Source: Rhizobium sp. Q54
GTDB taxonomy: Bacteria > Pseudomonadota > Alphaproteobacteria > ATCC43930 > CGMCC-115725
NCBI GenBank assembly: GCA_945861155.1
Contig: CAMATN010000008.1
Span: 1 to 64,000 of the forward strand
Length of the DNA stretch: 64,000 nt
Direction: 5' to 3'
A model generated the notes under the pieces. It was not told the origin of the DNA. It ran no database searches and worked only from the letters and a program-made list of their open reading frames with translations. Position numbers and translations under genes: made by a program. This document shows, piece by piece, positions 1 through 64,000 of this stretch (position 1 is the stretch's first letter; each line of letters starts with the position of its first letter).

Positions 1-2
1 CC

Positions 3-128
3 CTGGCCTGGCTCAACCGCTGCCGCAGGCTGGCCAAGGATTGGGAAAATCTCAACCGCAAGGCGCTCGCCTTCCTGCGCCTGGCATCAATCCGCCTGAT
101 GTTGCGAAAACTATGCAATCCCAAATGA
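3..128 (+). mobile_element. 3' end of IS5-family transposase (truncated by window start)
   Basis: Frame 3 reads LAWLNRCRRLAKDWENLNRKALAFLRLASIRLMLRKLCNPK*, the typical C-terminus of IS5-family DDE transposases (xAWLxRCRRLAKDWE). Confidence 0.85.
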
Positions 129-147
129 TGTTCCCGGACAGACTCTT

Positions 148-516
148 ACTGTTGATCGAGCGAAACGCATTCTCGTTCGGCGATGTGAGAACTTCTCCGA
201 GGCTTGTTTGCGCGAAGACGCGATAACCCCTGCGCTCTGCCGCTATTTCGTCTTCGATGATTTTGAAGGCTTGATATTCCGAAGGGCTGAGCAATCGTCG
301 CCTTTGGAATGAAGCCGCCATCACGGCGTGCAGTTGCTGCCCAACATCCGTGAGGTTGGGGGGCAGGTTCTTCTCCGGCCGGAATGGGGTGCGGAAAACA
401 CGACGCGGCGGTCGGACAGACACAAACCCGCTCAGGTGAACAACTACGAAGTAAATAAATATGATCCATGCGACTAGTATTATAAGCGCGACGCCCTGGA
501 CATTATCTCCTAACAT
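148..516 (-). pseudogene. N-terminal part of a membrane-anchored DUF2726-like protein, interrupted by the IS
   Basis: N-terminal TM helix, then LLSPSEYQAFKIIEDEI...GYRVFAQTSLGEVL...NENAFRSINSK (DUF2726-like). Similarity stops after SINSK where the IS end begins. Confidence 0.6.
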
Positions 517-637
517 CGAGCGCCACCAACTGGTTTGGTACAGTCCGCTACAGATTGATCCCCGCCGACTTCAACCGCGCGATCTGGCCAGTCTATTTAT
601 GGCCCATTAAGAAATTGTTAGTGGGGAGTTCGCCAGC

Positions 638-830
638 CGTAGGGCGGAAAAGCGCAGCGCATTCCGCCGATTTCCGCGGCGGCCTCGCCGGCACACTAGC
701 GGTGCCTCAAAGAACCGGCGCGACGGGCATTGCCACAGCGAGGGCGGCCGATTGCCCGGGCTCAACGTCGAGCAATGCTTTGCCGATTGCGGCGACAGCC
801 GGCGGAATGCGCTGCGCTGTTCCGCCCTAC
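638..830. repeat. Intergenic inverted repeat (GTAGGGCGGAAAAGCGCAGCGCATTCCGCC family)
   Basis: cgtagggcggaaaagcgcagcgcattccgccg at 638-669 and the near-reverse-complement cggcggaatgcgctgcgctgttccgccctac at 800-830. Confidence 0.65.
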
Positions 831-878
831 ACTCCTACCGAGCACCCCCGCGGTTACGGCAGTTCACTTTTCGCCGTC

Positions 879-3044
<2,166 letters not shown>

Positions 3045-3120
3045 CGTGACCTCCGGCGCCGCGAGGCGCGCGTCCTGCCGCCTGCCGCGATTATATGGCG
3101 CGGCCGTTCGCGAGGTCCAA

Positions 3121-4311
3121 TTAAGGCCGGCGCAGACTGTGCCGCAGCACGATCGCGGCGCTCAGCAGCACGACCGCGCCGACCTGGTGAGCGACGCCGA
3201 GCGCAACCGGCACGACGAGCACAAGCGTGGCAACCCCAAGCGCGAACTGCAGCATCGCCGCGGCCAGCAGGGCGTGCAGCGCATAGGCGGCCGAGCGCGG
3301 CAACGCGGCCCGCCAGCCCGCCAGCCACAGCAGCAGCACGGCGATGCAAAGCGTCAGCGCCAGCAGACGATGGTTGAACTGCACCGCCGCGACGTTCTCG
3401 AACCAGTTCAGGATGAAGGGCTGCAGCTGGGCGTAGCCGGCCGGCACGACGCGGCCATCCATCAGCGGGAAATTGTTGTAGGTGTGGCCGGCATTCATGC
3501 CCGCGACAAAGCCGCCGGCGACGATCGTCAGCGCGACGAGAATGAGGATCGCCTCCGCCGCACGACGCCAGCCGCCCGCTACCCCCACCCTGCCCTCCCC
3601 CGCTCGGGGGGGAGGGTTCTCTGGGGCCGCCTGCTTTGTTCCCTCCCCCGCAAGCGGGGGAGGGTTAGGGTGGGGGTGTTGCGCTGGGCACCCGGGAAAA
3701 TTGCGCTCGAAAAAGCCCAGCGCGATCCACAACGTCGCCGCGTAGATCGCCAGCGCCAGCACGAGATGGGCGACGAGCCGGTACTGGCTGACCGAGACCC
3801 GGTCGGCCAGGCCGCTCTTGACCATGTACCAGCCGAGCGCGCCCTGCGCGAAGCCGAGCAGGAAAATACCCGACAGCGGCACGACCAGGCGGCGAGGCAT
3901 TTGACGCCGAAGCAGTAAGTAGATGAACGGCAGGGCATAAGCGACGCCGATCAGCCGGCCCCACAGCCGATGCAGATACTCCCACAGATAGATGGTTTTG
4001 AACTCGGCGAGGCTCATTCCGTAATTGAGCAGCCGGTATTGCGCGATCTGCTGGTATTTCTCGAATTCGGCGGCCCAGCCGGCGGCCGACAGCGGCGGCA
4101 GGATGCCGCTCACCGGCTGCCATTCGGTGATCGACAGACCGGAGCGGGTCAGCCGGGTAATGCCGCCGATCGCCACCATCACGAAGATCATGCCGCAGCA
4201 ACACAAGAGCCAATAAGCGATCACCCGCCCCTGCTGGCCCGATGTCGCCGCGGCCGCGGCCGAATTCGCGGCGGCAGGCCGTAATGAGAGAGCGCCCGCG
4301 CCGATCTTCAT
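3121..4311 (-). CDS. ctaA: Heme A synthase (COX15/CtaA family) carrying an in-frame repeat insertion
   Basis: [56 protein letters not shown]. Likely start MKIGAG (the ORF is open from 4362). Confidence 0.9.
3581..3679. repeat. Palindromic repeat family A (CCCTCCCCCGCxxGCGGGGGAGGG) inside heme A synthase CDS
   Basis: acccccaccctgccctcccccgctcggggggg...ccctcccccgcaagcgggggagggttagggtgggggt; same arms at 23812, 41112 and 59341. Confidence 0.85.
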
Positions 4312-4381
4312 GCCCGCGACGTCGAGCGAGTTAAGGCCAGCGACGCTGATTTGGCGGAGCAAACGCCCGGTTCGTGGCGCG

Positions 4382-4489
4382 CTACGAGGTCGCCCGTGCG
4401 CGTTGACGGCGCCGTTTCGCCTGGAGCTTGGCCTTGCGCCGGTTGGCTCGTTCGGCCGTGCTGGAGAGGCGGGTTCGCGCTTTACTCAT
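4382..4489 (-). CDS. Small highly basic hypothetical protein (35 aa)
   Basis: MSKARTRLSSTAERANRRKAKLQAKRRRQRARATS; 46% K/R. Confidence 0.4.
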   Translation of the reverse strand: MSKARTRLSSTAERANRRKAKLQAKRRRQRARATS

Positions 4490-4715
4490 GGCTGTTATTC
4501 TCCGCCAAATGCCTGGCTGGTTTGTGCATGCGTGGCCCAACCGAACGCCGGCACGGGGCCAGCACTGGCCCAGCCCTTGTTCCCGTGTTGGCTCCCGTTC
4601 CTTGGTTCTTATAGAACTCTCTGCATCCTGCCAACGCCTCAATCGGCACGACCGTACCCGGGCGGAACGCCGCCCGGAGCAGAGACCAGCGGATGGCCGC
4701 TACCGAACCTCCGGT

Positions 4716-5336
4716 TCAGGCAAGCCGCAGGCCGACGGCTTCGGGTCCCTTCTGACCTTGGGCTACGTCGACGGCGACGCGCTGTCCTTCCGCCAGGCCC
4801 ATGATGCCGGCACGCTCCAGTGCCGAGGCGTGCACGAAGATATCTTTTCCCCCGTGATCCGGAGCGATAAAGCCAAAGCCTTTGTTGGCATTGTACCACT
4901 TCACCGTGCCCAACTCTTCGACGGTGGCGCGGTCGCCCGACGGATAGGCCGGTCGCTCCGGCCGCGGACGCCGAGGCGGCTCTTGCGCCGCAGTGCTGGC
5001 ATCGAGGCTGATAATCTCGGTCACCTGCGGCCCCTTGGGTCCGGGGCTGGTGCGCACTTCGAGCGTCGCGCCCGGCGGCACGCTGCCGTGGCCGCTGCGC
5101 TCCGCCACGCTGACATGCAGGAAGGCATCCCCGGAACCATCCGCGAGCTGCACGAAGCCGAACCCCTTCTCGGGATTGTACCACTTGACGGTGGCTCGGA
5201 CGGAGGGACCGGCCGGCGTTTCGAACTGGGGACCGCCCGGTGGGGCAAATCCGAAATTACGCTTGGGCTGTTCGTAGTTGTCGTCGTCGAAACTACGGCG
5301 GCGGTTCGGGCGGAAATCTCTGTCTCTGGTGTTCAC
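4716..5336 (-). CDS. Cold-shock domain protein with two CSDs
   Basis: Two CSD signatures: ATVKWYNPEKGFGFVQLADGSGDAFLHVS and GTVKWYNANKGFGFIAPDHGGKDIFVHASALE. Confidence 0.9.
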   Translation of the reverse strand: MNTRDRDFRPNRRRSFDDDNYEQPKRNFGFAPPGGPQFETPAGPSVRATVKWYNPEKGFGFVQLADGSGDAFLHVSVAERSGHGSVPPGATLEVRTSPGPKGPQVTEIISLDASTAAQEPPRRPRPERPAYPSGDRATVEELGTVKWYNANKGFGFIAPDHGGKDIFVHASALERAGIMGLAEGQRVAVDVAQGQKGPEAVGLRLA

Positions 5337-5370
5337 GGCCGCTTCCTGCGCGAGTTAAGGGGAGTTCCAA

Positions 5371-6099
5371 TCATTTGCTGGCTTGAGTCCCGCCGATTGC
5401 GGGATTGATCGCCAACGACGCGCCCGCCGCCCCGCCGGCTTCGTAAGCCGACGGCGCCACCAGCCGCGTCGCGCGGCGCACCGTCCGCAGCTTCAAATCG
5501 AGCTTCTCAAGCTCGGCATCGACGACCGAGGCTTTGAGGACGACGAGATCGCGCCCGGTGCCATTTTTCACGGCGTCGCGCTCTCCCTTCATCGCCGTCA
5601 GCTTGTCCGCGATGGACGCGACCATGCCCAAATTGAAGGATGAATTCGCCACATGCCGATCCTGATGCCGGAAACGCCGATAGCCGAGCGAAATCTTATA
5701 GCGGCCGAGCTCGGATCGCACGGCGTTATCGATCAACCCGGTCAGATAGTGCGCGACCTCGATATCGGAGCGCAGACCGAAGAATACATAACGGGCCTCG
5801 CCGGTCGGGTCCTTCTCGCGCCAGACACGGCAATCGCAGAAATTCGCGATGGCGCCGATGCAGTCATCCAGCGGAATGCGCTTCTTGCGGTAGGTCTCAT
5901 ACTCGCGCCGCTCGCACGGCGCATCGCGGATTTCAACATCGGTCAGCGAAAGATCGTATCGGTCGAGCAGCTCGGCCACCTTGGCGGCGGCCAACAGGGC
6001 TTCGGCCTCCGTGCAGCCGTTGTCGGTGGTCTTGGCCCGCAAACCCTGGATGCGCGTCTTGAGCCTGTCGAGCGCGTCGGGGTCAGGGCGTACGGTCAT
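5371..6099 (-). CDS. DUF2786-like domain protein
   Basis: LDRLKTRIQGLRAKTTDNGCTEAEALLAAAKVAELLDRYDLSLTDVEI N-terminal DUF2786-like pattern. Confidence 0.6.
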   Translation of the reverse strand: MTVRPDPDALDRLKTRIQGLRAKTTDNGCTEAEALLAAAKVAELLDRYDLSLTDVEIRDAPCERREYETYRKKRIPLDDCIGAIANFCDCRVWREKDPTGEARYVFFGLRSDIEVAHYLTGLIDNAVRSELGRYKISLGYRRFRHQDRHVANSSFNLGMVASIADKLTAMKGERDAVKNGTGRDLVVLKASVVDAELEKLDLKLRTVRRATRLVAPSAYEAGGAAGASLAINPAIGGTQASK

Positions 6100-6257
6100 C
6101 GAAGGGTCCCAAAGACAAAGCTAACCATATCGGCAACGCGACCCACGGGCCAAGGGATTGACCTGTGTCCGGCCGGTTCCACGGCCGGTTGGACGGCATT
6201 GACAGCCGATGTGCGGCGGTTCACGGTCAATTCAATAGCAGGCGGAGGAAGCAGCAA

Positions 6258-7232
6258 ATGGTGTCGTCCCCTCGGCAGAGCGTCGGCGCCAACACGCGTC
6301 CGGCCATCGAAGTAATACCCCTCACCCTTCATATCGGCGCGGAAATCCGGGGCGTCGACCTCACCGAGCCCTTGCCGCCGGATCAATTGAGGCAGGTGCG
6401 GGAGGCCTTCCTGAAGTGGAAGGTGATTTTCTTTCGGGGCCAGCATCTCGATCATGCGCGGCACGTGGCGATGGCGCGCCAGTTTGGAGAGCCGACGATC
6501 GGCCATGCCGTGTTCGGCCATGTCGAGGGCTACCCCGAAATCTACTCGGTCGCCAAGAACCGGACCGCCAACGAGAACCGCACGGCGATGATGGTGACGC
6601 CGTGGTCGGGCTGGCACACCGACATCACCGCGGCGGTCAACCCGCCCTGCGCCTCGATCCTGCGCGGCGTGACGATACCGCCTTATGGCGGGGACACGTT
6701 CTGGACCAATCTTGCCGCTGCTTACACCGGGCTGTCGCCGACCATGCGCGGGTTTGTCGACGGGCTGCGCGCCATTCACAAATATGTGCCGCGTGAAAAC
6801 CCCAAGGCGGGAAGCGAGTACAACGAACGCATCAAGCGCCGCGCCTTGGCGAGCGAACATCCGCTTATAACCGTCCATGCCGAGACCGGGGAACGTGTCC
6901 TCTTCGTCAGCCCGTCCTATGTTAAAGAGATCGTCGGGCTGAGCCCGCGCGAAAGCCAGAAGATGCTCGAGATGATCTGGGAGCATGTCACGCGTCCCGA
7001 ATACACGGTGCGCTTCAAGTGGAACGAGGGCGACATCGCGTTCTGGGACAATCGCTCGACCTCGCACCTCGCGCCGACCGACATCTTTCAATCCGACTTC
7101 GACCGCCAGCTCTATCGGATTACCCTGGTCGGCGAGCCGCTTGTCGGCATCGACGGGAAGCCCTCCCGGTCGATCGAGGGCCTCCCGATCCTGTCCGCGG
7201 CGGAGGAGTTGCGGATGATGGCAGCAGAGTAG
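6258..7232 (+). CDS. TauD/TfdA family Fe(II)/2-oxoglutarate dioxygenase
   Basis: VIFFRGQHLDHARHVAMARQFGEP, HxD in GWHTDITAAVNPP, WDNRSTSHLA. Confidence 0.9.
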   Translation: MVSSPRQSVGANTRPAIEVIPLTLHIGAEIRGVDLTEPLPPDQLRQVREAFLKWKVIFFRGQHLDHARHVAMARQFGEPTIGHAVFGHVEGYPEIYSVAKNRTANENRTAMMVTPWSGWHTDITAAVNPPCASILRGVTIPPYGGDTFWTNLAAAYTGLSPTMRGFVDGLRAIHKYVPRENPKAGSEYNERIKRRALASEHPLITVHAETGERVLFVSPSYVKEIVGLSPRESQKMLEMIWEHVTRPEYTVRFKWNEGDIAFWDNRSTSHLAPTDIFQSDFDRQLYRITLVGEPLVGIDGKPSRSIEGLPILSAAEELRMMAAE

Positions 7233-7250
7233 TCACAGCCCCCAAAGTCT

Positions 7251-7351
7251 GTCATTCCGGGGCGCCGCGGCGCGGCGAACCCGGAATCCATATTCCAGAG
7301 GCCGGTGTTCATGGATTCCGGGTTCCGCCCTTCGGGCGGCCCCGGAATGAC
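7251..7351. repeat. Dispersed palindromic repeat family C, copy 1
   Basis: gtcattccgg...ccggaatgac terminal inverted repeats; copy 2 at 63187-63287 in opposite orientation. Confidence 0.8.
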
Positions 7352-7398
7352 AACAGTTTTGCGGAAAGCCCCTTCCGGGGTGACGCGAGGAGTGCAAG

Positions 7399-8304
7399 AT
7401 GCCCGCCGCCAATTACCTGCCGGAAGTGCTCGAAACCACCGAAGCGGATCGCCTCGCCACCGGCTTTATTTTTACCGAAGGTCCAACATGGCATCCCGAC
7501 GGGTATTGGTATTTCGTCGATATCCGCCAGAATAAGCTGTTTCGCCTGACACCAGGGAAAGAGCCGGAAATCGTCAGAAACACGATCGGCGGCAACGGCA
7601 CGACCTTCGACTTGCAGGGCCGCCTGGTCGTGTGCGAGGGCGATGACCGGCGCCTGACGCGCATGAGCGCGGACGGCAAAGTGGAATCGTTGGTCGACAA
7701 CTACAAAGGCGGGCGTTTCAATCGCCCCAACGATGTTATTTGCCACTCGAACGGCTGCCTGTATTTCACCGATCCGGACAAGCGCCGGGCCTATCGCGAG
7801 CGCGAGATACCGGGCCCGGAAGGCGACAACAATTTGTGGGATGGCGCTTGCGTCTATCGTTTGGCGCCGGACGGCGGGCTGAGCGTGCTCGCGCATTGCG
7901 AATACCCGAACGGGCTCGCGCTGTCGCCGGACGAGCGCACGATGTATGTGGCGAACACGCGCTCGTCGCAATACATCCACGGGGTCACGCTCGACGCGGC
8001 CGGCAACATGATCGGGCGCAGCATCTTCGCCGATATGAACGAAGGCGCCGAACCGGGCATACCCGATGGCCTGAAGGTCGACAGCATCGGCCGGGTGTAT
8101 TGCACCGGGCCGGGCGGCATCTGGGTGATGGCGCCCGACGGCAAGCGCGTCGGCATCATCAAGTGGCCGGAGCAGGCGGTGAACTTTGCGTTCGGCGGGC
8201 CGGACCTGCGGACATTGCTGTGCTGCGCGCATACCTCCGTTTACACCTTGCGCGTCAAGGTGCCGGGCAATCCGCATCCCTGGTATAAATTGCGCGGGCA
8301 GTGA
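7399..8304 (+). CDS. SMP-30/gluconolactonase/LRE family protein
   Basis: ATGFIFTEGPTWHPDGYWYFVDI, NRPNDVICHSNGCLYFTDP, GIPDGLKVDSIGRVYCTGPGGIWVM. Confidence 0.9.
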   Translation: MPAANYLPEVLETTEADRLATGFIFTEGPTWHPDGYWYFVDIRQNKLFRLTPGKEPEIVRNTIGGNGTTFDLQGRLVVCEGDDRRLTRMSADGKVESLVDNYKGGRFNRPNDVICHSNGCLYFTDPDKRRAYREREIPGPEGDNNLWDGACVYRLAPDGGLSVLAHCEYPNGLALSPDERTMYVANTRSSQYIHGVTLDAAGNMIGRSIFADMNEGAEPGIPDGLKVDSIGRVYCTGPGGIWVMAPDGKRVGIIKWPEQAVNFAFGGPDLRTLLCCAHTSVYTLRVKVPGNPHPWYKLRGQ

Positions 8305-8320
8305 GCGCGGGACGCCTCCG

Positions 8321-9220
8321 ATGATACCGCGCCGCTACGGCCCTCTCGCCTATGTGCCGATCACCCGCCGCCCCAAGCTCACCTGGCCCGGCGGAGCGCG
8401 GGTGGCGCTGTGGGTCAATCCCAATATCGAATTCTTCGGCCTCGACGACGTGATGCCGAACAATTTCAACGAGCGCGTGCCGCGGGAGCACGCGAGGATC
8501 CCGAATGTGCGCAACTGGGCGGTGCGCGACTATGGCAACCGCATCGGCATCTGGCGGCTGATGGAGGTGCTGACCCGGCATGGCATCCGCGCCAGCGCTG
8601 CGCTGAACAGCGAGGTCTGCGACCATCACCCCGAGATCATCGAGGAAGCCGGCCGGCTCGGCTGGGAGCTGATCGGCCACAACCAGACCAACGCGCTGCG
8701 GCTGACCGAGATGGACGGCGGAGAGGAGCGCGATGCAATTCGGGCGACGATCGACCGCATCGAGGCGGCGTCCGGCACGCGCCCGGTCGGCTGGCTCGGC
8801 GCCGGCCTGGCCGAGACCTGGAACACGCTCGATTACCTCGCCGAGGCCGGCATCCGCTATGTCTGCGACTGGGTCAACGACGACCAGCCGTATTTGTTCG
8901 AGATCGGCGCCCCGCCGCTCGTGTCGCTGCCCTATTCGGTGCAGACCAACGACGTGCCGGCCTATTTCGAGATGAAGGCGTCAGTGCGCGAATTCGAGGC
9001 GATGCTGCGGCGGCAGTTCGACACGCTCTACCGCGAGGGCGAAACCATCCCGCGGGTCATGGCGATCGCGGTCCACCCGTACGTGACCGGCCAGCCGCAT
9101 CGGATCGGCGCTCTCGATTCGGCGCTCGAATACATCTGCTCGCATCCTGGCGTCTGGCGCGCCACCGGCTGGGAGATCGTGCAGCATTTCCTGGCGCAGC
9201 AACCATCGAGCGTTCGGTGA
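8321..9220 (+). CDS. Polysaccharide deacetylase family protein (PuuE/allantoinase-like)
   Basis: ARVALWVNPNIEFF, NRIGIWRLMEVLTRHGIRASAALNSEVCDHHPEIIEEAGRLGWELIGHNQTN. Confidence 0.85.
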   Translation: MIPRRYGPLAYVPITRRPKLTWPGGARVALWVNPNIEFFGLDDVMPNNFNERVPREHARIPNVRNWAVRDYGNRIGIWRLMEVLTRHGIRASAALNSEVCDHHPEIIEEAGRLGWELIGHNQTNALRLTEMDGGEERDAIRATIDRIEAASGTRPVGWLGAGLAETWNTLDYLAEAGIRYVCDWVNDDQPYLFEIGAPPLVSLPYSVQTNDVPAYFEMKASVREFEAMLRRQFDTLYREGETIPRVMAIAVHPYVTGQPHRIGALDSALEYICSHPGVWRATGWEIVQHFLAQQPSSVR

Positions 9221-9347
9221 GTGACCCCGCCGCGCGTCAGTGGCCGGCGTCGCGAGCGCGCGAGCCCATCCCACCAGCGCGATCCCGGTTCCCGTGGTGT
9301 TCGCCCGTTGCCCGGCGGCGAATGCCGAACCGCGACGGCTCTCTTTT

Positions 9348-11033
9348 CTAAAGATCGCTATCGGAGAAGTTCAGGAGACCGGACGCGCGAATGCCAGTGC
9401 TCGGATAGGAAGTCTCGCGCATGGCGTCGAGCGAGAAGGACGGCTCGATAAGGCGCAGCTTTTCGAAGGCATCCCGCGCCTTGTCGCGCTCGCCGAGTTG
9501 CAAGTAGAGCGGCACCAGAGAACGCCGCGGCGGGCGATAGGCCGGGGCCAACGCGCAGGCGATCTCGGCCGCCCGGACCGCCTCGTCGAACCGCCCCGTG
9601 AGCAGCGCGGTCATGCCGCACAGCGTGTGCAGCATGTAGCGGTACGGCGCTAACCCGGAGAGCTCGCGGCCGCGGCAGGTTTCGAGATATCCCGCCTCAT
9701 GGTCGCCGAGATACGACTTGGCCCGGCCGAGGAACGCATGCCCGAGCGGATGCGTAGGGTTGCACTTGACGCTCAACTCCGCGAGCTCGTGTCCGAGCGC
9801 GTATTTGCGGAGGACGAAGCTGTAGACGTAGGACGCCAGCGCCAGGACGGTCGCGTTGTGCGGATCGGCCTCGAGCGCTCGCTTGGCCAGTTCCTCCGAT
9901 TCTTCGACGGCGAGACGGCGATCGACATAGATATGCTCACCGACATAGAAGATGCGGGCGTAAGCGCGCCACGCCAAGTACACCCCCTTGGGATCCGATT
10001 CGTAGGCGCTGCCGAGTAGCACGTCGGCGCGATCGACCTCGGCCAGGTCGAGCCTGAACATGCGCTGCACCGCGTCGAACGCCTGGGTGAACGCGCGGGC
10101 ACCATCGGGCGATGAGCCGATCCGATTTAGGTAATGACCGGCGGCCTCGACCGACCGGTTGATCAGCGCCTGCAACCGGGGCGCGTCCGCCACAAACCCG
10201 GATTCGAGCGAGATGGCCTCCGAGCCGGACCAGAGTTGCATCGAGCCCTCGGCGGTCAACAGGACGACATTGACCGCGACATCCCGCGACACCGCCAGCG
10301 CGTCGACCCGAAGCTGCAAACCCTGCGGTCCCTTCCCCGCATCGGAGATGTCGATCGCCCATTGATCGGACAGCCCCTGAGTGATGCGGTCCCCGACCAG
10401 GCGGGAGAGAAACAATCCGCTCTCGCTGCTGACGGTCAGCGGCGGCAGCAGCCGAACCCACGGACGGGCCGCCGCCGGGGAGAGGCGCTGTACGATTCGC
10501 GGCTCCGACCGGCCCGGCTCGGAGACGGCGGGCTCTGACACCGGTGGCCTGGCGGCTATCGTCAATTTCAGCGCCGCGACCCGTTGCTCGAACGCGGTGC
10601 GCTGGTTGCGCAGCCAGTGCTCGAATTCCTCGTCGGCGACGTCGATGTCATCGAGCAGCAGCGGCAATTCGACCGTTTGGGCCAGTTCGCACAGGTCGGC
10701 CCGGTCGAGATCGACCGCGACCCGCCCCTCGGCGAGCCCGACGCCGCGCATATCGCTGATCAGGCAGTCCCGGTAACGCTCGCCGAACGCCCGGCGAATT
10801 TCGGTCAACGTCTGACGCAGGCTCGCCGCGCCTTGCTCCGGGCCGCGGTCGCTCCACAATTTGTCCTGCAGCGCCGATCGCGACCGGCGCCGCGTCGGCG
10901 TCAATGCGAGCATTGCGACAAGCGCCCGCGCCTTGCGGCCGCGCGGCGTCAGGTCTTCGCCGTCATGTGCATGAACCCGGAACGCGCCGATAACGGAAAT
11001 ACGGAGTTCCGGCAGACCTACCGCTTCGCCCAT
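9348..11033 (-). CDS. SARP/BTAD-type transcriptional regulator with TPR-like C-terminus
   Basis: GRKARALVAMLALTPTRRRSRSALQDKLWSDRGPEQGAASLRQTLTEIRRAFG, followed by helical repeat region. Confidence 0.8.
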   Translation of the reverse strand: MGEAVGLPELRISVIGAFRVHAHDGEDLTPRGRKARALVAMLALTPTRRRSRSALQDKLWSDRGPEQGAASLRQTLTEIRRAFGERYRDCLISDMRGVGLAEGRVAVDLDRADLCELAQTVELPLLLDDIDVADEEFEHWLRNQRTAFEQRVAALKLTIAARPPVSEPAVSEPGRSEPRIVQRLSPAAARPWVRLLPPLTVSSESGLFLSRLVGDRITQGLSDQWAIDISDAGKGPQGLQLRVDALAVSRDVAVNVVLLTAEGSMQLWSGSEAISLESGFVADAPRLQALINRSVEAAGHYLNRIGSSPDGARAFTQAFDAVQRMFRLDLAEVDRADVLLGSAYESDPKGVYLAWRAYARIFYVGEHIYVDRRLAVEESEELAKRALEADPHNATVLALASYVYSFVLRKYALGHELAELSVKCNPTHPLGHAFLGRAKSYLGDHEAGYLETCRGRELSGLAPYRYMLHTLCGMTALLTGRFDEAVRAAEIACALAPAYRPPRRSLVPLYLQLGERDKARDAFEKLRLIEPSFSLDAMRETSYPSTGIRASGLLNFSDSDL

Positions 11034-11296
11034 GGGTGGATCAGCCTCAGAAAAGGTGACTCATGTTATCAAAGCGCGATGATCGCGGGAAGGTGCAAAC
11101 GCGCTGATACAAGCTCGACGGTCACTCGTCGGCATCAACCATCATTCACCCGTGAAACCGCCGTGAATTCGTCAGTCTCGCCCGGCTCCGGCGGTTGCGG
11201 CGGCAATCGCGCGCTCGCATCCTCTCTCCACAGCGCTGATCAAACGGCGCGCCGTTTGCCCGCATCCTGCGGCGCGGCGAAAAGGGAGACGATGAG

Positions 11297-12346
11297 ATGG
11301 CGACGCTGACCAGCGATACCAGCGATACCAGCGATACCAGCGATACCAGCGACACCGTCGGCCGGATGTGGTCGACATTCTCCTCGGGCGCGATGATCAC
11401 CACGCGCGACGGCATCGTCGGAGCCGTGACGATGCCGGGGAAGGCCCCGGACCCTCTAACTCGCAATAGCAAAGACCAGATGTCTGACTGGGAGCCTTGG
11501 GTCCGCCGCCAGGTGGTCCATTTCGACATCCTGTCGTCGTTGAAGCTCGCTTTTCCGGCTGGCGAAGCAGAAGCAGCCGAACTGCACGCGGTAGGCGGCG
11601 GTTCTCCATTCGTCAAACTGGTGAGACCGACACCAAAAGACGTTATCGACAAAAAGCAGCTTCAGCATGTCTTTGATTATGCCGATCTACGGCGCGACCG
11701 GGCGCCCGAGATCCTCGCGCAAGTCAGCGAGTTCATGAACTTTTTTGGCAGCGTTTGCGGGCTTCATCCCGATCGCAGCCGCTTCACGCTCGAGCTGATC
11801 GCGGCCCTCAAGGGCGTTGTGGTCGCGGTTCAGATGCGCATGAAGCACTCGCTCGCCGCGCGCCGGCCGGTCGAATACAGCGACCAGGTCATGCCGATGA
11901 TCCAGACGCCGGGGCACAGCTCGTTTCCGAGCGGGCACGCGACCGAGGCGTTCATGTTTGCAACGGTTCTTTCCCATTTTTTCGTCCCCCGGCAACCGCA
12001 CCTCATGCGGCTGGCCGCCAGGATCGCCGTGAACCGTGTCGTGGCCGGGGTGCATTTCCCGGTCGACAATGCCGCCGGGATGGTGCTGGGCGTGCAGTTG
12101 GGCCGATATTTCATTGCCTTGGCGAAAGGCACCCAGTTCGAAAATTGGGTATTCGACAGCACAAATTACGGGGAAAACGACTTCCCCTGGCCGGACATGT
12201 TCGACGCCCTCTTCGGGAAACAAGCGAAGGACGGCGCCGTCCCGGTAGGCGATTTCCTCGAAATGAAAGGCAAATACACGGGGACAACTGATGCGAACAG
12301 TCCGCTGGGCTGGCTGTGGACGAAAGCCGAAGGGGAATGGCGCTAG
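11297..12346 (+). CDS. PAP2 / vanadium-haloperoxidase-like phosphatase superfamily protein
   Basis: PGHSSFPSGHATEAFMFATVLSHF ... NRVVAGVHFPVDNAAGMVLG (PAP2 motifs). Confidence 0.85.
   Translation: MATLTSDTSDTSDTSDTSDTVGRMWSTFSSGAMITTRDGIVGAVTMPGKAPDPLTRNSKDQMSDWEPWVRRQVVHFDILSSLKLAFPAGEAEAAELHAVGGGSPFVKLVRPTPKDVIDKKQLQHVFDYADLRRDRAPEILAQVSEFMNFFGSVCGLHPDRSRFTLELIAALKGVVVAVQMRMKHSLAARRPVEYSDQVMPMIQTPGHSSFPSGHATEAFMFATVLSHFFVPRQPHLMRLAARIAVNRVVAGVHFPVDNAAGMVLGVQLGRYFIALAKGTQFENWVFDSTNYGENDFPWPDMFDALFGKQAKDGAVPVGDFLEMKGKYTGTTDANSPLGWLWTKAEGEWR
11315..11360 (+). repeat. 9-bp tandem repeat (AGCGATACC x ~5) in the 5' end of the PAP2 ORF
   Basis: agcgatacc repeated four times plus agcgacacc, encoding SDTSDTSDTSDTSDT. 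Confidence 0.9.
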
Positions 12347-12369
12347 GCACGCGAGCGAGGAGCCAGGAC

Positions 12370-14667
12370 ATGACCAATGAATGGGCAACAAACGACTTCA
12401 CTGCCCCTGCGCAGCCGGATGGCTCTCCGCCGCTCGGCGGTTCTCCACACAGCGTCCGCCCGGAAACGCATTGGCTGTACGAAACGGGCCATGGCTGCCG
12501 GTCCGATGGGCCGTTGTGGTTCTCGCTGCAGCTGTCGCTCGAAACCGCACGAGGGCTCCATGACGCCTTTGCGGAGCCGAACCCAGGGCTCCCCTTCAAG
12601 GCGCTGATCGACAAGGGCGCGCGAATGTCTCCGGCGAGCCACGCCGCGCTGGGCCTTGCGATTGCGCTGAAACGGGAAAGAATCGGCGCCGACATTCTCG
12701 TTCCCCAGGGGGCGTTTGGCGCGCTCAAGAAGCTGGCCGATGACCATGGCGCCGATATCGAGATCAGCGACGCCGGGCTCGCGATCGACCACGAGCCAGG
12801 CGACGGAACCGGGCAACACACGCCGCTGAGCCACTCCCTGCCGCAATCGGAGGTGGGGGATGGCCAGCCCGGTCCGGTTATCGTCGCGATCATCGACGAC
12901 GGCATCGGCATCGCCAATCATCGCTTCCGCAAGGATCAGAACGAAACGCGGATCGAACATTTCCTCGACTTGTCGTTGCCTCACGACACCACCGGACCTG
13001 GCACGGAGTTGCTGGCCCGGAACTGGACAGGCGCGCAAATCAACGCGTTGCTTGCGTCGAACGACGAGGAGCGGGTCTACCGCAAGCTCGGCCTGATCGA
13101 TCCAGGCAGGAAAGGCCGACAGCCGCTGCGCGCCGCAGTCAGTCACGGCACTCACGTGCTGGACACCGCGGCCGGGTACGACTGGCAGAAGGCCAAGAAA
13201 GCGCAGGCAGAGCGGTCGAGCGAGTACGACGAGCTCGTTAATCGCCCGATCATCGCGGTTCAGCTTCCAACGCAGGTCGCCGAGAACCGTTCCGACGCCT
13301 GGATGCCGCAATCGCTGAAGCGGGCACTGGACTGGATTCTGATCAAGGCCGACAAGCTTTCCAAAGAGCGCGGCGGGGGACGACGCTTACCGCTGATCGT
13401 CAACTGCAGCGTTGGCAGCATGGCCGGCCCGCAAAACGGCCAGAGCGATGTCGAGCGACGCATCACCCAGTTCGTCGAAACATACCGCGGCGGCAGCGAT
13501 AGTAGGCAAAAGGGACTGTGCACGGTGGTCCTGTCGGCAGGCAACAGCTTGCAACTGCGTTCGGCCGCCCGCCTTTCACTCAAGCCTCAAGAGCAGGTGT
13601 CGCTGCCCTGGCGCGTGCTGCCGGACGACAAGACTCCGAGCTTCGTGCAAATCTGGCTGCCCGAATCCGACAGCAAAAGAGAGCAGCAGGTCGCGGTCTC
13701 GCTTGTGCCGCCGCGCACCGCGCCGCCGGAAAAGTGGTCGACGCTTAACACGGCGCTCGACTGGAAGCTCAACGACGTCGTCCACGCCCGCCTCTATCAT
13801 CGGGGCTGGTGGATATCCAAAGGGAAGTGGCAGGAGTGCATCACGATCGCGATCCGGCCCACCGCCGACGACGGCGAACCGGAGCCGCTCGTGCCTGCCG
13901 GGCTATGGTGCATAAAGGTCAAGGCGGAGGGTGGTCCCCTGGCCGATCAAATCGACATCGACCTACGGATCCATCGCGACGACGCGGGAATGTTCGCGCG
14001 GGGCAAGGGAAGACAACCCTATTTCGATGAGCCGAGATACGAGCGGTACGATCCGATCGCCGGCCGCCCGGCGAACGACGAGCGCACCGACAGCGATGAA
14101 CCCGGTCAGGACGGCGAGCCGGCCCCGGATGGCGATCCGGGCGCGCACCACGGGAGCGACGAGAGGCCCGGCCCTGGGCAGCCGCGCCGTCGACGGGCGC
14201 ACTCACCCGTTTCGATGCAGGGTACTCTGAACGCCTACGGCCACGGCGAGGGCACCCTTCTCGTCGCCGGCTATAGGGACTCCGACAATGAGCCGGCCGC
14301 CTACTCATCCGCCGCGATGAGGCGCCCGCGCGGCCGGCGTCGATCCGGCGGCGGGACGGGGCTTGCCGCGCCGGGGCTGGGACCGAGCCCCGCGTCGCGA
14401 CGGATGATAGCCGCGGTTACCGAGGAGAGCCCCGCCTTTCGGGGAATTCTCGGGGCAGGCACCTATTCGGGCTCGGTGACGAGCTTGAACGGCACCAGCG
14501 TCGCGGCCCCGCTTGCGACGAGGGCGCTCGCCGACATTGTTGCGCGGGGATCTTCGCAAGACCCGGTCACGCAACTCAAGTTGATTGAGGACGGCAACCA
14601 CCCACTGCGTTTCGGCAAGGGCAGGCTGCCGTTCAAAACGTCCTACAAACGTCGAATCGACCCCTAA
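12370..14667 (+). CDS. S8 subtilisin-like serine peptidase
   Basis: Catalytic triad motifs VIVAIIDDGIGIANHRF (Asp), AAVSHGTHVLDTAAG (His), VTSLNGTSVAAPLATRALAD (Ser). Confidence 0.85.
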   Translation: MTNEWATNDFTAPAQPDGSPPLGGSPHSVRPETHWLYETGHGCRSDGPLWFSLQLSLETARGLHDAFAEPNPGLPFKALIDKGARMSPASHAALGLAIALKRERIGADILVPQGAFGALKKLADDHGADIEISDAGLAIDHEPGDGTGQHTPLSHSLPQSEVGDGQPGPVIVAIIDDGIGIANHRFRKDQNETRIEHFLDLSLPHDTTGPGTELLARNWTGAQINALLASNDEERVYRKLGLIDPGRKGRQPLRAAVSHGTHVLDTAAGYDWQKAKKAQAERSSEYDELVNRPIIAVQLPTQVAENRSDAWMPQSLKRALDWILIKADKLSKERGGGRRLPLIVNCSVGSMAGPQNGQSDVERRITQFVETYRGGSDSRQKGLCTVVLSAGNSLQLRSAARLSLKPQEQVSLPWRVLPDDKTPSFVQIWLPESDSKREQQVAVSLVPPRTAPPEKWSTLNTALDWKLNDVVHARLYHRGWWISKGKWQECITIAIRPTADDGEPEPLVPAGLWCIKVKAEGGPLADQIDIDLRIHRDDAGMFARGKGRQPYFDEPRYERYDPIAGRPANDERTDSDEPGQDGEPAPDGDPGAHHGSDERPGPGQPRRRRAHSPVSMQGTLNAYGHGEGTLLVAGYRDSDNEPAAYSSAAMRRPRGRRRSGGGTGLAAPGLGPSPASRRMIAAVTEESPAFRGILGAGTYSGSVTSLNGTSVAAPLATRALADIVARGSSQDPVTQLKLIEDGNHPLRFGKGRLPFKTSYKRRIDP

Positions 14668-14795
14668 TATAATCAGAGGCAATAGGCCCCCCGGGCTCGG
14701 TAGGACCCCCGCTTCCGTGCGTCGCGCCCAGCGGCGAGGTGCTGCCGCTCCCGCGCGGGCTCGGCGCAAGTGATCGAGTGTTAAGGAGAGAGCGC

Positions 14796-15185
14796 GTGTC
14801 GTTCGATCCGTTTGCAATCCACGACTATCACGACAAGGTCAGGGCAAAAATCGAAGCCGGCGAGCCCGGCTTCGCCCAAAGCGTCGTCAATGAAGTGATG
14901 GTGTCGTACGAGAGCGCCTCGTTTCGCGGGCCTATCTACGCCTACGACTCGGTCGCCCTGGGCACGACGCCGCGCGTCAGCGCGATCCTGGAAGAGATGA
15001 TCATCGACGTCGCGCGCGGCGAGGGTATCGCCTCGCCGCGAACCTTCAGCCGCGCCCGCGTCGAGCGCCTCGTCGCCGATCTGCAAAGCTTCCCGATTAC
15101 GTTTTTGAAGCCGCGGCAGCGCGCGGAACTGCTGCATCGCTTCTATCTGGCCGAAGGGGCTCCCGGCGGGGTGCTGCTCTTTTAA
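14796..15185 (+). CDS. Hypothetical protein downstream of the subtilase
   Basis: GTG start after an AAGGAGAG RBS; MSFDPFAIHDYHDKVRAKIEAGEPGFAQSVVNEVMVSYES; no family recognised. Confidence 0.6.
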   Translation: MSFDPFAIHDYHDKVRAKIEAGEPGFAQSVVNEVMVSYESASFRGPIYAYDSVALGTTPRVSAILEEMIIDVARGEGIASPRTFSRARVERLVADLQSFPITFLKPRQRAELLHRFYLAEGAPGGVLLF

Positions 15186-15535
15186 AGCGACGCGGCACGG
15201 CATTTTTCACGCCCTTTTCATTGGCTGCTTGCCGGCCGCTCACGACCCGCTGACAGCGCTTTGCGATGCTGCCTCCGCCATTGGACCTGGGAATGGCGCG
15301 CGTTGCCACATCGATGACCGCGCCTGCCCAGGCTCCCCAATGCCGAGCAACGCAAGGGACAGCGTTATGACCATTGGGCTTAAAGCCGGAAATGAGACGC
15401 ATACCATAATCGCGGCGATTTCGGTAAGACGACGCACCTGTCGGAGCGGTCACGTGTTTCGATGGTAAATCGCGGATGAGCAAAAAACCCCCTACAAAAA
15501 TCCAATGTTCGTTCACGATACCCAGGAGTGTTGAC

Positions 15536-15772
15536 ATGGCCGACAACGAGATCATCGCCGCCATACTTGCCAGCGGAATGCTGCCGCCCCTCTCACCCCC
15601 CGCCATTACGCCCGATGGCGGCATCGATGACCAGGATCACCAGCGTTTAGTACTAGCCATGGCACATGCCTTAGGCCTGTATCGGAGTATCCTCGAAGGG
15701 CTTTCCACCAGAGCACAATCGCCAATCAGAGCGACAAGTTTTCGGCCCAACCATAATTCGGCTCAACTATAA
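15536..15772 (+). CDS. Small hypothetical protein
   Basis: MADNEIIAAILASGMLPPLSPPAITPDGGIDDQDHQRLVLAMAHALGLYRSILEGL; CAGGAG upstream. Confidence 0.45.
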   Translation: MADNEIIAAILASGMLPPLSPPAITPDGGIDDQDHQRLVLAMAHALGLYRSILEGLSTRAQSPIRATSFRPNHNSAQL

Positions 15773-15801
15773 GCGGCAGCCGATCGACCAGGAGACCTCA
15801 C

Positions 15802-16962
15802 ATGAATCATATCATTCCGGCATTCCTCGCGATCGGCGCGCTCGCCGTTGCGCCGGCGAAGGCACAAGAATGCGTCAACGCCGATCCATCGTCGGTGCTG
15901 GTGGGGGTCCAGGGAGATTTCGAGATCAGGGTCGACCCGCAGGATCCCGAGGAAAACCTGATCTTTATATCCAATGTCAAGGATGGTGCATCCCAGGTGG
16001 TCGCCGCCAGGGTCGATGGTATAACGGGCCAGGTCATGCCCGGATCGCTCGCCACCGTCGCGAATGATTTTTATGGACAAAAAATTATCAACGGGCCCGA
16101 GTTCGTCCAGAAACCCTCGGGAGAACTCGGTATCGTTTACGCAGGACCTGGCGGCGTTCATGCCGTTTTTCGATCCGCTACCCCAAAGGGATGGAATGCG
16201 TTCAATTTGGATGTTCACGGAGACGTGATCACCAACACCCCTCCGCGGCTTCCGGCGACGAGCGAAGGCGCGTATCCCGCCCCCCCCATACCGCTGGGGC
16301 AGCACACCCACGGGCAATTGCGGGGCGACTGCGCCAGCATATGTTACGGCTCCCTTAGCGAGGGTGTTACGACCGATGTCACAGCCGTGCTGGCGCCGAA
16401 GGGTCTTACGGTCTCGGCCGCGACCCAAAGTCCGACTGACGGCTATATCTATATCAGCGCGTGCAAGGGGCTTTATTCCTGCAATCTTTACGAAGCGCAG
16501 ATCGATGGCGCCGGCGGTTTCGTCCCGAACTCATTTCAAGTTCTCGCCGGGGTAGGCCGGGTCTCGCCGGTATCGATGGCCGCGGCGCGGCACCCGCTGA
16601 CCGGGGCGACGATCCTGTTCTCGAACAGGGGAGCGAATGCAGTGGACGTGTGGGAACAACCCGGCGGCGGCGGCGGCTTGCGGCTGATCCGACGGGTCTC
16701 GGTACCGGGAAACACCCACTACCGCGTCGAGACCGACAGGAATTCGGTCGTGCTGCATTACCTCGTTCGGTCGGGCACGAGCGCCGGTTCCTACACCATC
16801 CCGGTTGCCGCTCCTGGCAGCGTTCTGAATGTGGGAACGAGCAAGAAGGTCACCGACCAAAGTAGCGGCGCGGAAGTTTTCTGGTCGCCGGCCGCGAACA
16901 AGTGGGCGGTCCTGTACCGTTCGTCGGAAGGCGCATTGCGACGCTGTTGGTTCACGCCATAG
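15802..16962 (+). CDS. Secreted hypothetical protein (signal peptide, possible beta-propeller)
   Basis: MNHIIPAFLAIGALAVAPAKAQ signal peptide; AGGAGACCTC RBS; repeated beta-rich segments. Confidence 0.6.
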   Translation: MNHIIPAFLAIGALAVAPAKAQECVNADPSSVLVGVQGDFEIRVDPQDPEENLIFISNVKDGASQVVAARVDGITGQVMPGSLATVANDFYGQKIINGPEFVQKPSGELGIVYAGPGGVHAVFRSATPKGWNAFNLDVHGDVITNTPPRLPATSEGAYPAPPIPLGQHTHGQLRGDCASICYGSLSEGVTTDVTAVLAPKGLTVSAATQSPTDGYIYISACKGLYSCNLYEAQIDGAGGFVPNSFQVLAGVGRVSPVSMAAARHPLTGATILFSNRGANAVDVWEQPGGGGGLRLIRRVSVPGNTHYRVETDRNSVVLHYLVRSGTSAGSYTIPVAAPGSVLNVGTSKKVTDQSSGAEVFWSPAANKWAVLYRSSEGALRRCWFTP

Positions 16963-17176
16963 TGCGCGCCGGACGTCGGAGCGAGGCCCGGCGGCGCCGC
17001 GCTCCGAACGCCAGCCTGCAGTCGCGAACGCCCGGCCGGTGTTTCACGGCAGCAACAATCACCTCGTGGCGTCGATCGAGCCGGCAGCATCTTGCTTTGG
17101 CATCGGCTCGTCCTTGGCATACCATTCGCAGAATTATCGGCGGGACAGCGCGCTTTGGCCCAAAAGGGGTAACAAG

Positions 17177-18973
17177 ATGGACCAGCAACAATTGCGCGGC
17201 CTGATTGGCGCGGTGAAGGCGGGCCAGGTGTCTCGTCGCACCTTTATGCGCCGGATGATCGGCCTGGGTCTGACGGCGCCCTATGCCAGCCTCTTGCTGA
17301 CGCATGCCGGGGTGGCGGCCGCGCCGGCGACATTTGCCTATAAGCCGACAAAGGCCGGCGGCGGCGGCACGCTCAAGACGCTGTTCTGGCAGGGCGCGAC
17401 GTTGCTCAACCCGCATTTCGCGGTCGGCACCAAGGATCAGGAAGGGTCGCGGATCTTCTATGAGCCGCTCGCGGCGTGGGATCCCGACGGCAACCTTATA
17501 CCGATGCTGGCGGCCGAGATCCCGGATATCGAGAATGGCGGGATCGCGCGCGACGGTATGTCGGTGATCTGGAAGCTGAAGCAGAACGTGCAGTGGCACG
17601 ACGGCAAGCCGTTCACCGCCGACGATGTTGTGTTCAACTGGGAATATGCCGCCGATCCGGCCACCTCCGCGACGACGATCGGCAGCTACAAGGACGTAAA
17701 GGTCGAGAAGGTCGATCGATTCACGGTGCAGGTCCGGTTCGGAAAGCCGACGCCGTTCTGGGCCGATGCCTTTGTCGGCCAGCGCGGCATGATCGTTCCC
17801 AAGCACCTGTTCGAGGCCTTCAAGGGCGACAAGTCGCGCGACTCTCCGACCAACCTGAAGCCGGTCGGAACCGGACCCTACCGCTTCGTCGACTTCAAGC
17901 CGAGCGATATGGTCAGGGGCGAGCGCAACCCCAACTACCATGAGCCCAACCGGCCCTATTTCGACGCCATCGAAATGAAGGGCGGCGGCGACGCCGTGTC
18001 GGCGGCGCGCGCCGTGATCCAGACCGGCGAATTCGATTTCGCCTGGAACATGCAGGTCGAGGACCAGATCCTGACGAAGCTCGAAACGGGCGCCGATGCC
18101 CACGGCCGCATCGAGATTACCGCGGGCGGCAATATCGAGCAGATCCTGCTGAACAGCACCGATCCGGGGATCGAGATCGATGGGGAGCGCTCGAGCCTGA
18201 AAACCAAGCATCCGCTGTTCAGCGATCCGGCGGTTCGCCAGGCAATGAAGCTCCTGGTCGACCGCGCCTCGGTGGAGGCGCATATCTACGGCCGCACCGG
18301 CGTCGCGACCGGGAACTTCATCAACAACCCGAAGCGTTACGCGTCGCCGAATACGAAATGGGAGTTCAGCGTCGAGAAAGCGAACAAAATCCTGGATGAT
18401 GCCGGTTGGAAACGCGGGCACGACGGCATCCGCGCTAAGGACGGCAAGCAGCTTAAGCTTCTGTTCCAGACCTCGACCAACGCGCCGCGCCAAAAGAACC
18501 AGGCGATCATCAAGCAGGCCTGCCAGAAGGCCGGCATCGAGATGGAGTTGAAATCGATAACCGGCTCGGTGTTTTTTTCCTCCGACGTGGCCAACCCCGA
18601 TACGTTTCGCCATTTCTACGCCGACATGCAGATGTACACGACGACGATGGGAGCCCCCGATCCGGAGGATTTCATGCGGCAGTTCGTGTCGTGGGAGGCC
18701 GCCTCCAAAGCGAACAAATGGCAGGGGCGCAACGTGCCGCGCTGGCAAAACGAGGAATATGACGCGGCATTCAAAGCCTCGCAGGGCGAACTCGATCCGG
18801 TTAAACGCGCGGCGCTGTTCATCAAGATGAACGATCTGCTGGTCGGCGATCCGGGTGTGATCCCGGACGTGTACCGGCCTCGCGTGGCGGCAATATCAAA
18901 GAAGCTCCGGGTGCTGCTGAGCGGCTGGGACAACGATTTCTGGAACCTCAAGGATTGGCACCGCGAGGCCTAG
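17177..18973 (+). CDS. Peptide ABC transporter substrate-binding protein (SBP_bac_5), Tat-type leader
   Basis: SRRTFMRRMIGLGLTAPYASLLLTHAGVAAA leader; KQNVQWHDGKPFTADDVVFNWEYAAD; GTGPYRFVDFKPSD. Confidence 0.95.
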   Translation: MDQQQLRGLIGAVKAGQVSRRTFMRRMIGLGLTAPYASLLLTHAGVAAAPATFAYKPTKAGGGGTLKTLFWQGATLLNPHFAVGTKDQEGSRIFYEPLAAWDPDGNLIPMLAAEIPDIENGGIARDGMSVIWKLKQNVQWHDGKPFTADDVVFNWEYAADPATSATTIGSYKDVKVEKVDRFTVQVRFGKPTPFWADAFVGQRGMIVPKHLFEAFKGDKSRDSPTNLKPVGTGPYRFVDFKPSDMVRGERNPNYHEPNRPYFDAIEMKGGGDAVSAARAVIQTGEFDFAWNMQVEDQILTKLETGADAHGRIEITAGGNIEQILLNSTDPGIEIDGERSSLKTKHPLFSDPAVRQAMKLLVDRASVEAHIYGRTGVATGNFINNPKRYASPNTKWEFSVEKANKILDDAGWKRGHDGIRAKDGKQLKLLFQTSTNAPRQKNQAIIKQACQKAGIEMELKSITGSVFFSSDVANPDTFRHFYADMQMYTTTMGAPDPEDFMRQFVSWEAASKANKWQGRNVPRWQNEEYDAAFKASQGELDPVKRAALFIKMNDLLVGDPGVIPDVYRPRVAAISKKLRVLLSGWDNDFWNLKDWHREA

Positions 18974-19015
18974 CCGAACGCGGCCGGACGAGGTTGTGAC
19001 GGCCGGGCGGGGGCG

Positions 19016-19975
19016 ATGAGCCGGTATCTTCTCAGAAGGCTGGCGATCGCGGTCCCCAGCCTCCTCGGCATCAGCATCGTGCTGTTTAGCGTGCTCGCGC
19101 TGGCGCCCGGCGATCCGTTCGAGGAACTGGCGAGCAATCCCAACGTGCCGCCTGCAGTCGCGGCGTCGCTGCGCACCAAATTCGGCCTCGATGATCCGAT
19201 CATGCTGCGTTACTTGCGCTGGCTGATGGCAATGCTGCAGGGCGATTGGGGTTTTTCGTTTGTCAGCCGGATGGATGTCAGCACCCTGATCCTGCAGCGC
19301 CTGCCGACGACGCTGCTGGTGATCGGCTCGTCGCAGATCCTCGCCTTGGCGGTAGCCTTGCCGGTCGGCGTCCTGTCGGCGACGCGGCCGTATTCGGTCT
19401 TCGATCAAATTGCCAACACGCTGGCGTTTATCGGCTTTTCATTGCCGACATTCTTCACCGGGCTGCTGTTCATCCTGTTGTTCAGCATCACGCTCGATTG
19501 GCTTCCGTTCGTCTATCGCGCCGATCTCGGCGTCACCGGCTGGCGCTGGTATTGGGAGGGCGCACGCCAGGCGGCGATGCCGGTCGCGGTGCTCGGGCTG
19601 TTCCAGGCCGCCTCGTGGACGCGCTTTGTGCGTTCGGCGGTTCTCGACGTGATCCGGCTCGACTATGTCACGACCGCCCGCGCCAAGGGGCTCGCCGAGC
19701 GCGTCGTCATCATCAAGCATGTCGTGCGCAACGCCTTGACCCCGGTGGTGACCTTGGTTGCGCTGCAGATGCCCGCGGTGTTCGGCGGCGCTATCGTGAC
19801 CGAGCAAATCTTCCGCATACCGGGCATCGGATCGCTGCTGATCAGTTCGATGCTCGCCAACGACACACCTGTTATCATGGCGGTGACGTTCGTCCTCGCC
19901 TGTCTTGTGCTCCTTTTCAACCTGATTGCCGACATCCTTTATGGCTGGCTCGACCCTCGTATCGCCTACCGCTGA
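19016..19975 (+). CDS. ABC transporter permease (DppB-like)
   Basis: MSRYLLRRLAIAVPSLLGISIVLFSVLALAPGDPF; EQIFRIPGIGSLLISSMLANDTPVI. Confidence 0.95.
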   Translation: MSRYLLRRLAIAVPSLLGISIVLFSVLALAPGDPFEELASNPNVPPAVAASLRTKFGLDDPIMLRYLRWLMAMLQGDWGFSFVSRMDVSTLILQRLPTTLLVIGSSQILALAVALPVGVLSATRPYSVFDQIANTLAFIGFSLPTFFTGLLFILLFSITLDWLPFVYRADLGVTGWRWYWEGARQAAMPVAVLGLFQAASWTRFVRSAVLDVIRLDYVTTARAKGLAERVVIIKHVVRNALTPVVTLVALQMPAVFGGAIVTEQIFRIPGIGSLLISSMLANDTPVIMAVTFVLACLVLLFNLIADILYGWLDPRIAYR

Positions 19976-20885
19976 TCCTCGACCGCTGGCCGTGGGCCGG
20001 CGCGCGGGCTACGCATCCCCGACCTGGGAGACCTGGCGCCGATTTCGCCGGCATCGGCTCGCCGTCGCCGGCGCGGCGATCCTGGCGGTCATGCTGTTGG
20101 CGGTGGCGTTCGGTCCGCTGGTCTGGCAGGTGCCGATCAACGACATCGATTTCAGCAAAATGCAGGCGGGGCCATCCTGGGCGCATCCGCTCGGCACCGA
20201 CGATCTTGGCCAGGATCTGCTCGCCCGCATGCTGTATGGCGGCCGCATATCTCTAGCGGTGGGCCTCGCCGCGATGGCGGTCGCGGTCATTGTCGGCACG
20301 ATCGTCGGAGCGATCGCGGGGATGTCCCGCGGCAGCGTCGATCTGGCCCTGATGTGGCTGACCGACCTCTTCCTGTCGCTGCCGGCCCTGCCGCTGCTGT
20401 TGCTGATCATCTATCTGTTCCGCGATGCGCTGAAGGCCGTGGTCGGGCCGCAACTCGGGGTGTTCATCCTGATCGTCGCGGTGATCGGCGGGTTGCGGTG
20501 GATGCAGGTGGCGCGGCTGGTCCGAGCGCAATTCTTGTCGTTGCGCGAGAAGGAGTTCGTCGAGGCCGCACGCGCGCTCGGCGCGACGAAATGGCGCCAG
20601 GTGGTGCGGCACATCCTGCCCAATGCGCTCGGCCCGGTTATCGTCGCGGGCACCATCGATGTGGCCGCCGCGATCATCGCCGAGTCGACGCTGTCGTTTC
20701 TCGGCCTTGGCTTTCCGCCCGATATCCCGACCTGGGGACGCATTCTGTACGATGCCAAGGATTATCTCGACATCGCCCCGCATTGGGCCTTGTTCGCCGG
20801 CGGCGCGATTTTTCTCGCGGTGCTGTCGATCAACTATGTCGGCGACGGTCTGCGGGATGCTCTCGACCCGCGCAGAGTGATGTGA
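19926..20885 (+). CDS. ABC transporter permease (DppC-like); exact start uncertain
   Basis: HPLGTDDLGQDLLARMLYGGRISLAVG; EAARALGATKWRQVVRHILPNALGPVIV. Confidence 0.95.
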   Translation: MPTSFMAGSTLVSPTADPRPLAVGRRAGYASPTWETWRRFRRHRLAVAGAAILAVMLLAVAFGPLVWQVPINDIDFSKMQAGPSWAHPLGTDDLGQDLLARMLYGGRISLAVGLAAMAVAVIVGTIVGAIAGMSRGSVDLALMWLTDLFLSLPALPLLLLIIYLFRDALKAVVGPQLGVFILIVAVIGGLRWMQVARLVRAQFLSLREKEFVEAARALGATKWRQVVRHILPNALGPVIVAGTIDVAAAIIAESTLSFLGLGFPPDIPTWGRILYDAKDYLDIAPHWALFAGGAIFLAVLSINYVGDGLRDALDPRRVM

Positions 20886-20886
20886 C

Positions 20887-21867
20887 GTGGCGACGCCCGG
20901 CCGCGAGCCTCTGCTGGAAATCCGCGGCCTGAAGGTGCATTTCGCCACCGATGACGGCATGGTCCGTGCGGTCGATGGCGTCGATCTGACCGTTCATGCC
21001 GGCGAGACGCTCGGGATCGTCGGCGAATCCGGGTGCGGCAAGACCGTCACCGCGCTCTCCGTGCTCAAGCTGATCGCGATGCCGCCGGCCCGCATCGTCG
21101 CCGGCCAGATCCTGTGGCAAGGCCGCGATCTGGTGCCGCTCGGAACCGGGGAGATGCGCCGCATCCGCAGCAAGGAAATCGGCATCGTCTTTCAGGAGCC
21201 GATGACCTCGCTCAACCCGGTCTACAATGTCGGCGAGCAGATCGCGGAGACAATCCGGGAGCATGAGGGGCTGGGCCGCCGGGGAGCCCTGGAACGCGCC
21301 ATAGAGATGCTCCGGCTGGTGAACATCCCGAACCCCGAACGGCGGGTGCGCGATTACCCGCACCAGTTTTCCGGCGGCATGCGTCAGCGCGTGATGATCG
21401 CGATGGCCTTGTCATGCAATCCCAAGCTGCTGATCGCCGACGAGCCGACCACCGCGCTGGATGTGACCATTCAGGCCCAGATCCTCGAATTGCTCGCCGA
21501 GATGAAGGCGCGCCTGGGGATGGCGGTCATGCTGATCACCCATGCGATGGGGGTCGTCGCCGAAGTGGCGCAGCGGGTGGCGGTCATGTACGCCGGCAAG
21601 GTCGTCGAGGAGGCGTCCGTCGCCGAACTCTTCAGCCGGCCCCGGCATCCTTACACGCAGGGGTTGATCCGCTCGATCCCGCGTGTCGACCGAGCCGGCC
21701 GCAAGACCCGTTTGGCGGCGATCGCCGGGGTCGTGCCGAGCCTGCTGGACCCGCCCCCGGGATGTCGCTTCGCGCCGCGCTGCGAGTTTGTCAGAGCAGA
21801 ATGCACGGCCGCGATTCCGCCGCTTCGCGAGGTTGCGCCCGGCCATAAGGTCGCCTGCGTGCTATGA
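20887..21867 (+). CDS. Oligopeptide ABC transporter ATP-binding protein (DppD-like)
   Basis: Walker [44 protein letters not shown]. Confidence 0.95.
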
Positions 21868-22880
21868 ACGCCGCCGGGAGCGCCGCCTCGGATGACGCCG
21901 GGGACGTCGCGCCAACCAAGGAGCTGCTGCGGGTCAAAGACCTCGTCAAGTATTTTCCGATCAAGCGCGGGCTGCTGTCGCGCGCGGTCGAACGGGTGCA
22001 CGCGGTCGATGGGGTCAGCTTCACGATCGGTCCCGGCGAAACGTTGGGTCTGGTCGGCGAGTCGGGCTGCGGCAAATCCACGACTGGGCGCTGCATCCTG
22101 CGGCTGATCGAGCCGACATCCGGCGAGGTATGGTTCGCGGGCAAGAGCGTCACGGCGCTTTCCGGCAGGGAGCTCAGGGCGCTGTGCCGCGACATGCAGA
22201 TCATCTTTCAAGATCCCTACGCCTCGCTCAACCCGCGCCTGCCGGTCGGCGCGATCGTCGGCGAGGCGCTGATCATCCACAATCTCACCAAGAGCGGCCG
22301 GGAATTCGAGGAGCGGGTGGTCGAACTGCTCGAAACCGTCGGCCTCAACGCCGACCACATGCGGCGCTATCCGCATGAATTCTCCGGCGGCCAGCGGCAA
22401 CGGATCGGGATTGCCCGCGCCCTCGCGGTATCGCCGAAGCTGATCGTCTGCGACGAGCCGGTATCGGCGCTCGATGTGTCGATTCAGGCGCAGGTCATCA
22501 ACCTGCTCGAGGATCTGCAGCAGCAGTTCGGTCTTTCCTATCTGTTCATCGCGCACGATTTGTCGGTGGTCGAGCATATCAGCACGCGCGTCGCGGTCAT
22601 GTATCTGGGCCGCATCGTCGAGACGGCGGCGGCCGAGGACCTCTACAACGCGCCGCTGCATCCCTATACCCAGGCGCTGCTGTCGGCCGTGCCGATCCCG
22701 GACCCGGCAGCAAAGCGCGGGCGCATCATGTTGCAGGGCGATGTGCCGAACCCGATCCATCCGCCGTCCGGCTGCCATTTCCATACGCGTTGCCCAAAGG
22801 CGATGGCGCATTGCGCGGTCAAGACTCCGATCGCCAAGGAGATGGCCCCGGGCCACGTCGTCGCCTGCCATTTGTATTGA
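21864..22880 (+). CDS. Oligopeptide ABC transporter ATP-binding protein (DppF-like)
   Basis: Walker [45 protein letters not shown]. Confidence 0.95.
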
Positions 22881-22957
22881 GCGAGGGCCGACCGGAACCG
22901 GGCCGGAGCGGTTCTCGTTCACCGCGGCAGAGTGCCTTTGCCGAATGGGTGCGCGAT

Positions 22958-23797
22958 ATGCCGTATTCCGCCGAGATCAGCCGCGACAACCGAACCGCTT
23001 TTCTATTCGTGATCGATCAATCCGGCTCGATGGACGAGCGTCCCGAAGGGGGCCGGATGAAGTCGGAATTCGTCGCCGACGTCCTGAACAAGACCGTCTA
23101 CACGCTGGTCACCAACTGCTCGAAAGCCGACGGAATCCGCAATTATTTCGATGTCGGCGTGATCGGCTATAGTGGGGCGGGCGTCGCGAACGGCCTGGGC
23201 GGCGCTCTGGAATCAGGCGCGATGCACCCGATTTCGGCGCTTGCCGAATCGCCGCTGCGCGTCGAGGAACGGGTCCGCGCGGTCGATGACGGCGCCGGCG
23301 GCATCGTCGAGCAGAAGACCAAATTCCCGGTCTGGTTCGAGCCCCGCAACGAGGGCGGCACGCCGATGCGGGCGGCGCTGACCCGGGCGGCCGAGCTGAT
23401 GGCCGAATGGTGCGATGCGCACCCCGATTGCTATCCGCCGACAATCCTGCACGTGACCGACGGGGAGGCGACCGACGGCAACCCCGAAGATGTCGCCGAC
23501 GCGCTGCACCAACTGCACACTGCCGACGGGCAAAGCCTTTTGTTCAACCTTCACGTCACGACCAAGGGCGGGCGCGAAATCATCTTCCCCGGCGGCGATG
23601 ACGGTCTCGTCGACGATTACGCGCGGATGCTGTACCGCATGTCGAGCGCGCTGCCGCCGCATCTGGCCAAGATCGCCGGCGACAAGGGGTATTCGATCGC
23701 GTCGGGCTCGCGCGGCTTCATCTTCAACGCCGATCCGAAGCTGATCGTCGATTTCTTCGATATCGGCACGCGCCCGCGCATGGTCGCAGACCGCTAG
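22958..23797 (+). CDS. vWA domain protein (TerY-like, member of TerY-P triad)
   Basis: RTAFLFVIDQSGSMDE (MIDAS DxSxS); PTILHVTDGEATDGNPEDVADALHQL. Confidence 0.9.
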   Translation: MPYSAEISRDNRTAFLFVIDQSGSMDERPEGGRMKSEFVADVLNKTVYTLVTNCSKADGIRNYFDVGVIGYSGAGVANGLGGALESGAMHPISALAESPLRVEERVRAVDDGAGGIVEQKTKFPVWFEPRNEGGTPMRAALTRAAELMAEWCDAHPDCYPPTILHVTDGEATDGNPEDVADALHQLHTADGQSLLFNLHVTTKGGREIIFPGGDDGLVDDYARMLYRMSSALPPHLAKIAGDKGYSIASGSRGFIFNADPKLIVDFFDIGTRPRMVADR

Positions 23798-23811
23798 GTT
23801 CCGCGGTGTCA

Positions 23812-23930
23812 ACCCCCACCCTCCCACGCCTCGCGGCGCGGGTCCCTCCCTCCCCCGCTTGCGGGGGAGGGTCTTTCAGAGCACGGCGAACTCCCTCCCC
23901 CGCAAGCGGGGGAGGGTTGGGGTGGGGGTC
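23812..23930. repeat. Palindromic repeat family A between vWA and PP2C genes
   Basis: aacccccaccctcccacgcc...ctccctcccccgcaagcgggggagggttggggtgggggt. Confidence 0.85.
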
Positions 23931-23960
23931 ACCCGGCGCCCTCTTTGCCAGTTCCGATCT

Positions 23961-24728
23961 GTGCTGGTAGAGCCCACGGCGGCGCCGCAGCTTTTCGCCC
24001 GACCGCGCGCCTTTACCATTGCGAAACGGCCGGGAGAGACCAACGAGGATGCGTGGCAGCATTCGCACAAGGGCGCCGGGGCGGTCAGCGATGGCGCCTC
24101 AGTGTCGTTCGATTCGGCGGCGTGGTCGCGCCTACTGGTGCGGCGCTTCGCGCAACACCCGCATTTCGACGAATCGTGGCTGGCCGAGGCGATCGCCGCC
24201 TATGCCACACTGCACGATCGCGACAGCCTTCCCTGGATGCAGCAGGCCGCCTTCGATCGCGGCAGCTTTGCCTCGCTGATCGGAGTGACGGATCGGGGCG
24301 GCGGGCGGATCGGGCTGCTGGCGATCGGCGACAGCCTGGCCCTGCTCTGCGACGGCGACCGCATCGTCGATTCCTTCCCCTACCAGGCGCCGGAGCAGTT
24401 CGACGCCGACCCCCAGCTGCTGTCGACCAACACATCCGAAAACGCGTTTCTCAAAGACCCCGAGCGCGCCTCCGAACTGTCGCGGGAATGGGATCTGGGG
24501 CCGCTCGTCGATCCGGCGCTGCTCTGCGTCACCGATGCGCTGGGTCGCTGGATCCTGACCGAGCGCGAGCGAGATTCCTCGCCGATCGCGCTGTTGCGCG
24601 CTGTCGCATCGCGGCGCGCCTTCGCGCGCCTTGTCGAGGAGGAGCGCATGGCGGGCCGGATGCGCCGCGACGACACGACATTGCTCGCGTATTGGGATTG
24701 GTCGCCTGGGGATAGGTCGGGGGAATAG
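23961..24728 (+). CDS. PP2C-family serine/threonine phosphatase (TerY-P triad)
   Basis: NEDAW, GAVSDGASVS, LLAIGDSLALL, LLCVTDALGRW, RDDTTLLAYWDW: PP2C metal-binding motifs. GTG start proposed at 23961. Confidence 0.85.
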   Translation: MLVEPTAAPQLFARPRAFTIAKRPGETNEDAWQHSHKGAGAVSDGASVSFDSAAWSRLLVRRFAQHPHFDESWLAEAIAAYATLHDRDSLPWMQQAAFDRGSFASLIGVTDRGGGRIGLLAIGDSLALLCDGDRIVDSFPYQAPEQFDADPQLLSTNTSENAFLKDPERASELSREWDLGPLVDPALLCVTDALGRWILTERERDSSPIALLRAVASRRAFARLVEEERMAGRMRRDDTTLLAYWDWSPGDRSGE

Positions 24729-24737
24729 GGGTCGGGA

Positions 24738-26219
24738 ATGCAGCCGCTGACGCCCTACCCGCAAATCGTCGAATACAACGAGGCGGTGCAACACCCCTCG
24801 ACCGCGTTCCGCGACCCCGAGCTGCGGCAAGGCCAGGTCAAGCTCAACGCGCTTGGGCTGCCGGTCGCGCTGTCGGGCGGTTTCGCGCTGACTTATCCGA
24901 TGATGACGGGCGCCAAGGCGAAGGGGCGCAAGCTGGCGGTGCGCTGCTTTCACCGCGAGATTCCGGCGGCACAGCACAAATATGCGGCGATCGCCCGCGC
25001 GGTAACAGCGCTGCGAAGCCCGTACTTCGTCGGTTTCGATTATCTCGCCGACGGCATCAAGATCCGCGGCGGCTTCTATCCGGTCCTCAAGATGGACTGG
25101 GCCGAGGGCGACCCGCTCGGCGTCTGGCTCGACCGCAACAGCGGCGACCGGCGCGCCCTCGAAAAATTGCGCGAGCAGTTCGCCGCGCTCGCCGCCTTCC
25201 TCGAAAAGTACGGTATCGCGCATGGCGACATCCAGACCGGCAACGTCATAATCTCGGCGGCGGGGCTGAAGCTGGTCGATTATGACGGGGTGTTCGTGCC
25301 GGGCATGCCGGCTGCGTTCGGCAGCGAGACCGGGCACAAGCATTTTCAGCACCCAAGCCGCGCCCCGGCGCATTTCGGCCCGGCCATCGACCGGTTCTCG
25401 TTGATCGCGGTCGATCTGAGCCTCGCCGCGCTGATCGCGGTGCCGTCGCTGCATCGGCGGTTTCGGCAGGGCGGCGAGACGATCCTCTTTCGCGCCAGGG
25501 ATTTTGTCGATCCCGACCGCTCCGAATTGTTCGGCTTACTCCAGCAACATGCCGCGCTGCACCAGACCGCGGAGAATTTCGCGGCGATCTGCCGGGCCGA
25601 TTTCGGCGCGGTGCCGAGCCTTGGCGACTTCCGGGCCGGTCGGAATATCCCGCAGCCGGCTTCAGGCTCGCCTGTCGCGGCTCCGGCATCGCGGTCCCGA
25701 ACGCAAACCACCGCGCCGCGGCCGCCGAAGGCACAACATTGGCGTTTCTGGCCGGCCCTCCGCCATGGCGACAGCCAGCCGGCTCCTGCGCCCACACCGA
25801 TTCGCGCCGAAACAGCGCCGGGACCAGGCAGATCGAACCGCCACCTGGTCGCTCGTCTGCTCGCCGAGCCCCGCGCGAATCCCGGTACGTCGCGCACGAC
25901 GCCAACGCCGCGGCGGCCGGATGGCGCACAGTCCGCCGCCGATCTGGCGGCCCTTCGGTCCCCCCGGAGCAACCGAGACATCGTGCGCACGCTGCGCCCA
26001 ACCGCCGTCGCGCCAATTCCCTCGGCCCCAATTCCCTCGGCCCCCCGGACCCCGGCGTCCGTGCGTCCGCATTCGGCATCGCCGGCGCCGATGCCGCGGT
26101 CCGGCTCGGTCGTCATCCACCCGCACAACCGGGTGGCTCCGCCATCGCCCTCGGCCGCGGCGGAACAATCGCCGACCCTGCTGCGCCGCGTGTTGCGGGC
26201 GATCGGCGTCGACCACTGA
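24738..26219 (+). CDS. Protein kinase-like protein (TerY-P triad) with long proline-rich tail
   Basis: LAVRCFHREIP; AHGDIQTGNVIISAAGLKLVDYDGVFVPGM kinase catalytic and metal-binding loops; disordered Pro-rich C-terminus. Confidence 0.85.
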   Translation: MQPLTPYPQIVEYNEAVQHPSTAFRDPELRQGQVKLNALGLPVALSGGFALTYPMMTGAKAKGRKLAVRCFHREIPAAQHKYAAIARAVTALRSPYFVGFDYLADGIKIRGGFYPVLKMDWAEGDPLGVWLDRNSGDRRALEKLREQFAALAAFLEKYGIAHGDIQTGNVIISAAGLKLVDYDGVFVPGMPAAFGSETGHKHFQHPSRAPAHFGPAIDRFSLIAVDLSLAALIAVPSLHRRFRQGGETILFRARDFVDPDRSELFGLLQQHAALHQTAENFAAICRADFGAVPSLGDFRAGRNIPQPASGSPVAAPASRSRTQTTAPRPPKAQHWRFWPALRHGDSQPAPAPTPIRAETAPGPGRSNRHLVARLLAEPRANPGTSRTTPTPRRPDGAQSAADLAALRSPRSNRDIVRTLRPTAVAPIPSAPIPSAPRTPASVRPHSASPAPMPRSGSVVIHPHNRVAPPSPSAAAEQSPTLLRRVLRAIGVDH

Positions 26220-26264
26220 CGGCGCGCTTCAGCGGTTCTCTCTCCCGACGCATGCGGCCCTAGA

Positions 26265-27710
26265 CTAAGGGCCGTCGACGCGAACCGTGCCGGCAAAGCG
26301 CGACGGCGCGCGCAGCCACGCACCCGCTTCGGCGCCGCGCCCCGCCGGCCGGGCCTGCCAGGCGCCGCGCCGAAGCTGCTCCTCGAGTTCCCAGCGCAGC
26401 AGCGCCAGACGGGCGTGCATCGTCGACGCGACGATGGCCGCGACCGCCGGCGCGCCGGGTAGCGCCAGAGCTTGCGCCGCATGCCGGACGCACAGCCCGT
26501 AACCGCCTTCGAACGCGCGGCGCCCGTCCGTATCTTCGAGCAGCGCCGCCAGCAGCAGGACGGCGCGCTCGCCCGCCTCGCGCGCCCGCCGGCAAAGCGG
26601 GCATTCCCGGCCGCGTTGCAGCGAATCCAGCACCGCGATGCGCGATCCCGAGCTTGGCCACATGCTTGACCACGCGCGCTGAACGGCCGGCGGGACAATC
26701 GCGGCCCCTCGCCCGAGCTCGCGCGCTTTGCCGGCATAGACCAGCCGCTCCTCGGCCTCGCCCACCACCACTGCCGCGAGCGCCGGCGCGAGAATCGCCC
26801 CGCCGGCGACACGCGCCTGCCAAACGTGATGGCGGCACAGCGGCAACACGTCCGAGAGATCGCCCTGCGCTGCGGCCGCCCGCGCGAGCCAGCCAAGCCA
26901 TGCTCCGCAGGAATCGGATATTTCGGCGCAGATCGCGCACGAATCCATATGTCGCAAGCGACGGCGCATGCGCCGAACCGGGTCGGGATCGTCGCCGAAC
27001 GGGGCGCCGTGGCGCTCCGGCGCCAGCAGGTCGCGCCGCTCGGGAGGGCCGAGGATCACCCGGATGGCGCGATCGGCCGGGGTCTCGGCGCAGGCCGGCG
27101 CCGGGGCGCCGGCGAGGGTTTCACCGAGCGCCGCCACGGTGCGACCATGGATCGCGAGAACGCCCGCAATCGTGCCGGCGTCGAGGTATCCGGCGAGCTG
27201 CTTGAGATGCGGCATGCACACGAGCGCCGGATTGCCGTAGCAATCGGGCCGCCGCGCCCCGATCAGCAGAGCCAGAAAAAAGCACTCGCGCCGTTCGACA
27301 TCGCGCGCCTGCGCGCAGGCCTCGCACGCATCGGGTGCGGCGACGAGCGGGGCCGGCTTTCCGCGACCATGCCGCCCGGCGAGTCGCGGCAAGACGTCCC
27401 GGATCAGCGCGAGGTGGATCAGCGCGACCGTCGCGCTCTGTCCGATCGTTTCGAGGCGGCGCGCATGGTGCGCGCAGAAGCCCGCGCCGCGCGCCACTTC
27501 CCGCATCGGCTCGCGCTCTTGCCAACCCTCATAGAGAAAATGATCGAGCCAGCGCTCATCCGCCCCGGCGGCGCGGGTGCAGACCGGGCAAGCCTCGCGG
27601 GTCAACGCCGCTTCGAGGTCGCCCATCCCGGCGGCCGGATCGGGCCGCCGACCACTCATCCGGGGCCGCCACCGCCCGAGAGTAGCCGCGAGGTCGCTCC
27701 AAATCGTCAT
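26265..27710 (-). CDS. Cys-rich protein with four CxxC...CxxH zinc-knuckle-like modules
   Basis: CPVCTRA...FCAHH; CEACAQA...LVCMPH; CAICAEI...LCRHH; CPLCRRA...LCVRH. Confidence 0.7.
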   Translation of the reverse strand: MTIWSDLAATLGRWRPRMSGRRPDPAAGMGDLEAALTREACPVCTRAAGADERWLDHFLYEGWQEREPMREVARGAGFCAHHARRLETIGQSATVALIHLALIRDVLPRLAGRHGRGKPAPLVAAPDACEACAQARDVERRECFFLALLIGARRPDCYGNPALVCMPHLKQLAGYLDAGTIAGVLAIHGRTVAALGETLAGAPAPACAETPADRAIRVILGPPERRDLLAPERHGAPFGDDPDPVRRMRRRLRHMDSCAICAEISDSCGAWLGWLARAAAAQGDLSDVLPLCRHHVWQARVAGGAILAPALAAVVVGEAEERLVYAGKARELGRGAAIVPPAVQRAWSSMWPSSGSRIAVLDSLQRGRECPLCRRAREAGERAVLLLAALLEDTDGRRAFEGGYGLCVRHAAQALALPGAPAVAAIVASTMHARLALLRWELEEQLRRGAWQARPAGRGAEAGAWLRAPSRFAGTVRVDGP

Positions 27711-27770
27711 CCCGGGAGCCGGGACGACAAAATGGCAAGCGGCAAGATCTATAAACTTCCGATATAGGCC

Positions 27771-29507
27771 TCAGAGGTCGGCGTAGGTGTGGGTCTCGGC
27801 CTTGCCGCCGGGATGGGTGACGGCGCCGTTCTCGGCGTCGCCGACGGTCTGCGCGTATTTCCACAGCGTGCCCGACTGGTAGTTGTTGGTGCGCGGGGTC
27901 CAGGCGCGGCGGCGCTCGGCCAGTTCGGCATCGCTCAGCGCGACGTCGATCGTGCCGCTCACCGCGTCGATCGTGATCCGGTCGCCGTCGCGCAGCAGCG
28001 CGATCGGCCCGCCGACCGCCGCCTCCGGCCCGACATGGCCGATGCAGAAGCCCTGCGTCGCACCCGAAAAGCGGCCGTCGGTGACCAGCGCCACCTTCTC
28101 GCCGACGCCTTGCCCGTAGAGCGCCGCCGTCGTCGACAGCATCTCGCGCATCCCCGGCCCGCCGCGCGGCCCCTCATAGCGGATCACGATGATGTCGCCC
28201 TCCTTGTAGCAGCGCTGTTCGACCGCGGCGAAGGCGTCCTCCTCGCAATCGAAGCACAGCGCGCCGCCGGCGAAGCGCAATGTCTTCAGGCCGGCGACTT
28301 TGACGATGGCGCCCTGCGGCGCGAGGTTGCCCTTCAGCACGACAACGCCGCCGGTCGGCGACATCGCGTTCGAGGTCGGCCGCACCACGTCCTGGCTGGT
28401 CGGGAACCGCACGTCCGCCAAGTTTTCGGCGATGGTCTTGCCGGTGACGGTCAGGCAGTCGCCGTGCAGATAGCCGCCGTCGAGCAGCGCCTTCATCAAG
28501 ACCGGCACGCCGCCGATATCGTGCAGATCCTTCATCACATAGCGGCCGCCGGGCTTTAGATCCGCGATATAGGGCGTGCGCTTGAAGATCTCGCCGACAT
28601 CGTGCAGGTCGAACTTGATGCCGGCTTCGTGGGCGATGCCGGGCAGATGCAGGCCTGCATTGGTCGATCCGCCGGCGGCGGCCACGACCGTCGCGGCGTT
28701 TTCGAGCGATTTCAGCGTGACGATGTCGCGCGGCCGCAGGTTGCGGCGGATCAATTCCATGACGGCCTGGCCCGAGGCTTCGGCGTAGGCGTCGCGCGAA
28801 TCGTAGGGGGCGGGCGCCCCGGCCGAGCCGGGCAGCGCGAGCCCGATCGCCTCGGAAACGCACGCCATCGTGTTCGCGGTAAAGAGACCGCCGCAGGAGC
28901 CGGCCGAGGGGCAGGCGGCGCATTCGAGCTCGTGCAGTTCCTCGTCCGACATTTTGCCGACATTGTGCGCGCCGACCGCCTCGAACACGTCGCCGATCGT
29001 CACGTCCTTGCCCTTGAAGCGGCCCGGCAGGATCGAGCCGCCATACATAAAGACCGACGGCACGTTGAGCCGGACCATCGCCATCATCAGCCCGGGCAGC
29101 GACTTGTCGCAGCCGGCGAGCCCGACGAGCGCGTCGTAGCAATGGCCGCGCATCGTCAGTTCGACTGAATCGGCGATGACTTCGCGGCTGACCAGCGACG
29201 ATTTCATCCCCTCATGGCCCATCGCGATGCCGTCGGTCACGGTGATCGTCGTGAACTCGCGCGGGGTTCCGCCCGCCGCGGCGACCCCCTTTTTCGTCGC
29301 CTGCGCCTGACGCGACAGCGAAATGTTGCACGGCGCCGCCTCGTTCCAGGTCGTCGCCACCCCGACCAGCGGCTGGTTGATCTGCTCGGTGCTGAGCCCC
29401 AACGCATAAAGAAAGGCGCGATGCGGCGCGCGCTCCGGGCCGACCGTGACATGTCGGCTCGGCAGGCGCGATTTGTCGATGGCCGGATGGCGAAATTCGT
29501 CGGGCAT
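27771..29507 (-). CDS. ilvD: Dihydroxy-acid dehydratase
   Basis: QPLVGVATTWNEAAPCNISL; VGLAGCDKSLPGLMMAM; CPSAGSCGGLFTANTMACVSEAIGLALPGSA. Confidence 0.95.
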   Translation of the reverse strand: MPDEFRHPAIDKSRLPSRHVTVGPERAPHRAFLYALGLSTEQINQPLVGVATTWNEAAPCNISLSRQAQATKKGVAAAGGTPREFTTITVTDGIAMGHEGMKSSLVSREVIADSVELTMRGHCYDALVGLAGCDKSLPGLMMAMVRLNVPSVFMYGGSILPGRFKGKDVTIGDVFEAVGAHNVGKMSDEELHELECAACPSAGSCGGLFTANTMACVSEAIGLALPGSAGAPAPYDSRDAYAEASGQAVMELIRRNLRPRDIVTLKSLENAATVVAAAGGSTNAGLHLPGIAHEAGIKFDLHDVGEIFKRTPYIADLKPGGRYVMKDLHDIGGVPVLMKALLDGGYLHGDCLTVTGKTIAENLADVRFPTSQDVVRPTSNAMSPTGGVVVLKGNLAPQGAIVKVAGLKTLRFAGGALCFDCEEDAFAAVEQRCYKEGDIIVIRYEGPRGGPGMREMLSTTAALYGQGVGEKVALVTDGRFSGATQGFCIGHVGPEAAVGGPIALLRDGDRITIDAVSGTIDVALSDAELAERRRAWTPRTNNYQSGTLWKYAQTVGDAENGAVTHPGGKAETHTYADL

Positions 29508-29713
29508 GGCCGATCTCCTTCTGCGGGCGCTTCCAGCGTTATGGCCACCGTAGCTGCGCCACAAGGGGCAATCAATGGCTTGGTGGGTGGGACGTCCGAC
29601 CCCAAGGAGCGGCAGAGAGGCGGCGCCAGGGCAATGCCAGGGTAATTCAGACCGGCGACCAAGCGGCCGCGGAGCGCGCCGTTGCGGCGCCGCGAGCGGC
29701 GATTTACGGTGGC

Positions 29714-30577
29714 GTGGCGCAATTCGCCGAAGGGATATCGCCCGTGCCACTTCCGCCGCCCGTTCTGGACCATATCGTGATCGATGTCCGCGACCGCATG
29801 GATGAGGCGGCGCGCGTGTTCGCGCGCCTCGGCTTTCAGCTGACGCCGCGCGGCCACCACACGCTCGGCTCGATGAACCATTTGATGATGTTTGCGACCG
29901 ACTATCTGGAGTTGCTCGGCTTCGGCGATGGCGGCGCGGCGCGGCCGGAACTGGCGCCGTTCCCGATCGGGCTCAACGGGCTGGTGTTCAAGACCGACGA
30001 CGCCGATCGGGCCCATGCCCATGCCCTGGGCGCGGGCCTGCCGATCCTGCCGGTCCAGTCTTTTTCGCGACCGGTCGAGCTCGATGGCGGGCGGACCGAC
30101 GCGCGGTTCCGCACCACCCGGCTCGATCCCGCCAAAATCGCGATGGGCCGGGTTTATTTTTGCGAACATCGGACCCCTGAACTGGTCTGGCGTCCGGAAT
30201 GGCAAGCGCATCCGAACGGCGCGCGCGCGGTCTCCCGGGTCGTTGTCGCGAGCCCCGCACCGCGCCAGACCGCGTCGTTGTTCGAGAGCCTGTTCGGGGT
30301 CGATTCGATTGCCGAACAGCACGGAAAATGCACCCTCCCTGCCGGCGCCGCGCGCGTCGAGCTGATGCGTCCGGGGGCCATCGCCGCCGAGTTCGGCGCG
30401 GCGGCGAGCGAGCCTTCGGGCCGCACCGAATATCTCGCGGCGGTTGAGCTCCAGGTCGAATCGATCGCCGATACCGGAGGGTTTCTGCGCGATATTCCGG
30501 GCGTCCGCATCGAACCGCGACGCGTCGTCGTCCCGGCCTCCGCGGCGTTCAATACGACGCTGGCGTTCGTGGGTTAG
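29714..30577 (+). CDS. VOC/glyoxalase-like domain protein
   Basis: [53 protein letters not shown]. Confidence 0.85.
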
Positions 30578-30582
30578 GCCGG

Positions 30583-32118
30583 ATGGGCGGCGCGCTCACC
30601 CCTGCCCGGTTCCGCAATCTCGGCGACGCGATCGAGCGCGCGGGCGATCCCGACGCCACCGCGATCATCGATCTTGGCGGCGATAAGGCGCCGCTTCACT
30701 ACAGCTATCGCGAGTTCGACGCGCTCGCCGACGCGGTGGCGCGCGGGTTGCTGGCGCGGGGCCTCGAACCCGGCCAGCGGATCGCGATCCTCTCGGCCAA
30801 CCGCGCCGAGTTCCTCGCCGGTTTTCTCGGCAGCATGCGGGCGGGGCTCGTCGCCGTGCCGATCAACTGGAAACTGCCGGCGGCGACCGTCGCGGCCATC
30901 TTGCGCGATTGCGATGCAAAGCTGGTGCTGTGCGACAGCGCGCGCCGGATGCTGTGCCCGGCCGATCTGCCGCGCTTTGTTTTCGGGGAGAATTTCGACG
31001 AATTGCTCGATCCCGGACCGTTCCGCGCGGTCGATCCCGACCCGGCCGCTCCGGCGATGTTCCTCTATACGTCCGGGTCGAGCGGCCGGCCGAAGGGGGT
31101 CGTGCTGTCGCACCAGAGCCATTTGTGGGTCGTCGAGATGCGGCGTCGCGCCGCCGGGCTGCCGCCCGAGCGTCCGCTGGTCGCCGCGCCGCTTTACCAC
31201 ATGAACGCGCTGGCGGTGTCGCAGGCAGCATTCGCCCAGCATGATACGGTCATCCTGCTGCCGGGCTTTACGGCCGCCAGCTATATCGCCGCGGCGAGCG
31301 CCCATCGCGCGACGGCGCTGACCTCGGTACCGACGATGATCGCGATGATGTTGCGCGAACCGGAGCTGCTGGAGCGCCACGATCTGTCGTCGGTGCGCGC
31401 GGTGCGGATGGGCTCGGCGCCGGTCTCACCGGGCTTGATGGAGGCGGTTCGGCGGCGCTTTCCGGGCGCCACTGTCGGCAACGCCTATGGCACGACCGAG
31501 GCCGGCCCGATCGTCTTCGCGCCCGATCCCGGCGGCCGGCCGACCCCGGATCTGTCGGTCGGCGTCGCGCATCCGCGGGTCGAGTTGCGGCTGGCGTCGG
31601 GGGGTGACCGCGCCGCCGCCGAGGGCGTCCTCGAGATGCGCTGCCCGGCGCTGATGAATTGCTACCACGATTTGCCGGAGGCGAGCGCGCGGGCGATGAC
31701 CGGCGATGGTTTCTATGTCACCGGCGATGTGTTCCGGCGCGACGGCGAAGGGTTTTATTTTTTTGTCGGGCGAGAAGACGACATGTTCGTCAGCGGCGGC
31801 GAAAACGTCTATCCCGGCGAGGTCGAGAAATTGTTGGAACGCCATCCCGACATCCACCAGGCCGTGGTGGTGCCGGTCGATGACGAGTTGAAGTACAAGA
31901 AGCCGGTGGCGTTTGTCGTGCCGCGGCCGGGCGCCGTGCCGAGCGAGGATCAGGTAAAAGAATTCGCATTGGCCAACGCGGCGCCCTACCTGCACCCGCG
32001 CCGGGTGTGGTTTCTCGCCGAGATGCCGCTCGCCGGCACCAACAAGATCGACCGCCGCGCCCTCGCCGACCGCGCCGCCGAGTTGCTGTCCAATTCATCG
32101 GAACGGGATCGGAAGTAG
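30583..32118 (+). CDS. AMP-binding acyl-CoA synthetase/ligase
   Basis: [61 protein letters not shown]. Confidence 0.95.
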
Positions 32119-32152
32119 ATGTGATGTATCGAGTAGTACCTGGATCAACGCT

Positions 32153-32265
32153 GCGTCCTTCGAGACGGCCGCTTCGCAGCCTCCGCAGGCTGAGATAGGT
32201 CTTTATGCCACATACAAATATTCCTCATCCTGAGGAGCGCCCGAAGGGCGCGTCTCGAAGGACGC
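32153..32265. repeat. Dispersed palindromic repeat family B, copy 1
   Basis: gcgtccttcgagacggccgcttcg...cctcatcctgaggagcgcccgaagggcgcgtctcgaaggacgc. Confidence 0.85.
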
Positions 32266-32302
32266 GGGATGGAATTGCAGCCGGCCGTTTCGGAGTCACC
32301 CG

Positions 32303-33313
32303 ATGAAAGCGTGCGTGTTGCGCGAACACGGCGAGGGCGGGCTGCGCTATGAGACCGATTTCCCCGATCCGGCGCCGGGCGAGGGCGATGTCGTCGTGCG
32401 GGTGCGTGCCGCCTCGCTCAATTACCACGATGTGTTCACCCGGCGCGGCATGCCGGGGATCCGGATCGCGATGCCGGCGATCATGGGGCTCGACGTCGCC
32501 GGCGAGATCGCCGCGATCGGCCCCGGAGTCACGGGTTGGAAGCTCGGAGACCGCGTCGTCGGCGATCCGATCAACCGGGTCGAGGGCGGCCTCGTCGGCG
32601 AGACCGTGCATGGCGGCCTTGCCGAGTATTGCCGGCTGCGCGCGCACCAGCTCGTGGCGATCCCGCAGGGCGTCAGTTTCGAGCAGGCCGCCGCGCTGCC
32701 CTGCGCCTACGGCACGGCGCGGCGCATGATGCACACCAACGGCCATGTCGCCGCTGGCGAGAAAGTGCTGATCCTCGGCGCCTCGGGCGGCGTTGGGGTG
32801 TGTTGCGTGCAGCTCACCAAAGCGGCCGGCGCCACCGTTATCGCCGCCACCAGTTCGCCGGAGAAGGCGGCGCGGCTGCGCGCGCTCGGCGCCGACCACA
32901 CGATCGATTACGCCGCCGAGGATTTCGTCAAGCAGGTCCAGGCGCTTTACGGCAAGCCAGTGCGGCGCGGGCCGGGCAGCGACAACGGCGTCGATGTCGT
33001 GGTCAACTACACCGGCGGCGACACCTGGACCCGAAGCCTGCGGGTCCTCAAGGTCGGCGGCCGGATGCTGACCTGCGGCGCGACCGCCGGCTATGACCCG
33101 CCCGAGGACATCCGCTTTATCTGGACCTTCGAATTGCAGATCCTGGGATCGAACGGCTGGGCGCGCGAGGACATCGCGGCGCTGCTCGACATGGTGCGGG
33201 CCGGCCGGCTCGAAGCCGTCGTCGACGCGACCTTCCCGCTGGAACGCGCGCCGGAAGCGCTGGACCGCCTCGAACAGCGCCAGGTTTTCGGGAAGCTGGT
33301 GATCACGCCATGA
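32303..33313 (+). CDS. Zinc-type alcohol dehydrogenase / quinone oxidoreductase (MDR)
   Basis: AASLNYHDVFTRRGMPG; GLDVAGEIAAIGPGVTGWKLGDRVV; VLILGASGGVGVCCVQLTKAAGATVIA. Confidence 0.95.
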   Translation: MKACVLREHGEGGLRYETDFPDPAPGEGDVVVRVRAASLNYHDVFTRRGMPGIRIAMPAIMGLDVAGEIAAIGPGVTGWKLGDRVVGDPINRVEGGLVGETVHGGLAEYCRLRAHQLVAIPQGVSFEQAAALPCAYGTARRMMHTNGHVAAGEKVLILGASGGVGVCCVQLTKAAGATVIAATSSPEKAARLRALGADHTIDYAAEDFVKQVQALYGKPVRRGPGSDNGVDVVVNYTGGDTWTRSLRVLKVGGRMLTCGATAGYDPPEDIRFIWTFELQILGSNGWAREDIAALLDMVRAGRLEAVVDATFPLERAPEALDRLEQRQVFGKLVITP

Positions 33314-33741
33314 ACTCCTCAGCGAGCACGCCGCCTCTGAGCCGCGATGAACTGCAGGAGCGCCTGGCCCAATCCGCGTTTATCAGCTTCCTGAACCTGA
33401 CCGTCCTCTCGGCCGACCCCGATACGCAGCAGGTGGTCATGCGCGCCGGGATGCGCCCCGAATTCGAACGCCTCAAGGGCAGCGGCCAGTGGCACGGCGG
33501 CCCGATCGCGGCGGTGATCGACACGGTCGGTGATTATGCGCTGGTCATGCTGCTCGGCCGGCCGCTGCCGACGGTCAATTTCCGGGTCGATTACCTGCGG
33601 CCGGCGATCGACACGGCGCTGATCGTCACGGCCACTGTGCGGCGCAACGGCCGGCAGTTCGGGATCGTCGATGTCGATGTGGCGAACGAGGCCGGACAAT
33701 TGCTGGCGATCGGACGCGCCACCTACGCCACCGCGACCTGA
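33310..33741 (+). CDS. PaaI-type hotdog thioesterase
   Basis: QWHGGPIAAVIDTVGDYALVMLLGRPLPTVNFRVDYLRPA. Confidence 0.9.
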   Translation: MNSSASTPPLSRDELQERLAQSAFISFLNLTVLSADPDTQQVVMRAGMRPEFERLKGSGQWHGGPIAAVIDTVGDYALVMLLGRPLPTVNFRVDYLRPAIDTALIVTATVRRNGRQFGIVDVDVANEAGQLLAIGRATYATAT

Positions 33742-33755
33742 CATCGGGCGCCGCC

Positions 33756-34748
33756 ATGAAGCTCGGGGTCCTGCAATTCTTCAGCTGGCCGGAGCGGCGG
33801 GTCGATCTCGCCACGGTCTATGCCCGCGCGATGCAGCGGATCGAGATCATGGACCAGACCGGCTTCGACGCGGTGTGGCTCGCCGAGCATCATTTCAGCA
33901 GCTTCAGCGTGTGCCCGTCGGTCCACATGATGGGGATGCTGGCCGCCGCCCGGACGACGCGGCTGCGCATCGGCACCGGGGTGTCGCTGGCGCCGTTCTA
34001 TCACCCGCTGCGCCTCGCCGAGGAGGTGGCGCTGCTCGACGTCTTGTCGGGCGGGCGGGTCAATTGGGGCGCCGGGCGCGGTTTTGCCCGGGTCGAGTTC
34101 GACAATTTCGGGGTGCCTCCGCAAGAAAGCACGTCGCGCTTTCACGAGACGGTGGACATCGTGCTGCGCGCCTGGACGCAGGAAAAGCTCAGTTTTGCCG
34201 GCGAGCATTTTCGCTTCGACAATGTGGAAGTGCTACCGAAGCCGATGCAGCTGCCGCATCCGCCGGTCTGGATGGCGGCGACCTCTGAGAGCGCGATCGA
34301 ATGGGCGGCCGGGCGCGGCTTCTCGATCCTGTTGGACCCGCATGCCGCGCACCGCGACATCGGCCATAAGCGGCGGTTTTACGCCGAGCAGCTGAACGCG
34401 GCCGGGTTTTCGATCGAGGGACGCGACCTGCCGGTGGCTCGGCTGCTGGCGCTCGGCCAGACCAGCGAGGCGGCCGCCGAGGTCGCGCGGCGCGGCGCGC
34501 AATGGATCGTCGATTCGTATTTCGGCGCGCGCCACCGGCCGGTCGGCATCACCGATCCGAACGCGCCCGGAACCGACCCGGTGCAGCGCTATCTCGACGA
34601 GGTCATCCTGCACGGGACCCCCGAGGCGGTGCTCGACCAGATCCTGCGTTTGCGCGAGGAGATCGGCCTCGACTACCTGTTATGCGCGCCGCTCAGCCAC
34701 GAGACGTTCATGATGCTGACCGAAAAGATCCTGCCCCGCCTGCCGTAG
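33756..34748 (+). CDS. LLM-class flavin-dependent oxidoreductase
   Basis: GFDAVWLAEHHFSSFSVCPSVHMMGMLAAARTTRLRIGTGVSLAPFYHPLRLAEEVALLDVLSGGRVNWGAGRG. Confidence 0.95.
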   Translation: MKLGVLQFFSWPERRVDLATVYARAMQRIEIMDQTGFDAVWLAEHHFSSFSVCPSVHMMGMLAAARTTRLRIGTGVSLAPFYHPLRLAEEVALLDVLSGGRVNWGAGRGFARVEFDNFGVPPQESTSRFHETVDIVLRAWTQEKLSFAGEHFRFDNVEVLPKPMQLPHPPVWMAATSESAIEWAAGRGFSILLDPHAAHRDIGHKRRFYAEQLNAAGFSIEGRDLPVARLLALGQTSEAAAEVARRGAQWIVDSYFGARHRPVGITDPNAPGTDPVQRYLDEVILHGTPEAVLDQILRLREEIGLDYLLCAPLSHETFMMLTEKILPRLP

Positions 34749-34864
34749 TCCGCCGCTTCGCGCGATATGCGAAAAAATCCGTCCAAATTAAATCCCTGGG
34801 GTGAATCGGAACGGGGCTTGGCAAATCCCGTTTTCGACTAGAGCAACAACCGCAGGAGCGCGCT

Positions 34865-35254
34865 ATGCGAACCGATACGATGACCGACGGCGCCCGCCCG
34901 GTCGAAATGGATGAAACCCACCGCCTGATCTCGTCCGACAAGGTCGATGGCACCGAGGTCTACAACCGCAACGGCGATCATCTCGGCGAAGTCGATCACA
35001 TGATGATCGACAAGTATACTGGACACGTCGAATACTGCGTGATGTCGTTCGGTGGATTTCTCGGCATCGGTGAGAGCTATCATCCGCTGCCGTGGAAGTC
35101 GCTGTCCTACGACACCGCGATGGGCGGGTACGCGGTCGATTGCGACCGCTCGCGCCTCGAACGGGCGCCGCGTTACACCGCGAGCAGCACCCCCGACTGG
35201 TCGGACCGCGCCTATCGCTCGAAGGTCGACGAATACTGGATCCCGCCGGTCTGA
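34865..35254 (+). CDS. PRC-barrel domain protein
   Basis: LISSDKVDGTEVYNRNGDHLGEVDHMMIDKYTGHVEYCVMSFGGFLGIGESYHPLPWKSLSYD. Confidence 0.95.
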   Translation: MRTDTMTDGARPVEMDETHRLISSDKVDGTEVYNRNGDHLGEVDHMMIDKYTGHVEYCVMSFGGFLGIGESYHPLPWKSLSYDTAMGGYAVDCDRSRLERAPRYTASSTPDWSDRAYRSKVDEYWIPPV

Positions 35255-35281
35255 TCGATCCGGCCATAGTTGTTGACGATT

Positions 35282-35309
35282 GGCGGCCACCCTCGGGTGG
35301 CCGCTTTCG
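35282..35309 (+). terminator. Intrinsic terminator-like hairpin after PRC-barrel gene
   Basis: gcggccaccc-tc-gggtggccgc followed by tttcgttt. Confidence 0.7.
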
Positions 35310-35409
35310 TTTGACTGACGCGGGGAGATCACGCGGGGGGAGATCACGCGGGCTTGAGCTCGGTCGGCTTCCTGCTATCTTCATCGACAGATATTTTCCG
35401 CCAAGGCAC

Positions 35410-35667
35410 ATGATGGCTCTGAACATCAAGGATCCGGTGACGGAAAAATCGGTTCGCGAGCTTGCCTCCGCGACCGGCGAAACGGTCACGATGGCGGTAC
35501 GCAAAGCCGCCGAAGAGCGGTTGGCGCGCGTCCGGCGCGAACGGCCGGGGGGCGGCCTTGCCGCTGAAATCATGGAAATTGGCCGCCGGTGCGCCGCCTT
35601 GCCTGACCTCGATACGCGCAATGCTGACGAGATCCTCGGCTACGACGAATGGGGATTGCCATCCTGA
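35410..35667 (+). CDS. vapB: VapB-family type II antitoxin
   Basis: MMALNIKDPVTEKSVRELASATGETVTMAVRKAAEERL; overlaps the vapC start. Confidence 0.85.
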   Translation: MMALNIKDPVTEKSVRELASATGETVTMAVRKAAEERLARVRRERPGGGLAAEIMEIGRRCAALPDLDTRNADEILGYDEWGLPS

Positions 35668-36068
35668 TCGCCATCGACACCTCCGCCCTCGTCTCGGTGC
35701 TGTTGAACGAGGAGAGCGCGGTGCAAGTGGCGCAGGCGATGGATCGCAGCGCATCGCGCCTTCTCTCCGCAGCGAATCTTCTCGAAGCGACGATGGTGAT
35801 CGAGAGCCGCAAAGGCGAGGCCGGCGGGCGCGAATTCGATCTGCTGCTTTACCGCACCGGGATCGAAATCGTACCAGTCGATCAAGATCAGGCGGAAATA
35901 GCACGCTTGGCATGGCGGCGCTTTGGCAGGGGACGCCACCCGGCTGCATTGAATTACGGTGATTGCTTCGCCTATGCGCTGGCCAGGAGCCGGCGGGCGC
36001 CGCTGCTGTTTGTCGGCAATGATTTCACGCGAACCGATATCGAACCCGTGCCGCTGGGTTCGGTGTAG
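35649..36068 (+). CDS. vapC: VapC-family PIN-domain toxin
   Basis: LIAIDTSALVSVLLNEE; SAANLLEATMVIESR; RHPAALNYGDCFAYALARSRRAPLLFVGNDFTRTDI. Confidence 0.95.
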   Translation: MGIAILIAIDTSALVSVLLNEESAVQVAQAMDRSASRLLSAANLLEATMVIESRKGEAGGREFDLLLYRTGIEIVPVDQDQAEIARLAWRRFGRGRHPAALNYGDCFAYALARSRRAPLLFVGNDFTRTDIEPVPLGSV

Positions 36069-36174
36069 AGCGTTCGGTCCGGCGATCCGGCCTCGCTCTC
36101 GTTGCCCGCGCATCTCGTTGCCCGCGCCGAGCGGGCTGCCTATCATCGGTGTTCCGATCCGAAGGAGGCAACTC

Positions 36175-36567
36175 GTGGAAAAACGGCGCAGCATCGAGGT
36201 TTCCGGCGTCAAGCACGTCAATCCGATTCCCGCCGCCTGCCGGCGCGGGCCGTTCGTGGTGTCGGGCGCGATCTCGGGCGCCGATCCGGAGACCGGCAAG
36301 GTTCCGGCCGACCTCGACGCGCAATGCCGGCAGATGTTCGAGAATGTCCGCCGGGTCATTACCGCCGCCGGCGGGACGCCCGAGGACATCGTCAAGATGA
36401 CAGTTTGGATCGCCGACCGCGCCTTGCGTCCGGCGATGAACAAGTACTGGGTCGAGATGTTTCCCGATCCGCATTCGCGCCCGGCACGGCACACGGTCGC
36501 CCACGCTGATTTCACGCCGCCGATGCAGATCCAATGCGACCTTCTCGCCGTGATCGGCGAGGGCTGA
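36175..36567 (+). CDS. RidA/YjgF family protein
   Basis: GPFVVSGAISGADPETGKVPADLDAQCRQMFENVRRVITAAGGTPEDIVKMTVWI; GTG start after GGAGGC. Confidence 0.9.
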   Translation: MEKRRSIEVSGVKHVNPIPAACRRGPFVVSGAISGADPETGKVPADLDAQCRQMFENVRRVITAAGGTPEDIVKMTVWIADRALRPAMNKYWVEMFPDPHSRPARHTVAHADFTPPMQIQCDLLAVIGEG

Positions 36568-36649
36568 GCTGCATCAAGAGCGAGCGTGCTCCGAGACGCG
36601 CCCTCGGCGCTTCTCAGCATGGACAAACCACAAGGCCAGGAACCGCGAT

Positions 36650-37194
36650 ATGCGAATCATATTTTGTATAATTGCGGCAAACCTCATGATTACTCCAGGA
36701 TCCTTCGCTCGTGCTGAGAGCACGGGTGAGGCTCTGAAAGCGTTCGGGTTAATTGGTACGTGGTCGCAAGATTGTGCGGCCAAACGGGGCTTGGGAGCAT
36801 TCGGGTAACATACTCTGTTCCGATGATTGGTAACCCAAAGATGGTGTCGTTGGAGCCGTCAAATCCAACTGGGACGATGTATGCAGATATCACTCAGGCG
36901 GCCAGAATAACGGGCGAAAAACTTCGACTCAACCTGAGTGTGACAAAAATTATTCAGAGTGCAAATAAAAGTATAGAGGCAAGCGCAATCCCAGCCGAAA
37001 TACGGGAGCACGAGGAACTTATTTACAGAACAGGAAATAAAGTCAGGAAGTTGAGCGGGCTTAGTGCGTTTGGTCAGCGCTTCGAAGTCAGGGGCAGTGG
37101 GGAGCTTTATGTTCTCAATGCGGGCCACTGGGCAAAAGCAGGCAATATTGCGATCGACGATCCGCGTCTGGTATGGGAACGGTGTCTTGACTAG
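36650..37194 (+). pseudogene. Putative secreted protein gene, split by an apparent frameshift
   Basis: 36650-36808 encodes MRIIFCIIAANLMITPGSFARAESTGEALKAFGLIGTWSQDCAAKRG...*. The frame resumes as ...RVTYSVPMIGNPKMVSLEP...LVWERCLD to 37194. Confidence 0.5.
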
Positions 37195-37229
37195 CATTTG
37201 AGCGGCCGCTGCGTGAGGAGCAATACCAC

Positions 37230-38396
37230 ATGAAAATCGCCGCCATCCACACCATTGCGCTGTCCTGCCCGTGCGACCCGCCTTACGCCAGCGCCTCCGG
37301 GGTCCAGTCGCGGCGCGGTGCGCTGCTGGTCGAGGTCGAGACCGATAACGGCATTGTCGGCATCGGCGAGAGCGGCCTCGGCGGCGGCGTGACCGCGACC
37401 GTCATCGAAAAGGATCTGGCGCCGATGCTGATCGGCGAGGACCCGCTGATGATCGAGGGGCTGTGGCAGAAGATGTTCGCGCGCACCCGGCAATACGGCC
37501 GGGGCGGGGTCGTCATGCAGGGAATGAGCGGCATCGACATCGCGCTATGGGACATCGCCGGCAAGGTCGCGAAGATGCCGGTGTACAAGCTGCTCGGCGC
37601 CTGCCGCGACCGGGTCGAGGCCTATGCCAGCGGCGGCTTCTACCAGGAGGGCAAGTCCGCCGCCGATCTCGCCGGCGAGGCCGAAGGCTATAGGGCTCGC
37701 GGCTTCAAGGGCATGAAGATGAAGATCGGCCGCAACCCGTCGACCCAGACCCATCTGCGCCAGCTGATCGGCAATACCGGGTTCTGCGAGGTCGATCCGA
37801 GCGAGGACCTCGCGCGGGTCGCCGCGGTGCGCGCGGCGCTGGGACCGCGCGCCAAGCTGATGGTCGACGTCAATTGCGCCTGGAGCCCGGCTTTCGCGAT
37901 CGAAATGGGCCGCGCGATGGAGCCCTACAATCTCTACTGGATCGAGGAGCCGGTCGCGACCGACGACATCGAGGGCAGCGCCAAGGTGGCCGATGCGCTC
38001 GCCACCCCGATCGCCGGCTACGAGACCGAGATGGGCCTCTATCGGTTCCGCGAGCTGATCGGCCGTGGCGCCGTCGACATCGTGCAGATCGACGTCGCCT
38101 GGTCGGGCGGGTTCTCGGAAGGCCGCCGCATCGCCGCCTATGCCCAGGCGCATCACCGCATGGTCGCGCCGCATGCATTTGCCGGCGCGGTGCTGCTGAT
38201 GGCCTCGCTGCATTTCGCCGCCGCGATCCCGAACGGCCTCGTCCTCGAATGGGACCAGAACCCCAACGCGATCCGCGATGAGTTGCTGAAGGAGGGGCTG
38301 CGGCTCGAAAGCGACGGCACGATCAAATTGCCGGAACGGCCCGGTCTCGGCATCGAGCTCGACCGCGCCGCGGTCGACCGTTACCGGGCCGGCTGA
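37230..38396 (+). CDS. Mandelate racemase/muconate lactonizing enzyme family (enolase superfamily)
   Basis: GMSGIDIALWDIAGKVAKMPVYKLLGA; KLMVDVNCAWSP; YWIEEPVATDD; HAFAGAVLLMASLHFAAAIPNG. Confidence 0.95.
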   Translation: MKIAAIHTIALSCPCDPPYASASGVQSRRGALLVEVETDNGIVGIGESGLGGGVTATVIEKDLAPMLIGEDPLMIEGLWQKMFARTRQYGRGGVVMQGMSGIDIALWDIAGKVAKMPVYKLLGACRDRVEAYASGGFYQEGKSAADLAGEAEGYRARGFKGMKMKIGRNPSTQTHLRQLIGNTGFCEVDPSEDLARVAAVRAALGPRAKLMVDVNCAWSPAFAIEMGRAMEPYNLYWIEEPVATDDIEGSAKVADALATPIAGYETEMGLYRFRELIGRGAVDIVQIDVAWSGGFSEGRRIAAYAQAHHRMVAPHAFAGAVLLMASLHFAAAIPNGLVLEWDQNPNAIRDELLKEGLRLESDGTIKLPERPGLGIELDRAAVDRYRAG

Positions 38397-38403
38397 GGGT
38401 GCC

Positions 38404-38850
38404 ATGCCCGGGGATGTGCTGTTTACGATCGGCTACGAGAAGGCGCGGTTGGCGGATGTCGTCGCAACGCTGACGGCGTCCGGCGTTACGACGCTGATCG
38501 ACGTGCGCGACCGGCCGATCTCGCGCCGGCCCGGCTTTTCGAAGCGCCAGCTCGCCGCGTCGGTCGAGGAAGCGGGAATCCGATATCTCCATTTGCAGGC
38601 GCTCGGCACCCCGCCCGAGGGTCGCGAAGCCAACCGGCGGCGCGACTGGCCGCGCTTTTGGGCGATTGTCGAGGCTCGGCTCGCCACCGCCGAGGCCGAG
38701 CTGGCGTTGCACGAGGCCGCCGCGGTGGCGCGGCACGGCGCGAGCTGCCTCATTTGCTACGAAGCGGACTGGCGCTGCTGCCATCGCCTGCGGGTAGGCG
38801 AGATCCTCGCCGGCCGGCACGGCTTCGCGGTCCGACACCTGAGCGTGTGA
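38404..38850 (+). CDS. DUF488 family protein
   Basis: LFTIGYEKARLADVVATLTASGVTTLIDVRDRPISRRPGFSKRQLA; CLICYEADWRCCHR. Confidence 0.9.
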   Translation: MPGDVLFTIGYEKARLADVVATLTASGVTTLIDVRDRPISRRPGFSKRQLAASVEEAGIRYLHLQALGTPPEGREANRRRDWPRFWAIVEARLATAEAELALHEAAAVARHGASCLICYEADWRCCHRLRVGEILAGRHGFAVRHLSV

Positions 38851-38882
38851 ATGAGTTGGCGTTTGGCTGGATCAGCGCCGTC

Positions 38883-38996
38883 GCGTCCTTCGAGACGCCC
38901 GCGTCGCGGGCTCCTCAGGATGAGGTTCTTTCTTAATGCCATCAAAGATATACCGTCATCCTGAGGAGGCGCGAAGCGCCGTCTCGAAGGACGCGG
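38883..38996. repeat. Dispersed palindromic repeat family B, copy 2
   Basis: gcgtccttcgagacgcccgcgtcgcgggctcctcaggatgagg...catcctgaggaggcgcgaagcgccgtctcgaaggacgc. Confidence 0.85.
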
Positions 38997-39056
38997 GATC
39001 GTGTTGCAGCCGGTCTTTTGCCGCTCGCTGGACGAGCCATTGGGTAGGGGCAGGCG

Positions 39057-39476
39057 TCATGGATCGGAAACATCGCCGCGCTGCCGTTTGAGCCGGGCGC
39101 GTCGCGCCTTGTCGGCGAGGCGCCGCTCCCGCGCACCGGCGCCGGGCGAGGTCGGCCTTCGGGGTGCGGGCGGGGTCGCGGCGCGGCGGATCAGCGCCAC
39201 GAGGCGGTCGAGCGCGTCCTCACGGTTGCGCGCCTGCGAGCGAAAGCGCTGCGCGGTGATGACCAGGATTCCGTCCTGGGACACGCGCTGACCGCCAAGC
39301 CGCTCCAGCCTCTCGCGCAAGGCCTCCGGCAGCGACGGCGAACGCCTGATGTCGAAGCGCAGCTGCACCGCGCTCGATACCTTGTTGACGTTCTGCCCGC
39401 CCGGTCCCGAGGCGCGGATGAAGCTCTCGCTGATCTCGCTTTCGTCGAGGCCGAGCGTTTCGGTGATAAGGATCAT
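39057..39476 (-). CDS. arfB: Alternative ribosome-rescue factor ArfB (YaeJ-like peptidyl-tRNA hydrolase)
   Basis: SFIRASGPGGQNVNKVSSAVQLRFDI (GGQ motif) and basic tail KARRARLKRQRGD. Confidence 0.9.
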   Translation of the reverse strand: MILITETLGLDESEISESFIRASGPGGQNVNKVSSAVQLRFDIRRSPSLPEALRERLERLGGQRVSQDGILVITAQRFRSQARNREDALDRLVALIRRAATPPAPRRPTSPGAGARERRLADKARRARLKRQRGDVSDP

Positions 39477-39705
39477 GATGATGACGGCTCGCGCGGCAAG
39501 CGGCCATTATCCGCGATATCGAGCAGCCGCGCGAGGCCGCGGGCGGGCGCCCGCCCGGCTCGGGGACAGGCCCGCGACCGAATTAGCACTTCACGGCGGC
39601 CGGGCTGGTAGTGTAAGCCAAGCGCTGTGCGGCGCCCGACCGCCGTCTGGTCATCCTTTGGCAGGTGGCGGGACGGGCGCGGCCGCGTCATTTTCAGGAG
39701 CGAAC

Positions 39706-40578
39706 ATGCCGAGGGTCAGTTACACGGCGCCCGCGACGGTGGACGAAGCCGTCAAGGCGTTGGCCGGCGCCGCCGGCCTGGCGAAAGTACTGTCGGGCGG
39801 GACCGATCTCTTGGTCCAGCTGAAGAGCGGGCGGCTGGCGCCCGAGTTGATCGTCGATATGAAGCGCATCCCGGAAATGATCGGGATCCGCGAGGAGGGT
39901 GAGTTTTTCGTCATCGGCGCGGCGACGCCCGGTGTGATGCTGAGCGCCCACGAGCGGCTCGAACACGCCTTTCCGGGGATCGTCGAGGGGGTCGATTTGA
40001 TCGGCTCGACGCAGATCCAGGGCCGCGCCTCGATCGCCGGCAATCTGTGCAACGCCTCGCCCGCCGCCGACAGCGTGCCGCCGGTCATCGCGGCGCGGGC
40101 GACCGCGGTCATCGCCGGGCCGAACGGCCGGCGCGAGGTGGCGGTCGAGGCGATCGTGATCGGCCCCGGCCGCACTTCGCTCGCCAAGGGCGAGTTCGTC
40201 GTCGAGTTCAAGGTGCCGAAGCCGAAGCCGCGCCAGTGCGACGCCTATCTTCGCTTCATTCCGCGCACCGAGATGGACATCGCGGTGGTCGGTTGCGCGG
40301 TCAACGTGACGCTCGACGCCGGCGGCACCTGCATCGACGCGCGGGTCGTGCTCGGCGCCGTCGCGCCGACCCAGCTGATCGTCGACGAGGCGGCGCAGGC
40401 CCTCATAGGCCACAAGCTCGACGCCGACACGCTGGCCAAGCTCGACTTGGCGGCGCAGCGCGCCTGCAAGCCGATCACCGACAAGCGCGGCACGATCGAG
40501 TACCGCATCAAAATTGCCGGCGTCCTGGCGCGCCGCGCCGCCGCCATCGCCTTCGAACGCGCCGCCGCGCGCGCCTAG
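39706..40578 (+). CDS. Xanthine-oxidase-family FAD-binding (medium) subunit
   Basis: LAKVLSGGTDLLVQLKSGRLAPELIVDMKRIPEM; LIGSTQIQGRASIAGNLCNASPAADSVPPVIA. Confidence 0.95.
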   Translation: MPRVSYTAPATVDEAVKALAGAAGLAKVLSGGTDLLVQLKSGRLAPELIVDMKRIPEMIGIREEGEFFVIGAATPGVMLSAHERLEHAFPGIVEGVDLIGSTQIQGRASIAGNLCNASPAADSVPPVIAARATAVIAGPNGRREVAVEAIVIGPGRTSLAKGEFVVEFKVPKPKPRQCDAYLRFIPRTEMDIAVVGCAVNVTLDAGGTCIDARVVLGAVAPTQLIVDEAAQALIGHKLDADTLAKLDLAAQRACKPITDKRGTIEYRIKIAGVLARRAAAIAFERAAARA

Positions 40579-40596
40579 TTTCGGGAGACTGCGTTA

Positions 40597-41094
40597 ATGA
40601 GCAAGCATCACGTTACGACCAATATCAACGGCGAGCCGGTCGAGTTTCTGTGCGAGGCACAGCAGACCATGCTCGACGTGCTGCGCGACGAACTGCACCT
40701 GACCGGCAGCAAGGAAGGCTGCGGCTCGGGCGATTGCGGCGCCTGCAGCGTCATCCTCGACGGCAAGGTCGTGTGTTCGTGCCTGATGCTCGGCGTCGAG
40801 GCCGAGGGTCGCAAGGTCATCACGATCGAGGGCATCGCCCAGGGCGACAAGCTGCACCCGGTGCAGCAGAAATTCCTCGAGCACGCGGCGCTGCAATGCG
40901 GCTTCTGCACCCCCGGGCTGATCGTCGCGGCCAAAGCGCTGCTCGACGAGAATCTGAACCCGACCGAGGAAGAGACCCGCTATTGGCTCGCCGGCAATCT
41001 GTGCCGCTGCACCGGCTACGACAAGGTGATCCGGGCCGTGCTCGACGCCGCCGCGGTGATGCGCGGCGAGCCGGGCGCCTCGGTGTCGACGTAA
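40597..41094 (+). CDS. Xanthine-oxidase-family (2Fe-2S) small subunit
   Basis: GCGSGDCGACSVILDGKVVCSC; LQCGFCTPGLIVAAKALLDENLNPTEEETRYWLAGNLCRCTGYDKVI. Confidence 0.97.
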   Translation: MSKHHVTTNINGEPVEFLCEAQQTMLDVLRDELHLTGSKEGCGSGDCGACSVILDGKVVCSCLMLGVEAEGRKVITIEGIAQGDKLHPVQQKFLEHAALQCGFCTPGLIVAAKALLDENLNPTEEETRYWLAGNLCRCTGYDKVIRAVLDAAAVMRGEPGASVST

Positions 41095-41111
41095 GCTAGC
41101 CGTCACGATTT

Positions 41112-41184
41112 CACCCTCTCCCGCAACCCCTACCCTGCCCTCCCCCGCAAGCGGGGGTAGGGTCAGGAGGGGGCGGGAGAGGGG
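41112..41184. repeat. Palindromic repeat family A
   Basis: caccctctcccgcaacccctaccctgccctcccccgcaagcgggggtagggtcaggagggggcgggagagggg. Confidence 0.8.
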
Positions 41185-41214
41185 CTGGATCTCACACAGT
41201 CAGGGAGTTAGCTG

Positions 41215-43506
41215 ATGAGCTTTCTCGACAAGGCGGCGTTGAAGATCGTCGGCACGCGGCCGATCCGCCCGGACGGCGTCGACAAGGTCACCGGCCGCGC
41301 CAATTTCGGCGCCGACATGGTGATGCCCGGCATGCTGTGGGGCCGCATCAAGCGCAGCCCGCACGCCCATGCCCGCATCCTCGGCATCAAATTCGAGAAG
41401 GCGCTCGCGCTGCCCGGAGTGAAGGCGGTGACCTGCGGCGCCGACTTCCCGGAGGTGACACCGGAGCGCGCCCATGTCGGCGCGGCGCCGGCCAATCTGC
41501 GCGACCTGTCGCGCAACGTCATCGCCAGGGGCAAGGTGCTTTACGAAGGCCACGCGGTGGCGGCGGTCGCCGCGACGTCGCAAGCCATCGCCGAGCAGGC
41601 GCTCGACCTGATCGAGGTCGAGTACGAGGTGCTGCCGCATGTGATGGACATCGAGGCGGCGATGGCGGATGGCGCGCCGCTGCTGCACGACGACATCTTC
41701 ACCGCCGGCGTCGAGCCGAAGCCGACCAAGCCGTCAAACGTCTCGAAGGTGGTGCGCTTCGCCATTGGCGACGTCGAGGCCGGGTTCCGCGAGGCCGACA
41801 TCGTCATCGAGCGGCGCTACACGACAAAGCCGGTGCACCAGGGCTATATCGAGCCGCACGCCTGCCTGGTATCGGTCGCGGCCGACGGGCAATGCACGAT
41901 CTTCAGCAGTAGCCAGGGCCAGTTCATGGTGCGCGCGTATACCTCGCGTATCGTCGGCGCCGACATCGCCGATATCCGGGCGATCCCGGCCGAGATCGGC
42001 GGCGGGTTCGGCGGCAAGACGATCGTCTATCTCGAGCCGCTCGCCTACATGCTGTCGAAGAAATCCGGCCGGCCGGTCAAGATGGTGATGAGCCGCGAGG
42101 AGGTGTTCCGCGCCACCGGCCCGGCGCCCGGCGCGATCGTCGAAGTCAAGCTCGGCGCCAAGAAGGATGGTCATATCACCGCCGCGCAAAGCATACTTAA
42201 ATATCAGGCGGGGGCGTTTCAGGGCTCCCCGGTGCAACAGGGTTGCATCTGCGGCCTCGCGGTCTACGACTTTCCGAACGCGCTGACCATTGGCTATGAC
42301 GTGCTGTGCAACCGTCCCAAGGTTGCCGCCTACCGCGCGCCGGGCGCGCCGATCGGTTCGTTTGGCGTCGAAAGCTGTATGGATGAACTCGCCGACGCGC
42401 TGAACATCGAGCCGCTCAAGCTGCGCGAGATCAACGGCGCCAAGGACGGTACCAAGGCGACGCACGGCGTGACCTGGGTCAACATCGGCTACCAGAAGAC
42501 CCTGGAGGCCGCCCGGGCGAGCGAACACCTCAAGGCACCGCTCGGCCCCAATCAGGGGCGCGGCATCGCCTCGGGCTACTGGCACAACGCCGGCGGCGAG
42601 TCGAGCGCGGCGTGCCATGTCAACGAGGACGGCACGATCACCGTGACCGAGGGGCACCCCGATATCGGCGGCTCGCGCGCCTCGATGGCGATGATGGTGG
42701 CCGAGGTGCTGGGCGTACCCTTCGAGAACGTCCGGCCGGTGGTCGGCGACACGACCTCGATCGGCTTCAGCGCCTCGACCGGCGGCAGCCGGGTCACCTT
42801 CGCCGGCGGCATGGCGGTCACCCAGGCGGCCCAGAAAGTCGTCGAGGTGCTAAAGCAGCGCGCCGCGGTGATCTGGGACATCAGCCCCGACGCGGTCGAG
42901 TGGAAGGACGGCAAGGCGTACCCGGCCGGTCCCAACGCGGGCGCATTCGAGCCGCTCGATCTGGCGACGATCGGCAACCGGGCGGCGCGCACCGGCGGTC
43001 CGATCAGCGCCGAGGTTCAGATCAACGCGCAGGGCCAGGGGCCGGGGTTCGCGACCCATATCTGCGATGTCGAGGTCGACCGCGAGACCGGCTTCGTCAA
43101 GATCCTGCGCTACACCGCGATCCAGGATGTCGGGCGGGCGATCCATCCGAGCTATGTCGAGGGCCAGATGCAGGGCGGCGTGACCCAGGGCATCGGCTGG
43201 GCACTGAACGAGGAATACATCTACGACAAGGATGGCTGCCTCGAGAACCCCGGCTTCCTCGACTACCGTATTCCGGTCGCCTCCGACATGCCGATGATCG
43301 ATACGATCATGGTCGAGGTGCCGAACCCGCGGCATCCGTTCGGGGCGCGCGGCGTCGGCGAAGTACCGCTCGTGCCGCCAATGGCGGCGGTCGCCAACGC
43401 GATCTTCGCCGCGACCGGGCTGCGGCTGCGCGATTTGCCGATGTCGCCGCCGAAGATCCGCGCCGCGGTCGACGCCGAGGAGCCGCCGAGGCTCGCGGCG
43501 GAATAG
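41215..43506 (+). CDS. Molybdopterin-binding large subunit, xanthine oxidase family (copy 1)
   Basis: GGGFGGKTIVYLEPLAYMLSKK; AAYRAPGAPIGSFG; HPFGARGVGEVPLVPPMAAVANAI. Confidence 0.95.
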   Translation: MSFLDKAALKIVGTRPIRPDGVDKVTGRANFGADMVMPGMLWGRIKRSPHAHARILGIKFEKALALPGVKAVTCGADFPEVTPERAHVGAAPANLRDLSRNVIARGKVLYEGHAVAAVAATSQAIAEQALDLIEVEYEVLPHVMDIEAAMADGAPLLHDDIFTAGVEPKPTKPSNVSKVVRFAIGDVEAGFREADIVIERRYTTKPVHQGYIEPHACLVSVAADGQCTIFSSSQGQFMVRAYTSRIVGADIADIRAIPAEIGGGFGGKTIVYLEPLAYMLSKKSGRPVKMVMSREEVFRATGPAPGAIVEVKLGAKKDGHITAAQSILKYQAGAFQGSPVQQGCICGLAVYDFPNALTIGYDVLCNRPKVAAYRAPGAPIGSFGVESCMDELADALNIEPLKLREINGAKDGTKATHGVTWVNIGYQKTLEAARASEHLKAPLGPNQGRGIASGYWHNAGGESSAACHVNEDGTITVTEGHPDIGGSRASMAMMVAEVLGVPFENVRPVVGDTTSIGFSASTGGSRVTFAGGMAVTQAAQKVVEVLKQRAAVIWDISPDAVEWKDGKAYPAGPNAGAFEPLDLATIGNRAARTGGPISAEVQINAQGQGPGFATHICDVEVDRETGFVKILRYTAIQDVGRAIHPSYVEGQMQGGVTQGIGWALNEEYIYDKDGCLENPGFLDYRIPVASDMPMIDTIMVEVPNPRHPFGARGVGEVPLVPPMAAVANAIFAATGLRLRDLPMSPPKIRAAVDAEEPPRLAAE

Positions 43507-43511
43507 TTGAA

Positions 43512-43642
43512 GCCCTCTCCCGCAGCGCGGGAGAGGGGGGACCAAGCGCGAAGCGCTTGGTGGGTGAGGGCAGTGCGATCGGAAGCACCCTCACCCGCCT
43601 CGCTTCGCTCGGCACCCTCTCCCGCGGTGCGGGAGAGGGGTT
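43512..43642. repeat. Palindromic repeat family A variant between the two large-subunit genes
   Basis: ccctctcccgcagcgcgggagagg...caccctctcccgcggtgcgggagagggg. Confidence 0.85.
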
Positions 43643-43675
43643 GTGAATCCCGTTTCCGGTCATGGAGCTGAACTC

Positions 43676-45967
43676 ATGACGTATCTCGACAAGGCATCTC
43701 TCAAGGTCGTCGGCACCAGGCCGATCCGTCCGGACGGGGTCGACAAGGTGATCGGCCGCGCCGCGTTTGGCGCCGACATGGTTTTGCCCGGCATGCTGTG
43801 GGGCAAGGTCGCGCGCAGCCCGCACGCTCATGCGCGCATCAAATCGATCAACATCGACAAGGCGCTGGCCGTGCCGGGGGTCAAGGCGATCGTGACATCG
43901 GCCGATCTGCCGGCGATCCCGTCGGAAGAGGCGTTTGTCGGCGAGGGGCCGATGAACTTCCGCGACCTCTCCTCCAATTGCATGGCGCGCGGCAAGGTCC
44001 TCTATGACGGCCATGCCGTCGCCGCGGTCGCCGCGACCTCGCCGGCGATCGCCGAGGAAGCCGCCGCGCTGATCGAAGTCGAATACGAGGTGCTGCCTCA
44101 CGTCATCGATGTCGAAGACGCGATGAAGCCGGACGCGCCGGTATTGCACGACGATCTGTTCACCCAGGGGATCGACCCGAAGCCGGCCAAGGCGTCGAAC
44201 ATCGCCAAGCGGATCACCTTCACCAAGGGCGACTTCGCGCAGGGCTGGAAGGAGGCCGAGGTCACGATCGAGCGGCGCTACACGACGCAGCCGGTGCACC
44301 AGGCCTATATCGAGCCGCATGCCTGCCTCGTATCGGTCGGCGCTGACGGCCAGTGCACGATCTTCAGCTCGAGCCAGGGCCAGTTCATGGTGCGCGCCTA
44401 TTGCGCCAAGCTGCTCGGCATCGACATCGCCAACATCCGCGCCACGCCGGCCGAGATCGGCGGCGGGTTCGGCGGCAAGACGCTGGTCTATCTCGAGCCG
44501 GTCGCGCTGGCCTTGTCGAAAAAGGCCGGCAAGCCGGTCAAGATCGTGATGAGCCGCGAGGAAGTGTTCCGCGGCACCGGACCGGCCGCCGGCGGCGTCA
44601 TCGAAGTCAAGTACGGCGCCAAGAAGGACGGCCGCCTGGTGGCGGCGGAACTGGTGGTCAAACTCCAGGCCGGCGCCTTCCCCGGCTCGCCGGTCGGACC
44701 GGCCTGCATGTGCGGCTTTGCGATGTACGACATCCCGCATGTCAACATCGTCGGCTACGATGTCGTCTCGAACCGGCCGAAGGTGGCGGCCTACCGCGCC
44801 CCGGGGGCTCCCAATTCGACCTTCGGGACCGAGAGCTGCCTTGACGAGCTGGCAATTGAGCTGAAGATCGACCCGCTCAAATTGCGCGAGATCAATGCCG
44901 CCAAGGAGGGCACCAAGGCGGCGCACGGGCCGACCTGGGCCAATATCGGCTATACCCAGACGCTCGACGCCGCGAAAGCCCACCCGCACATGAAGATCGC
45001 GCTCGGCCCCAACCAGGGCCGCGGCATCGCCTCGGGTTTCTGGTTCAACATCGGCGGCGAGTCGGCGGCCTCGGTCTATGTCAACGAGGACGGCACCGCG
45101 ACGGTGGTCGAGGGCAACCCCGATGTCGGCGGTTCGCGCGCCTCGATGGCGATGATGGCGGCCGAGGTGCTCGGCATCGCCTATGAGCGGGTCCGCGCGG
45201 TCGTCGCCGATACCAGCTCGACCGGCTATTGCTTTTTGACCGGCGGCAGCCGCGTCACCTTCGCGACCGGCATGGCGGTGACCCAGGCGGCCGAGAAAGT
45301 CGTCGTCGAACTCAAGAAGCGCGCCGCGATGATCTGGGACATCAGCCCCGACGCGGTCGATTGGAAAGACGGCAAGGCCTACCCGGCCGGTCCCAACGCC
45401 GGCAGCTTCGAGCCGTTGTCATTGGGCGAGATCGCGCTGAAGGCCGGGCGCACCGGCGGTCCGATCAGCGCCGAGGTGTCGATCAACGCGCAGGGCGCCG
45501 GCGCCGGCTTCGCGACCCATATCTGCGACGTTGAGATCGACCGCGAGACCGGCCACGTCAAGGTGCTGCGCTACACCGCGGTGCAGGATGTCGGACGGGC
45601 GATCCACCCGAGCTATGTCGAGGGCCAGATCCAGGGCGGCGTGACCCAGGGCATCGGCTGGGCGCTCAACGAGGAATACGTCTACGACAAGCACGGGCGG
45701 CTCGATAACGCCGGCTTCCTCGATTATCGCATTCCGGTAGCCTCCGACATGCCGATGATCGAGGCGGTCATGGTCGAGGTGCCGAACCCGCGCCATCCGT
45801 TCGGCGCGCGCGGCGTCGGCGAAGTACCGATCGTGCCGCCGATGGCGGCGGTCGCCAATGCCATCGCCGATGCGATCGGCACGCGGATGCGCGACCTGCC
45901 GATGTCGCCGCCCAAGCTGCGCGCCGCCCTCGACCTGCAGGACCCGCCGCGTCTCGCGGCGGAGTGA
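43676..45967 (+). CDS. Molybdopterin-binding large subunit, xanthine oxidase family (copy 2)
   Basis: Same 763-aa length as copy 1; MTYLDKASLKVVGTRPIRPDGVDKV; GGGFGGKTLVYLEPVALALSKK; AAYRAPGAPNSTFG; GARGVGEVPIVPP. Confidence 0.95.
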   Translation: MTYLDKASLKVVGTRPIRPDGVDKVIGRAAFGADMVLPGMLWGKVARSPHAHARIKSINIDKALAVPGVKAIVTSADLPAIPSEEAFVGEGPMNFRDLSSNCMARGKVLYDGHAVAAVAATSPAIAEEAAALIEVEYEVLPHVIDVEDAMKPDAPVLHDDLFTQGIDPKPAKASNIAKRITFTKGDFAQGWKEAEVTIERRYTTQPVHQAYIEPHACLVSVGADGQCTIFSSSQGQFMVRAYCAKLLGIDIANIRATPAEIGGGFGGKTLVYLEPVALALSKKAGKPVKIVMSREEVFRGTGPAAGGVIEVKYGAKKDGRLVAAELVVKLQAGAFPGSPVGPACMCGFAMYDIPHVNIVGYDVVSNRPKVAAYRAPGAPNSTFGTESCLDELAIELKIDPLKLREINAAKEGTKAAHGPTWANIGYTQTLDAAKAHPHMKIALGPNQGRGIASGFWFNIGGESAASVYVNEDGTATVVEGNPDVGGSRASMAMMAAEVLGIAYERVRAVVADTSSTGYCFLTGGSRVTFATGMAVTQAAEKVVVELKKRAAMIWDISPDAVDWKDGKAYPAGPNAGSFEPLSLGEIALKAGRTGGPISAEVSINAQGAGAGFATHICDVEIDRETGHVKVLRYTAVQDVGRAIHPSYVEGQIQGGVTQGIGWALNEEYVYDKHGRLDNAGFLDYRIPVASDMPMIEAVMVEVPNPRHPFGARGVGEVPIVPPMAAVANAIADAIGTRMRDLPMSPPKLRAALDLQDPPRLAAE

Positions 45968-45973
45968 TCGGGT

Positions 45974-46058
45974 GTCATTGCGAGGAGCACAGCGACGAAG
46001 CAATCTCGATCAGGTGAGGACTCGCGGCCCGAGATTGCTTCGCTGCGCTCGCAATGAC
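45974..46058. repeat. Dispersed palindromic repeat family E, copy 1
   Basis: gtcattgcgaggagcacagcgacgaagcaatctcg...cgagattgcttcgctgcgctcgcaatgac. Confidence 0.85.
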
Positions 46059-46080
46059 AGCGGTTTAGGGGACTGACGCC

Positions 46081-46329
46081 ATGCCCCGCGTCATCCTCGC
46101 CGGAATGGCGGCCCGCCGGTTTACCGGCGGGCTGACCGAGTTCGAGGTCGAGGCCAATACCGTGCGCCGGATGATCACCGAGCTTGATCGCCGCTTTCCG
46201 GGGCTCGGCAACCAGATCGACGAGGGGATGGCCGTCGCGATCGACGGCGAGATCTATCAGGACGCCTATCAGGCGCAACTCAACCCCGACAGCGAAATCG
46301 TGCTGATCCCGAAGATCGGAGGCGGCTGA
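46081..46329 (+). CDS. MoaD/ThiS family sulfur-carrier-like protein
   Basis: 82 aa beta-grasp-like; ends SEIVLIPKIGGG. Confidence 0.75.
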   Translation: MPRVILAGMAARRFTGGLTEFEVEANTVRRMITELDRRFPGLGNQIDEGMAVAIDGEIYQDAYQAQLNPDSEIVLIPKIGGG

Positions 46330-46451
46330 CGCCGGGCCGAGCCCCCTCCCCCACTACGGGGAGAGGGTTGAACCGGGCCGATCAGCGCGCCCGGTAGCCG
46401 CCGTCGCGCCGCGCCCGCCGCCCAGGGCGAGCCTTATCGGGTCTTCGCGCC

Positions 46452-46862
46452 TTACCGGGCCGGGTAGCAGGCGCCTGCGGAAAGCGCATAGCCCGGCGGA
46501 CAGGGACCTGGCGCGGGAGCTACCGGAACGGAGCCGCCGTAAGTCGCCACGGGGGCGCCGGTTACCATGTTCGCAGTGCCGGCTACGGCGCCGGTCGCCG
46601 TGCCGAGCGCTCCGCCGACGATCGCGCCGACCGGACCAGCCGCTGCCGCGCCGGTCGCCGCCCCGGCGGCCGCGCCAGCTGCGGCGCCCGACACTGGATT
46701 ATTGGGAGCGTAGGCGCCGGGCGCCGGCGCGCCCATCGGTTGGCACACGCCGCCATAGAGCGCGTAGCCCGGGGGACAAACCTGCGCCAGCGCGGCGTAA
46801 GAGGTTCCGGCGGTCAAGGCGGCGGCGATCGCCAGTGCGATAAGCCTGTTTCCCATCGACAT
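46452..46862 (-). CDS. Secreted Ala/Gly-rich protein with glycine-zipper-like segment
   Basis: Signal MSMGNRLIALAIAAALTAGTSYAALA; GAAAGAAAGAATGAAAAGPVGAIVGGALGTATGAVAG; CPPGY repeats. Confidence 0.75.
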   Translation of the reverse strand: MSMGNRLIALAIAAALTAGTSYAALAQVCPPGYALYGGVCQPMGAPAPGAYAPNNPVSGAAAGAAAGAATGAAAAGPVGAIVGGALGTATGAVAGTANMVTGAPVATYGGSVPVAPAPGPCPPGYALSAGACYPAR

Positions 46863-47085
46863 TCTCCGATTGAACAGTGAATTACTAAGAAGCGAGCGGG
46901 CAAATGCCGCTACTTATCGGAACACCGGAGCGAAACAGTGCGTTCCGCGCGGCACCCTGCTCCACTTTGGTTCGACCATCGCTGCACCGAGGCTTGCTCT
47001 CGCGCAGAAAGCTCGAGCGCAGCTTGCCATACCCCGCGATGCGGCGAGCGGCTGCGGGCGAAAAAGGCCCACAGCCGCTTCCGTC

Positions 47086-47643
47086 TTAGCGATACCCGTA
47101 GCCCGGCTGGGGCGTGCCGTATGCTGGCTGCTGATAGGTCGGCTGCGGGTAGCTGCTGCCGTAGCCCGGCTGTGTGCTGGCGCCGGCCGCCGCGCCGGCC
47201 GCGCCGCCGACGATCGCGCCGGTCCTGCCGCCGGTCGCCGCGCCGATGGCGCTGCCCACCGCCCCACCGACCGCGGCGCCCGCCGCCTGATTGGGGGTGA
47301 CGCATGCCGGCTGACCCCAGCCGCCGCAAGTCGGGGTCGCCGCATAGCCCGGCGCCGGCGCGTAGCCCGGCTGGACATAGCCAGGTTGGCTATAGGTTGG
47401 CTGGCGCTGCCCGTAGGCCGGCTGCTGCCCGTAAGCAGGCTGCTGTTGCTGCCCGTAAGCAGGCTGCTGTTGCTGACCGTAAGCGGGCTGCTGTTGCTGA
47501 CCGTAGGCCGGCTGGCCGTAGCCCTGCTGCTGGTAGGCGCCGCCATAACCCGGCTGCGCTTGGTAGGATTGGGCGAGCGCGACGCTTGAGGCGCCGATGG
47601 CCAAAGCGGCGACGATCGCCAGCGTGCTAAGCTTGTTGCTCAT
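47086..47643 (-). CDS. Secreted low-complexity Gln/Tyr/Pro/Gly-rich protein with glycine-zipper segment
   Basis: MSNKLSTLAIVAALAIGASSVALAQ signal; tandem QPAYGQQQ repeats; GAAVGGAVGSAIGAATGGRTGAIVGGAAGAAAGA. Confidence 0.8.
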   Translation of the reverse strand: MSNKLSTLAIVAALAIGASSVALAQSYQAQPGYGGAYQQQGYGQPAYGQQQQPAYGQQQQPAYGQQQQPAYGQQPAYGQRQPTYSQPGYVQPGYAPAPGYAATPTCGGWGQPACVTPNQAAGAAVGGAVGSAIGAATGGRTGAIVGGAAGAAAGASTQPGYGSSYPQPTYQQPAYGTPQPGYGYR

Positions 47644-47851
47644 CAAAATTTCTCCGTCGAATGAGCCCATAAGCGAGCGGGCGAATTGCCGCTGCTGGCC
47701 GAAAACGTTCGCGCGAGGCCGACGTTCCCCGGCCGGGGTCCGCTCAACCTTCAGGCGGTGCTTTTCGGCGAGATCGCCACCCGCAGCGCGACGCTTGCTC
47801 CGGGGCCGGGCTCGGTCGAAAATCGAAACGCATCGGGAAAGCGGGGCGGGA

Positions 47852-49552
47852 ATGATCTACGACTACATTATCGTCGGCGGCGGATCGGCCGGGTCGGTCA
47901 TGGCGAACCGGCTCTCCGCGAAAAGCGGTAATCAAGTGCTGTTGTGCGAGGCCGGGCAGGATACGCCCGACGGCAAGGTGCCGCCCGAGATCCTCGATTC
48001 CTATCCCGGCACGGCCTATTTCGACCCGCGCTTCCACTGGCAGGATTTGAAGGTCCACACCCAGATTGTGTCGCACAACCGGCCGGAGGAACGGCCGCCC
48101 TTGCGCAAATACGAACAGGCGCGGGTGCTTGGCGGCGGCTCCTCGATCAATGGCCAGCTCGCCAATCGCGGCGCGCCGGCCGATTACGACGAATGGGAAG
48201 CCAAGGGCGCGGCCGGGTGGAGCTGGAACGACGTGCTGCCCTTCTTCAAGAAGGTCGAGCGCGACATGGATTTCGACGGCCCGTTTCACGGCAAAGAGGG
48301 CCGCATCCCGGTGCGCCGCATCTTCCCCGATCTGTGGAACGGCCACGCCAAGGCGGTCGCCGAGGCCTTCAAGGCGGCCGGCTACAACTACATCGACGAC
48401 CAGAACGGCGAGTACCGCGACGGCTATTTCCCGATCACGATCTCCAACCTCTACGACCGCCGGGTCTCGGCCGCGATCGGCTATCTCGACAACGGCACGC
48501 GGGCGCGCCCGAATTTGACGATCTCGGCCGAAACCCAGGTCAGCGAGCTGTTGTTCGAGGGCACGCGCTGCGTCGGCGTGAAGGCGCTCGTCCAGGGCCG
48601 GGAGACCGAGTTCCGGGCGAATGAAGTGATCGTGTCGTCGGGCGCGATCCACTCGCCGGCGCATCTGTTGCGCGCCGGGATCGGCCCGGCCGGGGCGCTG
48701 CGCGATCTCGGCATCGATGTGCGCGCCGATCTATCGGGGGTCGGGCAGCGCCTGATGGACCATCCGTCGGTTTCGGTGTCGTCGTTTATGAAGCCCGAGG
48801 CGCGTCTCAACGGCCTCACGCGGCGGCACATATTGCTGGCATTGCGCTACACCTCCGGGGTCGACGGCGTCGCGCCGGGCGACATGTTTGTCGCGGTGGT
48901 CAGCAAATCGGCCTGGCACGCGGTCGGCGAGCAGATCGCCTCGCAGCTGATCTGCGTCTACAAGACGTTGTCGGAAACCGGCCAGGTCCGGCTCGCCTCG
49001 CGCGACTGGCGGGCTGAGCCGATCGTCGAGTTCAACCTGTTGTCCGACCGGCGCGACCTCGAACGGCTGATGGACGGGTTTCGCCGGCTCGGCGCGATGC
49101 ACATGGGCGCGGCGCTCGGGCAGGCGATCAGCGACCCGTTCCCGGCGAGCTACAGCGACCGGGTGCGCCAGATCGGCGTCGTCAACGACAAGAACCGGCG
49201 GATGACGGCATTCGTCGCGAAACTACTCGACGGGCCGGACTGGCTGCGGCGCTGGATCATCGATCGCTTCATCGTCGAGGGCTACCGTTTCGACCAGCTG
49301 ATGACCGATGACGAGGCGCTCGAAGCCTTCATCCGCACCGCCGGGATCGGCGTCTGGCACGCCTCCTGCACCTGCCGGATGGGCGCCGACGACGACCCGA
49401 TGGCGGTCACCGACAACCAGGGCCGGGTGCGCGGGATCGCCGGGCTGCGCGTCGTCGACGCCTCTCTCTTTCCCGCGGTACCCTGCGCCAACACCAATTT
49501 CCCGACCCTGATGACCGCCGAGAAGATCAGCGACACGATGCTGGCGGGCTAA
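47852..49552 (+). CDS. GMC-family flavin oxidoreductase
   Basis: YDYIIVGGGSAGSVMANRLSA; ARVLGGGSSINGQLANRG; GVWHASCTCRMG; NTNFPTLMTAEKI. Confidence 0.97.
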   Translation: MIYDYIIVGGGSAGSVMANRLSAKSGNQVLLCEAGQDTPDGKVPPEILDSYPGTAYFDPRFHWQDLKVHTQIVSHNRPEERPPLRKYEQARVLGGGSSINGQLANRGAPADYDEWEAKGAAGWSWNDVLPFFKKVERDMDFDGPFHGKEGRIPVRRIFPDLWNGHAKAVAEAFKAAGYNYIDDQNGEYRDGYFPITISNLYDRRVSAAIGYLDNGTRARPNLTISAETQVSELLFEGTRCVGVKALVQGRETEFRANEVIVSSGAIHSPAHLLRAGIGPAGALRDLGIDVRADLSGVGQRLMDHPSVSVSSFMKPEARLNGLTRRHILLALRYTSGVDGVAPGDMFVAVVSKSAWHAVGEQIASQLICVYKTLSETGQVRLASRDWRAEPIVEFNLLSDRRDLERLMDGFRRLGAMHMGAALGQAISDPFPASYSDRVRQIGVVNDKNRRMTAFVAKLLDGPDWLRRWIIDRFIVEGYRFDQLMTDDEALEAFIRTAGIGVWHASCTCRMGADDDPMAVTDNQGRVRGIAGLRVVDASLFPAVPCANTNFPTLMTAEKISDTMLAG

Positions 49553-49603
49553 CCTCGCGATGAGCCTGGTGACGGGCGAACAGCCGTCGCGTGGTTCAGT
49601 CCG

Positions 49604-50590
49604 CTAGACCTGTTCGAGTGCGGGTTTCAGCACCGGGTGAATTTGGGTCGAATGCTCGCGCAGGAACAACAGAAGAGCCTTTTCATTCGCATGGAGCTTG
49701 CCGTCGCGCTGCAGGCGTGCCAGGAGCCAGCCTGCCTCCTCCTCCGTGACTTGGTGCGCCATCGCCGTGTGTTCGTCGATCGTGACATCGGAATTCGATG
49801 GCGACTCCAGCTTATAGGCGCCAAACACACGGGCTATGACCTCGCCCATGCGTAGGAGGAAGGCGCCGCGGTCAGCAGGCTCGTCGAGCCACTGTTCCCG
49901 CCGCAGGGCCTCCTCCCGGGTCGGGACGGCGTATCCTGAATAGAACAGAACTGAGTTGGCGGCAGCCTTGACGAACAAATCGGACCAAGAGGGATGGTTT
50001 TCCGCCTCCGCGGTAGCATCATTGATGTCAAAGAGAATTTCTGCCTCGGCGCGGGTCACCGCAATATGCTGGTCCCCGCCGGGCGCGTAGAGCACGCGTC
50101 GGAGCAGGGCGACATCCGCTTCTGTAACGACTCCAGGCTTGTACGCGCCCCCACGCCGTGCTGGGCCGGAGCCGTTGAGCACGGTATCGCGGACTGTCTC
50201 AAGCGCGAAGCGCATGAGCCGGTCAGGGCTTTTCTTGGCTTTCTCGACCACGCCGATGATGGCCTCCAGTTCGGTACTGGTCTCGATTCGACCGTCGCGC
50301 GTCAGATGCTCGATCAGCCACTCCGTTTTCGCATCGTCGACGTAGCCCTGCGGCTCCTGCTGCTCCACCAAAAAACAGGCAATGGCTTCGGCGAACAAAT
50401 CTGTCCACTCGGAGCCCTTGTCAGCACAAGCATTGTCGATAGCGAGCAGCGCCTCGATCTGCTCCTGTGCGATCGTCCGACCACCAAAGATGTGTTGACG
50501 CAGGCGCAGGACGTCCTCCGCCGCGATCCGACCCGACGATTTGATCCCGGCTACCAAGTCCGGAAATTGAGGGCGCTCCATCTCGCTCAC
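49604..50590 (-). CDS. Hypothetical protein with internally duplicated helical module
   Basis: Repeats: DVLRLRQHIFGG...ALLAIDNACADKGSEWTDLFAEAIACFLV and DVALLRRVLYAPGG...ILFDINDATAEAENHPSWSDLFVKAAANSVLF. Confidence 0.7.
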   Translation of the reverse strand: MSEMERPQFPDLVAGIKSSGRIAAEDVLRLRQHIFGGRTIAQEQIEALLAIDNACADKGSEWTDLFAEAIACFLVEQQEPQGYVDDAKTEWLIEHLTRDGRIETSTELEAIIGVVEKAKKSPDRLMRFALETVRDTVLNGSGPARRGGAYKPGVVTEADVALLRRVLYAPGGDQHIAVTRAEAEILFDINDATAEAENHPSWSDLFVKAAANSVLFYSGYAVPTREEALRREQWLDEPADRGAFLLRMGEVIARVFGAYKLESPSNSDVTIDEHTAMAHQVTEEEAGWLLARLQRDGKLHANEKALLLFLREHSTQIHPVLKPALEQV

Positions 50591-50891
50591 CTTCTGAACC
50601 TAATGCAGTATAACCTAAAGCAGTTCGCGCTTGCCTGGAACCACCTTGTCTTGCCGACGGCCGTGTATGGCAGTGCACCAGCCAAATCGACCTTCATCTT
50701 GAATTGCTGATTTTACCTTAACATTGTCAAAAACCGGCCCCCGCCACAGCCGTGATTCGACGCGTAAACGCGTGCCGAAAGCGAGCCAAAAATAGGATGG
50801 GTAACGGGTCGGACCGTCCTGATCGCGCTTGGAACCGATCCATGACCATAGTATCACCGCGACAGGAACGCCGCGACGATGGGAGGCACCG

Positions 50892-51911
50892 GTGCGATTC
50901 GGGATCTTCGACCACCTCGACGACAGCGGCGCGCCGCTCGGACAGCATTACGCCGACCGGCTGCGGCTGATCGAAGCCTATGACCGGGCCGGGTTCTACG
51001 GCTATCACCTGGCCGAGCACCACAACACGCCGCTCGGCTACGCGCCGTCGCCCGGCATCTTTCTGTCGGCGGTGGCGCAGCGCACCAAGCGGCTCAAATT
51101 CGGGCCGATGGTCTATTTGTTGCCGCTCTACCACCCGTTGCGGCTGATCGACGAAATTTGCATGCTCGACCAGATGAGCGGCGGGCGGTTCCTCTATGGC
51201 GTCGGGCGAGGCATCTCGCCAATCGAGGTCGGGTTTTACGGCGTCGATTTCGGGACCGGGGCGGAGCAATTCCGCGAAGCCTACGAGGTCATCCGCATCG
51301 GCCTGACCGAGGACGAACTGAATTTCCACGGCAAATTCTACAATTTCGACCATGTCCCGATCGTCATGAAGCCGGTCCAGCTTCCCTTTCCCGAGCTGTG
51401 GTATGGCACCAGCCGGCCGGACAGCATTCCGTGGGCGGCCGAGCAGGGCGCCCATATCGTCACGCTTCGCGACACGGCGCAGGCGCGCGCGATCATCGAC
51501 CTCTACAAATCGGAATGGCGCAAGCACGGCCGCCCCGAATCGGCGTTGCCGCTGATGGGGATCAACCGCCATGTCGTCATCGCCGACACGCAAGCGGCGG
51601 CGCGCGACATCGCGCGGCGCGCCTATCCGCGGTGGCGCCGGCACATGGAGCTCTTGTGGGCCAAATACGACGTGCCGTTCCCATTAAAGGCGTCGCTGCC
51701 CGACGAATGGGACCCGCTCGAGGCGCACGGCCATGCGGTCGCCGGCACGCCCTCGCAGGTGCGCGACTTTATCGCCGCCCAGACCGAGGCCGCCGGCGCG
51801 AGCTATTTCGTCTGCGACTTCGCCTTCGGGTCGATGAGCCCCGACGAGGCGATGCGCTCGGTCGAATTGTTCGCGGCGGAAGTGATGCCGGCCTTCGCCG
51901 GCCAGGGTTGA
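50892..51911 (+). CDS. LLM-class flavin-dependent oxidoreductase (start uncertain, open from 50829)
   Basis: GFYGYHLAEHHNTPLGYAPSPGIFLSAVAQRTKRLKFGPMVYLLPLYHPLRLIDEICMLDQMSGGRFLYGVGRG. Confidence 0.93.
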   Translation: MRFGIFDHLDDSGAPLGQHYADRLRLIEAYDRAGFYGYHLAEHHNTPLGYAPSPGIFLSAVAQRTKRLKFGPMVYLLPLYHPLRLIDEICMLDQMSGGRFLYGVGRGISPIEVGFYGVDFGTGAEQFREAYEVIRIGLTEDELNFHGKFYNFDHVPIVMKPVQLPFPELWYGTSRPDSIPWAAEQGAHIVTLRDTAQARAIIDLYKSEWRKHGRPESALPLMGINRHVVIADTQAAARDIARRAYPRWRRHMELLWAKYDVPFPLKASLPDEWDPLEAHGHAVAGTPSQVRDFIAAQTEAAGASYFVCDFAFGSMSPDEAMRSVELFAAEVMPAFAGQG

Positions 51912-51957
51912 CGGCGCGCGCGGCGTCCGGGCCAGCAGCGGAACCAGGGCGCGGATT

Positions 51958-52749
51958 TTGGTGGATTTGCTGGCGGCGGTAGGCCCGCTTACGGTGCTGT
52001 CGGGCTTTGCGGTCGGGCTGCTGGTCGGCCTGACCGGCGTCGGCGGCGGTGCGCTGATGACGCCGCTGCTGATCCTGCTGTTCGACGCGCCCGCCACCAC
52101 CGCCGTCGGCACCGATCTGCTGTATGCGGCGGCGACCAAGAGCGCCGGCACGATCGCGCATGGCCGGAAGCAAACCGTCGATTGGCCGATCACGCTGCGC
52201 CTCGCCGCCGGCAGCCTGCCGGGAGCGGTTCTGACGATCCTCGCGCTCTATTTGATGGGGGTCGGCAGAGGCAGTTCGCCCCGGCTGATCACGATCGCGT
52301 TGGGCATCGCGCTGCTGCTGAGCGCGGCAGCGGTGGTGGCGCGACCGTGGATCAGGCGGATCAGCGACCGGCATGCCGGCGAACGGCGGCCGTGGACGGT
52401 GCCGGTAACGGTGCTTGCCGGGTTCGGTTTGGGCGTGGTCGTGACGATCACCTCGGTCGGCGCCGGCGCCCTCGGCATGACCCTCCTGGTGATCCTCTAT
52501 CCGGGCGTGCGGCTGGTTCGGCTGGTCGGCTCCGACATCGCGCATGCGGTGCCGCTGACCCTGGTCGCCGGCCTCGGCCATTGGCTGCTGGGCTCGGTCG
52601 ACTGGGCGCTGATGATCGCGCTGCTGCTCGGCTCGGTGCCCGGCATCACGCTCGGCAGCCATATGAGCGGGCGCTTGCCGGAGCGGGTGCTGCGGCCGAT
52701 CCTCGCCGCGATCCTGGTGGTCGTCGGGCTGAAGATGCTGTTCGGCTGA
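51958..52749 (+). CDS. TauE/SafE (TSUP) family permease
   Basis: GFAVGLLVGLTGVGGGALMTPLLILLFDAPATTAVGTDLLYAAATKSAGTIAHGRKQTVDW. Confidence 0.93.
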   Translation: MVDLLAAVGPLTVLSGFAVGLLVGLTGVGGGALMTPLLILLFDAPATTAVGTDLLYAAATKSAGTIAHGRKQTVDWPITLRLAAGSLPGAVLTILALYLMGVGRGSSPRLITIALGIALLLSAAAVVARPWIRRISDRHAGERRPWTVPVTVLAGFGLGVVVTITSVGAGALGMTLLVILYPGVRLVRLVGSDIAHAVPLTLVAGLGHWLLGSVDWALMIALLLGSVPGITLGSHMSGRLPERVLRPILAAILVVVGLKMLFG

Positions 52750-54220
52750 TCACCGCCGCGAGCGCGCCTCGATGCCGTCGAGCATGGCGTGAATGCGGGC
52801 GATCGGGGCGTCCTTGTCGTAGAGCGCGTAGAGCGCGCCGGCGAGGCGGACCGGATCGCCCGAATAATAGCGCTCGTAGAGCTGCTGGCGCCCGGAGAAC
52901 GACGATACCGCCGCGTCGAACGCGAGACGGAACAATTTGACCCGGCTCGGCGCGTCGGCGTTGACCGACTGGGCATAGGCCTCGACATCGGCCGCCGCCG
53001 GCCCGCCGAATTCGGCAAACGACGGCACCGCGACGAGCCCGCCGGCGCCCAATGTCTGGATGATCTCGCAGGCGCGGATGAACATTTTCGGGAACATCAT
53101 CCGCACGGTCCATAGCGGCATGTCGGCCGGGGTCATCAGCCCGGAGGCCGGGTTCGGGGCGGCATCGGCCTCGCTGGCGCGGAGGCACGAGCGCACGAAC
53201 TCGGCGTGCTGGATCAACTCGGCCAGCATCCCCTGTACATGCAGGTGCGCGTCGATATTGGTCGAGCGCGCGATCGCGAAACCGAGCGCCATCATGAACT
53301 CGGCCTTGGCCAGGTTCTTGGTCGAGGTCCTGGTGCATGATTTGCGGCATCGCCCCGGTGCGCTGAAAGAGGCCGTTGCACATCTCCGGGTCGCGATGGA
53401 TGAAGACGCGTTCCCACGGCACCAGCACATCGTCGAACACGGCGAGGCCATCGCCCTCGTCGAGGCGCGACGACAGCGGGTAGTCCATCGCCGAGGCGGC
53501 ATTCTGGTGCACCACCGACGGCCGGCAGATAAAGCGCAGCCCCGCCGTCGCGACCGGGATCGCGAAGCCGAACGCGTAGGGCGCGGCCTCGGCGTTGGTC
53601 GCGAGAAAGGTCGAGGGCATGACCAGGATTTCGTCGGCATAGGCGCACAAGGTCGACACCATGCGGGCGCCTGTCACGACGATGCCGGCATCGGTCTCGC
53701 GGACGATCTTCGCCGCGAGATCCTTTTCCTGGCGCTCGACCGGGCGCGAGCGGTCGACTTGCGGGTTTAAGAGGGTGTGCGTCATGCACAGATCGTGCTC
53801 GCGCGCATGGACATGGTAGGCCCGGATGTTGTCGGCGAAGCGCGGGTCGCCGCGTCCGAATTCCGGCGCGGCGGCGGCGAGCCCGGTCAGCATAACATTG
53901 AGGAAATCGGGACTGCGGCCGAACATGCCGCAGGTCGCATCCATCCAGATTTTGACCATCGAGCGGCGGCGCACCAGGTCGTTGACCGAGCGCGGCTCGA
54001 TAAACGACAGCCCGACCGGCGCGCCGCTCGACGGCGAGGCGAAAATCATCCGGTCGGCGAGCGCCGGATCGTGCTGCATGTCGTAAAGCTCGGCCAGGCT
54101 GTGCGCCGCCCCGGCAAGGCGCGGGTCCGTCGTCACATCGGCGATGCGCTCGCCGTCCATGAAAATCCGCCGGTCGTCGCGGATCGCTTCGAGAAATTGC
54201 TTGCCGGTGCGGATGGGCAT
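52750..54220 (-). pseudogene. 4-hydroxyphenylacetate 3-hydroxylase (HpaB-like) monooxygenase, frameshifted
   Basis: N-terminal two thirds in one frame (MPIRTGKQFLEAIRDDRRIFMDGERI...PWERVFIHRDPEMCNGLFQRTGAMPQIMHQ), remainder in another (TSTKNLAKAEFMMALGFAIARS...ARIHAMLDGIEA). One extra base near 53329. Confidence 0.85.
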
Positions 54221-54270
54221 GGCCGCTCCTTTCACTTGCCGCGCGACGCCTCCGCCGGTCCCCTCAGATT

Positions 54271-54350
54271 GTCATCCCGGCGAAAGCCAGGATCCATCGA
54301 TCCGCGGCCTGAGCGGCTGAGGAATGGGCCCCGGCTTTCGCCGGGGCGAC
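54271..54350. repeat. Dispersed palindromic repeat family D, copy 1
   Basis: gtcatcccggcgaaagccagg...ccccggctttcgccggggcgac; copy 2 at 60844-60924. Confidence 0.8.
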
Positions 54351-54360
54351 AATCTTGTTT

Positions 54361-54459
54361 AGCTTTGCAGCAGCGGGCTCTCTTCCCGTTCGAGCACCTT
54401 CCTGACCGCCGAGCGCCGCACCATGCGGTCCTTGAAGGCGGTGTAGTTCGTTTCTTGAG
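54361..54459 (-). pseudogene. C-terminal remnant of a glutathione S-transferase-like gene
   Basis: Reverse strand reads QETNYTAFKDRMVRRSAVRKVLEREESPLLQS*, typical of a GST C-terminus; no upstream GST body. Confidence 0.55.
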
Positions 54460-54484
54460 ATTGGCGTGCGCGGCTTCGTCGGTG

Positions 54485-55849
54485 TCATTCCCGGGCGCCC
54501 TGGAAGACTACCGATCTACCTTGCCGTTTCAACGCGGCGCGCCAAGCGGCGAGATCGGCCAATGCCCGGCGGGCGACCAATGGTTTGCGGTCGGCGTGCT
54601 TGCCGGGATCAGGGCTGAGCGGCGGGAACAGGCCGACATTGACGTTCATCGGCTGAAAGCCGCGGGAATCGGCGCCGCCGGTGATGTGGCCTAAGAGGGC
54701 GCCGAGCGCGGTCGTCTCCGGCGGCGCGGCGATGGCATGGCCGCGGCGCGCCGCCGCCGCGAAGCGTCCGGCGAGGAGGCCGATCGCCGCGCTCTCGACA
54801 TAGCCCTCGACGCCGGTGATCTGCCCGGCGAAACGCATCCGCTTCATCGCCTTCAGCCGCAATTCGCCGTCGAGCAGGTCAGGGCTGTTGATGAAGGTGT
54901 TGCGGTGCAGCCCGCCCAATCGCGCGAACTCGGCCCGCTCCAGCCCTGGGATCAGGCGGAAGACCCCGGTCTGCGCGCCATGCCGCAATTTGGTCTGGAA
55001 GCCGACCATGTTGTAGAGCGTGGCCAATGCGTTGTCCTGGCGCAGCTGGACGACCGCATGGGGCCGGACCCCGGTGCGCGGGTCGCGCAGGCCGACCGGT
55101 TTCATCGGGCCGAAGCGCAAGGTCTCGGGGCCGCGCGCGGCCATCACCTCGACCGGCAGGCAGCCCTCGAAATAGGGCGTCGATTTCTCCCATTCGTGGA
55201 ACTCGGTCTTGTCGCCGGCGAGCAACGCGGCGACGAATGCCTCGTATTGCGCACGGTCGAGCGGGCAGTTGATGTAGTCGGCACCCTCACCTTTATCGTA
55301 GCGCGACTGGAACCAGGCCCGGTCGAAATCGATCGAGTCGCGGTAGACGATCGGTGCGATCGCGTCGAAAAACGCCAGCGACTCCGCGCCGGTCAGCGCA
55401 GCGATTGCCGTGGCCAATGCCGGCGAGGTCAATGGCCCGGTGGCGACGATGACCTCGTCCCACTCCGGCGGCGGCAATCCGGCGATTTCCTCGCGCCGGA
55501 TCTCGACCAGCGGATCAGCGGCGAGCGCCGCCTCGACCGCCGCGGAAAACCCGACCCGGTCGACCGCCAGCGCCCCGCCGGCCGGGACTTTGTGCGCATC
55601 CGCGGCGCGCAGGATCAGCGAGCCGCAACGCCGCATCTCCTCGTGCAGCAGGCCAACCGCATTGCGCTCCGGGTCGTCCGAGCGGAACGAATTCGAACAC
55701 ACCAACTCGGCGAGCCCCTGCCCCTGATGCGCCGCGGTGCCGCGTACCGGCCGCATCTCATGGAGCACCACCGGCGCCCCGGCCCGCGCCACCTGCCACG
55801 CCGCCTCGCTGCCCGCCAGCCCGCCGCCGATGATGTGGATGGGGTTCAT
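54485..55849 (-). CDS. trmFO: FAD-dependent tRNA (uracil-54-C5)-methyltransferase TrmFO
   Basis: [70 protein letters not shown]. Confidence 0.97.
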
Positions 55850-55855
55850 ACAGGC

Positions 55856-56260
55856 TTACGTGTCGCTCGCCGCCCGCACCTTCAAGGCATCGAGCCAGCG
55901 GTACAGCAAGGCTGCATGTGCAGGCACGTGCTCTTCGATCTGGTCCCCGATTTCGCCGCGGTACATATGCACCGCAAGGTAGCGCGCACTGCCGATGTCG
56001 AACGCGGTCCGGGCGTCCTCATCGGACAACCAACCAAGTCGCCGCGACGAACGGATGCCAGAGTTGGGCGAGGCAACAGCGATGCCTTCTCGCTCAGCAA
56101 GCAGTTGCTGGGACGTTTTCCACACAGCCTCAAAGGTATAGATAAGTCTTTGTATCATGCCGTCCCGCTCCAGCAGCGATCGACCGCTCTTGCCGATCGC
56201 CTCATTCAATGTCGCGAGCGCGGCCTCTGCGTCGGCGATCCGGATACTTACTTGCGCCAC
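55856..56260 (-). CDS. HepT-like HEPN protein (nucleotidyltransferase substrate-binding family)
   Basis: LLERDGMIQRLIYTFEAVWKTSQQLL; Rx4H-like RYLAVHMY; overlaps the stop of the upstream MNT gene. Confidence 0.8.
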   Translation of the reverse strand: MAQVSIRIADAEAALATLNEAIGKSGRSLLERDGMIQRLIYTFEAVWKTSQQLLAEREGIAVASPNSGIRSSRRLGWLSDEDARTAFDIGSARYLAVHMYRGEIGDQIEEHVPAHAALLYRWLDALKVRAASDT

Positions 56261-56580
56261 TGCATTCCCTCGCGCCAGACCTCATCGACAAGAGCGGGCG
56301 CCGCATATCGCAAGTCGACCAAATCCACATCGTACGGGATATTGCTGTCCTCGATATCGGCGCGGAGTTCGCCGAAAAAACCGGCGGGAACATCGTCCCG
56401 CGGCAGGATCGCGATATCGATGTCGCTGTGCTGCCGCACCTCGCCGCGCGCGCAGGAGCCGAACAACCACACCGCCGCGTCGTGCTCGCCAAGCGCGGCC
56501 ACCACCATGTGGCGCAATTCCCCGATCGCCCACTCGCGGGTGGGATTAATCTCTGTCTTGCTCCTTTGCTTAGTTGTCAT
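56248..56580 (-). CDS. MntA-like minimal nucleotidyltransferase
   Basis: AAVWLFGSCARGEVRQHSDIDIAIL = GSx10DxD motif; pairs with the HEPN gene. Confidence 0.88.
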   Translation of the reverse strand: MTTKQRSKTEINPTREWAIGELRHMVVAALGEHDAAVWLFGSCARGEVRQHSDIDIAILPRDDVPAGFFGELRADIEDSNIPYDVDLVDLRYAAPALVDEVWREGMQWRK

Positions 56581-56649
56581 TGCAAGCGAACGGGGCAATC
56601 TCGGGCCGGTCAATCGAGGTTGCGTCGTCGCTGCGCTCCTCGCAATGAC
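56576..56649. repeat. Dispersed palindromic repeat family E, copy 2
   Basis: gtcattgcaagcgaacggggcaatctcgg...gcgctcctcgcaatgac; similar to 45974-46058. Confidence 0.75.
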
Positions 56650-56713
56650 AATCGTGTGAGGCTGTGGCTGACTCGTGACGGGAGCGGGCGATGGGGGGAG
56701 CTGCGGGGCCGCG

Positions 56714-58114
56714 TCAGAGATGCAGCGCGTGGCCCAGCCCCAACAGGGCGGCTTCGCCGAATGCTTCGGCCAGGGTCGGGTGGACGTGGATCGTGTGCGC
56801 GACGTCGGCGAGCACGGCGCCCATCGCCAGCGCATGCGCGAACTCGCCGGCCAATTCGGCGATGTTGCGGCCGACTGCCTGGATGCCGAGGATGCGCTGG
56901 TCGTCGCGGCGCGAGACGACCCGGACAAAGCCGCCGCCCGCGCCGGCGTCGAGGGTTAGCGCGCGACCGTTCGCGGCGAACGGGAAGACCGACACGGCGG
57001 CGTCGATGCCGGCGGCTTCCGCCTCGCTCGGCAACAGGCCGGCGACGACGATCTCGGGCTCGGTGAAGACGATCGCGGCGACCGTGGCGGGATCGAAACA
57101 GCGGCGCTGCCCGGCGATGATCTCGGCGACCATCGCGCCCTGCGCCATCGCCTTGTGCGCCAGCATCGGCTCGCCGGCGAGATCGCCGATCGCCCAGACA
57201 TCGCGCATCGCGGTGCGGCATTGGTCGTCTATTTTGACGAATTTGCCGTCGCGGTCGAGCGCCATCGCGTCGAGGCCCCAACCCTCGGTCAGCGGCCGGC
57301 GGCCGATCGTCACCAGGATCTTGTCGGCCGGCAGCGCCAGCGGGCCGGCGGAGGTCTCGACCGCGAGGCGGCCGTCGCCATCGAGCCCGACGATTTTGGC
57401 GCCGAGATGCAGCTTGACGCCGGCCTGGGTCAGCCAGCGCCGCACCGGGCGGGTCAATGCGTCGTCATAGCGCGGCAGGATGCGCCCGGCGGCCTCGATG
57501 ATCGTCACGGCGGCGCCCAGCTTGCGAAACGCCGACCCGAGCTCGAGCCCGATATAGCCGGCGCCGACGATAACCAGATGCTGCGGCAGCACCGGCAACG
57601 ACAGCGCCTCGGTCGAGGAAATCACCGCGCCGCCGAAGGGCAGCCCGGGCAACGGAGCCGGCTCGGACCCGGTGGCGAGGATCACGTGCTCCGATGTGAT
57701 GGCAACGGAGCCCGAAGCGGTCGCGACCGTGCAGCTCTTTGCGTCGGTGAAAATCGCCCAGCCTTCGACGACCCGCACCTTGGCGCGCGCCAGCAGCCCG
57801 GCGACCCCGCCCGACAGCCGGTCGACGATGCCGTTTTTCCAGGCGATCGTGCGCGCCAGATCGAGACGCGGCGTCCCGGCGATCGCGATGCCGAGCGTGT
57901 CGGCGCTGGCGGCGTCGGCGATGTCAGCGAAGCGGTCGGCCGCGTGGATCAGCGCCTTCGACGGGATGCAGCCACGCAACAGGCACGTGCCGCCGAGCCG
58001 GCCGCCGTCGACCAGCACCGTGTCGAGGCCGAGCTGGCCGGCGCGGATCGCGGCGACATAGCCGCCCGGCCCGCCGCCGACCACAAGGACGCGCGGACGC
58101 AATGTTTCCGGCAT
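56714..58114 (-). CDS. lpdA: Dihydrolipoyl dehydrogenase (E3)
   Basis: VLVVGGGPGGYVAAIRAGQLGLDTVLVDGGRLGGTCLLRGCIPSKALIHAADRF; HVHPTLAEAFGEAALLGLG. Confidence 0.97.
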   Translation of the reverse strand: MPETLRPRVLVVGGGPGGYVAAIRAGQLGLDTVLVDGGRLGGTCLLRGCIPSKALIHAADRFADIADAASADTLGIAIAGTPRLDLARTIAWKNGIVDRLSGGVAGLLARAKVRVVEGWAIFTDAKSCTVATASGSVAITSEHVILATGSEPAPLPGLPFGGAVISSTEALSLPVLPQHLVIVGAGYIGLELGSAFRKLGAAVTIIEAAGRILPRYDDALTRPVRRWLTQAGVKLHLGAKIVGLDGDGRLAVETSAGPLALPADKILVTIGRRPLTEGWGLDAMALDRDGKFVKIDDQCRTAMRDVWAIGDLAGEPMLAHKAMAQGAMVAEIIAGQRRCFDPATVAAIVFTEPEIVVAGLLPSEAEAAGIDAAVSVFPFAANGRALTLDAGAGGGFVRVVSRRDDQRILGIQAVGRNIAELAGEFAHALAMGAVLADVAHTIHVHPTLAEAFGEAALLGLGHALHL

Positions 58115-58192
58115 GCTTCACTCCCAGATACAGCCGTCACCCCCGCGAACGAGGCCCGGATCAAATTGATGATTGGGCTGGATAGTCGCCGT

Positions 58193-58305
58193 GCGTCCTT
58201 CGAGACGGCCGCTTCGCGGCCTCCTCAGGATGAGGTTTTTCCCAAATTCCATCAGAGACTTACCTCATCCTGAGGAGCGCCCGAAGGGCGCGTCTCGAAG
58301 GACGC
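58193..58305. repeat. Dispersed palindromic repeat family B, copy 3
   Basis: gcgtccttcgagacggccgcttcgcggcctcctcaggatgagg...cctcatcctgaggagcgcccgaagggcgcgtctcgaaggacgc. Confidence 0.9.
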
Positions 58306-58424
58306 AGGATGATCATGCAGTCCTTTGAGCAATTTTCTGGCACCTTGAAAGCGGAGGTCCAGGGTGGGGTGACGGAGGTTTGGATCCCCTGGTTCCCACT
58401 TGAGCGGAATGACGCCGTCGGTGT

Positions 58425-59759
58425 TCAGGCGATCAACAGCAGCGCGGGCTGTTCGAGCGATTGCTTGATCCGCTGGATGAACGAGGCGGCTTCCCAGCCA
58501 TCGACGATGCGGTGGTCGAACGAGGAGGACAGGTTCATCATCTTGCGGATCGCGATCTTCCCCTGATGGACAACCGGGCGCTCGGCGATGCGGTTGACGC
58601 CGACGATCGCGACTTCCGGGTAGTTGATGACCGGGGTCGCGGCGACGCCGCCGAGCGCGCCGAGGCTGGTCAGCGTGATTGTCGAGCCGGTCAGTTCGTC
58701 GCGCGTGGCCGTGCCGGCGCGCGCCGCCGCGGCGAGCCGGCGCAATTCGGTCGCGCTCTGCCACAGATCGAACGCCTCGGCGTGATGCACGACCGGCACC
58801 ATCAGCCCGCCCTCGGTCTGGGTCGCGACGCCGATATGCACGGCGTGATGAATGTGGAGCACGCCGGCTTCGTCGTCATAGCGGGCGTTGACCTGCTTGT
58901 GCTCCGCCACCGCGCTGACGATCGCGCGCATCAGGAACGGCAGCAAGGTCAGGTGCTCGCGATCCGGATAGGTCGTGTTGAGCTGGTCGCGCAATTCCTC
59001 GAGCGCGCTGACGTCGACCTCCTCGATATAGGAGAAATGCGGGATGTGGCGTTTGGATTGCTGCAGATGCTCGGCAATCGCGCGGCGCAGCCCGATGATC
59101 GGCACCTCCTCGACCCCGTCGCGACGGGCGAACGCCGGGAGCCCCGACGAGGGTTGCGCGCGGGCCGCGAGATAGGCGTCGAGGTCCGGCTGCGTGATGC
59201 GGCCACCGGGTCCGGTGCCGGGGATGAATTGCAGCTCGACGCCGAGATCCCAGGCCCGCCGCCGCACCGCCGGCGAGGCGAGCGGCTTGGCGCCGGGGGG
59301 GCGGTGACCCGGGCCAGCGCGGCGGCGCCCCTCTCCAGCAGCCCCCACCCTGCCCTCCCCCGCAAGCAGGGGAGGGTTAGGAAGGGGGCGGGAGACGAGG
59401 GTTTCGGGTGCTGTACCGATCGCGCCGATGCTTTCCCTCTCCCGCACCGCGGGAGAGGGGGGACCGGCCGCAACGGCGGCCGGTGGGTGAGGGCTGGCGG
59501 CTGCCACATTCCCCTCGCCGATGATTTCGAGCACCACCAGTTCCGAGCCGACCGGGCGCTTCTCGCCGACCTTGCCGTTGATCGCGATGACGGTACCGGC
59601 GACCGGCGCCGGCAACTCGACCGTCGCCTTGTCGGTCATCACGTCGACCAGCGGGTCCTCCTCGCGGATTTCCTGGCCGGGCGAGACATGCCAGGCGACG
59701 ATCTCGGCCTCGGTCATGCCCTCGCCGATATCGGGGACCTTGACGACGTAGCGGCCCAT
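58425..59759 (-). CDS. Branched-chain 2-oxoacid dehydrogenase E2 (lipoamide acyltransferase) with in-frame repeat insertion
   Basis: Lipoyl domain DVMTDKATVELPAPVAG; SPAVRRRAWDLGVELQFIPGTGPGGRITQPDLDAYL; catalytic SSFDHRIVDGWEAASFIQRIK. Confidence 0.95.
   Translation of the reverse strand: MGRYVVKVPDIGEGMTEAEIVAWHVSPGQEIREEDPLVDVMTDKATVELPAPVAGTVIAINGKVGEKRPVGSELVVLEIIGEGNVAAASPHPPAAVAAGPPSPAVRERESIGAIGTAPETLVSRPLPNPPLLAGEGRVGAAGEGRRRAGPGHRPPGAKPLASPAVRRRAWDLGVELQFIPGTGPGGRITQPDLDAYLAARAQPSSGLPAFARRDGVEEVPIIGLRRAIAEHLQQSKRHIPHFSYIEEVDVSALEELRDQLNTTYPDREHLTLLPFLMRAIVSAVAEHKQVNARYDDEAGVLHIHHAVHIGVATQTEGGLMVPVVHHAEAFDLWQSATELRRLAAAARAGTATRDELTGSTITLTSLGALGGVAATPVINYPEVAIVGVNRIAERPVVHQGKIAIRKMMNLSSSFDHRIVDGWEAASFIQRIKQSLEQPALLLIA
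59341..59495. repeat. Palindromic repeat family A inside the E2 CDS
   Basis: gcccccaccctgccctcccccgcaagcaggggagggttaggaagggggcggg...cctctcccgcaccgcgggagagg. Confidence 0.85.
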
Positions 59760-59771
59760 CTCAGCCCGCCA

Positions 59772-60785
59772 TCATCCTTCCAGCGCCCGGCGGATGCCGT
59801 CGGCGACCCGATTCGGACCCGGGAAATAGGCCCATTCGAGGGCGTGCGGATAGGGCGTGTCCCAGCCGGTCACGCGCACGACGGGCGCTTCGAGGTGATA
59901 GAAGCAATGTTCCTGGACCAGCGCCGCCAATTCGGCGCCAAAGCCGCCGGTGCGCGTCGCCTCGTGCGCGACGACGCAACGGCCGGTCTTCTTGACCGAA
60001 GCGACGATCGTGTCGAGGTCGAGCGGCAACAGGGTCCGCAAATCGATGATCTCGGCGTCGGTCCCGGATTCCTCGGCCGCCGCGAGCGCGACATGCACCA
60101 TCGTGCCGTAGGCCAGCACCGTCACCGCCGCCCCCTCGCGCACCAAGGCGGCCTTGCCGAGCGGCACGCTGTAATAGCCCTCGGGCACCTCGGCTTGGCG
60201 GTGCCCCGTCCACGGCACGGCGGGGCGCTCGGGATGGCCGTCGAACGGCCCGTGATAGAGCCGCTTCGGCTCGAAGAACACGACCGGGTCGTCATCCTCG
60301 ATCGCGCTGATCAACAGGCCCTTCGCGTCGTATGGGTTGGACGGGATCACCGTCTTCAGCCCGCACACATGGGTGAAGATCGCCTCGACGCTTTGACTAT
60401 GCGTCTGGCCACCGAAAATGCCGCCGCCGCAGGGCGCGCGCACGGTGATCGGCGCCCAGAACTCGCCGCCCGAGCGGTAGCGCAGCCGCGCCGCCTCGGA
60501 GATCAGCTGATCGGTCGCCGGATAGATGTAATCGGCGAACTGGATCTCGACCACCGGGCGCAGGCCATAGGCCCCCATGCCGACTGCGACGGCCAGCATG
60601 CCGCCCTCGGCGATCGGCGCGTCGAACACCCGCTGGTCGCCGTGTTTTTTCTGCAAGCCCTCGGTAACGCGGAAGACGCCGCCATAAAACCCGACATCCT
60701 CGCCGAAGATCACGACGTCGGGATCGCGCGCCAGCATCAAATCCATCGCCGAGTTCAGCGCCTGCACCATCGTCATCGCCGGCAT
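59772..60785 (-). CDS. Branched-chain 2-oxoacid dehydrogenase E1 beta
   Basis: MTMVQALNSAMDLMLARDPDVVIFGEDVGFYGGVFRVTEGLQKKHGDQRVFDAPIAEGG. Confidence 0.97.
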   Translation of the reverse strand: MPAMTMVQALNSAMDLMLARDPDVVIFGEDVGFYGGVFRVTEGLQKKHGDQRVFDAPIAEGGMLAVAVGMGAYGLRPVVEIQFADYIYPATDQLISEAARLRYRSGGEFWAPITVRAPCGGGIFGGQTHSQSVEAIFTHVCGLKTVIPSNPYDAKGLLISAIEDDDPVVFFEPKRLYHGPFDGHPERPAVPWTGHRQAEVPEGYYSVPLGKAALVREGAAVTVLAYGTMVHVALAAAEESGTDAEIIDLRTLLPLDLDTIVASVKKTGRCVVAHEATRTGGFGAELAALVQEHCFYHLEAPVVRVTGWDTPYPHALEWAYFPGPNRVADGIRRALEG

Positions 60786-60843
60786 GGTTCAGCCTCCCAC
60801 ACCAAAACCTGATCGCGCATCGCTTAAACCCGCCGATTTATCT

Positions 60844-60924
60844 GTCGTCCCGGCGAAAGCCGGGACCCACCCATCAACCGCTCGTGCGACCGCCGGAATG
60901 GGTCCCGGCTTTCGCCGGGACGAC
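60844..60924. repeat. Dispersed palindromic repeat family D, copy 2
   Basis: gtcgtcccggcgaaagccgggaccca...tgggtcccggctttcgccgggacgac. Confidence 0.85.
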
Positions 60925-60961
60925 AATAGAGGGAAAGCGATGAACGATCCCCTGCATCGGC

Positions 60962-62251
60962 TCAGATACCCAGCTCCTGGCGCTGGCGGCGCAAATGCTC
61001 CGGCATTTCCTTGAACACATCCTCGAACATCGTGCGGGCGCTGAAATGCGGGCCCTGGTCGAAGGTGCCGTGGCGCTCCGCTTCGCGCCCGATTTCGCGT
61101 ACCTCGTCGACGATCTCGCTATCGAGCTGGGCCTGGCGCTCGGCCGACCATTCGCCCAGCACGCTCAGGTGGCGCGACAGGCGCTCGATCGGGTCGCCGT
61201 AGGGCCAGTTCAGCCCCTCGTCCTCGGGGCGATAGCGGCTCGGTTCGTCGCTGGTCGAGTGCGGCGCGGCGCGGTAGGTGAACAATTCGATCAACGTCGC
61301 GCCCCGGTTGGCGCGCGCCCGTTGCGCCGCCCAAAGGGTCGCGGCATAGACCGCGAGGAAATCGTTGCCGTCGACGCGCAGACAGGCGAGGCCGAAGCCG
61401 ATCGCGCGCGCGGCAAACGTCGCCGCCTCGCCGCCGGCGATGTCCTGGTGCGAGGAGATCGCCCACTGGTTGTTGACAACGTTCAGGATGACCGGCGCGC
61501 GATAGACCGAGGCAAAGGTCAGCGCGTGATGGAAATCGGGTTCGGCGGTCGAGCCCTCGCCGATCCAGCCGGCGGCGATACGGCGGTCGCCCTTGTAGGC
61601 CGAGGCCATCGCCCAGCCGACCGCCTGCGGAAACTGGGTCCCCAGATTGCCCGAAATCGTGAAGAACGACGCCTCTTTGGACGAATACAGCACCGGCAGT
61701 TGGCGGCCCTTCAATCGGTCGCGCGGATTTGAATAGCACTGGCACATCATGTCGAGAAGCGGCCAGCCGCGCGCGATCAGGAGGCCCTGCTGGCGATAGG
61801 TCGGGAACAGCATGTCGTCCGGCGCCAGCGCGAAGGCCTGGCCGACGCCGATCGCCTCCTCGCCGGTGCATTTCATGTAGAAGGTGATCTTGCCCTGGCG
61901 CTGCTGGCGGAACATGCGCTCGTCATAGGCGCGGGTCAGCATCATCGCGCGCAAACCGCGGCGCAGCGTTTCCGGATCGAGTTTCGGGTCCCAGCCGCCG
62001 ATCGCAGTGCCGTCGTCGTCGAGCGCCCGGATCAGCTTGTCGGCGAGCGGGTGCGTCACGTGTGCCGGGACGGCAATGTCCGGGCGTTCGACGATGCCGG
62101 CCGGGAAGCGCGGCACGGCGCTGTGATCGGGAGGGTCGTCGGGCGCCGGGTGGTGCGCCGGGATGTGCAGCTTGAGAACCGGCGGCCCGCCATCGGGCGC
62201 GGCGGAAGCGGCGGGCGGGGAGGGCTCGGACACCGGAATCGCTGTATCCAT
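60962..62251 (-). CDS. Branched-chain 2-oxoacid dehydrogenase E1 alpha
   Basis: MMLTRAYDERMFRQQRQGKITFYMKCTGEEAIGVGQAFAL; GWIGEGSTAEPDFHHALTFASVYRAPVILNVVNNQWAIS. Confidence 0.97.
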   Translation of the reverse strand: MDTAIPVSEPSPPAASAAPDGGPPVLKLHIPAHHPAPDDPPDHSAVPRFPAGIVERPDIAVPAHVTHPLADKLIRALDDDGTAIGGWDPKLDPETLRRGLRAMMLTRAYDERMFRQQRQGKITFYMKCTGEEAIGVGQAFALAPDDMLFPTYRQQGLLIARGWPLLDMMCQCYSNPRDRLKGRQLPVLYSSKEASFFTISGNLGTQFPQAVGWAMASAYKGDRRIAAGWIGEGSTAEPDFHHALTFASVYRAPVILNVVNNQWAISSHQDIAGGEAATFAARAIGFGLACLRVDGNDFLAVYAATLWAAQRARANRGATLIELFTYRAAPHSTSDEPSRYRPEDEGLNWPYGDPIERLSRHLSVLGEWSAERQAQLDSEIVDEVREIGREAERHGTFDQGPHFSARTMFEDVFKEMPEHLRRQRQELGI

Positions 62252-62374
62252 GGGTTCTGACCGCAGGATCGTGAAGGCGCTCGTCGGCAACCCATCCTAC
62301 ACGCTTTGCCCGCGCGGATGGTTCCCCGTCGCGGTATTCCATTCACCTCCGGGCGAGAAATTTCGCCCGGAAAT

Positions 62375-63067
62375 TCACGCCCCGAAGGTGTCGCGAAAGC
62401 CGCGCTCGCCGGCCGGGGTCACCGTGATCGTCCGCGATCTCTCGTTGCGCCGGATCCAGCCGAGCGCGAAACAGTGCGCCGCGAGCGCCGCGCCGATTGT
62501 GCCGCCGACATGCAGCCGCCGCTCGCTCCAATCGACGCAGGGCCGGCAGAAGACCCGTTTGCCCGAGCCCGGCGCGGCGTCGAGACCCAGCCCGAAATCG
62601 CGGAAAAACGCGATGCCGGCATCGGTCACCGCGCCGCCCTCGGGCGACAGCTCGACATGGCCGCGCGCGGCGAGGCTGTCGGCGAGGCGGACGCCCAGCT
62701 GCCCGGCGAGATGGTCGTAGCAGGTCCGCGCCGCCCGCATCGCCGCATCGCGCGGACCGGTGACGATCGCGCGGCGGGGGCGACCAGGCTCGCCCTGCGA
62801 CACCTCGATGATGCTCTCCAGCATGCGTGCCACCGCGGGCGAGGCCAGGCGATGATAATGATGCCGGCCCTGGCAGTGGACCGCGAGCAGCCCCGCCGCG
62901 CTCATCCGGGCGAGGTGGCCGCTCGCGGTTTGCGGCGTCACCCCCGCGGCGCGCGCCAGTTCGCCCGCGGTCAGCGCCCGCCCGTCCATCAGCGCCATCA
63001 GCATGGCGGCCCGCGCCGGCTCGCCAACCAGCGAAGCGGTCTCGGCGAGGTCGGAGGTGGTGAACAT
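62375..63067 (-). CDS. ArsR-family winged-helix transcriptional regulator
   Basis: VGEPARAAMLMALMDGRALTAGELARAAGVTPQTASGHLARMSAAGLLAVHCQGRHHYHRLA. Confidence 0.92.
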   Translation of the reverse strand: MFTTSDLAETASLVGEPARAAMLMALMDGRALTAGELARAAGVTPQTASGHLARMSAAGLLAVHCQGRHHYHRLASPAVARMLESIIEVSQGEPGRPRRAIVTGPRDAAMRAARTCYDHLAGQLGVRLADSLAARGHVELSPEGGAVTDAGIAFFRDFGLGLDAAPGSGKRVFCRPCVDWSERRLHVGGTIGAALAAHCFALGWIRRNERSRTITVTPAGERGFRDTFGA

Positions 63068-63186
63068 GGCAGGGCCTCCAGTGACGTCTGGGAGGTTCAG
63101 ATTAGCAAAAGCGAACGGGACACGTTTCGGGTAGCACCGAAGTCAGCACAAACGGCACTTCGCTGTGCTCGCAACTCGATTCAACT

Positions 63187-63287
63187 GTCATTCCGGGGCG
63201 ACGCGCAGCGGCGAGCCCGGAATCCATAAACACGGGCCTCTGGAATATGGATTCCGGGCCTGCCGCTTCGCGGCATCCCGGAATGAC
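63187..63287. repeat. Dispersed palindromic repeat family C, copy 2 (inverted relative to copy 1)
   Basis: gtcattccggggcgacgcgcagcggcgagcccggaatcc...ggattccgggcctgccgcttcgcggcatcccggaatgac. Confidence 0.85.
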
Positions 63288-63315
63288 AGTTGAGCGAACT
63301 CGGAACAGTTAGCGT

Positions 63316-64000
63316 TTAGGTGCGCCAACCCTTCCGGCCGCGGCCGCCGACGAGGCCGGCGCGGACGCGCTGTTTCAGGAGGGCGGGGGGGCGGAAGCGT
63401 TCGCCGTAGGCTTCGAAGAGGATTTCGGAGGCTTGCAGGACGAGCTTCGAGGTTGTCGCGTCCATCAGCTCGAACGGGCCCATCGGGTGGCCGAGGCCGA
63501 GTTTGCATGCGGTGTCGATGTCTTCCGGGGTGGCGACGCCGTCCTCGACGAGGCGCACCGCCTCGTTGAGAAAGACCAGGAACATGCGGTTGACCGCGAA
63601 ACCGGCGACGTCCTTGACCCGGATCGGGGTCTTGTCGGCCTCGCGCATCAGGCGCATCGCGGTCTCGACCGTCTCGGGCGCGGTGTCGAAGGCCGGGATC
63701 ACCTCGACCAATTTCATGCGCGAGGCCGGCGAAAAATAATGCGTTCCGATGAAGTTGGGGCGGCGGGCCTCGCCGACATGCGAGGCGAGGGTCGAAATCG
63801 GGATCGTCGAGGTGTTGCTGGCGAAGATGCAGGCGGGCTGGCAGATCGCGTCGAGATTCTTATACGTGTCGGCCTTGACCGCCTCGTCCTCGAACACCGC
63901 CTCGGTCACGAAATCGCAATCGGCGAACGGGTCGAGCGCGACACTCGTCGCGATCCGCGCCAGCGCCAGCACCTTGTCTTCCGGCTTGAAAAAGCCGCGC
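63316..64000 (-). CDS. 3-hydroxyacyl-CoA dehydrogenase (5' end beyond window)
   Basis: CIFASNTSTIPISTLASHVGEARRPNFIGTHYFSPASRMKLVEVIP; GFAVNRMFLVFLNEAVRLVEDGVATPEDID; the reading frame stays open to the window edge. Confidence 0.92.
   Translation of the reverse strand, partial: RGFFKPEDKVLALARIATSVALDPFADCDFVTEAVFEDEAVKADTYKNLDAICQPACIFASNTSTIPISTLASHVGEARRPNFIGTHYFSPASRMKLVEVIPAFDTAPETVETAMRLMREADKTPIRVKDVAGFAVNRMFLVFLNEAVRLVEDGVATPEDIDTACKLGLGHPMGPFELMDATTSKLVLQASEILFEAYGERFRPPALLKQRVRAGLVGGRGRKGWRT

Follow-up and report, generated by a model that had tools for sequence, protein, structure and literature searches.

The three consecutive genes at positions 22,958 to 26,219 of the window, i.e., the 64,000-nucleotide stretch of Rhizobium sp. 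Q54 DNA analysed here, constitute, as judged from profile matches of the predicted proteins, a TerY-P-type system of the stand-alone kind. The triad is filed as an OB-less form and not as the OB type itself because its kinase has no C-terminal OB fold. With somewhat better than even confidence, it is read as a free-standing anti-phage module working as a phosphorylation switch from which OB-based sensing has been lost. The family is already known and the locus is a modest OB-less variant of it; the preliminary description had considered the system under-described, a view that could not be upheld as the stand-alone STK_OB-type triad has been described (PMC11090510) and NCBI names members, the E. 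coli homologues among them, 'TerY-P anti-phage system'. Two features go beyond that description, namely a repeat pair between the first two genes and the absence of a C-terminal domain from the kinase.

Gene content and assignment of the triad

The features of the locus are collected in Table 1. The vWA, PP2C and kinase reading frames are all open and follow each other on the forward strand, as first described.

Table 1. Features of the TerY-P-type triad, in positions of the window
Feature	Coordinates	Strand	Size, character and basis
vWA gene, TerY-type	22958..23797 (ATG to stop)	+	279 aa; PADLOC PDLC02224
REPIN-like inverted pair	23848..23916	.	inverted-repeat detection, exact-copy count in genome
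PP2C phosphatase gene	23961..24728	+	about 255 aa; PADLOC PDLC02222
Kinase domain, residues 1-305	24738..25652	+	PADLOC PDLC02223, AlphaFold2, Foldseek
Kinase tail, residues 306-493	25653..26219	+	disordered, Pro/Ala/Arg-rich; tblastn, pLDDT

The earlier TerY-P assignment is confirmed by the PADLOC TerY-P models, which give strong matches in the order TerY, PP2C, STK_OB on one strand: the TerY model to the vWA protein (E=1.9e-130, positions 1-273 of 277), the PP2C model to the phosphatase (E=8e-73) and the STK_OB model to the kinase (E=1.6e-111, model positions 2-315 of 562). The fold check by Pfam suggested earlier was of limited help, with the matches for vWA, PP2C and kinase all below the gathering cut-off, and the assignment is carried by the PADLOC models; the kinase fold was obtained with AlphaFold2 and Foldseek.

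In the vWA protein, DQSGSM is found at residues 20-25, GGTPM at 133 and VTDGEATD at 166. The MIDAS is intact, as had been claimed, with DxSxS, T and D complete and invariant in an alignment of 10 homologues; identity to the Sinorhizobium and Agrobacterium TerY proteins is 62%. The PP2C frame is open from TTG 23859, and the likely start is GTG 23961, giving 255 aa, preferred because 23859-23916 falls inside the repeat. The metal-binding motifs reported for this protein are all there (SDG, GDS, TDA, DD), as is NED, and D30, D44, G45, D124, D192, D237 and D238 are invariant in the alignment of 10 homologues.

Kinase core

The kinase gene extends from ATG 24738 to a stop at 26219 and encodes 493 aa. 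The AlphaFold2 model is confident for the kinase domain to about residue 309, and its best Foldseek matches are PknA and PknB (E=4e-9), by which the kinase fold is confirmed for the predicted structure. Both HGDIQTGN (162) and LVDYDG (179) are present as described, but they are not unusual, since the HGD and DYD signatures are family-wide. The catalytic Asp of HGD, the Asn and the metal-binding Asp of DYD (181-183) are retained, and HGD, N and DYD are invariant or nearly so among the kinase homologues.

The beta-3 Lys position is occupied by Arg69. Arginine is found there in 14 of 15 family kinases, the window protein included, and Lys only in an Armatimonadota kinase (L009). The closest solved relative by sequence profile is PKR (E=6.6e-6); in the alignment Arg69 sits on the PKR beta-3 Lys, where one PKR entry itself has Arg. 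In the same alignment, no acidic residue is conserved among the TerY-P kinases where the alpha-C Glu would be expected. Exchange of the beta-3 Lys for Arg is the standard kinase-dead mutation. Because of this arginine, kinase activity cannot be assumed from sequence for the family, and that of the window protein is not certain.

Kinase tail and probable loss of the OB fold

The kinases of the relatives carry an OB fold, then a disordered stretch and then a C-terminal transmembrane or amphipathic helix, and the disordered stretch usually contains two copies of an N-[QRK]-x-[ILVA]-[LVAM]-x-x-[LIM] motif. Of the 562 positions of the STK_OB model, none beyond 315 is matched by the window kinase. 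A tblastn search with three OB tails as queries revealed no OB fold sequence in any frame of the window, by which a frameshift or misassembly hiding the OB fold was rejected. In the AlphaFold2 model, pLDDT is below 50 over tail residues 310-478 and a short C-terminal helix is formed by residues 480-490. Residues 306-493 contain no cysteine by composition and no folded domain in the model, and no transmembrane helix is found in the kinase. The GC content at codon positions 1/2/3 is 0.73/0.71/0.77 in the tail versus 0.69/0.46/0.84 in the kinase domain.

In the tree, the window kinase groups with OB-bearing alphaproteobacterial kinases (support 86/97, not starred); the OB fold was therefore probably lost secondarily. 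Other OB-less kinases of the family occur in Armatimonadota (L009, L025, L026) and Acaryochloris (L013), and those of L009 and L013 adjoin intact TerY genes. The genome of L025 and L026 holds three divergent TerY-P kinases, two of which continue, in place of the OB fold, into a long C-terminal region with hydrophobic segments that probably span the membrane. In a Methylobacteriaceae MAG, a TerY-P kinase (L027, G1086:C150, 2-1168) has an OB fold and one tail motif, followed at its end by an apparent extra small domain, read by eye, for which Pfam gave no match.

Two NRxxVxxL segments of the window tail, at residues 367 and 412, resemble the motif of the relatives. A broad class pattern drawn with the window in view was matched in 0 of 20000 shuffles, and a matrix built from the relatives only gave P of about 0.08 on the window tail. 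The correspondence of the pair to the doubled tail motif is suggestive at the sequence level, and a firmer claim is withheld because the statistics vary with how the pattern is drawn.

Repeat pair between the vWA and PP2C genes

In most homologous loci, the vWA gene overlaps the PP2C gene or almost abuts it. Here they are split by two 24-nt palindromic copies of CCCTCCCCCGCTTGCGGGGGAGGG, inverted and 21 nt apart. The Rhizobium sp. Q54 genome has 132 exact copies of this sequence, many as inverted pairs with similar spacing, and by this pattern the pair is a REPIN-like element inserted between the two genes. Genomic inverted pairs of CCCTCCCCCGCTTGCGGGGGAGGG lie about 45-50 bp apart, and a further copy is located at 3641-3664.

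Distribution and gene neighbourhoods

Homologous triads were found in Sinorhizobium, Agrobacterium, E. coli, a betaproteobacterium, Armatimonadota and cyanobacterial plasmids. The kinase is rare, being present in about 1% or fewer of the sampled genomes. At a threshold of E<=1e-20 for the kinase model, matches were obtained in 2/385 genomes of the class, 3/399 of the phylum, 3/398 of the Sinorhizobium family and 1/39 of the same family, that one being the window's own genome; none was found in the sampled genomes of its genus. Most of the triad is present in only 4 of 5426 E. coli genomes. The triad is an accessory gene set.

Co-occurrence of the three genes elsewhere, which the preliminary description had proposed to check, was observed at nine other loci with the order TerY-PP2C-kinase on one strand, a count including one locus (L008) whose kinase is cut by a contig end. 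In E. coli, the triads are flanked on one side by a YagK/YfjJ-domain gene region and on the other by type I RM genes. One triad (L015 in G075) directly follows SIR2 and HerA defence genes on the same strand, and a large serine recombinase lies at a distance of a few kb; that of Sinorhizobium (L006) adjoins a type IIG restriction-methyltransferase and a DUF4062 gene, and that of Agrobacterium (L007) a resolvase. Judged by gene content, these neighbourhoods support a defence role for the family, to which the neighbours in the window add nothing. In E. coli 2EC1 (L018), owing to an IS3-family element and a deletion, all that remains of a TerY-P kinase by the type I RM genes is its OB end.

Phage or plasmid carriage was rejected: no phage record with the system was found, and carriage amounts to two cyanobacterial plasmids and one viral contig, whose OB-type kinase is complete. 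The GC content of the triad is 0.68; in this value and in codon-position GC it resembles the window as well as oppD/oppF, and the window has no tRNA genes; a recent foreign island was rejected on these grounds.

The immediate neighbours are metabolic (opp transporter, ilvD, AMP ligase) and do not form a defence island. Upstream lies an oligopeptide ABC transporter (SBP at 16829, permeases at 19016 and 19926, oppD at 20887, oppF at 21864-22880), and the vWA gene starts 77 bp past the oppF end on the same strand (22880 to 22958). Downstream, convergent to the triad and followed by ilvD, a DUF6062 gene (26265-27710, reverse strand) encodes 481 aa with several CxxC/CxxH clusters. This Cys-rich gene had been put forward as a possible partner, which was not substantiated: no sign of membership was seen, no DUF6062-type gene was seen beside other triads, and no homologue was found in 10 relatives by a search run without a positive control. 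A conserved linkage of the triad to opp or ilvD was rejected by synteny. No triad is present in the 16 kb read around the closest same-genus opp operon (G027, 65-80% protein identity) or beside the ilvD orthologues of five relatives, and no opp genes are found beside five homologous triads (L006, L007, L010, L014, L015).

Comparison with known systems

TerY-P was described by Anantharaman et al. 2012 (cited in PMC11090510), and Gao et al. 2020 reportedly demonstrated anti-phage activity for its stand-alone form, whose kinase carries a fused OB fold (PMC7699616, PMC11090510). The STK_OB-type triad corresponds to this stand-alone system, and nucleic-acid binding by the kinase has been tentatively surmised from its OB fold (PMC11090510). 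In P. aeruginosa, TerY-P gives protection and most infected cells survive (PMC10889362).

With stand-alone TerY-P (Gao et al. 2020; PADLOC), the window triad shares the three proteins, their order and strand, and ter genes are not required in either. The preliminary description had called the triad an orphan: ter genes are indeed not recognised nearby, but this is the normal state because stand-alone TerY-P works without terC, terD or terZ. Unlike that system, the window kinase has neither OB fold nor transmembrane helix, a repeat pair separates TerY and PP2C, and the locus is outside a defence island. The CoCoNuT type II/III-A and Ter-stress TerY-P triads also combine a TerY vWA protein with PP2C and kinase (Anantharaman et al. 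2012; PMC11090510). However, their kinases end in a zinc ribbon, which the window tail lacks, and they sit with McrBC-like or ter genes, none of which was seen among the near neighbours here; no McrBC or CoCoNuT names occur among the PADLOC matches of the window at 1e-10. In KKP, a kinase is likewise balanced by a phosphatase, with phosphatase inhibition as a possible trigger, and it provides a tested precedent for phage inhibition of a phosphatase (PMC11341870). In contrast to the window triad, KKP has two kinases and no vWA protein; the likeness would be that of a functional analogue.

Proposed mechanism and alternatives

The analysis establishes the gene content and homology of the locus, its active-site residues, the kinase fold and the missing OB fold. 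From these we infer kinase activity, direction of signalling, trigger and function in Rhizobium sp. Q54 as follows. The kinase-fold protein would be the output enzyme. At rest, the PP2C protein would keep the kinase or its substrates dephosphorylated, and the MIDAS vWA protein may serve as a divalent-metal-dependent adaptor or substrate joining the two. Phage infection would tip the kinase-phosphatase balance, e.g., if the phosphatase is inhibited by a phage protein, as in the analogous KKP, and the resulting phosphorylation would block phage growth. Nucleic-acid sensing by the window kinase itself has probably gone with the OB fold, hence the trigger would have to enter elsewhere, the candidates being the vWA protein, the PP2C protein and the kinase tail.

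Signalling in stress or in phage defence had been suggested without a choice between them. Phage defence is favoured because the family has been phage-tested (PMC7699616, PMC10889362) and homologous loci adjoin defence genes; the stress reading survives as a rival. The anti-phage switch is weakened by the metabolic neighbourhood, by the absence of the OB fold characteristic of the stand-alone type that has been tested, by Arg at the beta-3 Lys position and by the repeat pair that breaks the usual tight vWA-PP2C spacing.

The main rival to the phosphorylation switch is a decaying TerY-P copy, in which OB loss and REPIN insertion are signs of a system being lost, with phage sensing gone. The missing OB fold, which the tree makes a probable secondary loss, the low-complexity tail with little codon-position signal, the splitting of vWA and PP2C and the lack of defence neighbours all fit such a course, and the E. 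coli 2EC1 remnant reveals that it occurs in the family. Nevertheless, none of the three reading frames is interrupted, all the active-site residues checked are intact, codon-position GC is normal in vWA, PP2C and kinase domain, and OB-less kinases stand beside intact TerY in Armatimonadota (L009) and Acaryochloris (L013). Decay is considered rather unlikely.

Less probable still is a signalling module for stress or metal (tellurite, oxidative or DNA stress) that is not primarily anti-phage, the role originally put forward for TerY-P. TerY-P is reportedly tied to tellurite resistance and a metal-sensing phosphorylation switch has been hypothesised (Anantharaman et al. 2012, cited in PMC11090510). 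The vWA MIDAS binds divalent metal and the locus is outside a defence island. Nonetheless, no ter gene was recognised among the near neighbours or the 25 of 50 window Pfam families listed, and stand-alone OB-type relatives protect against phage and adjoin restriction and SIR2-HerA genes. Defence is also favoured over a housekeeping stress response because presence is sparse. A local regulator phosphorylating or controlling the upstream Opp/Dpp peptide transporter, perhaps co-transcribed with it, is suggested by the same strand and the 77-bp distance to oppF but is highly improbable given the closest same-genus opp operon without a nearby triad and the five triads without adjacent opp genes.

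Implications

As an 'orphan' the locus is ordinary; as a natural domain-loss test it is moderately useful, an OB-less triad provided by nature being a ready-made test of the need for the OB domain. We only tentatively consider a functional OB-less TerY-P in which the OB fold is dispensable, the trigger comes via the vWA protein or the phosphatase, and signalling throughout the family passes through an atypical kinase core with Arg at the beta-3 Lys position. If such a form is functional, the OB fold would be dispensable in TerY-P and the trigger would run through the vWA or phosphatase protein. The near family-wide Lys-to-Arg exchange, at the usual site of kinase-dead controls, asks whether these proteins are active kinases and, if so, by what ATP-binding chemistry.
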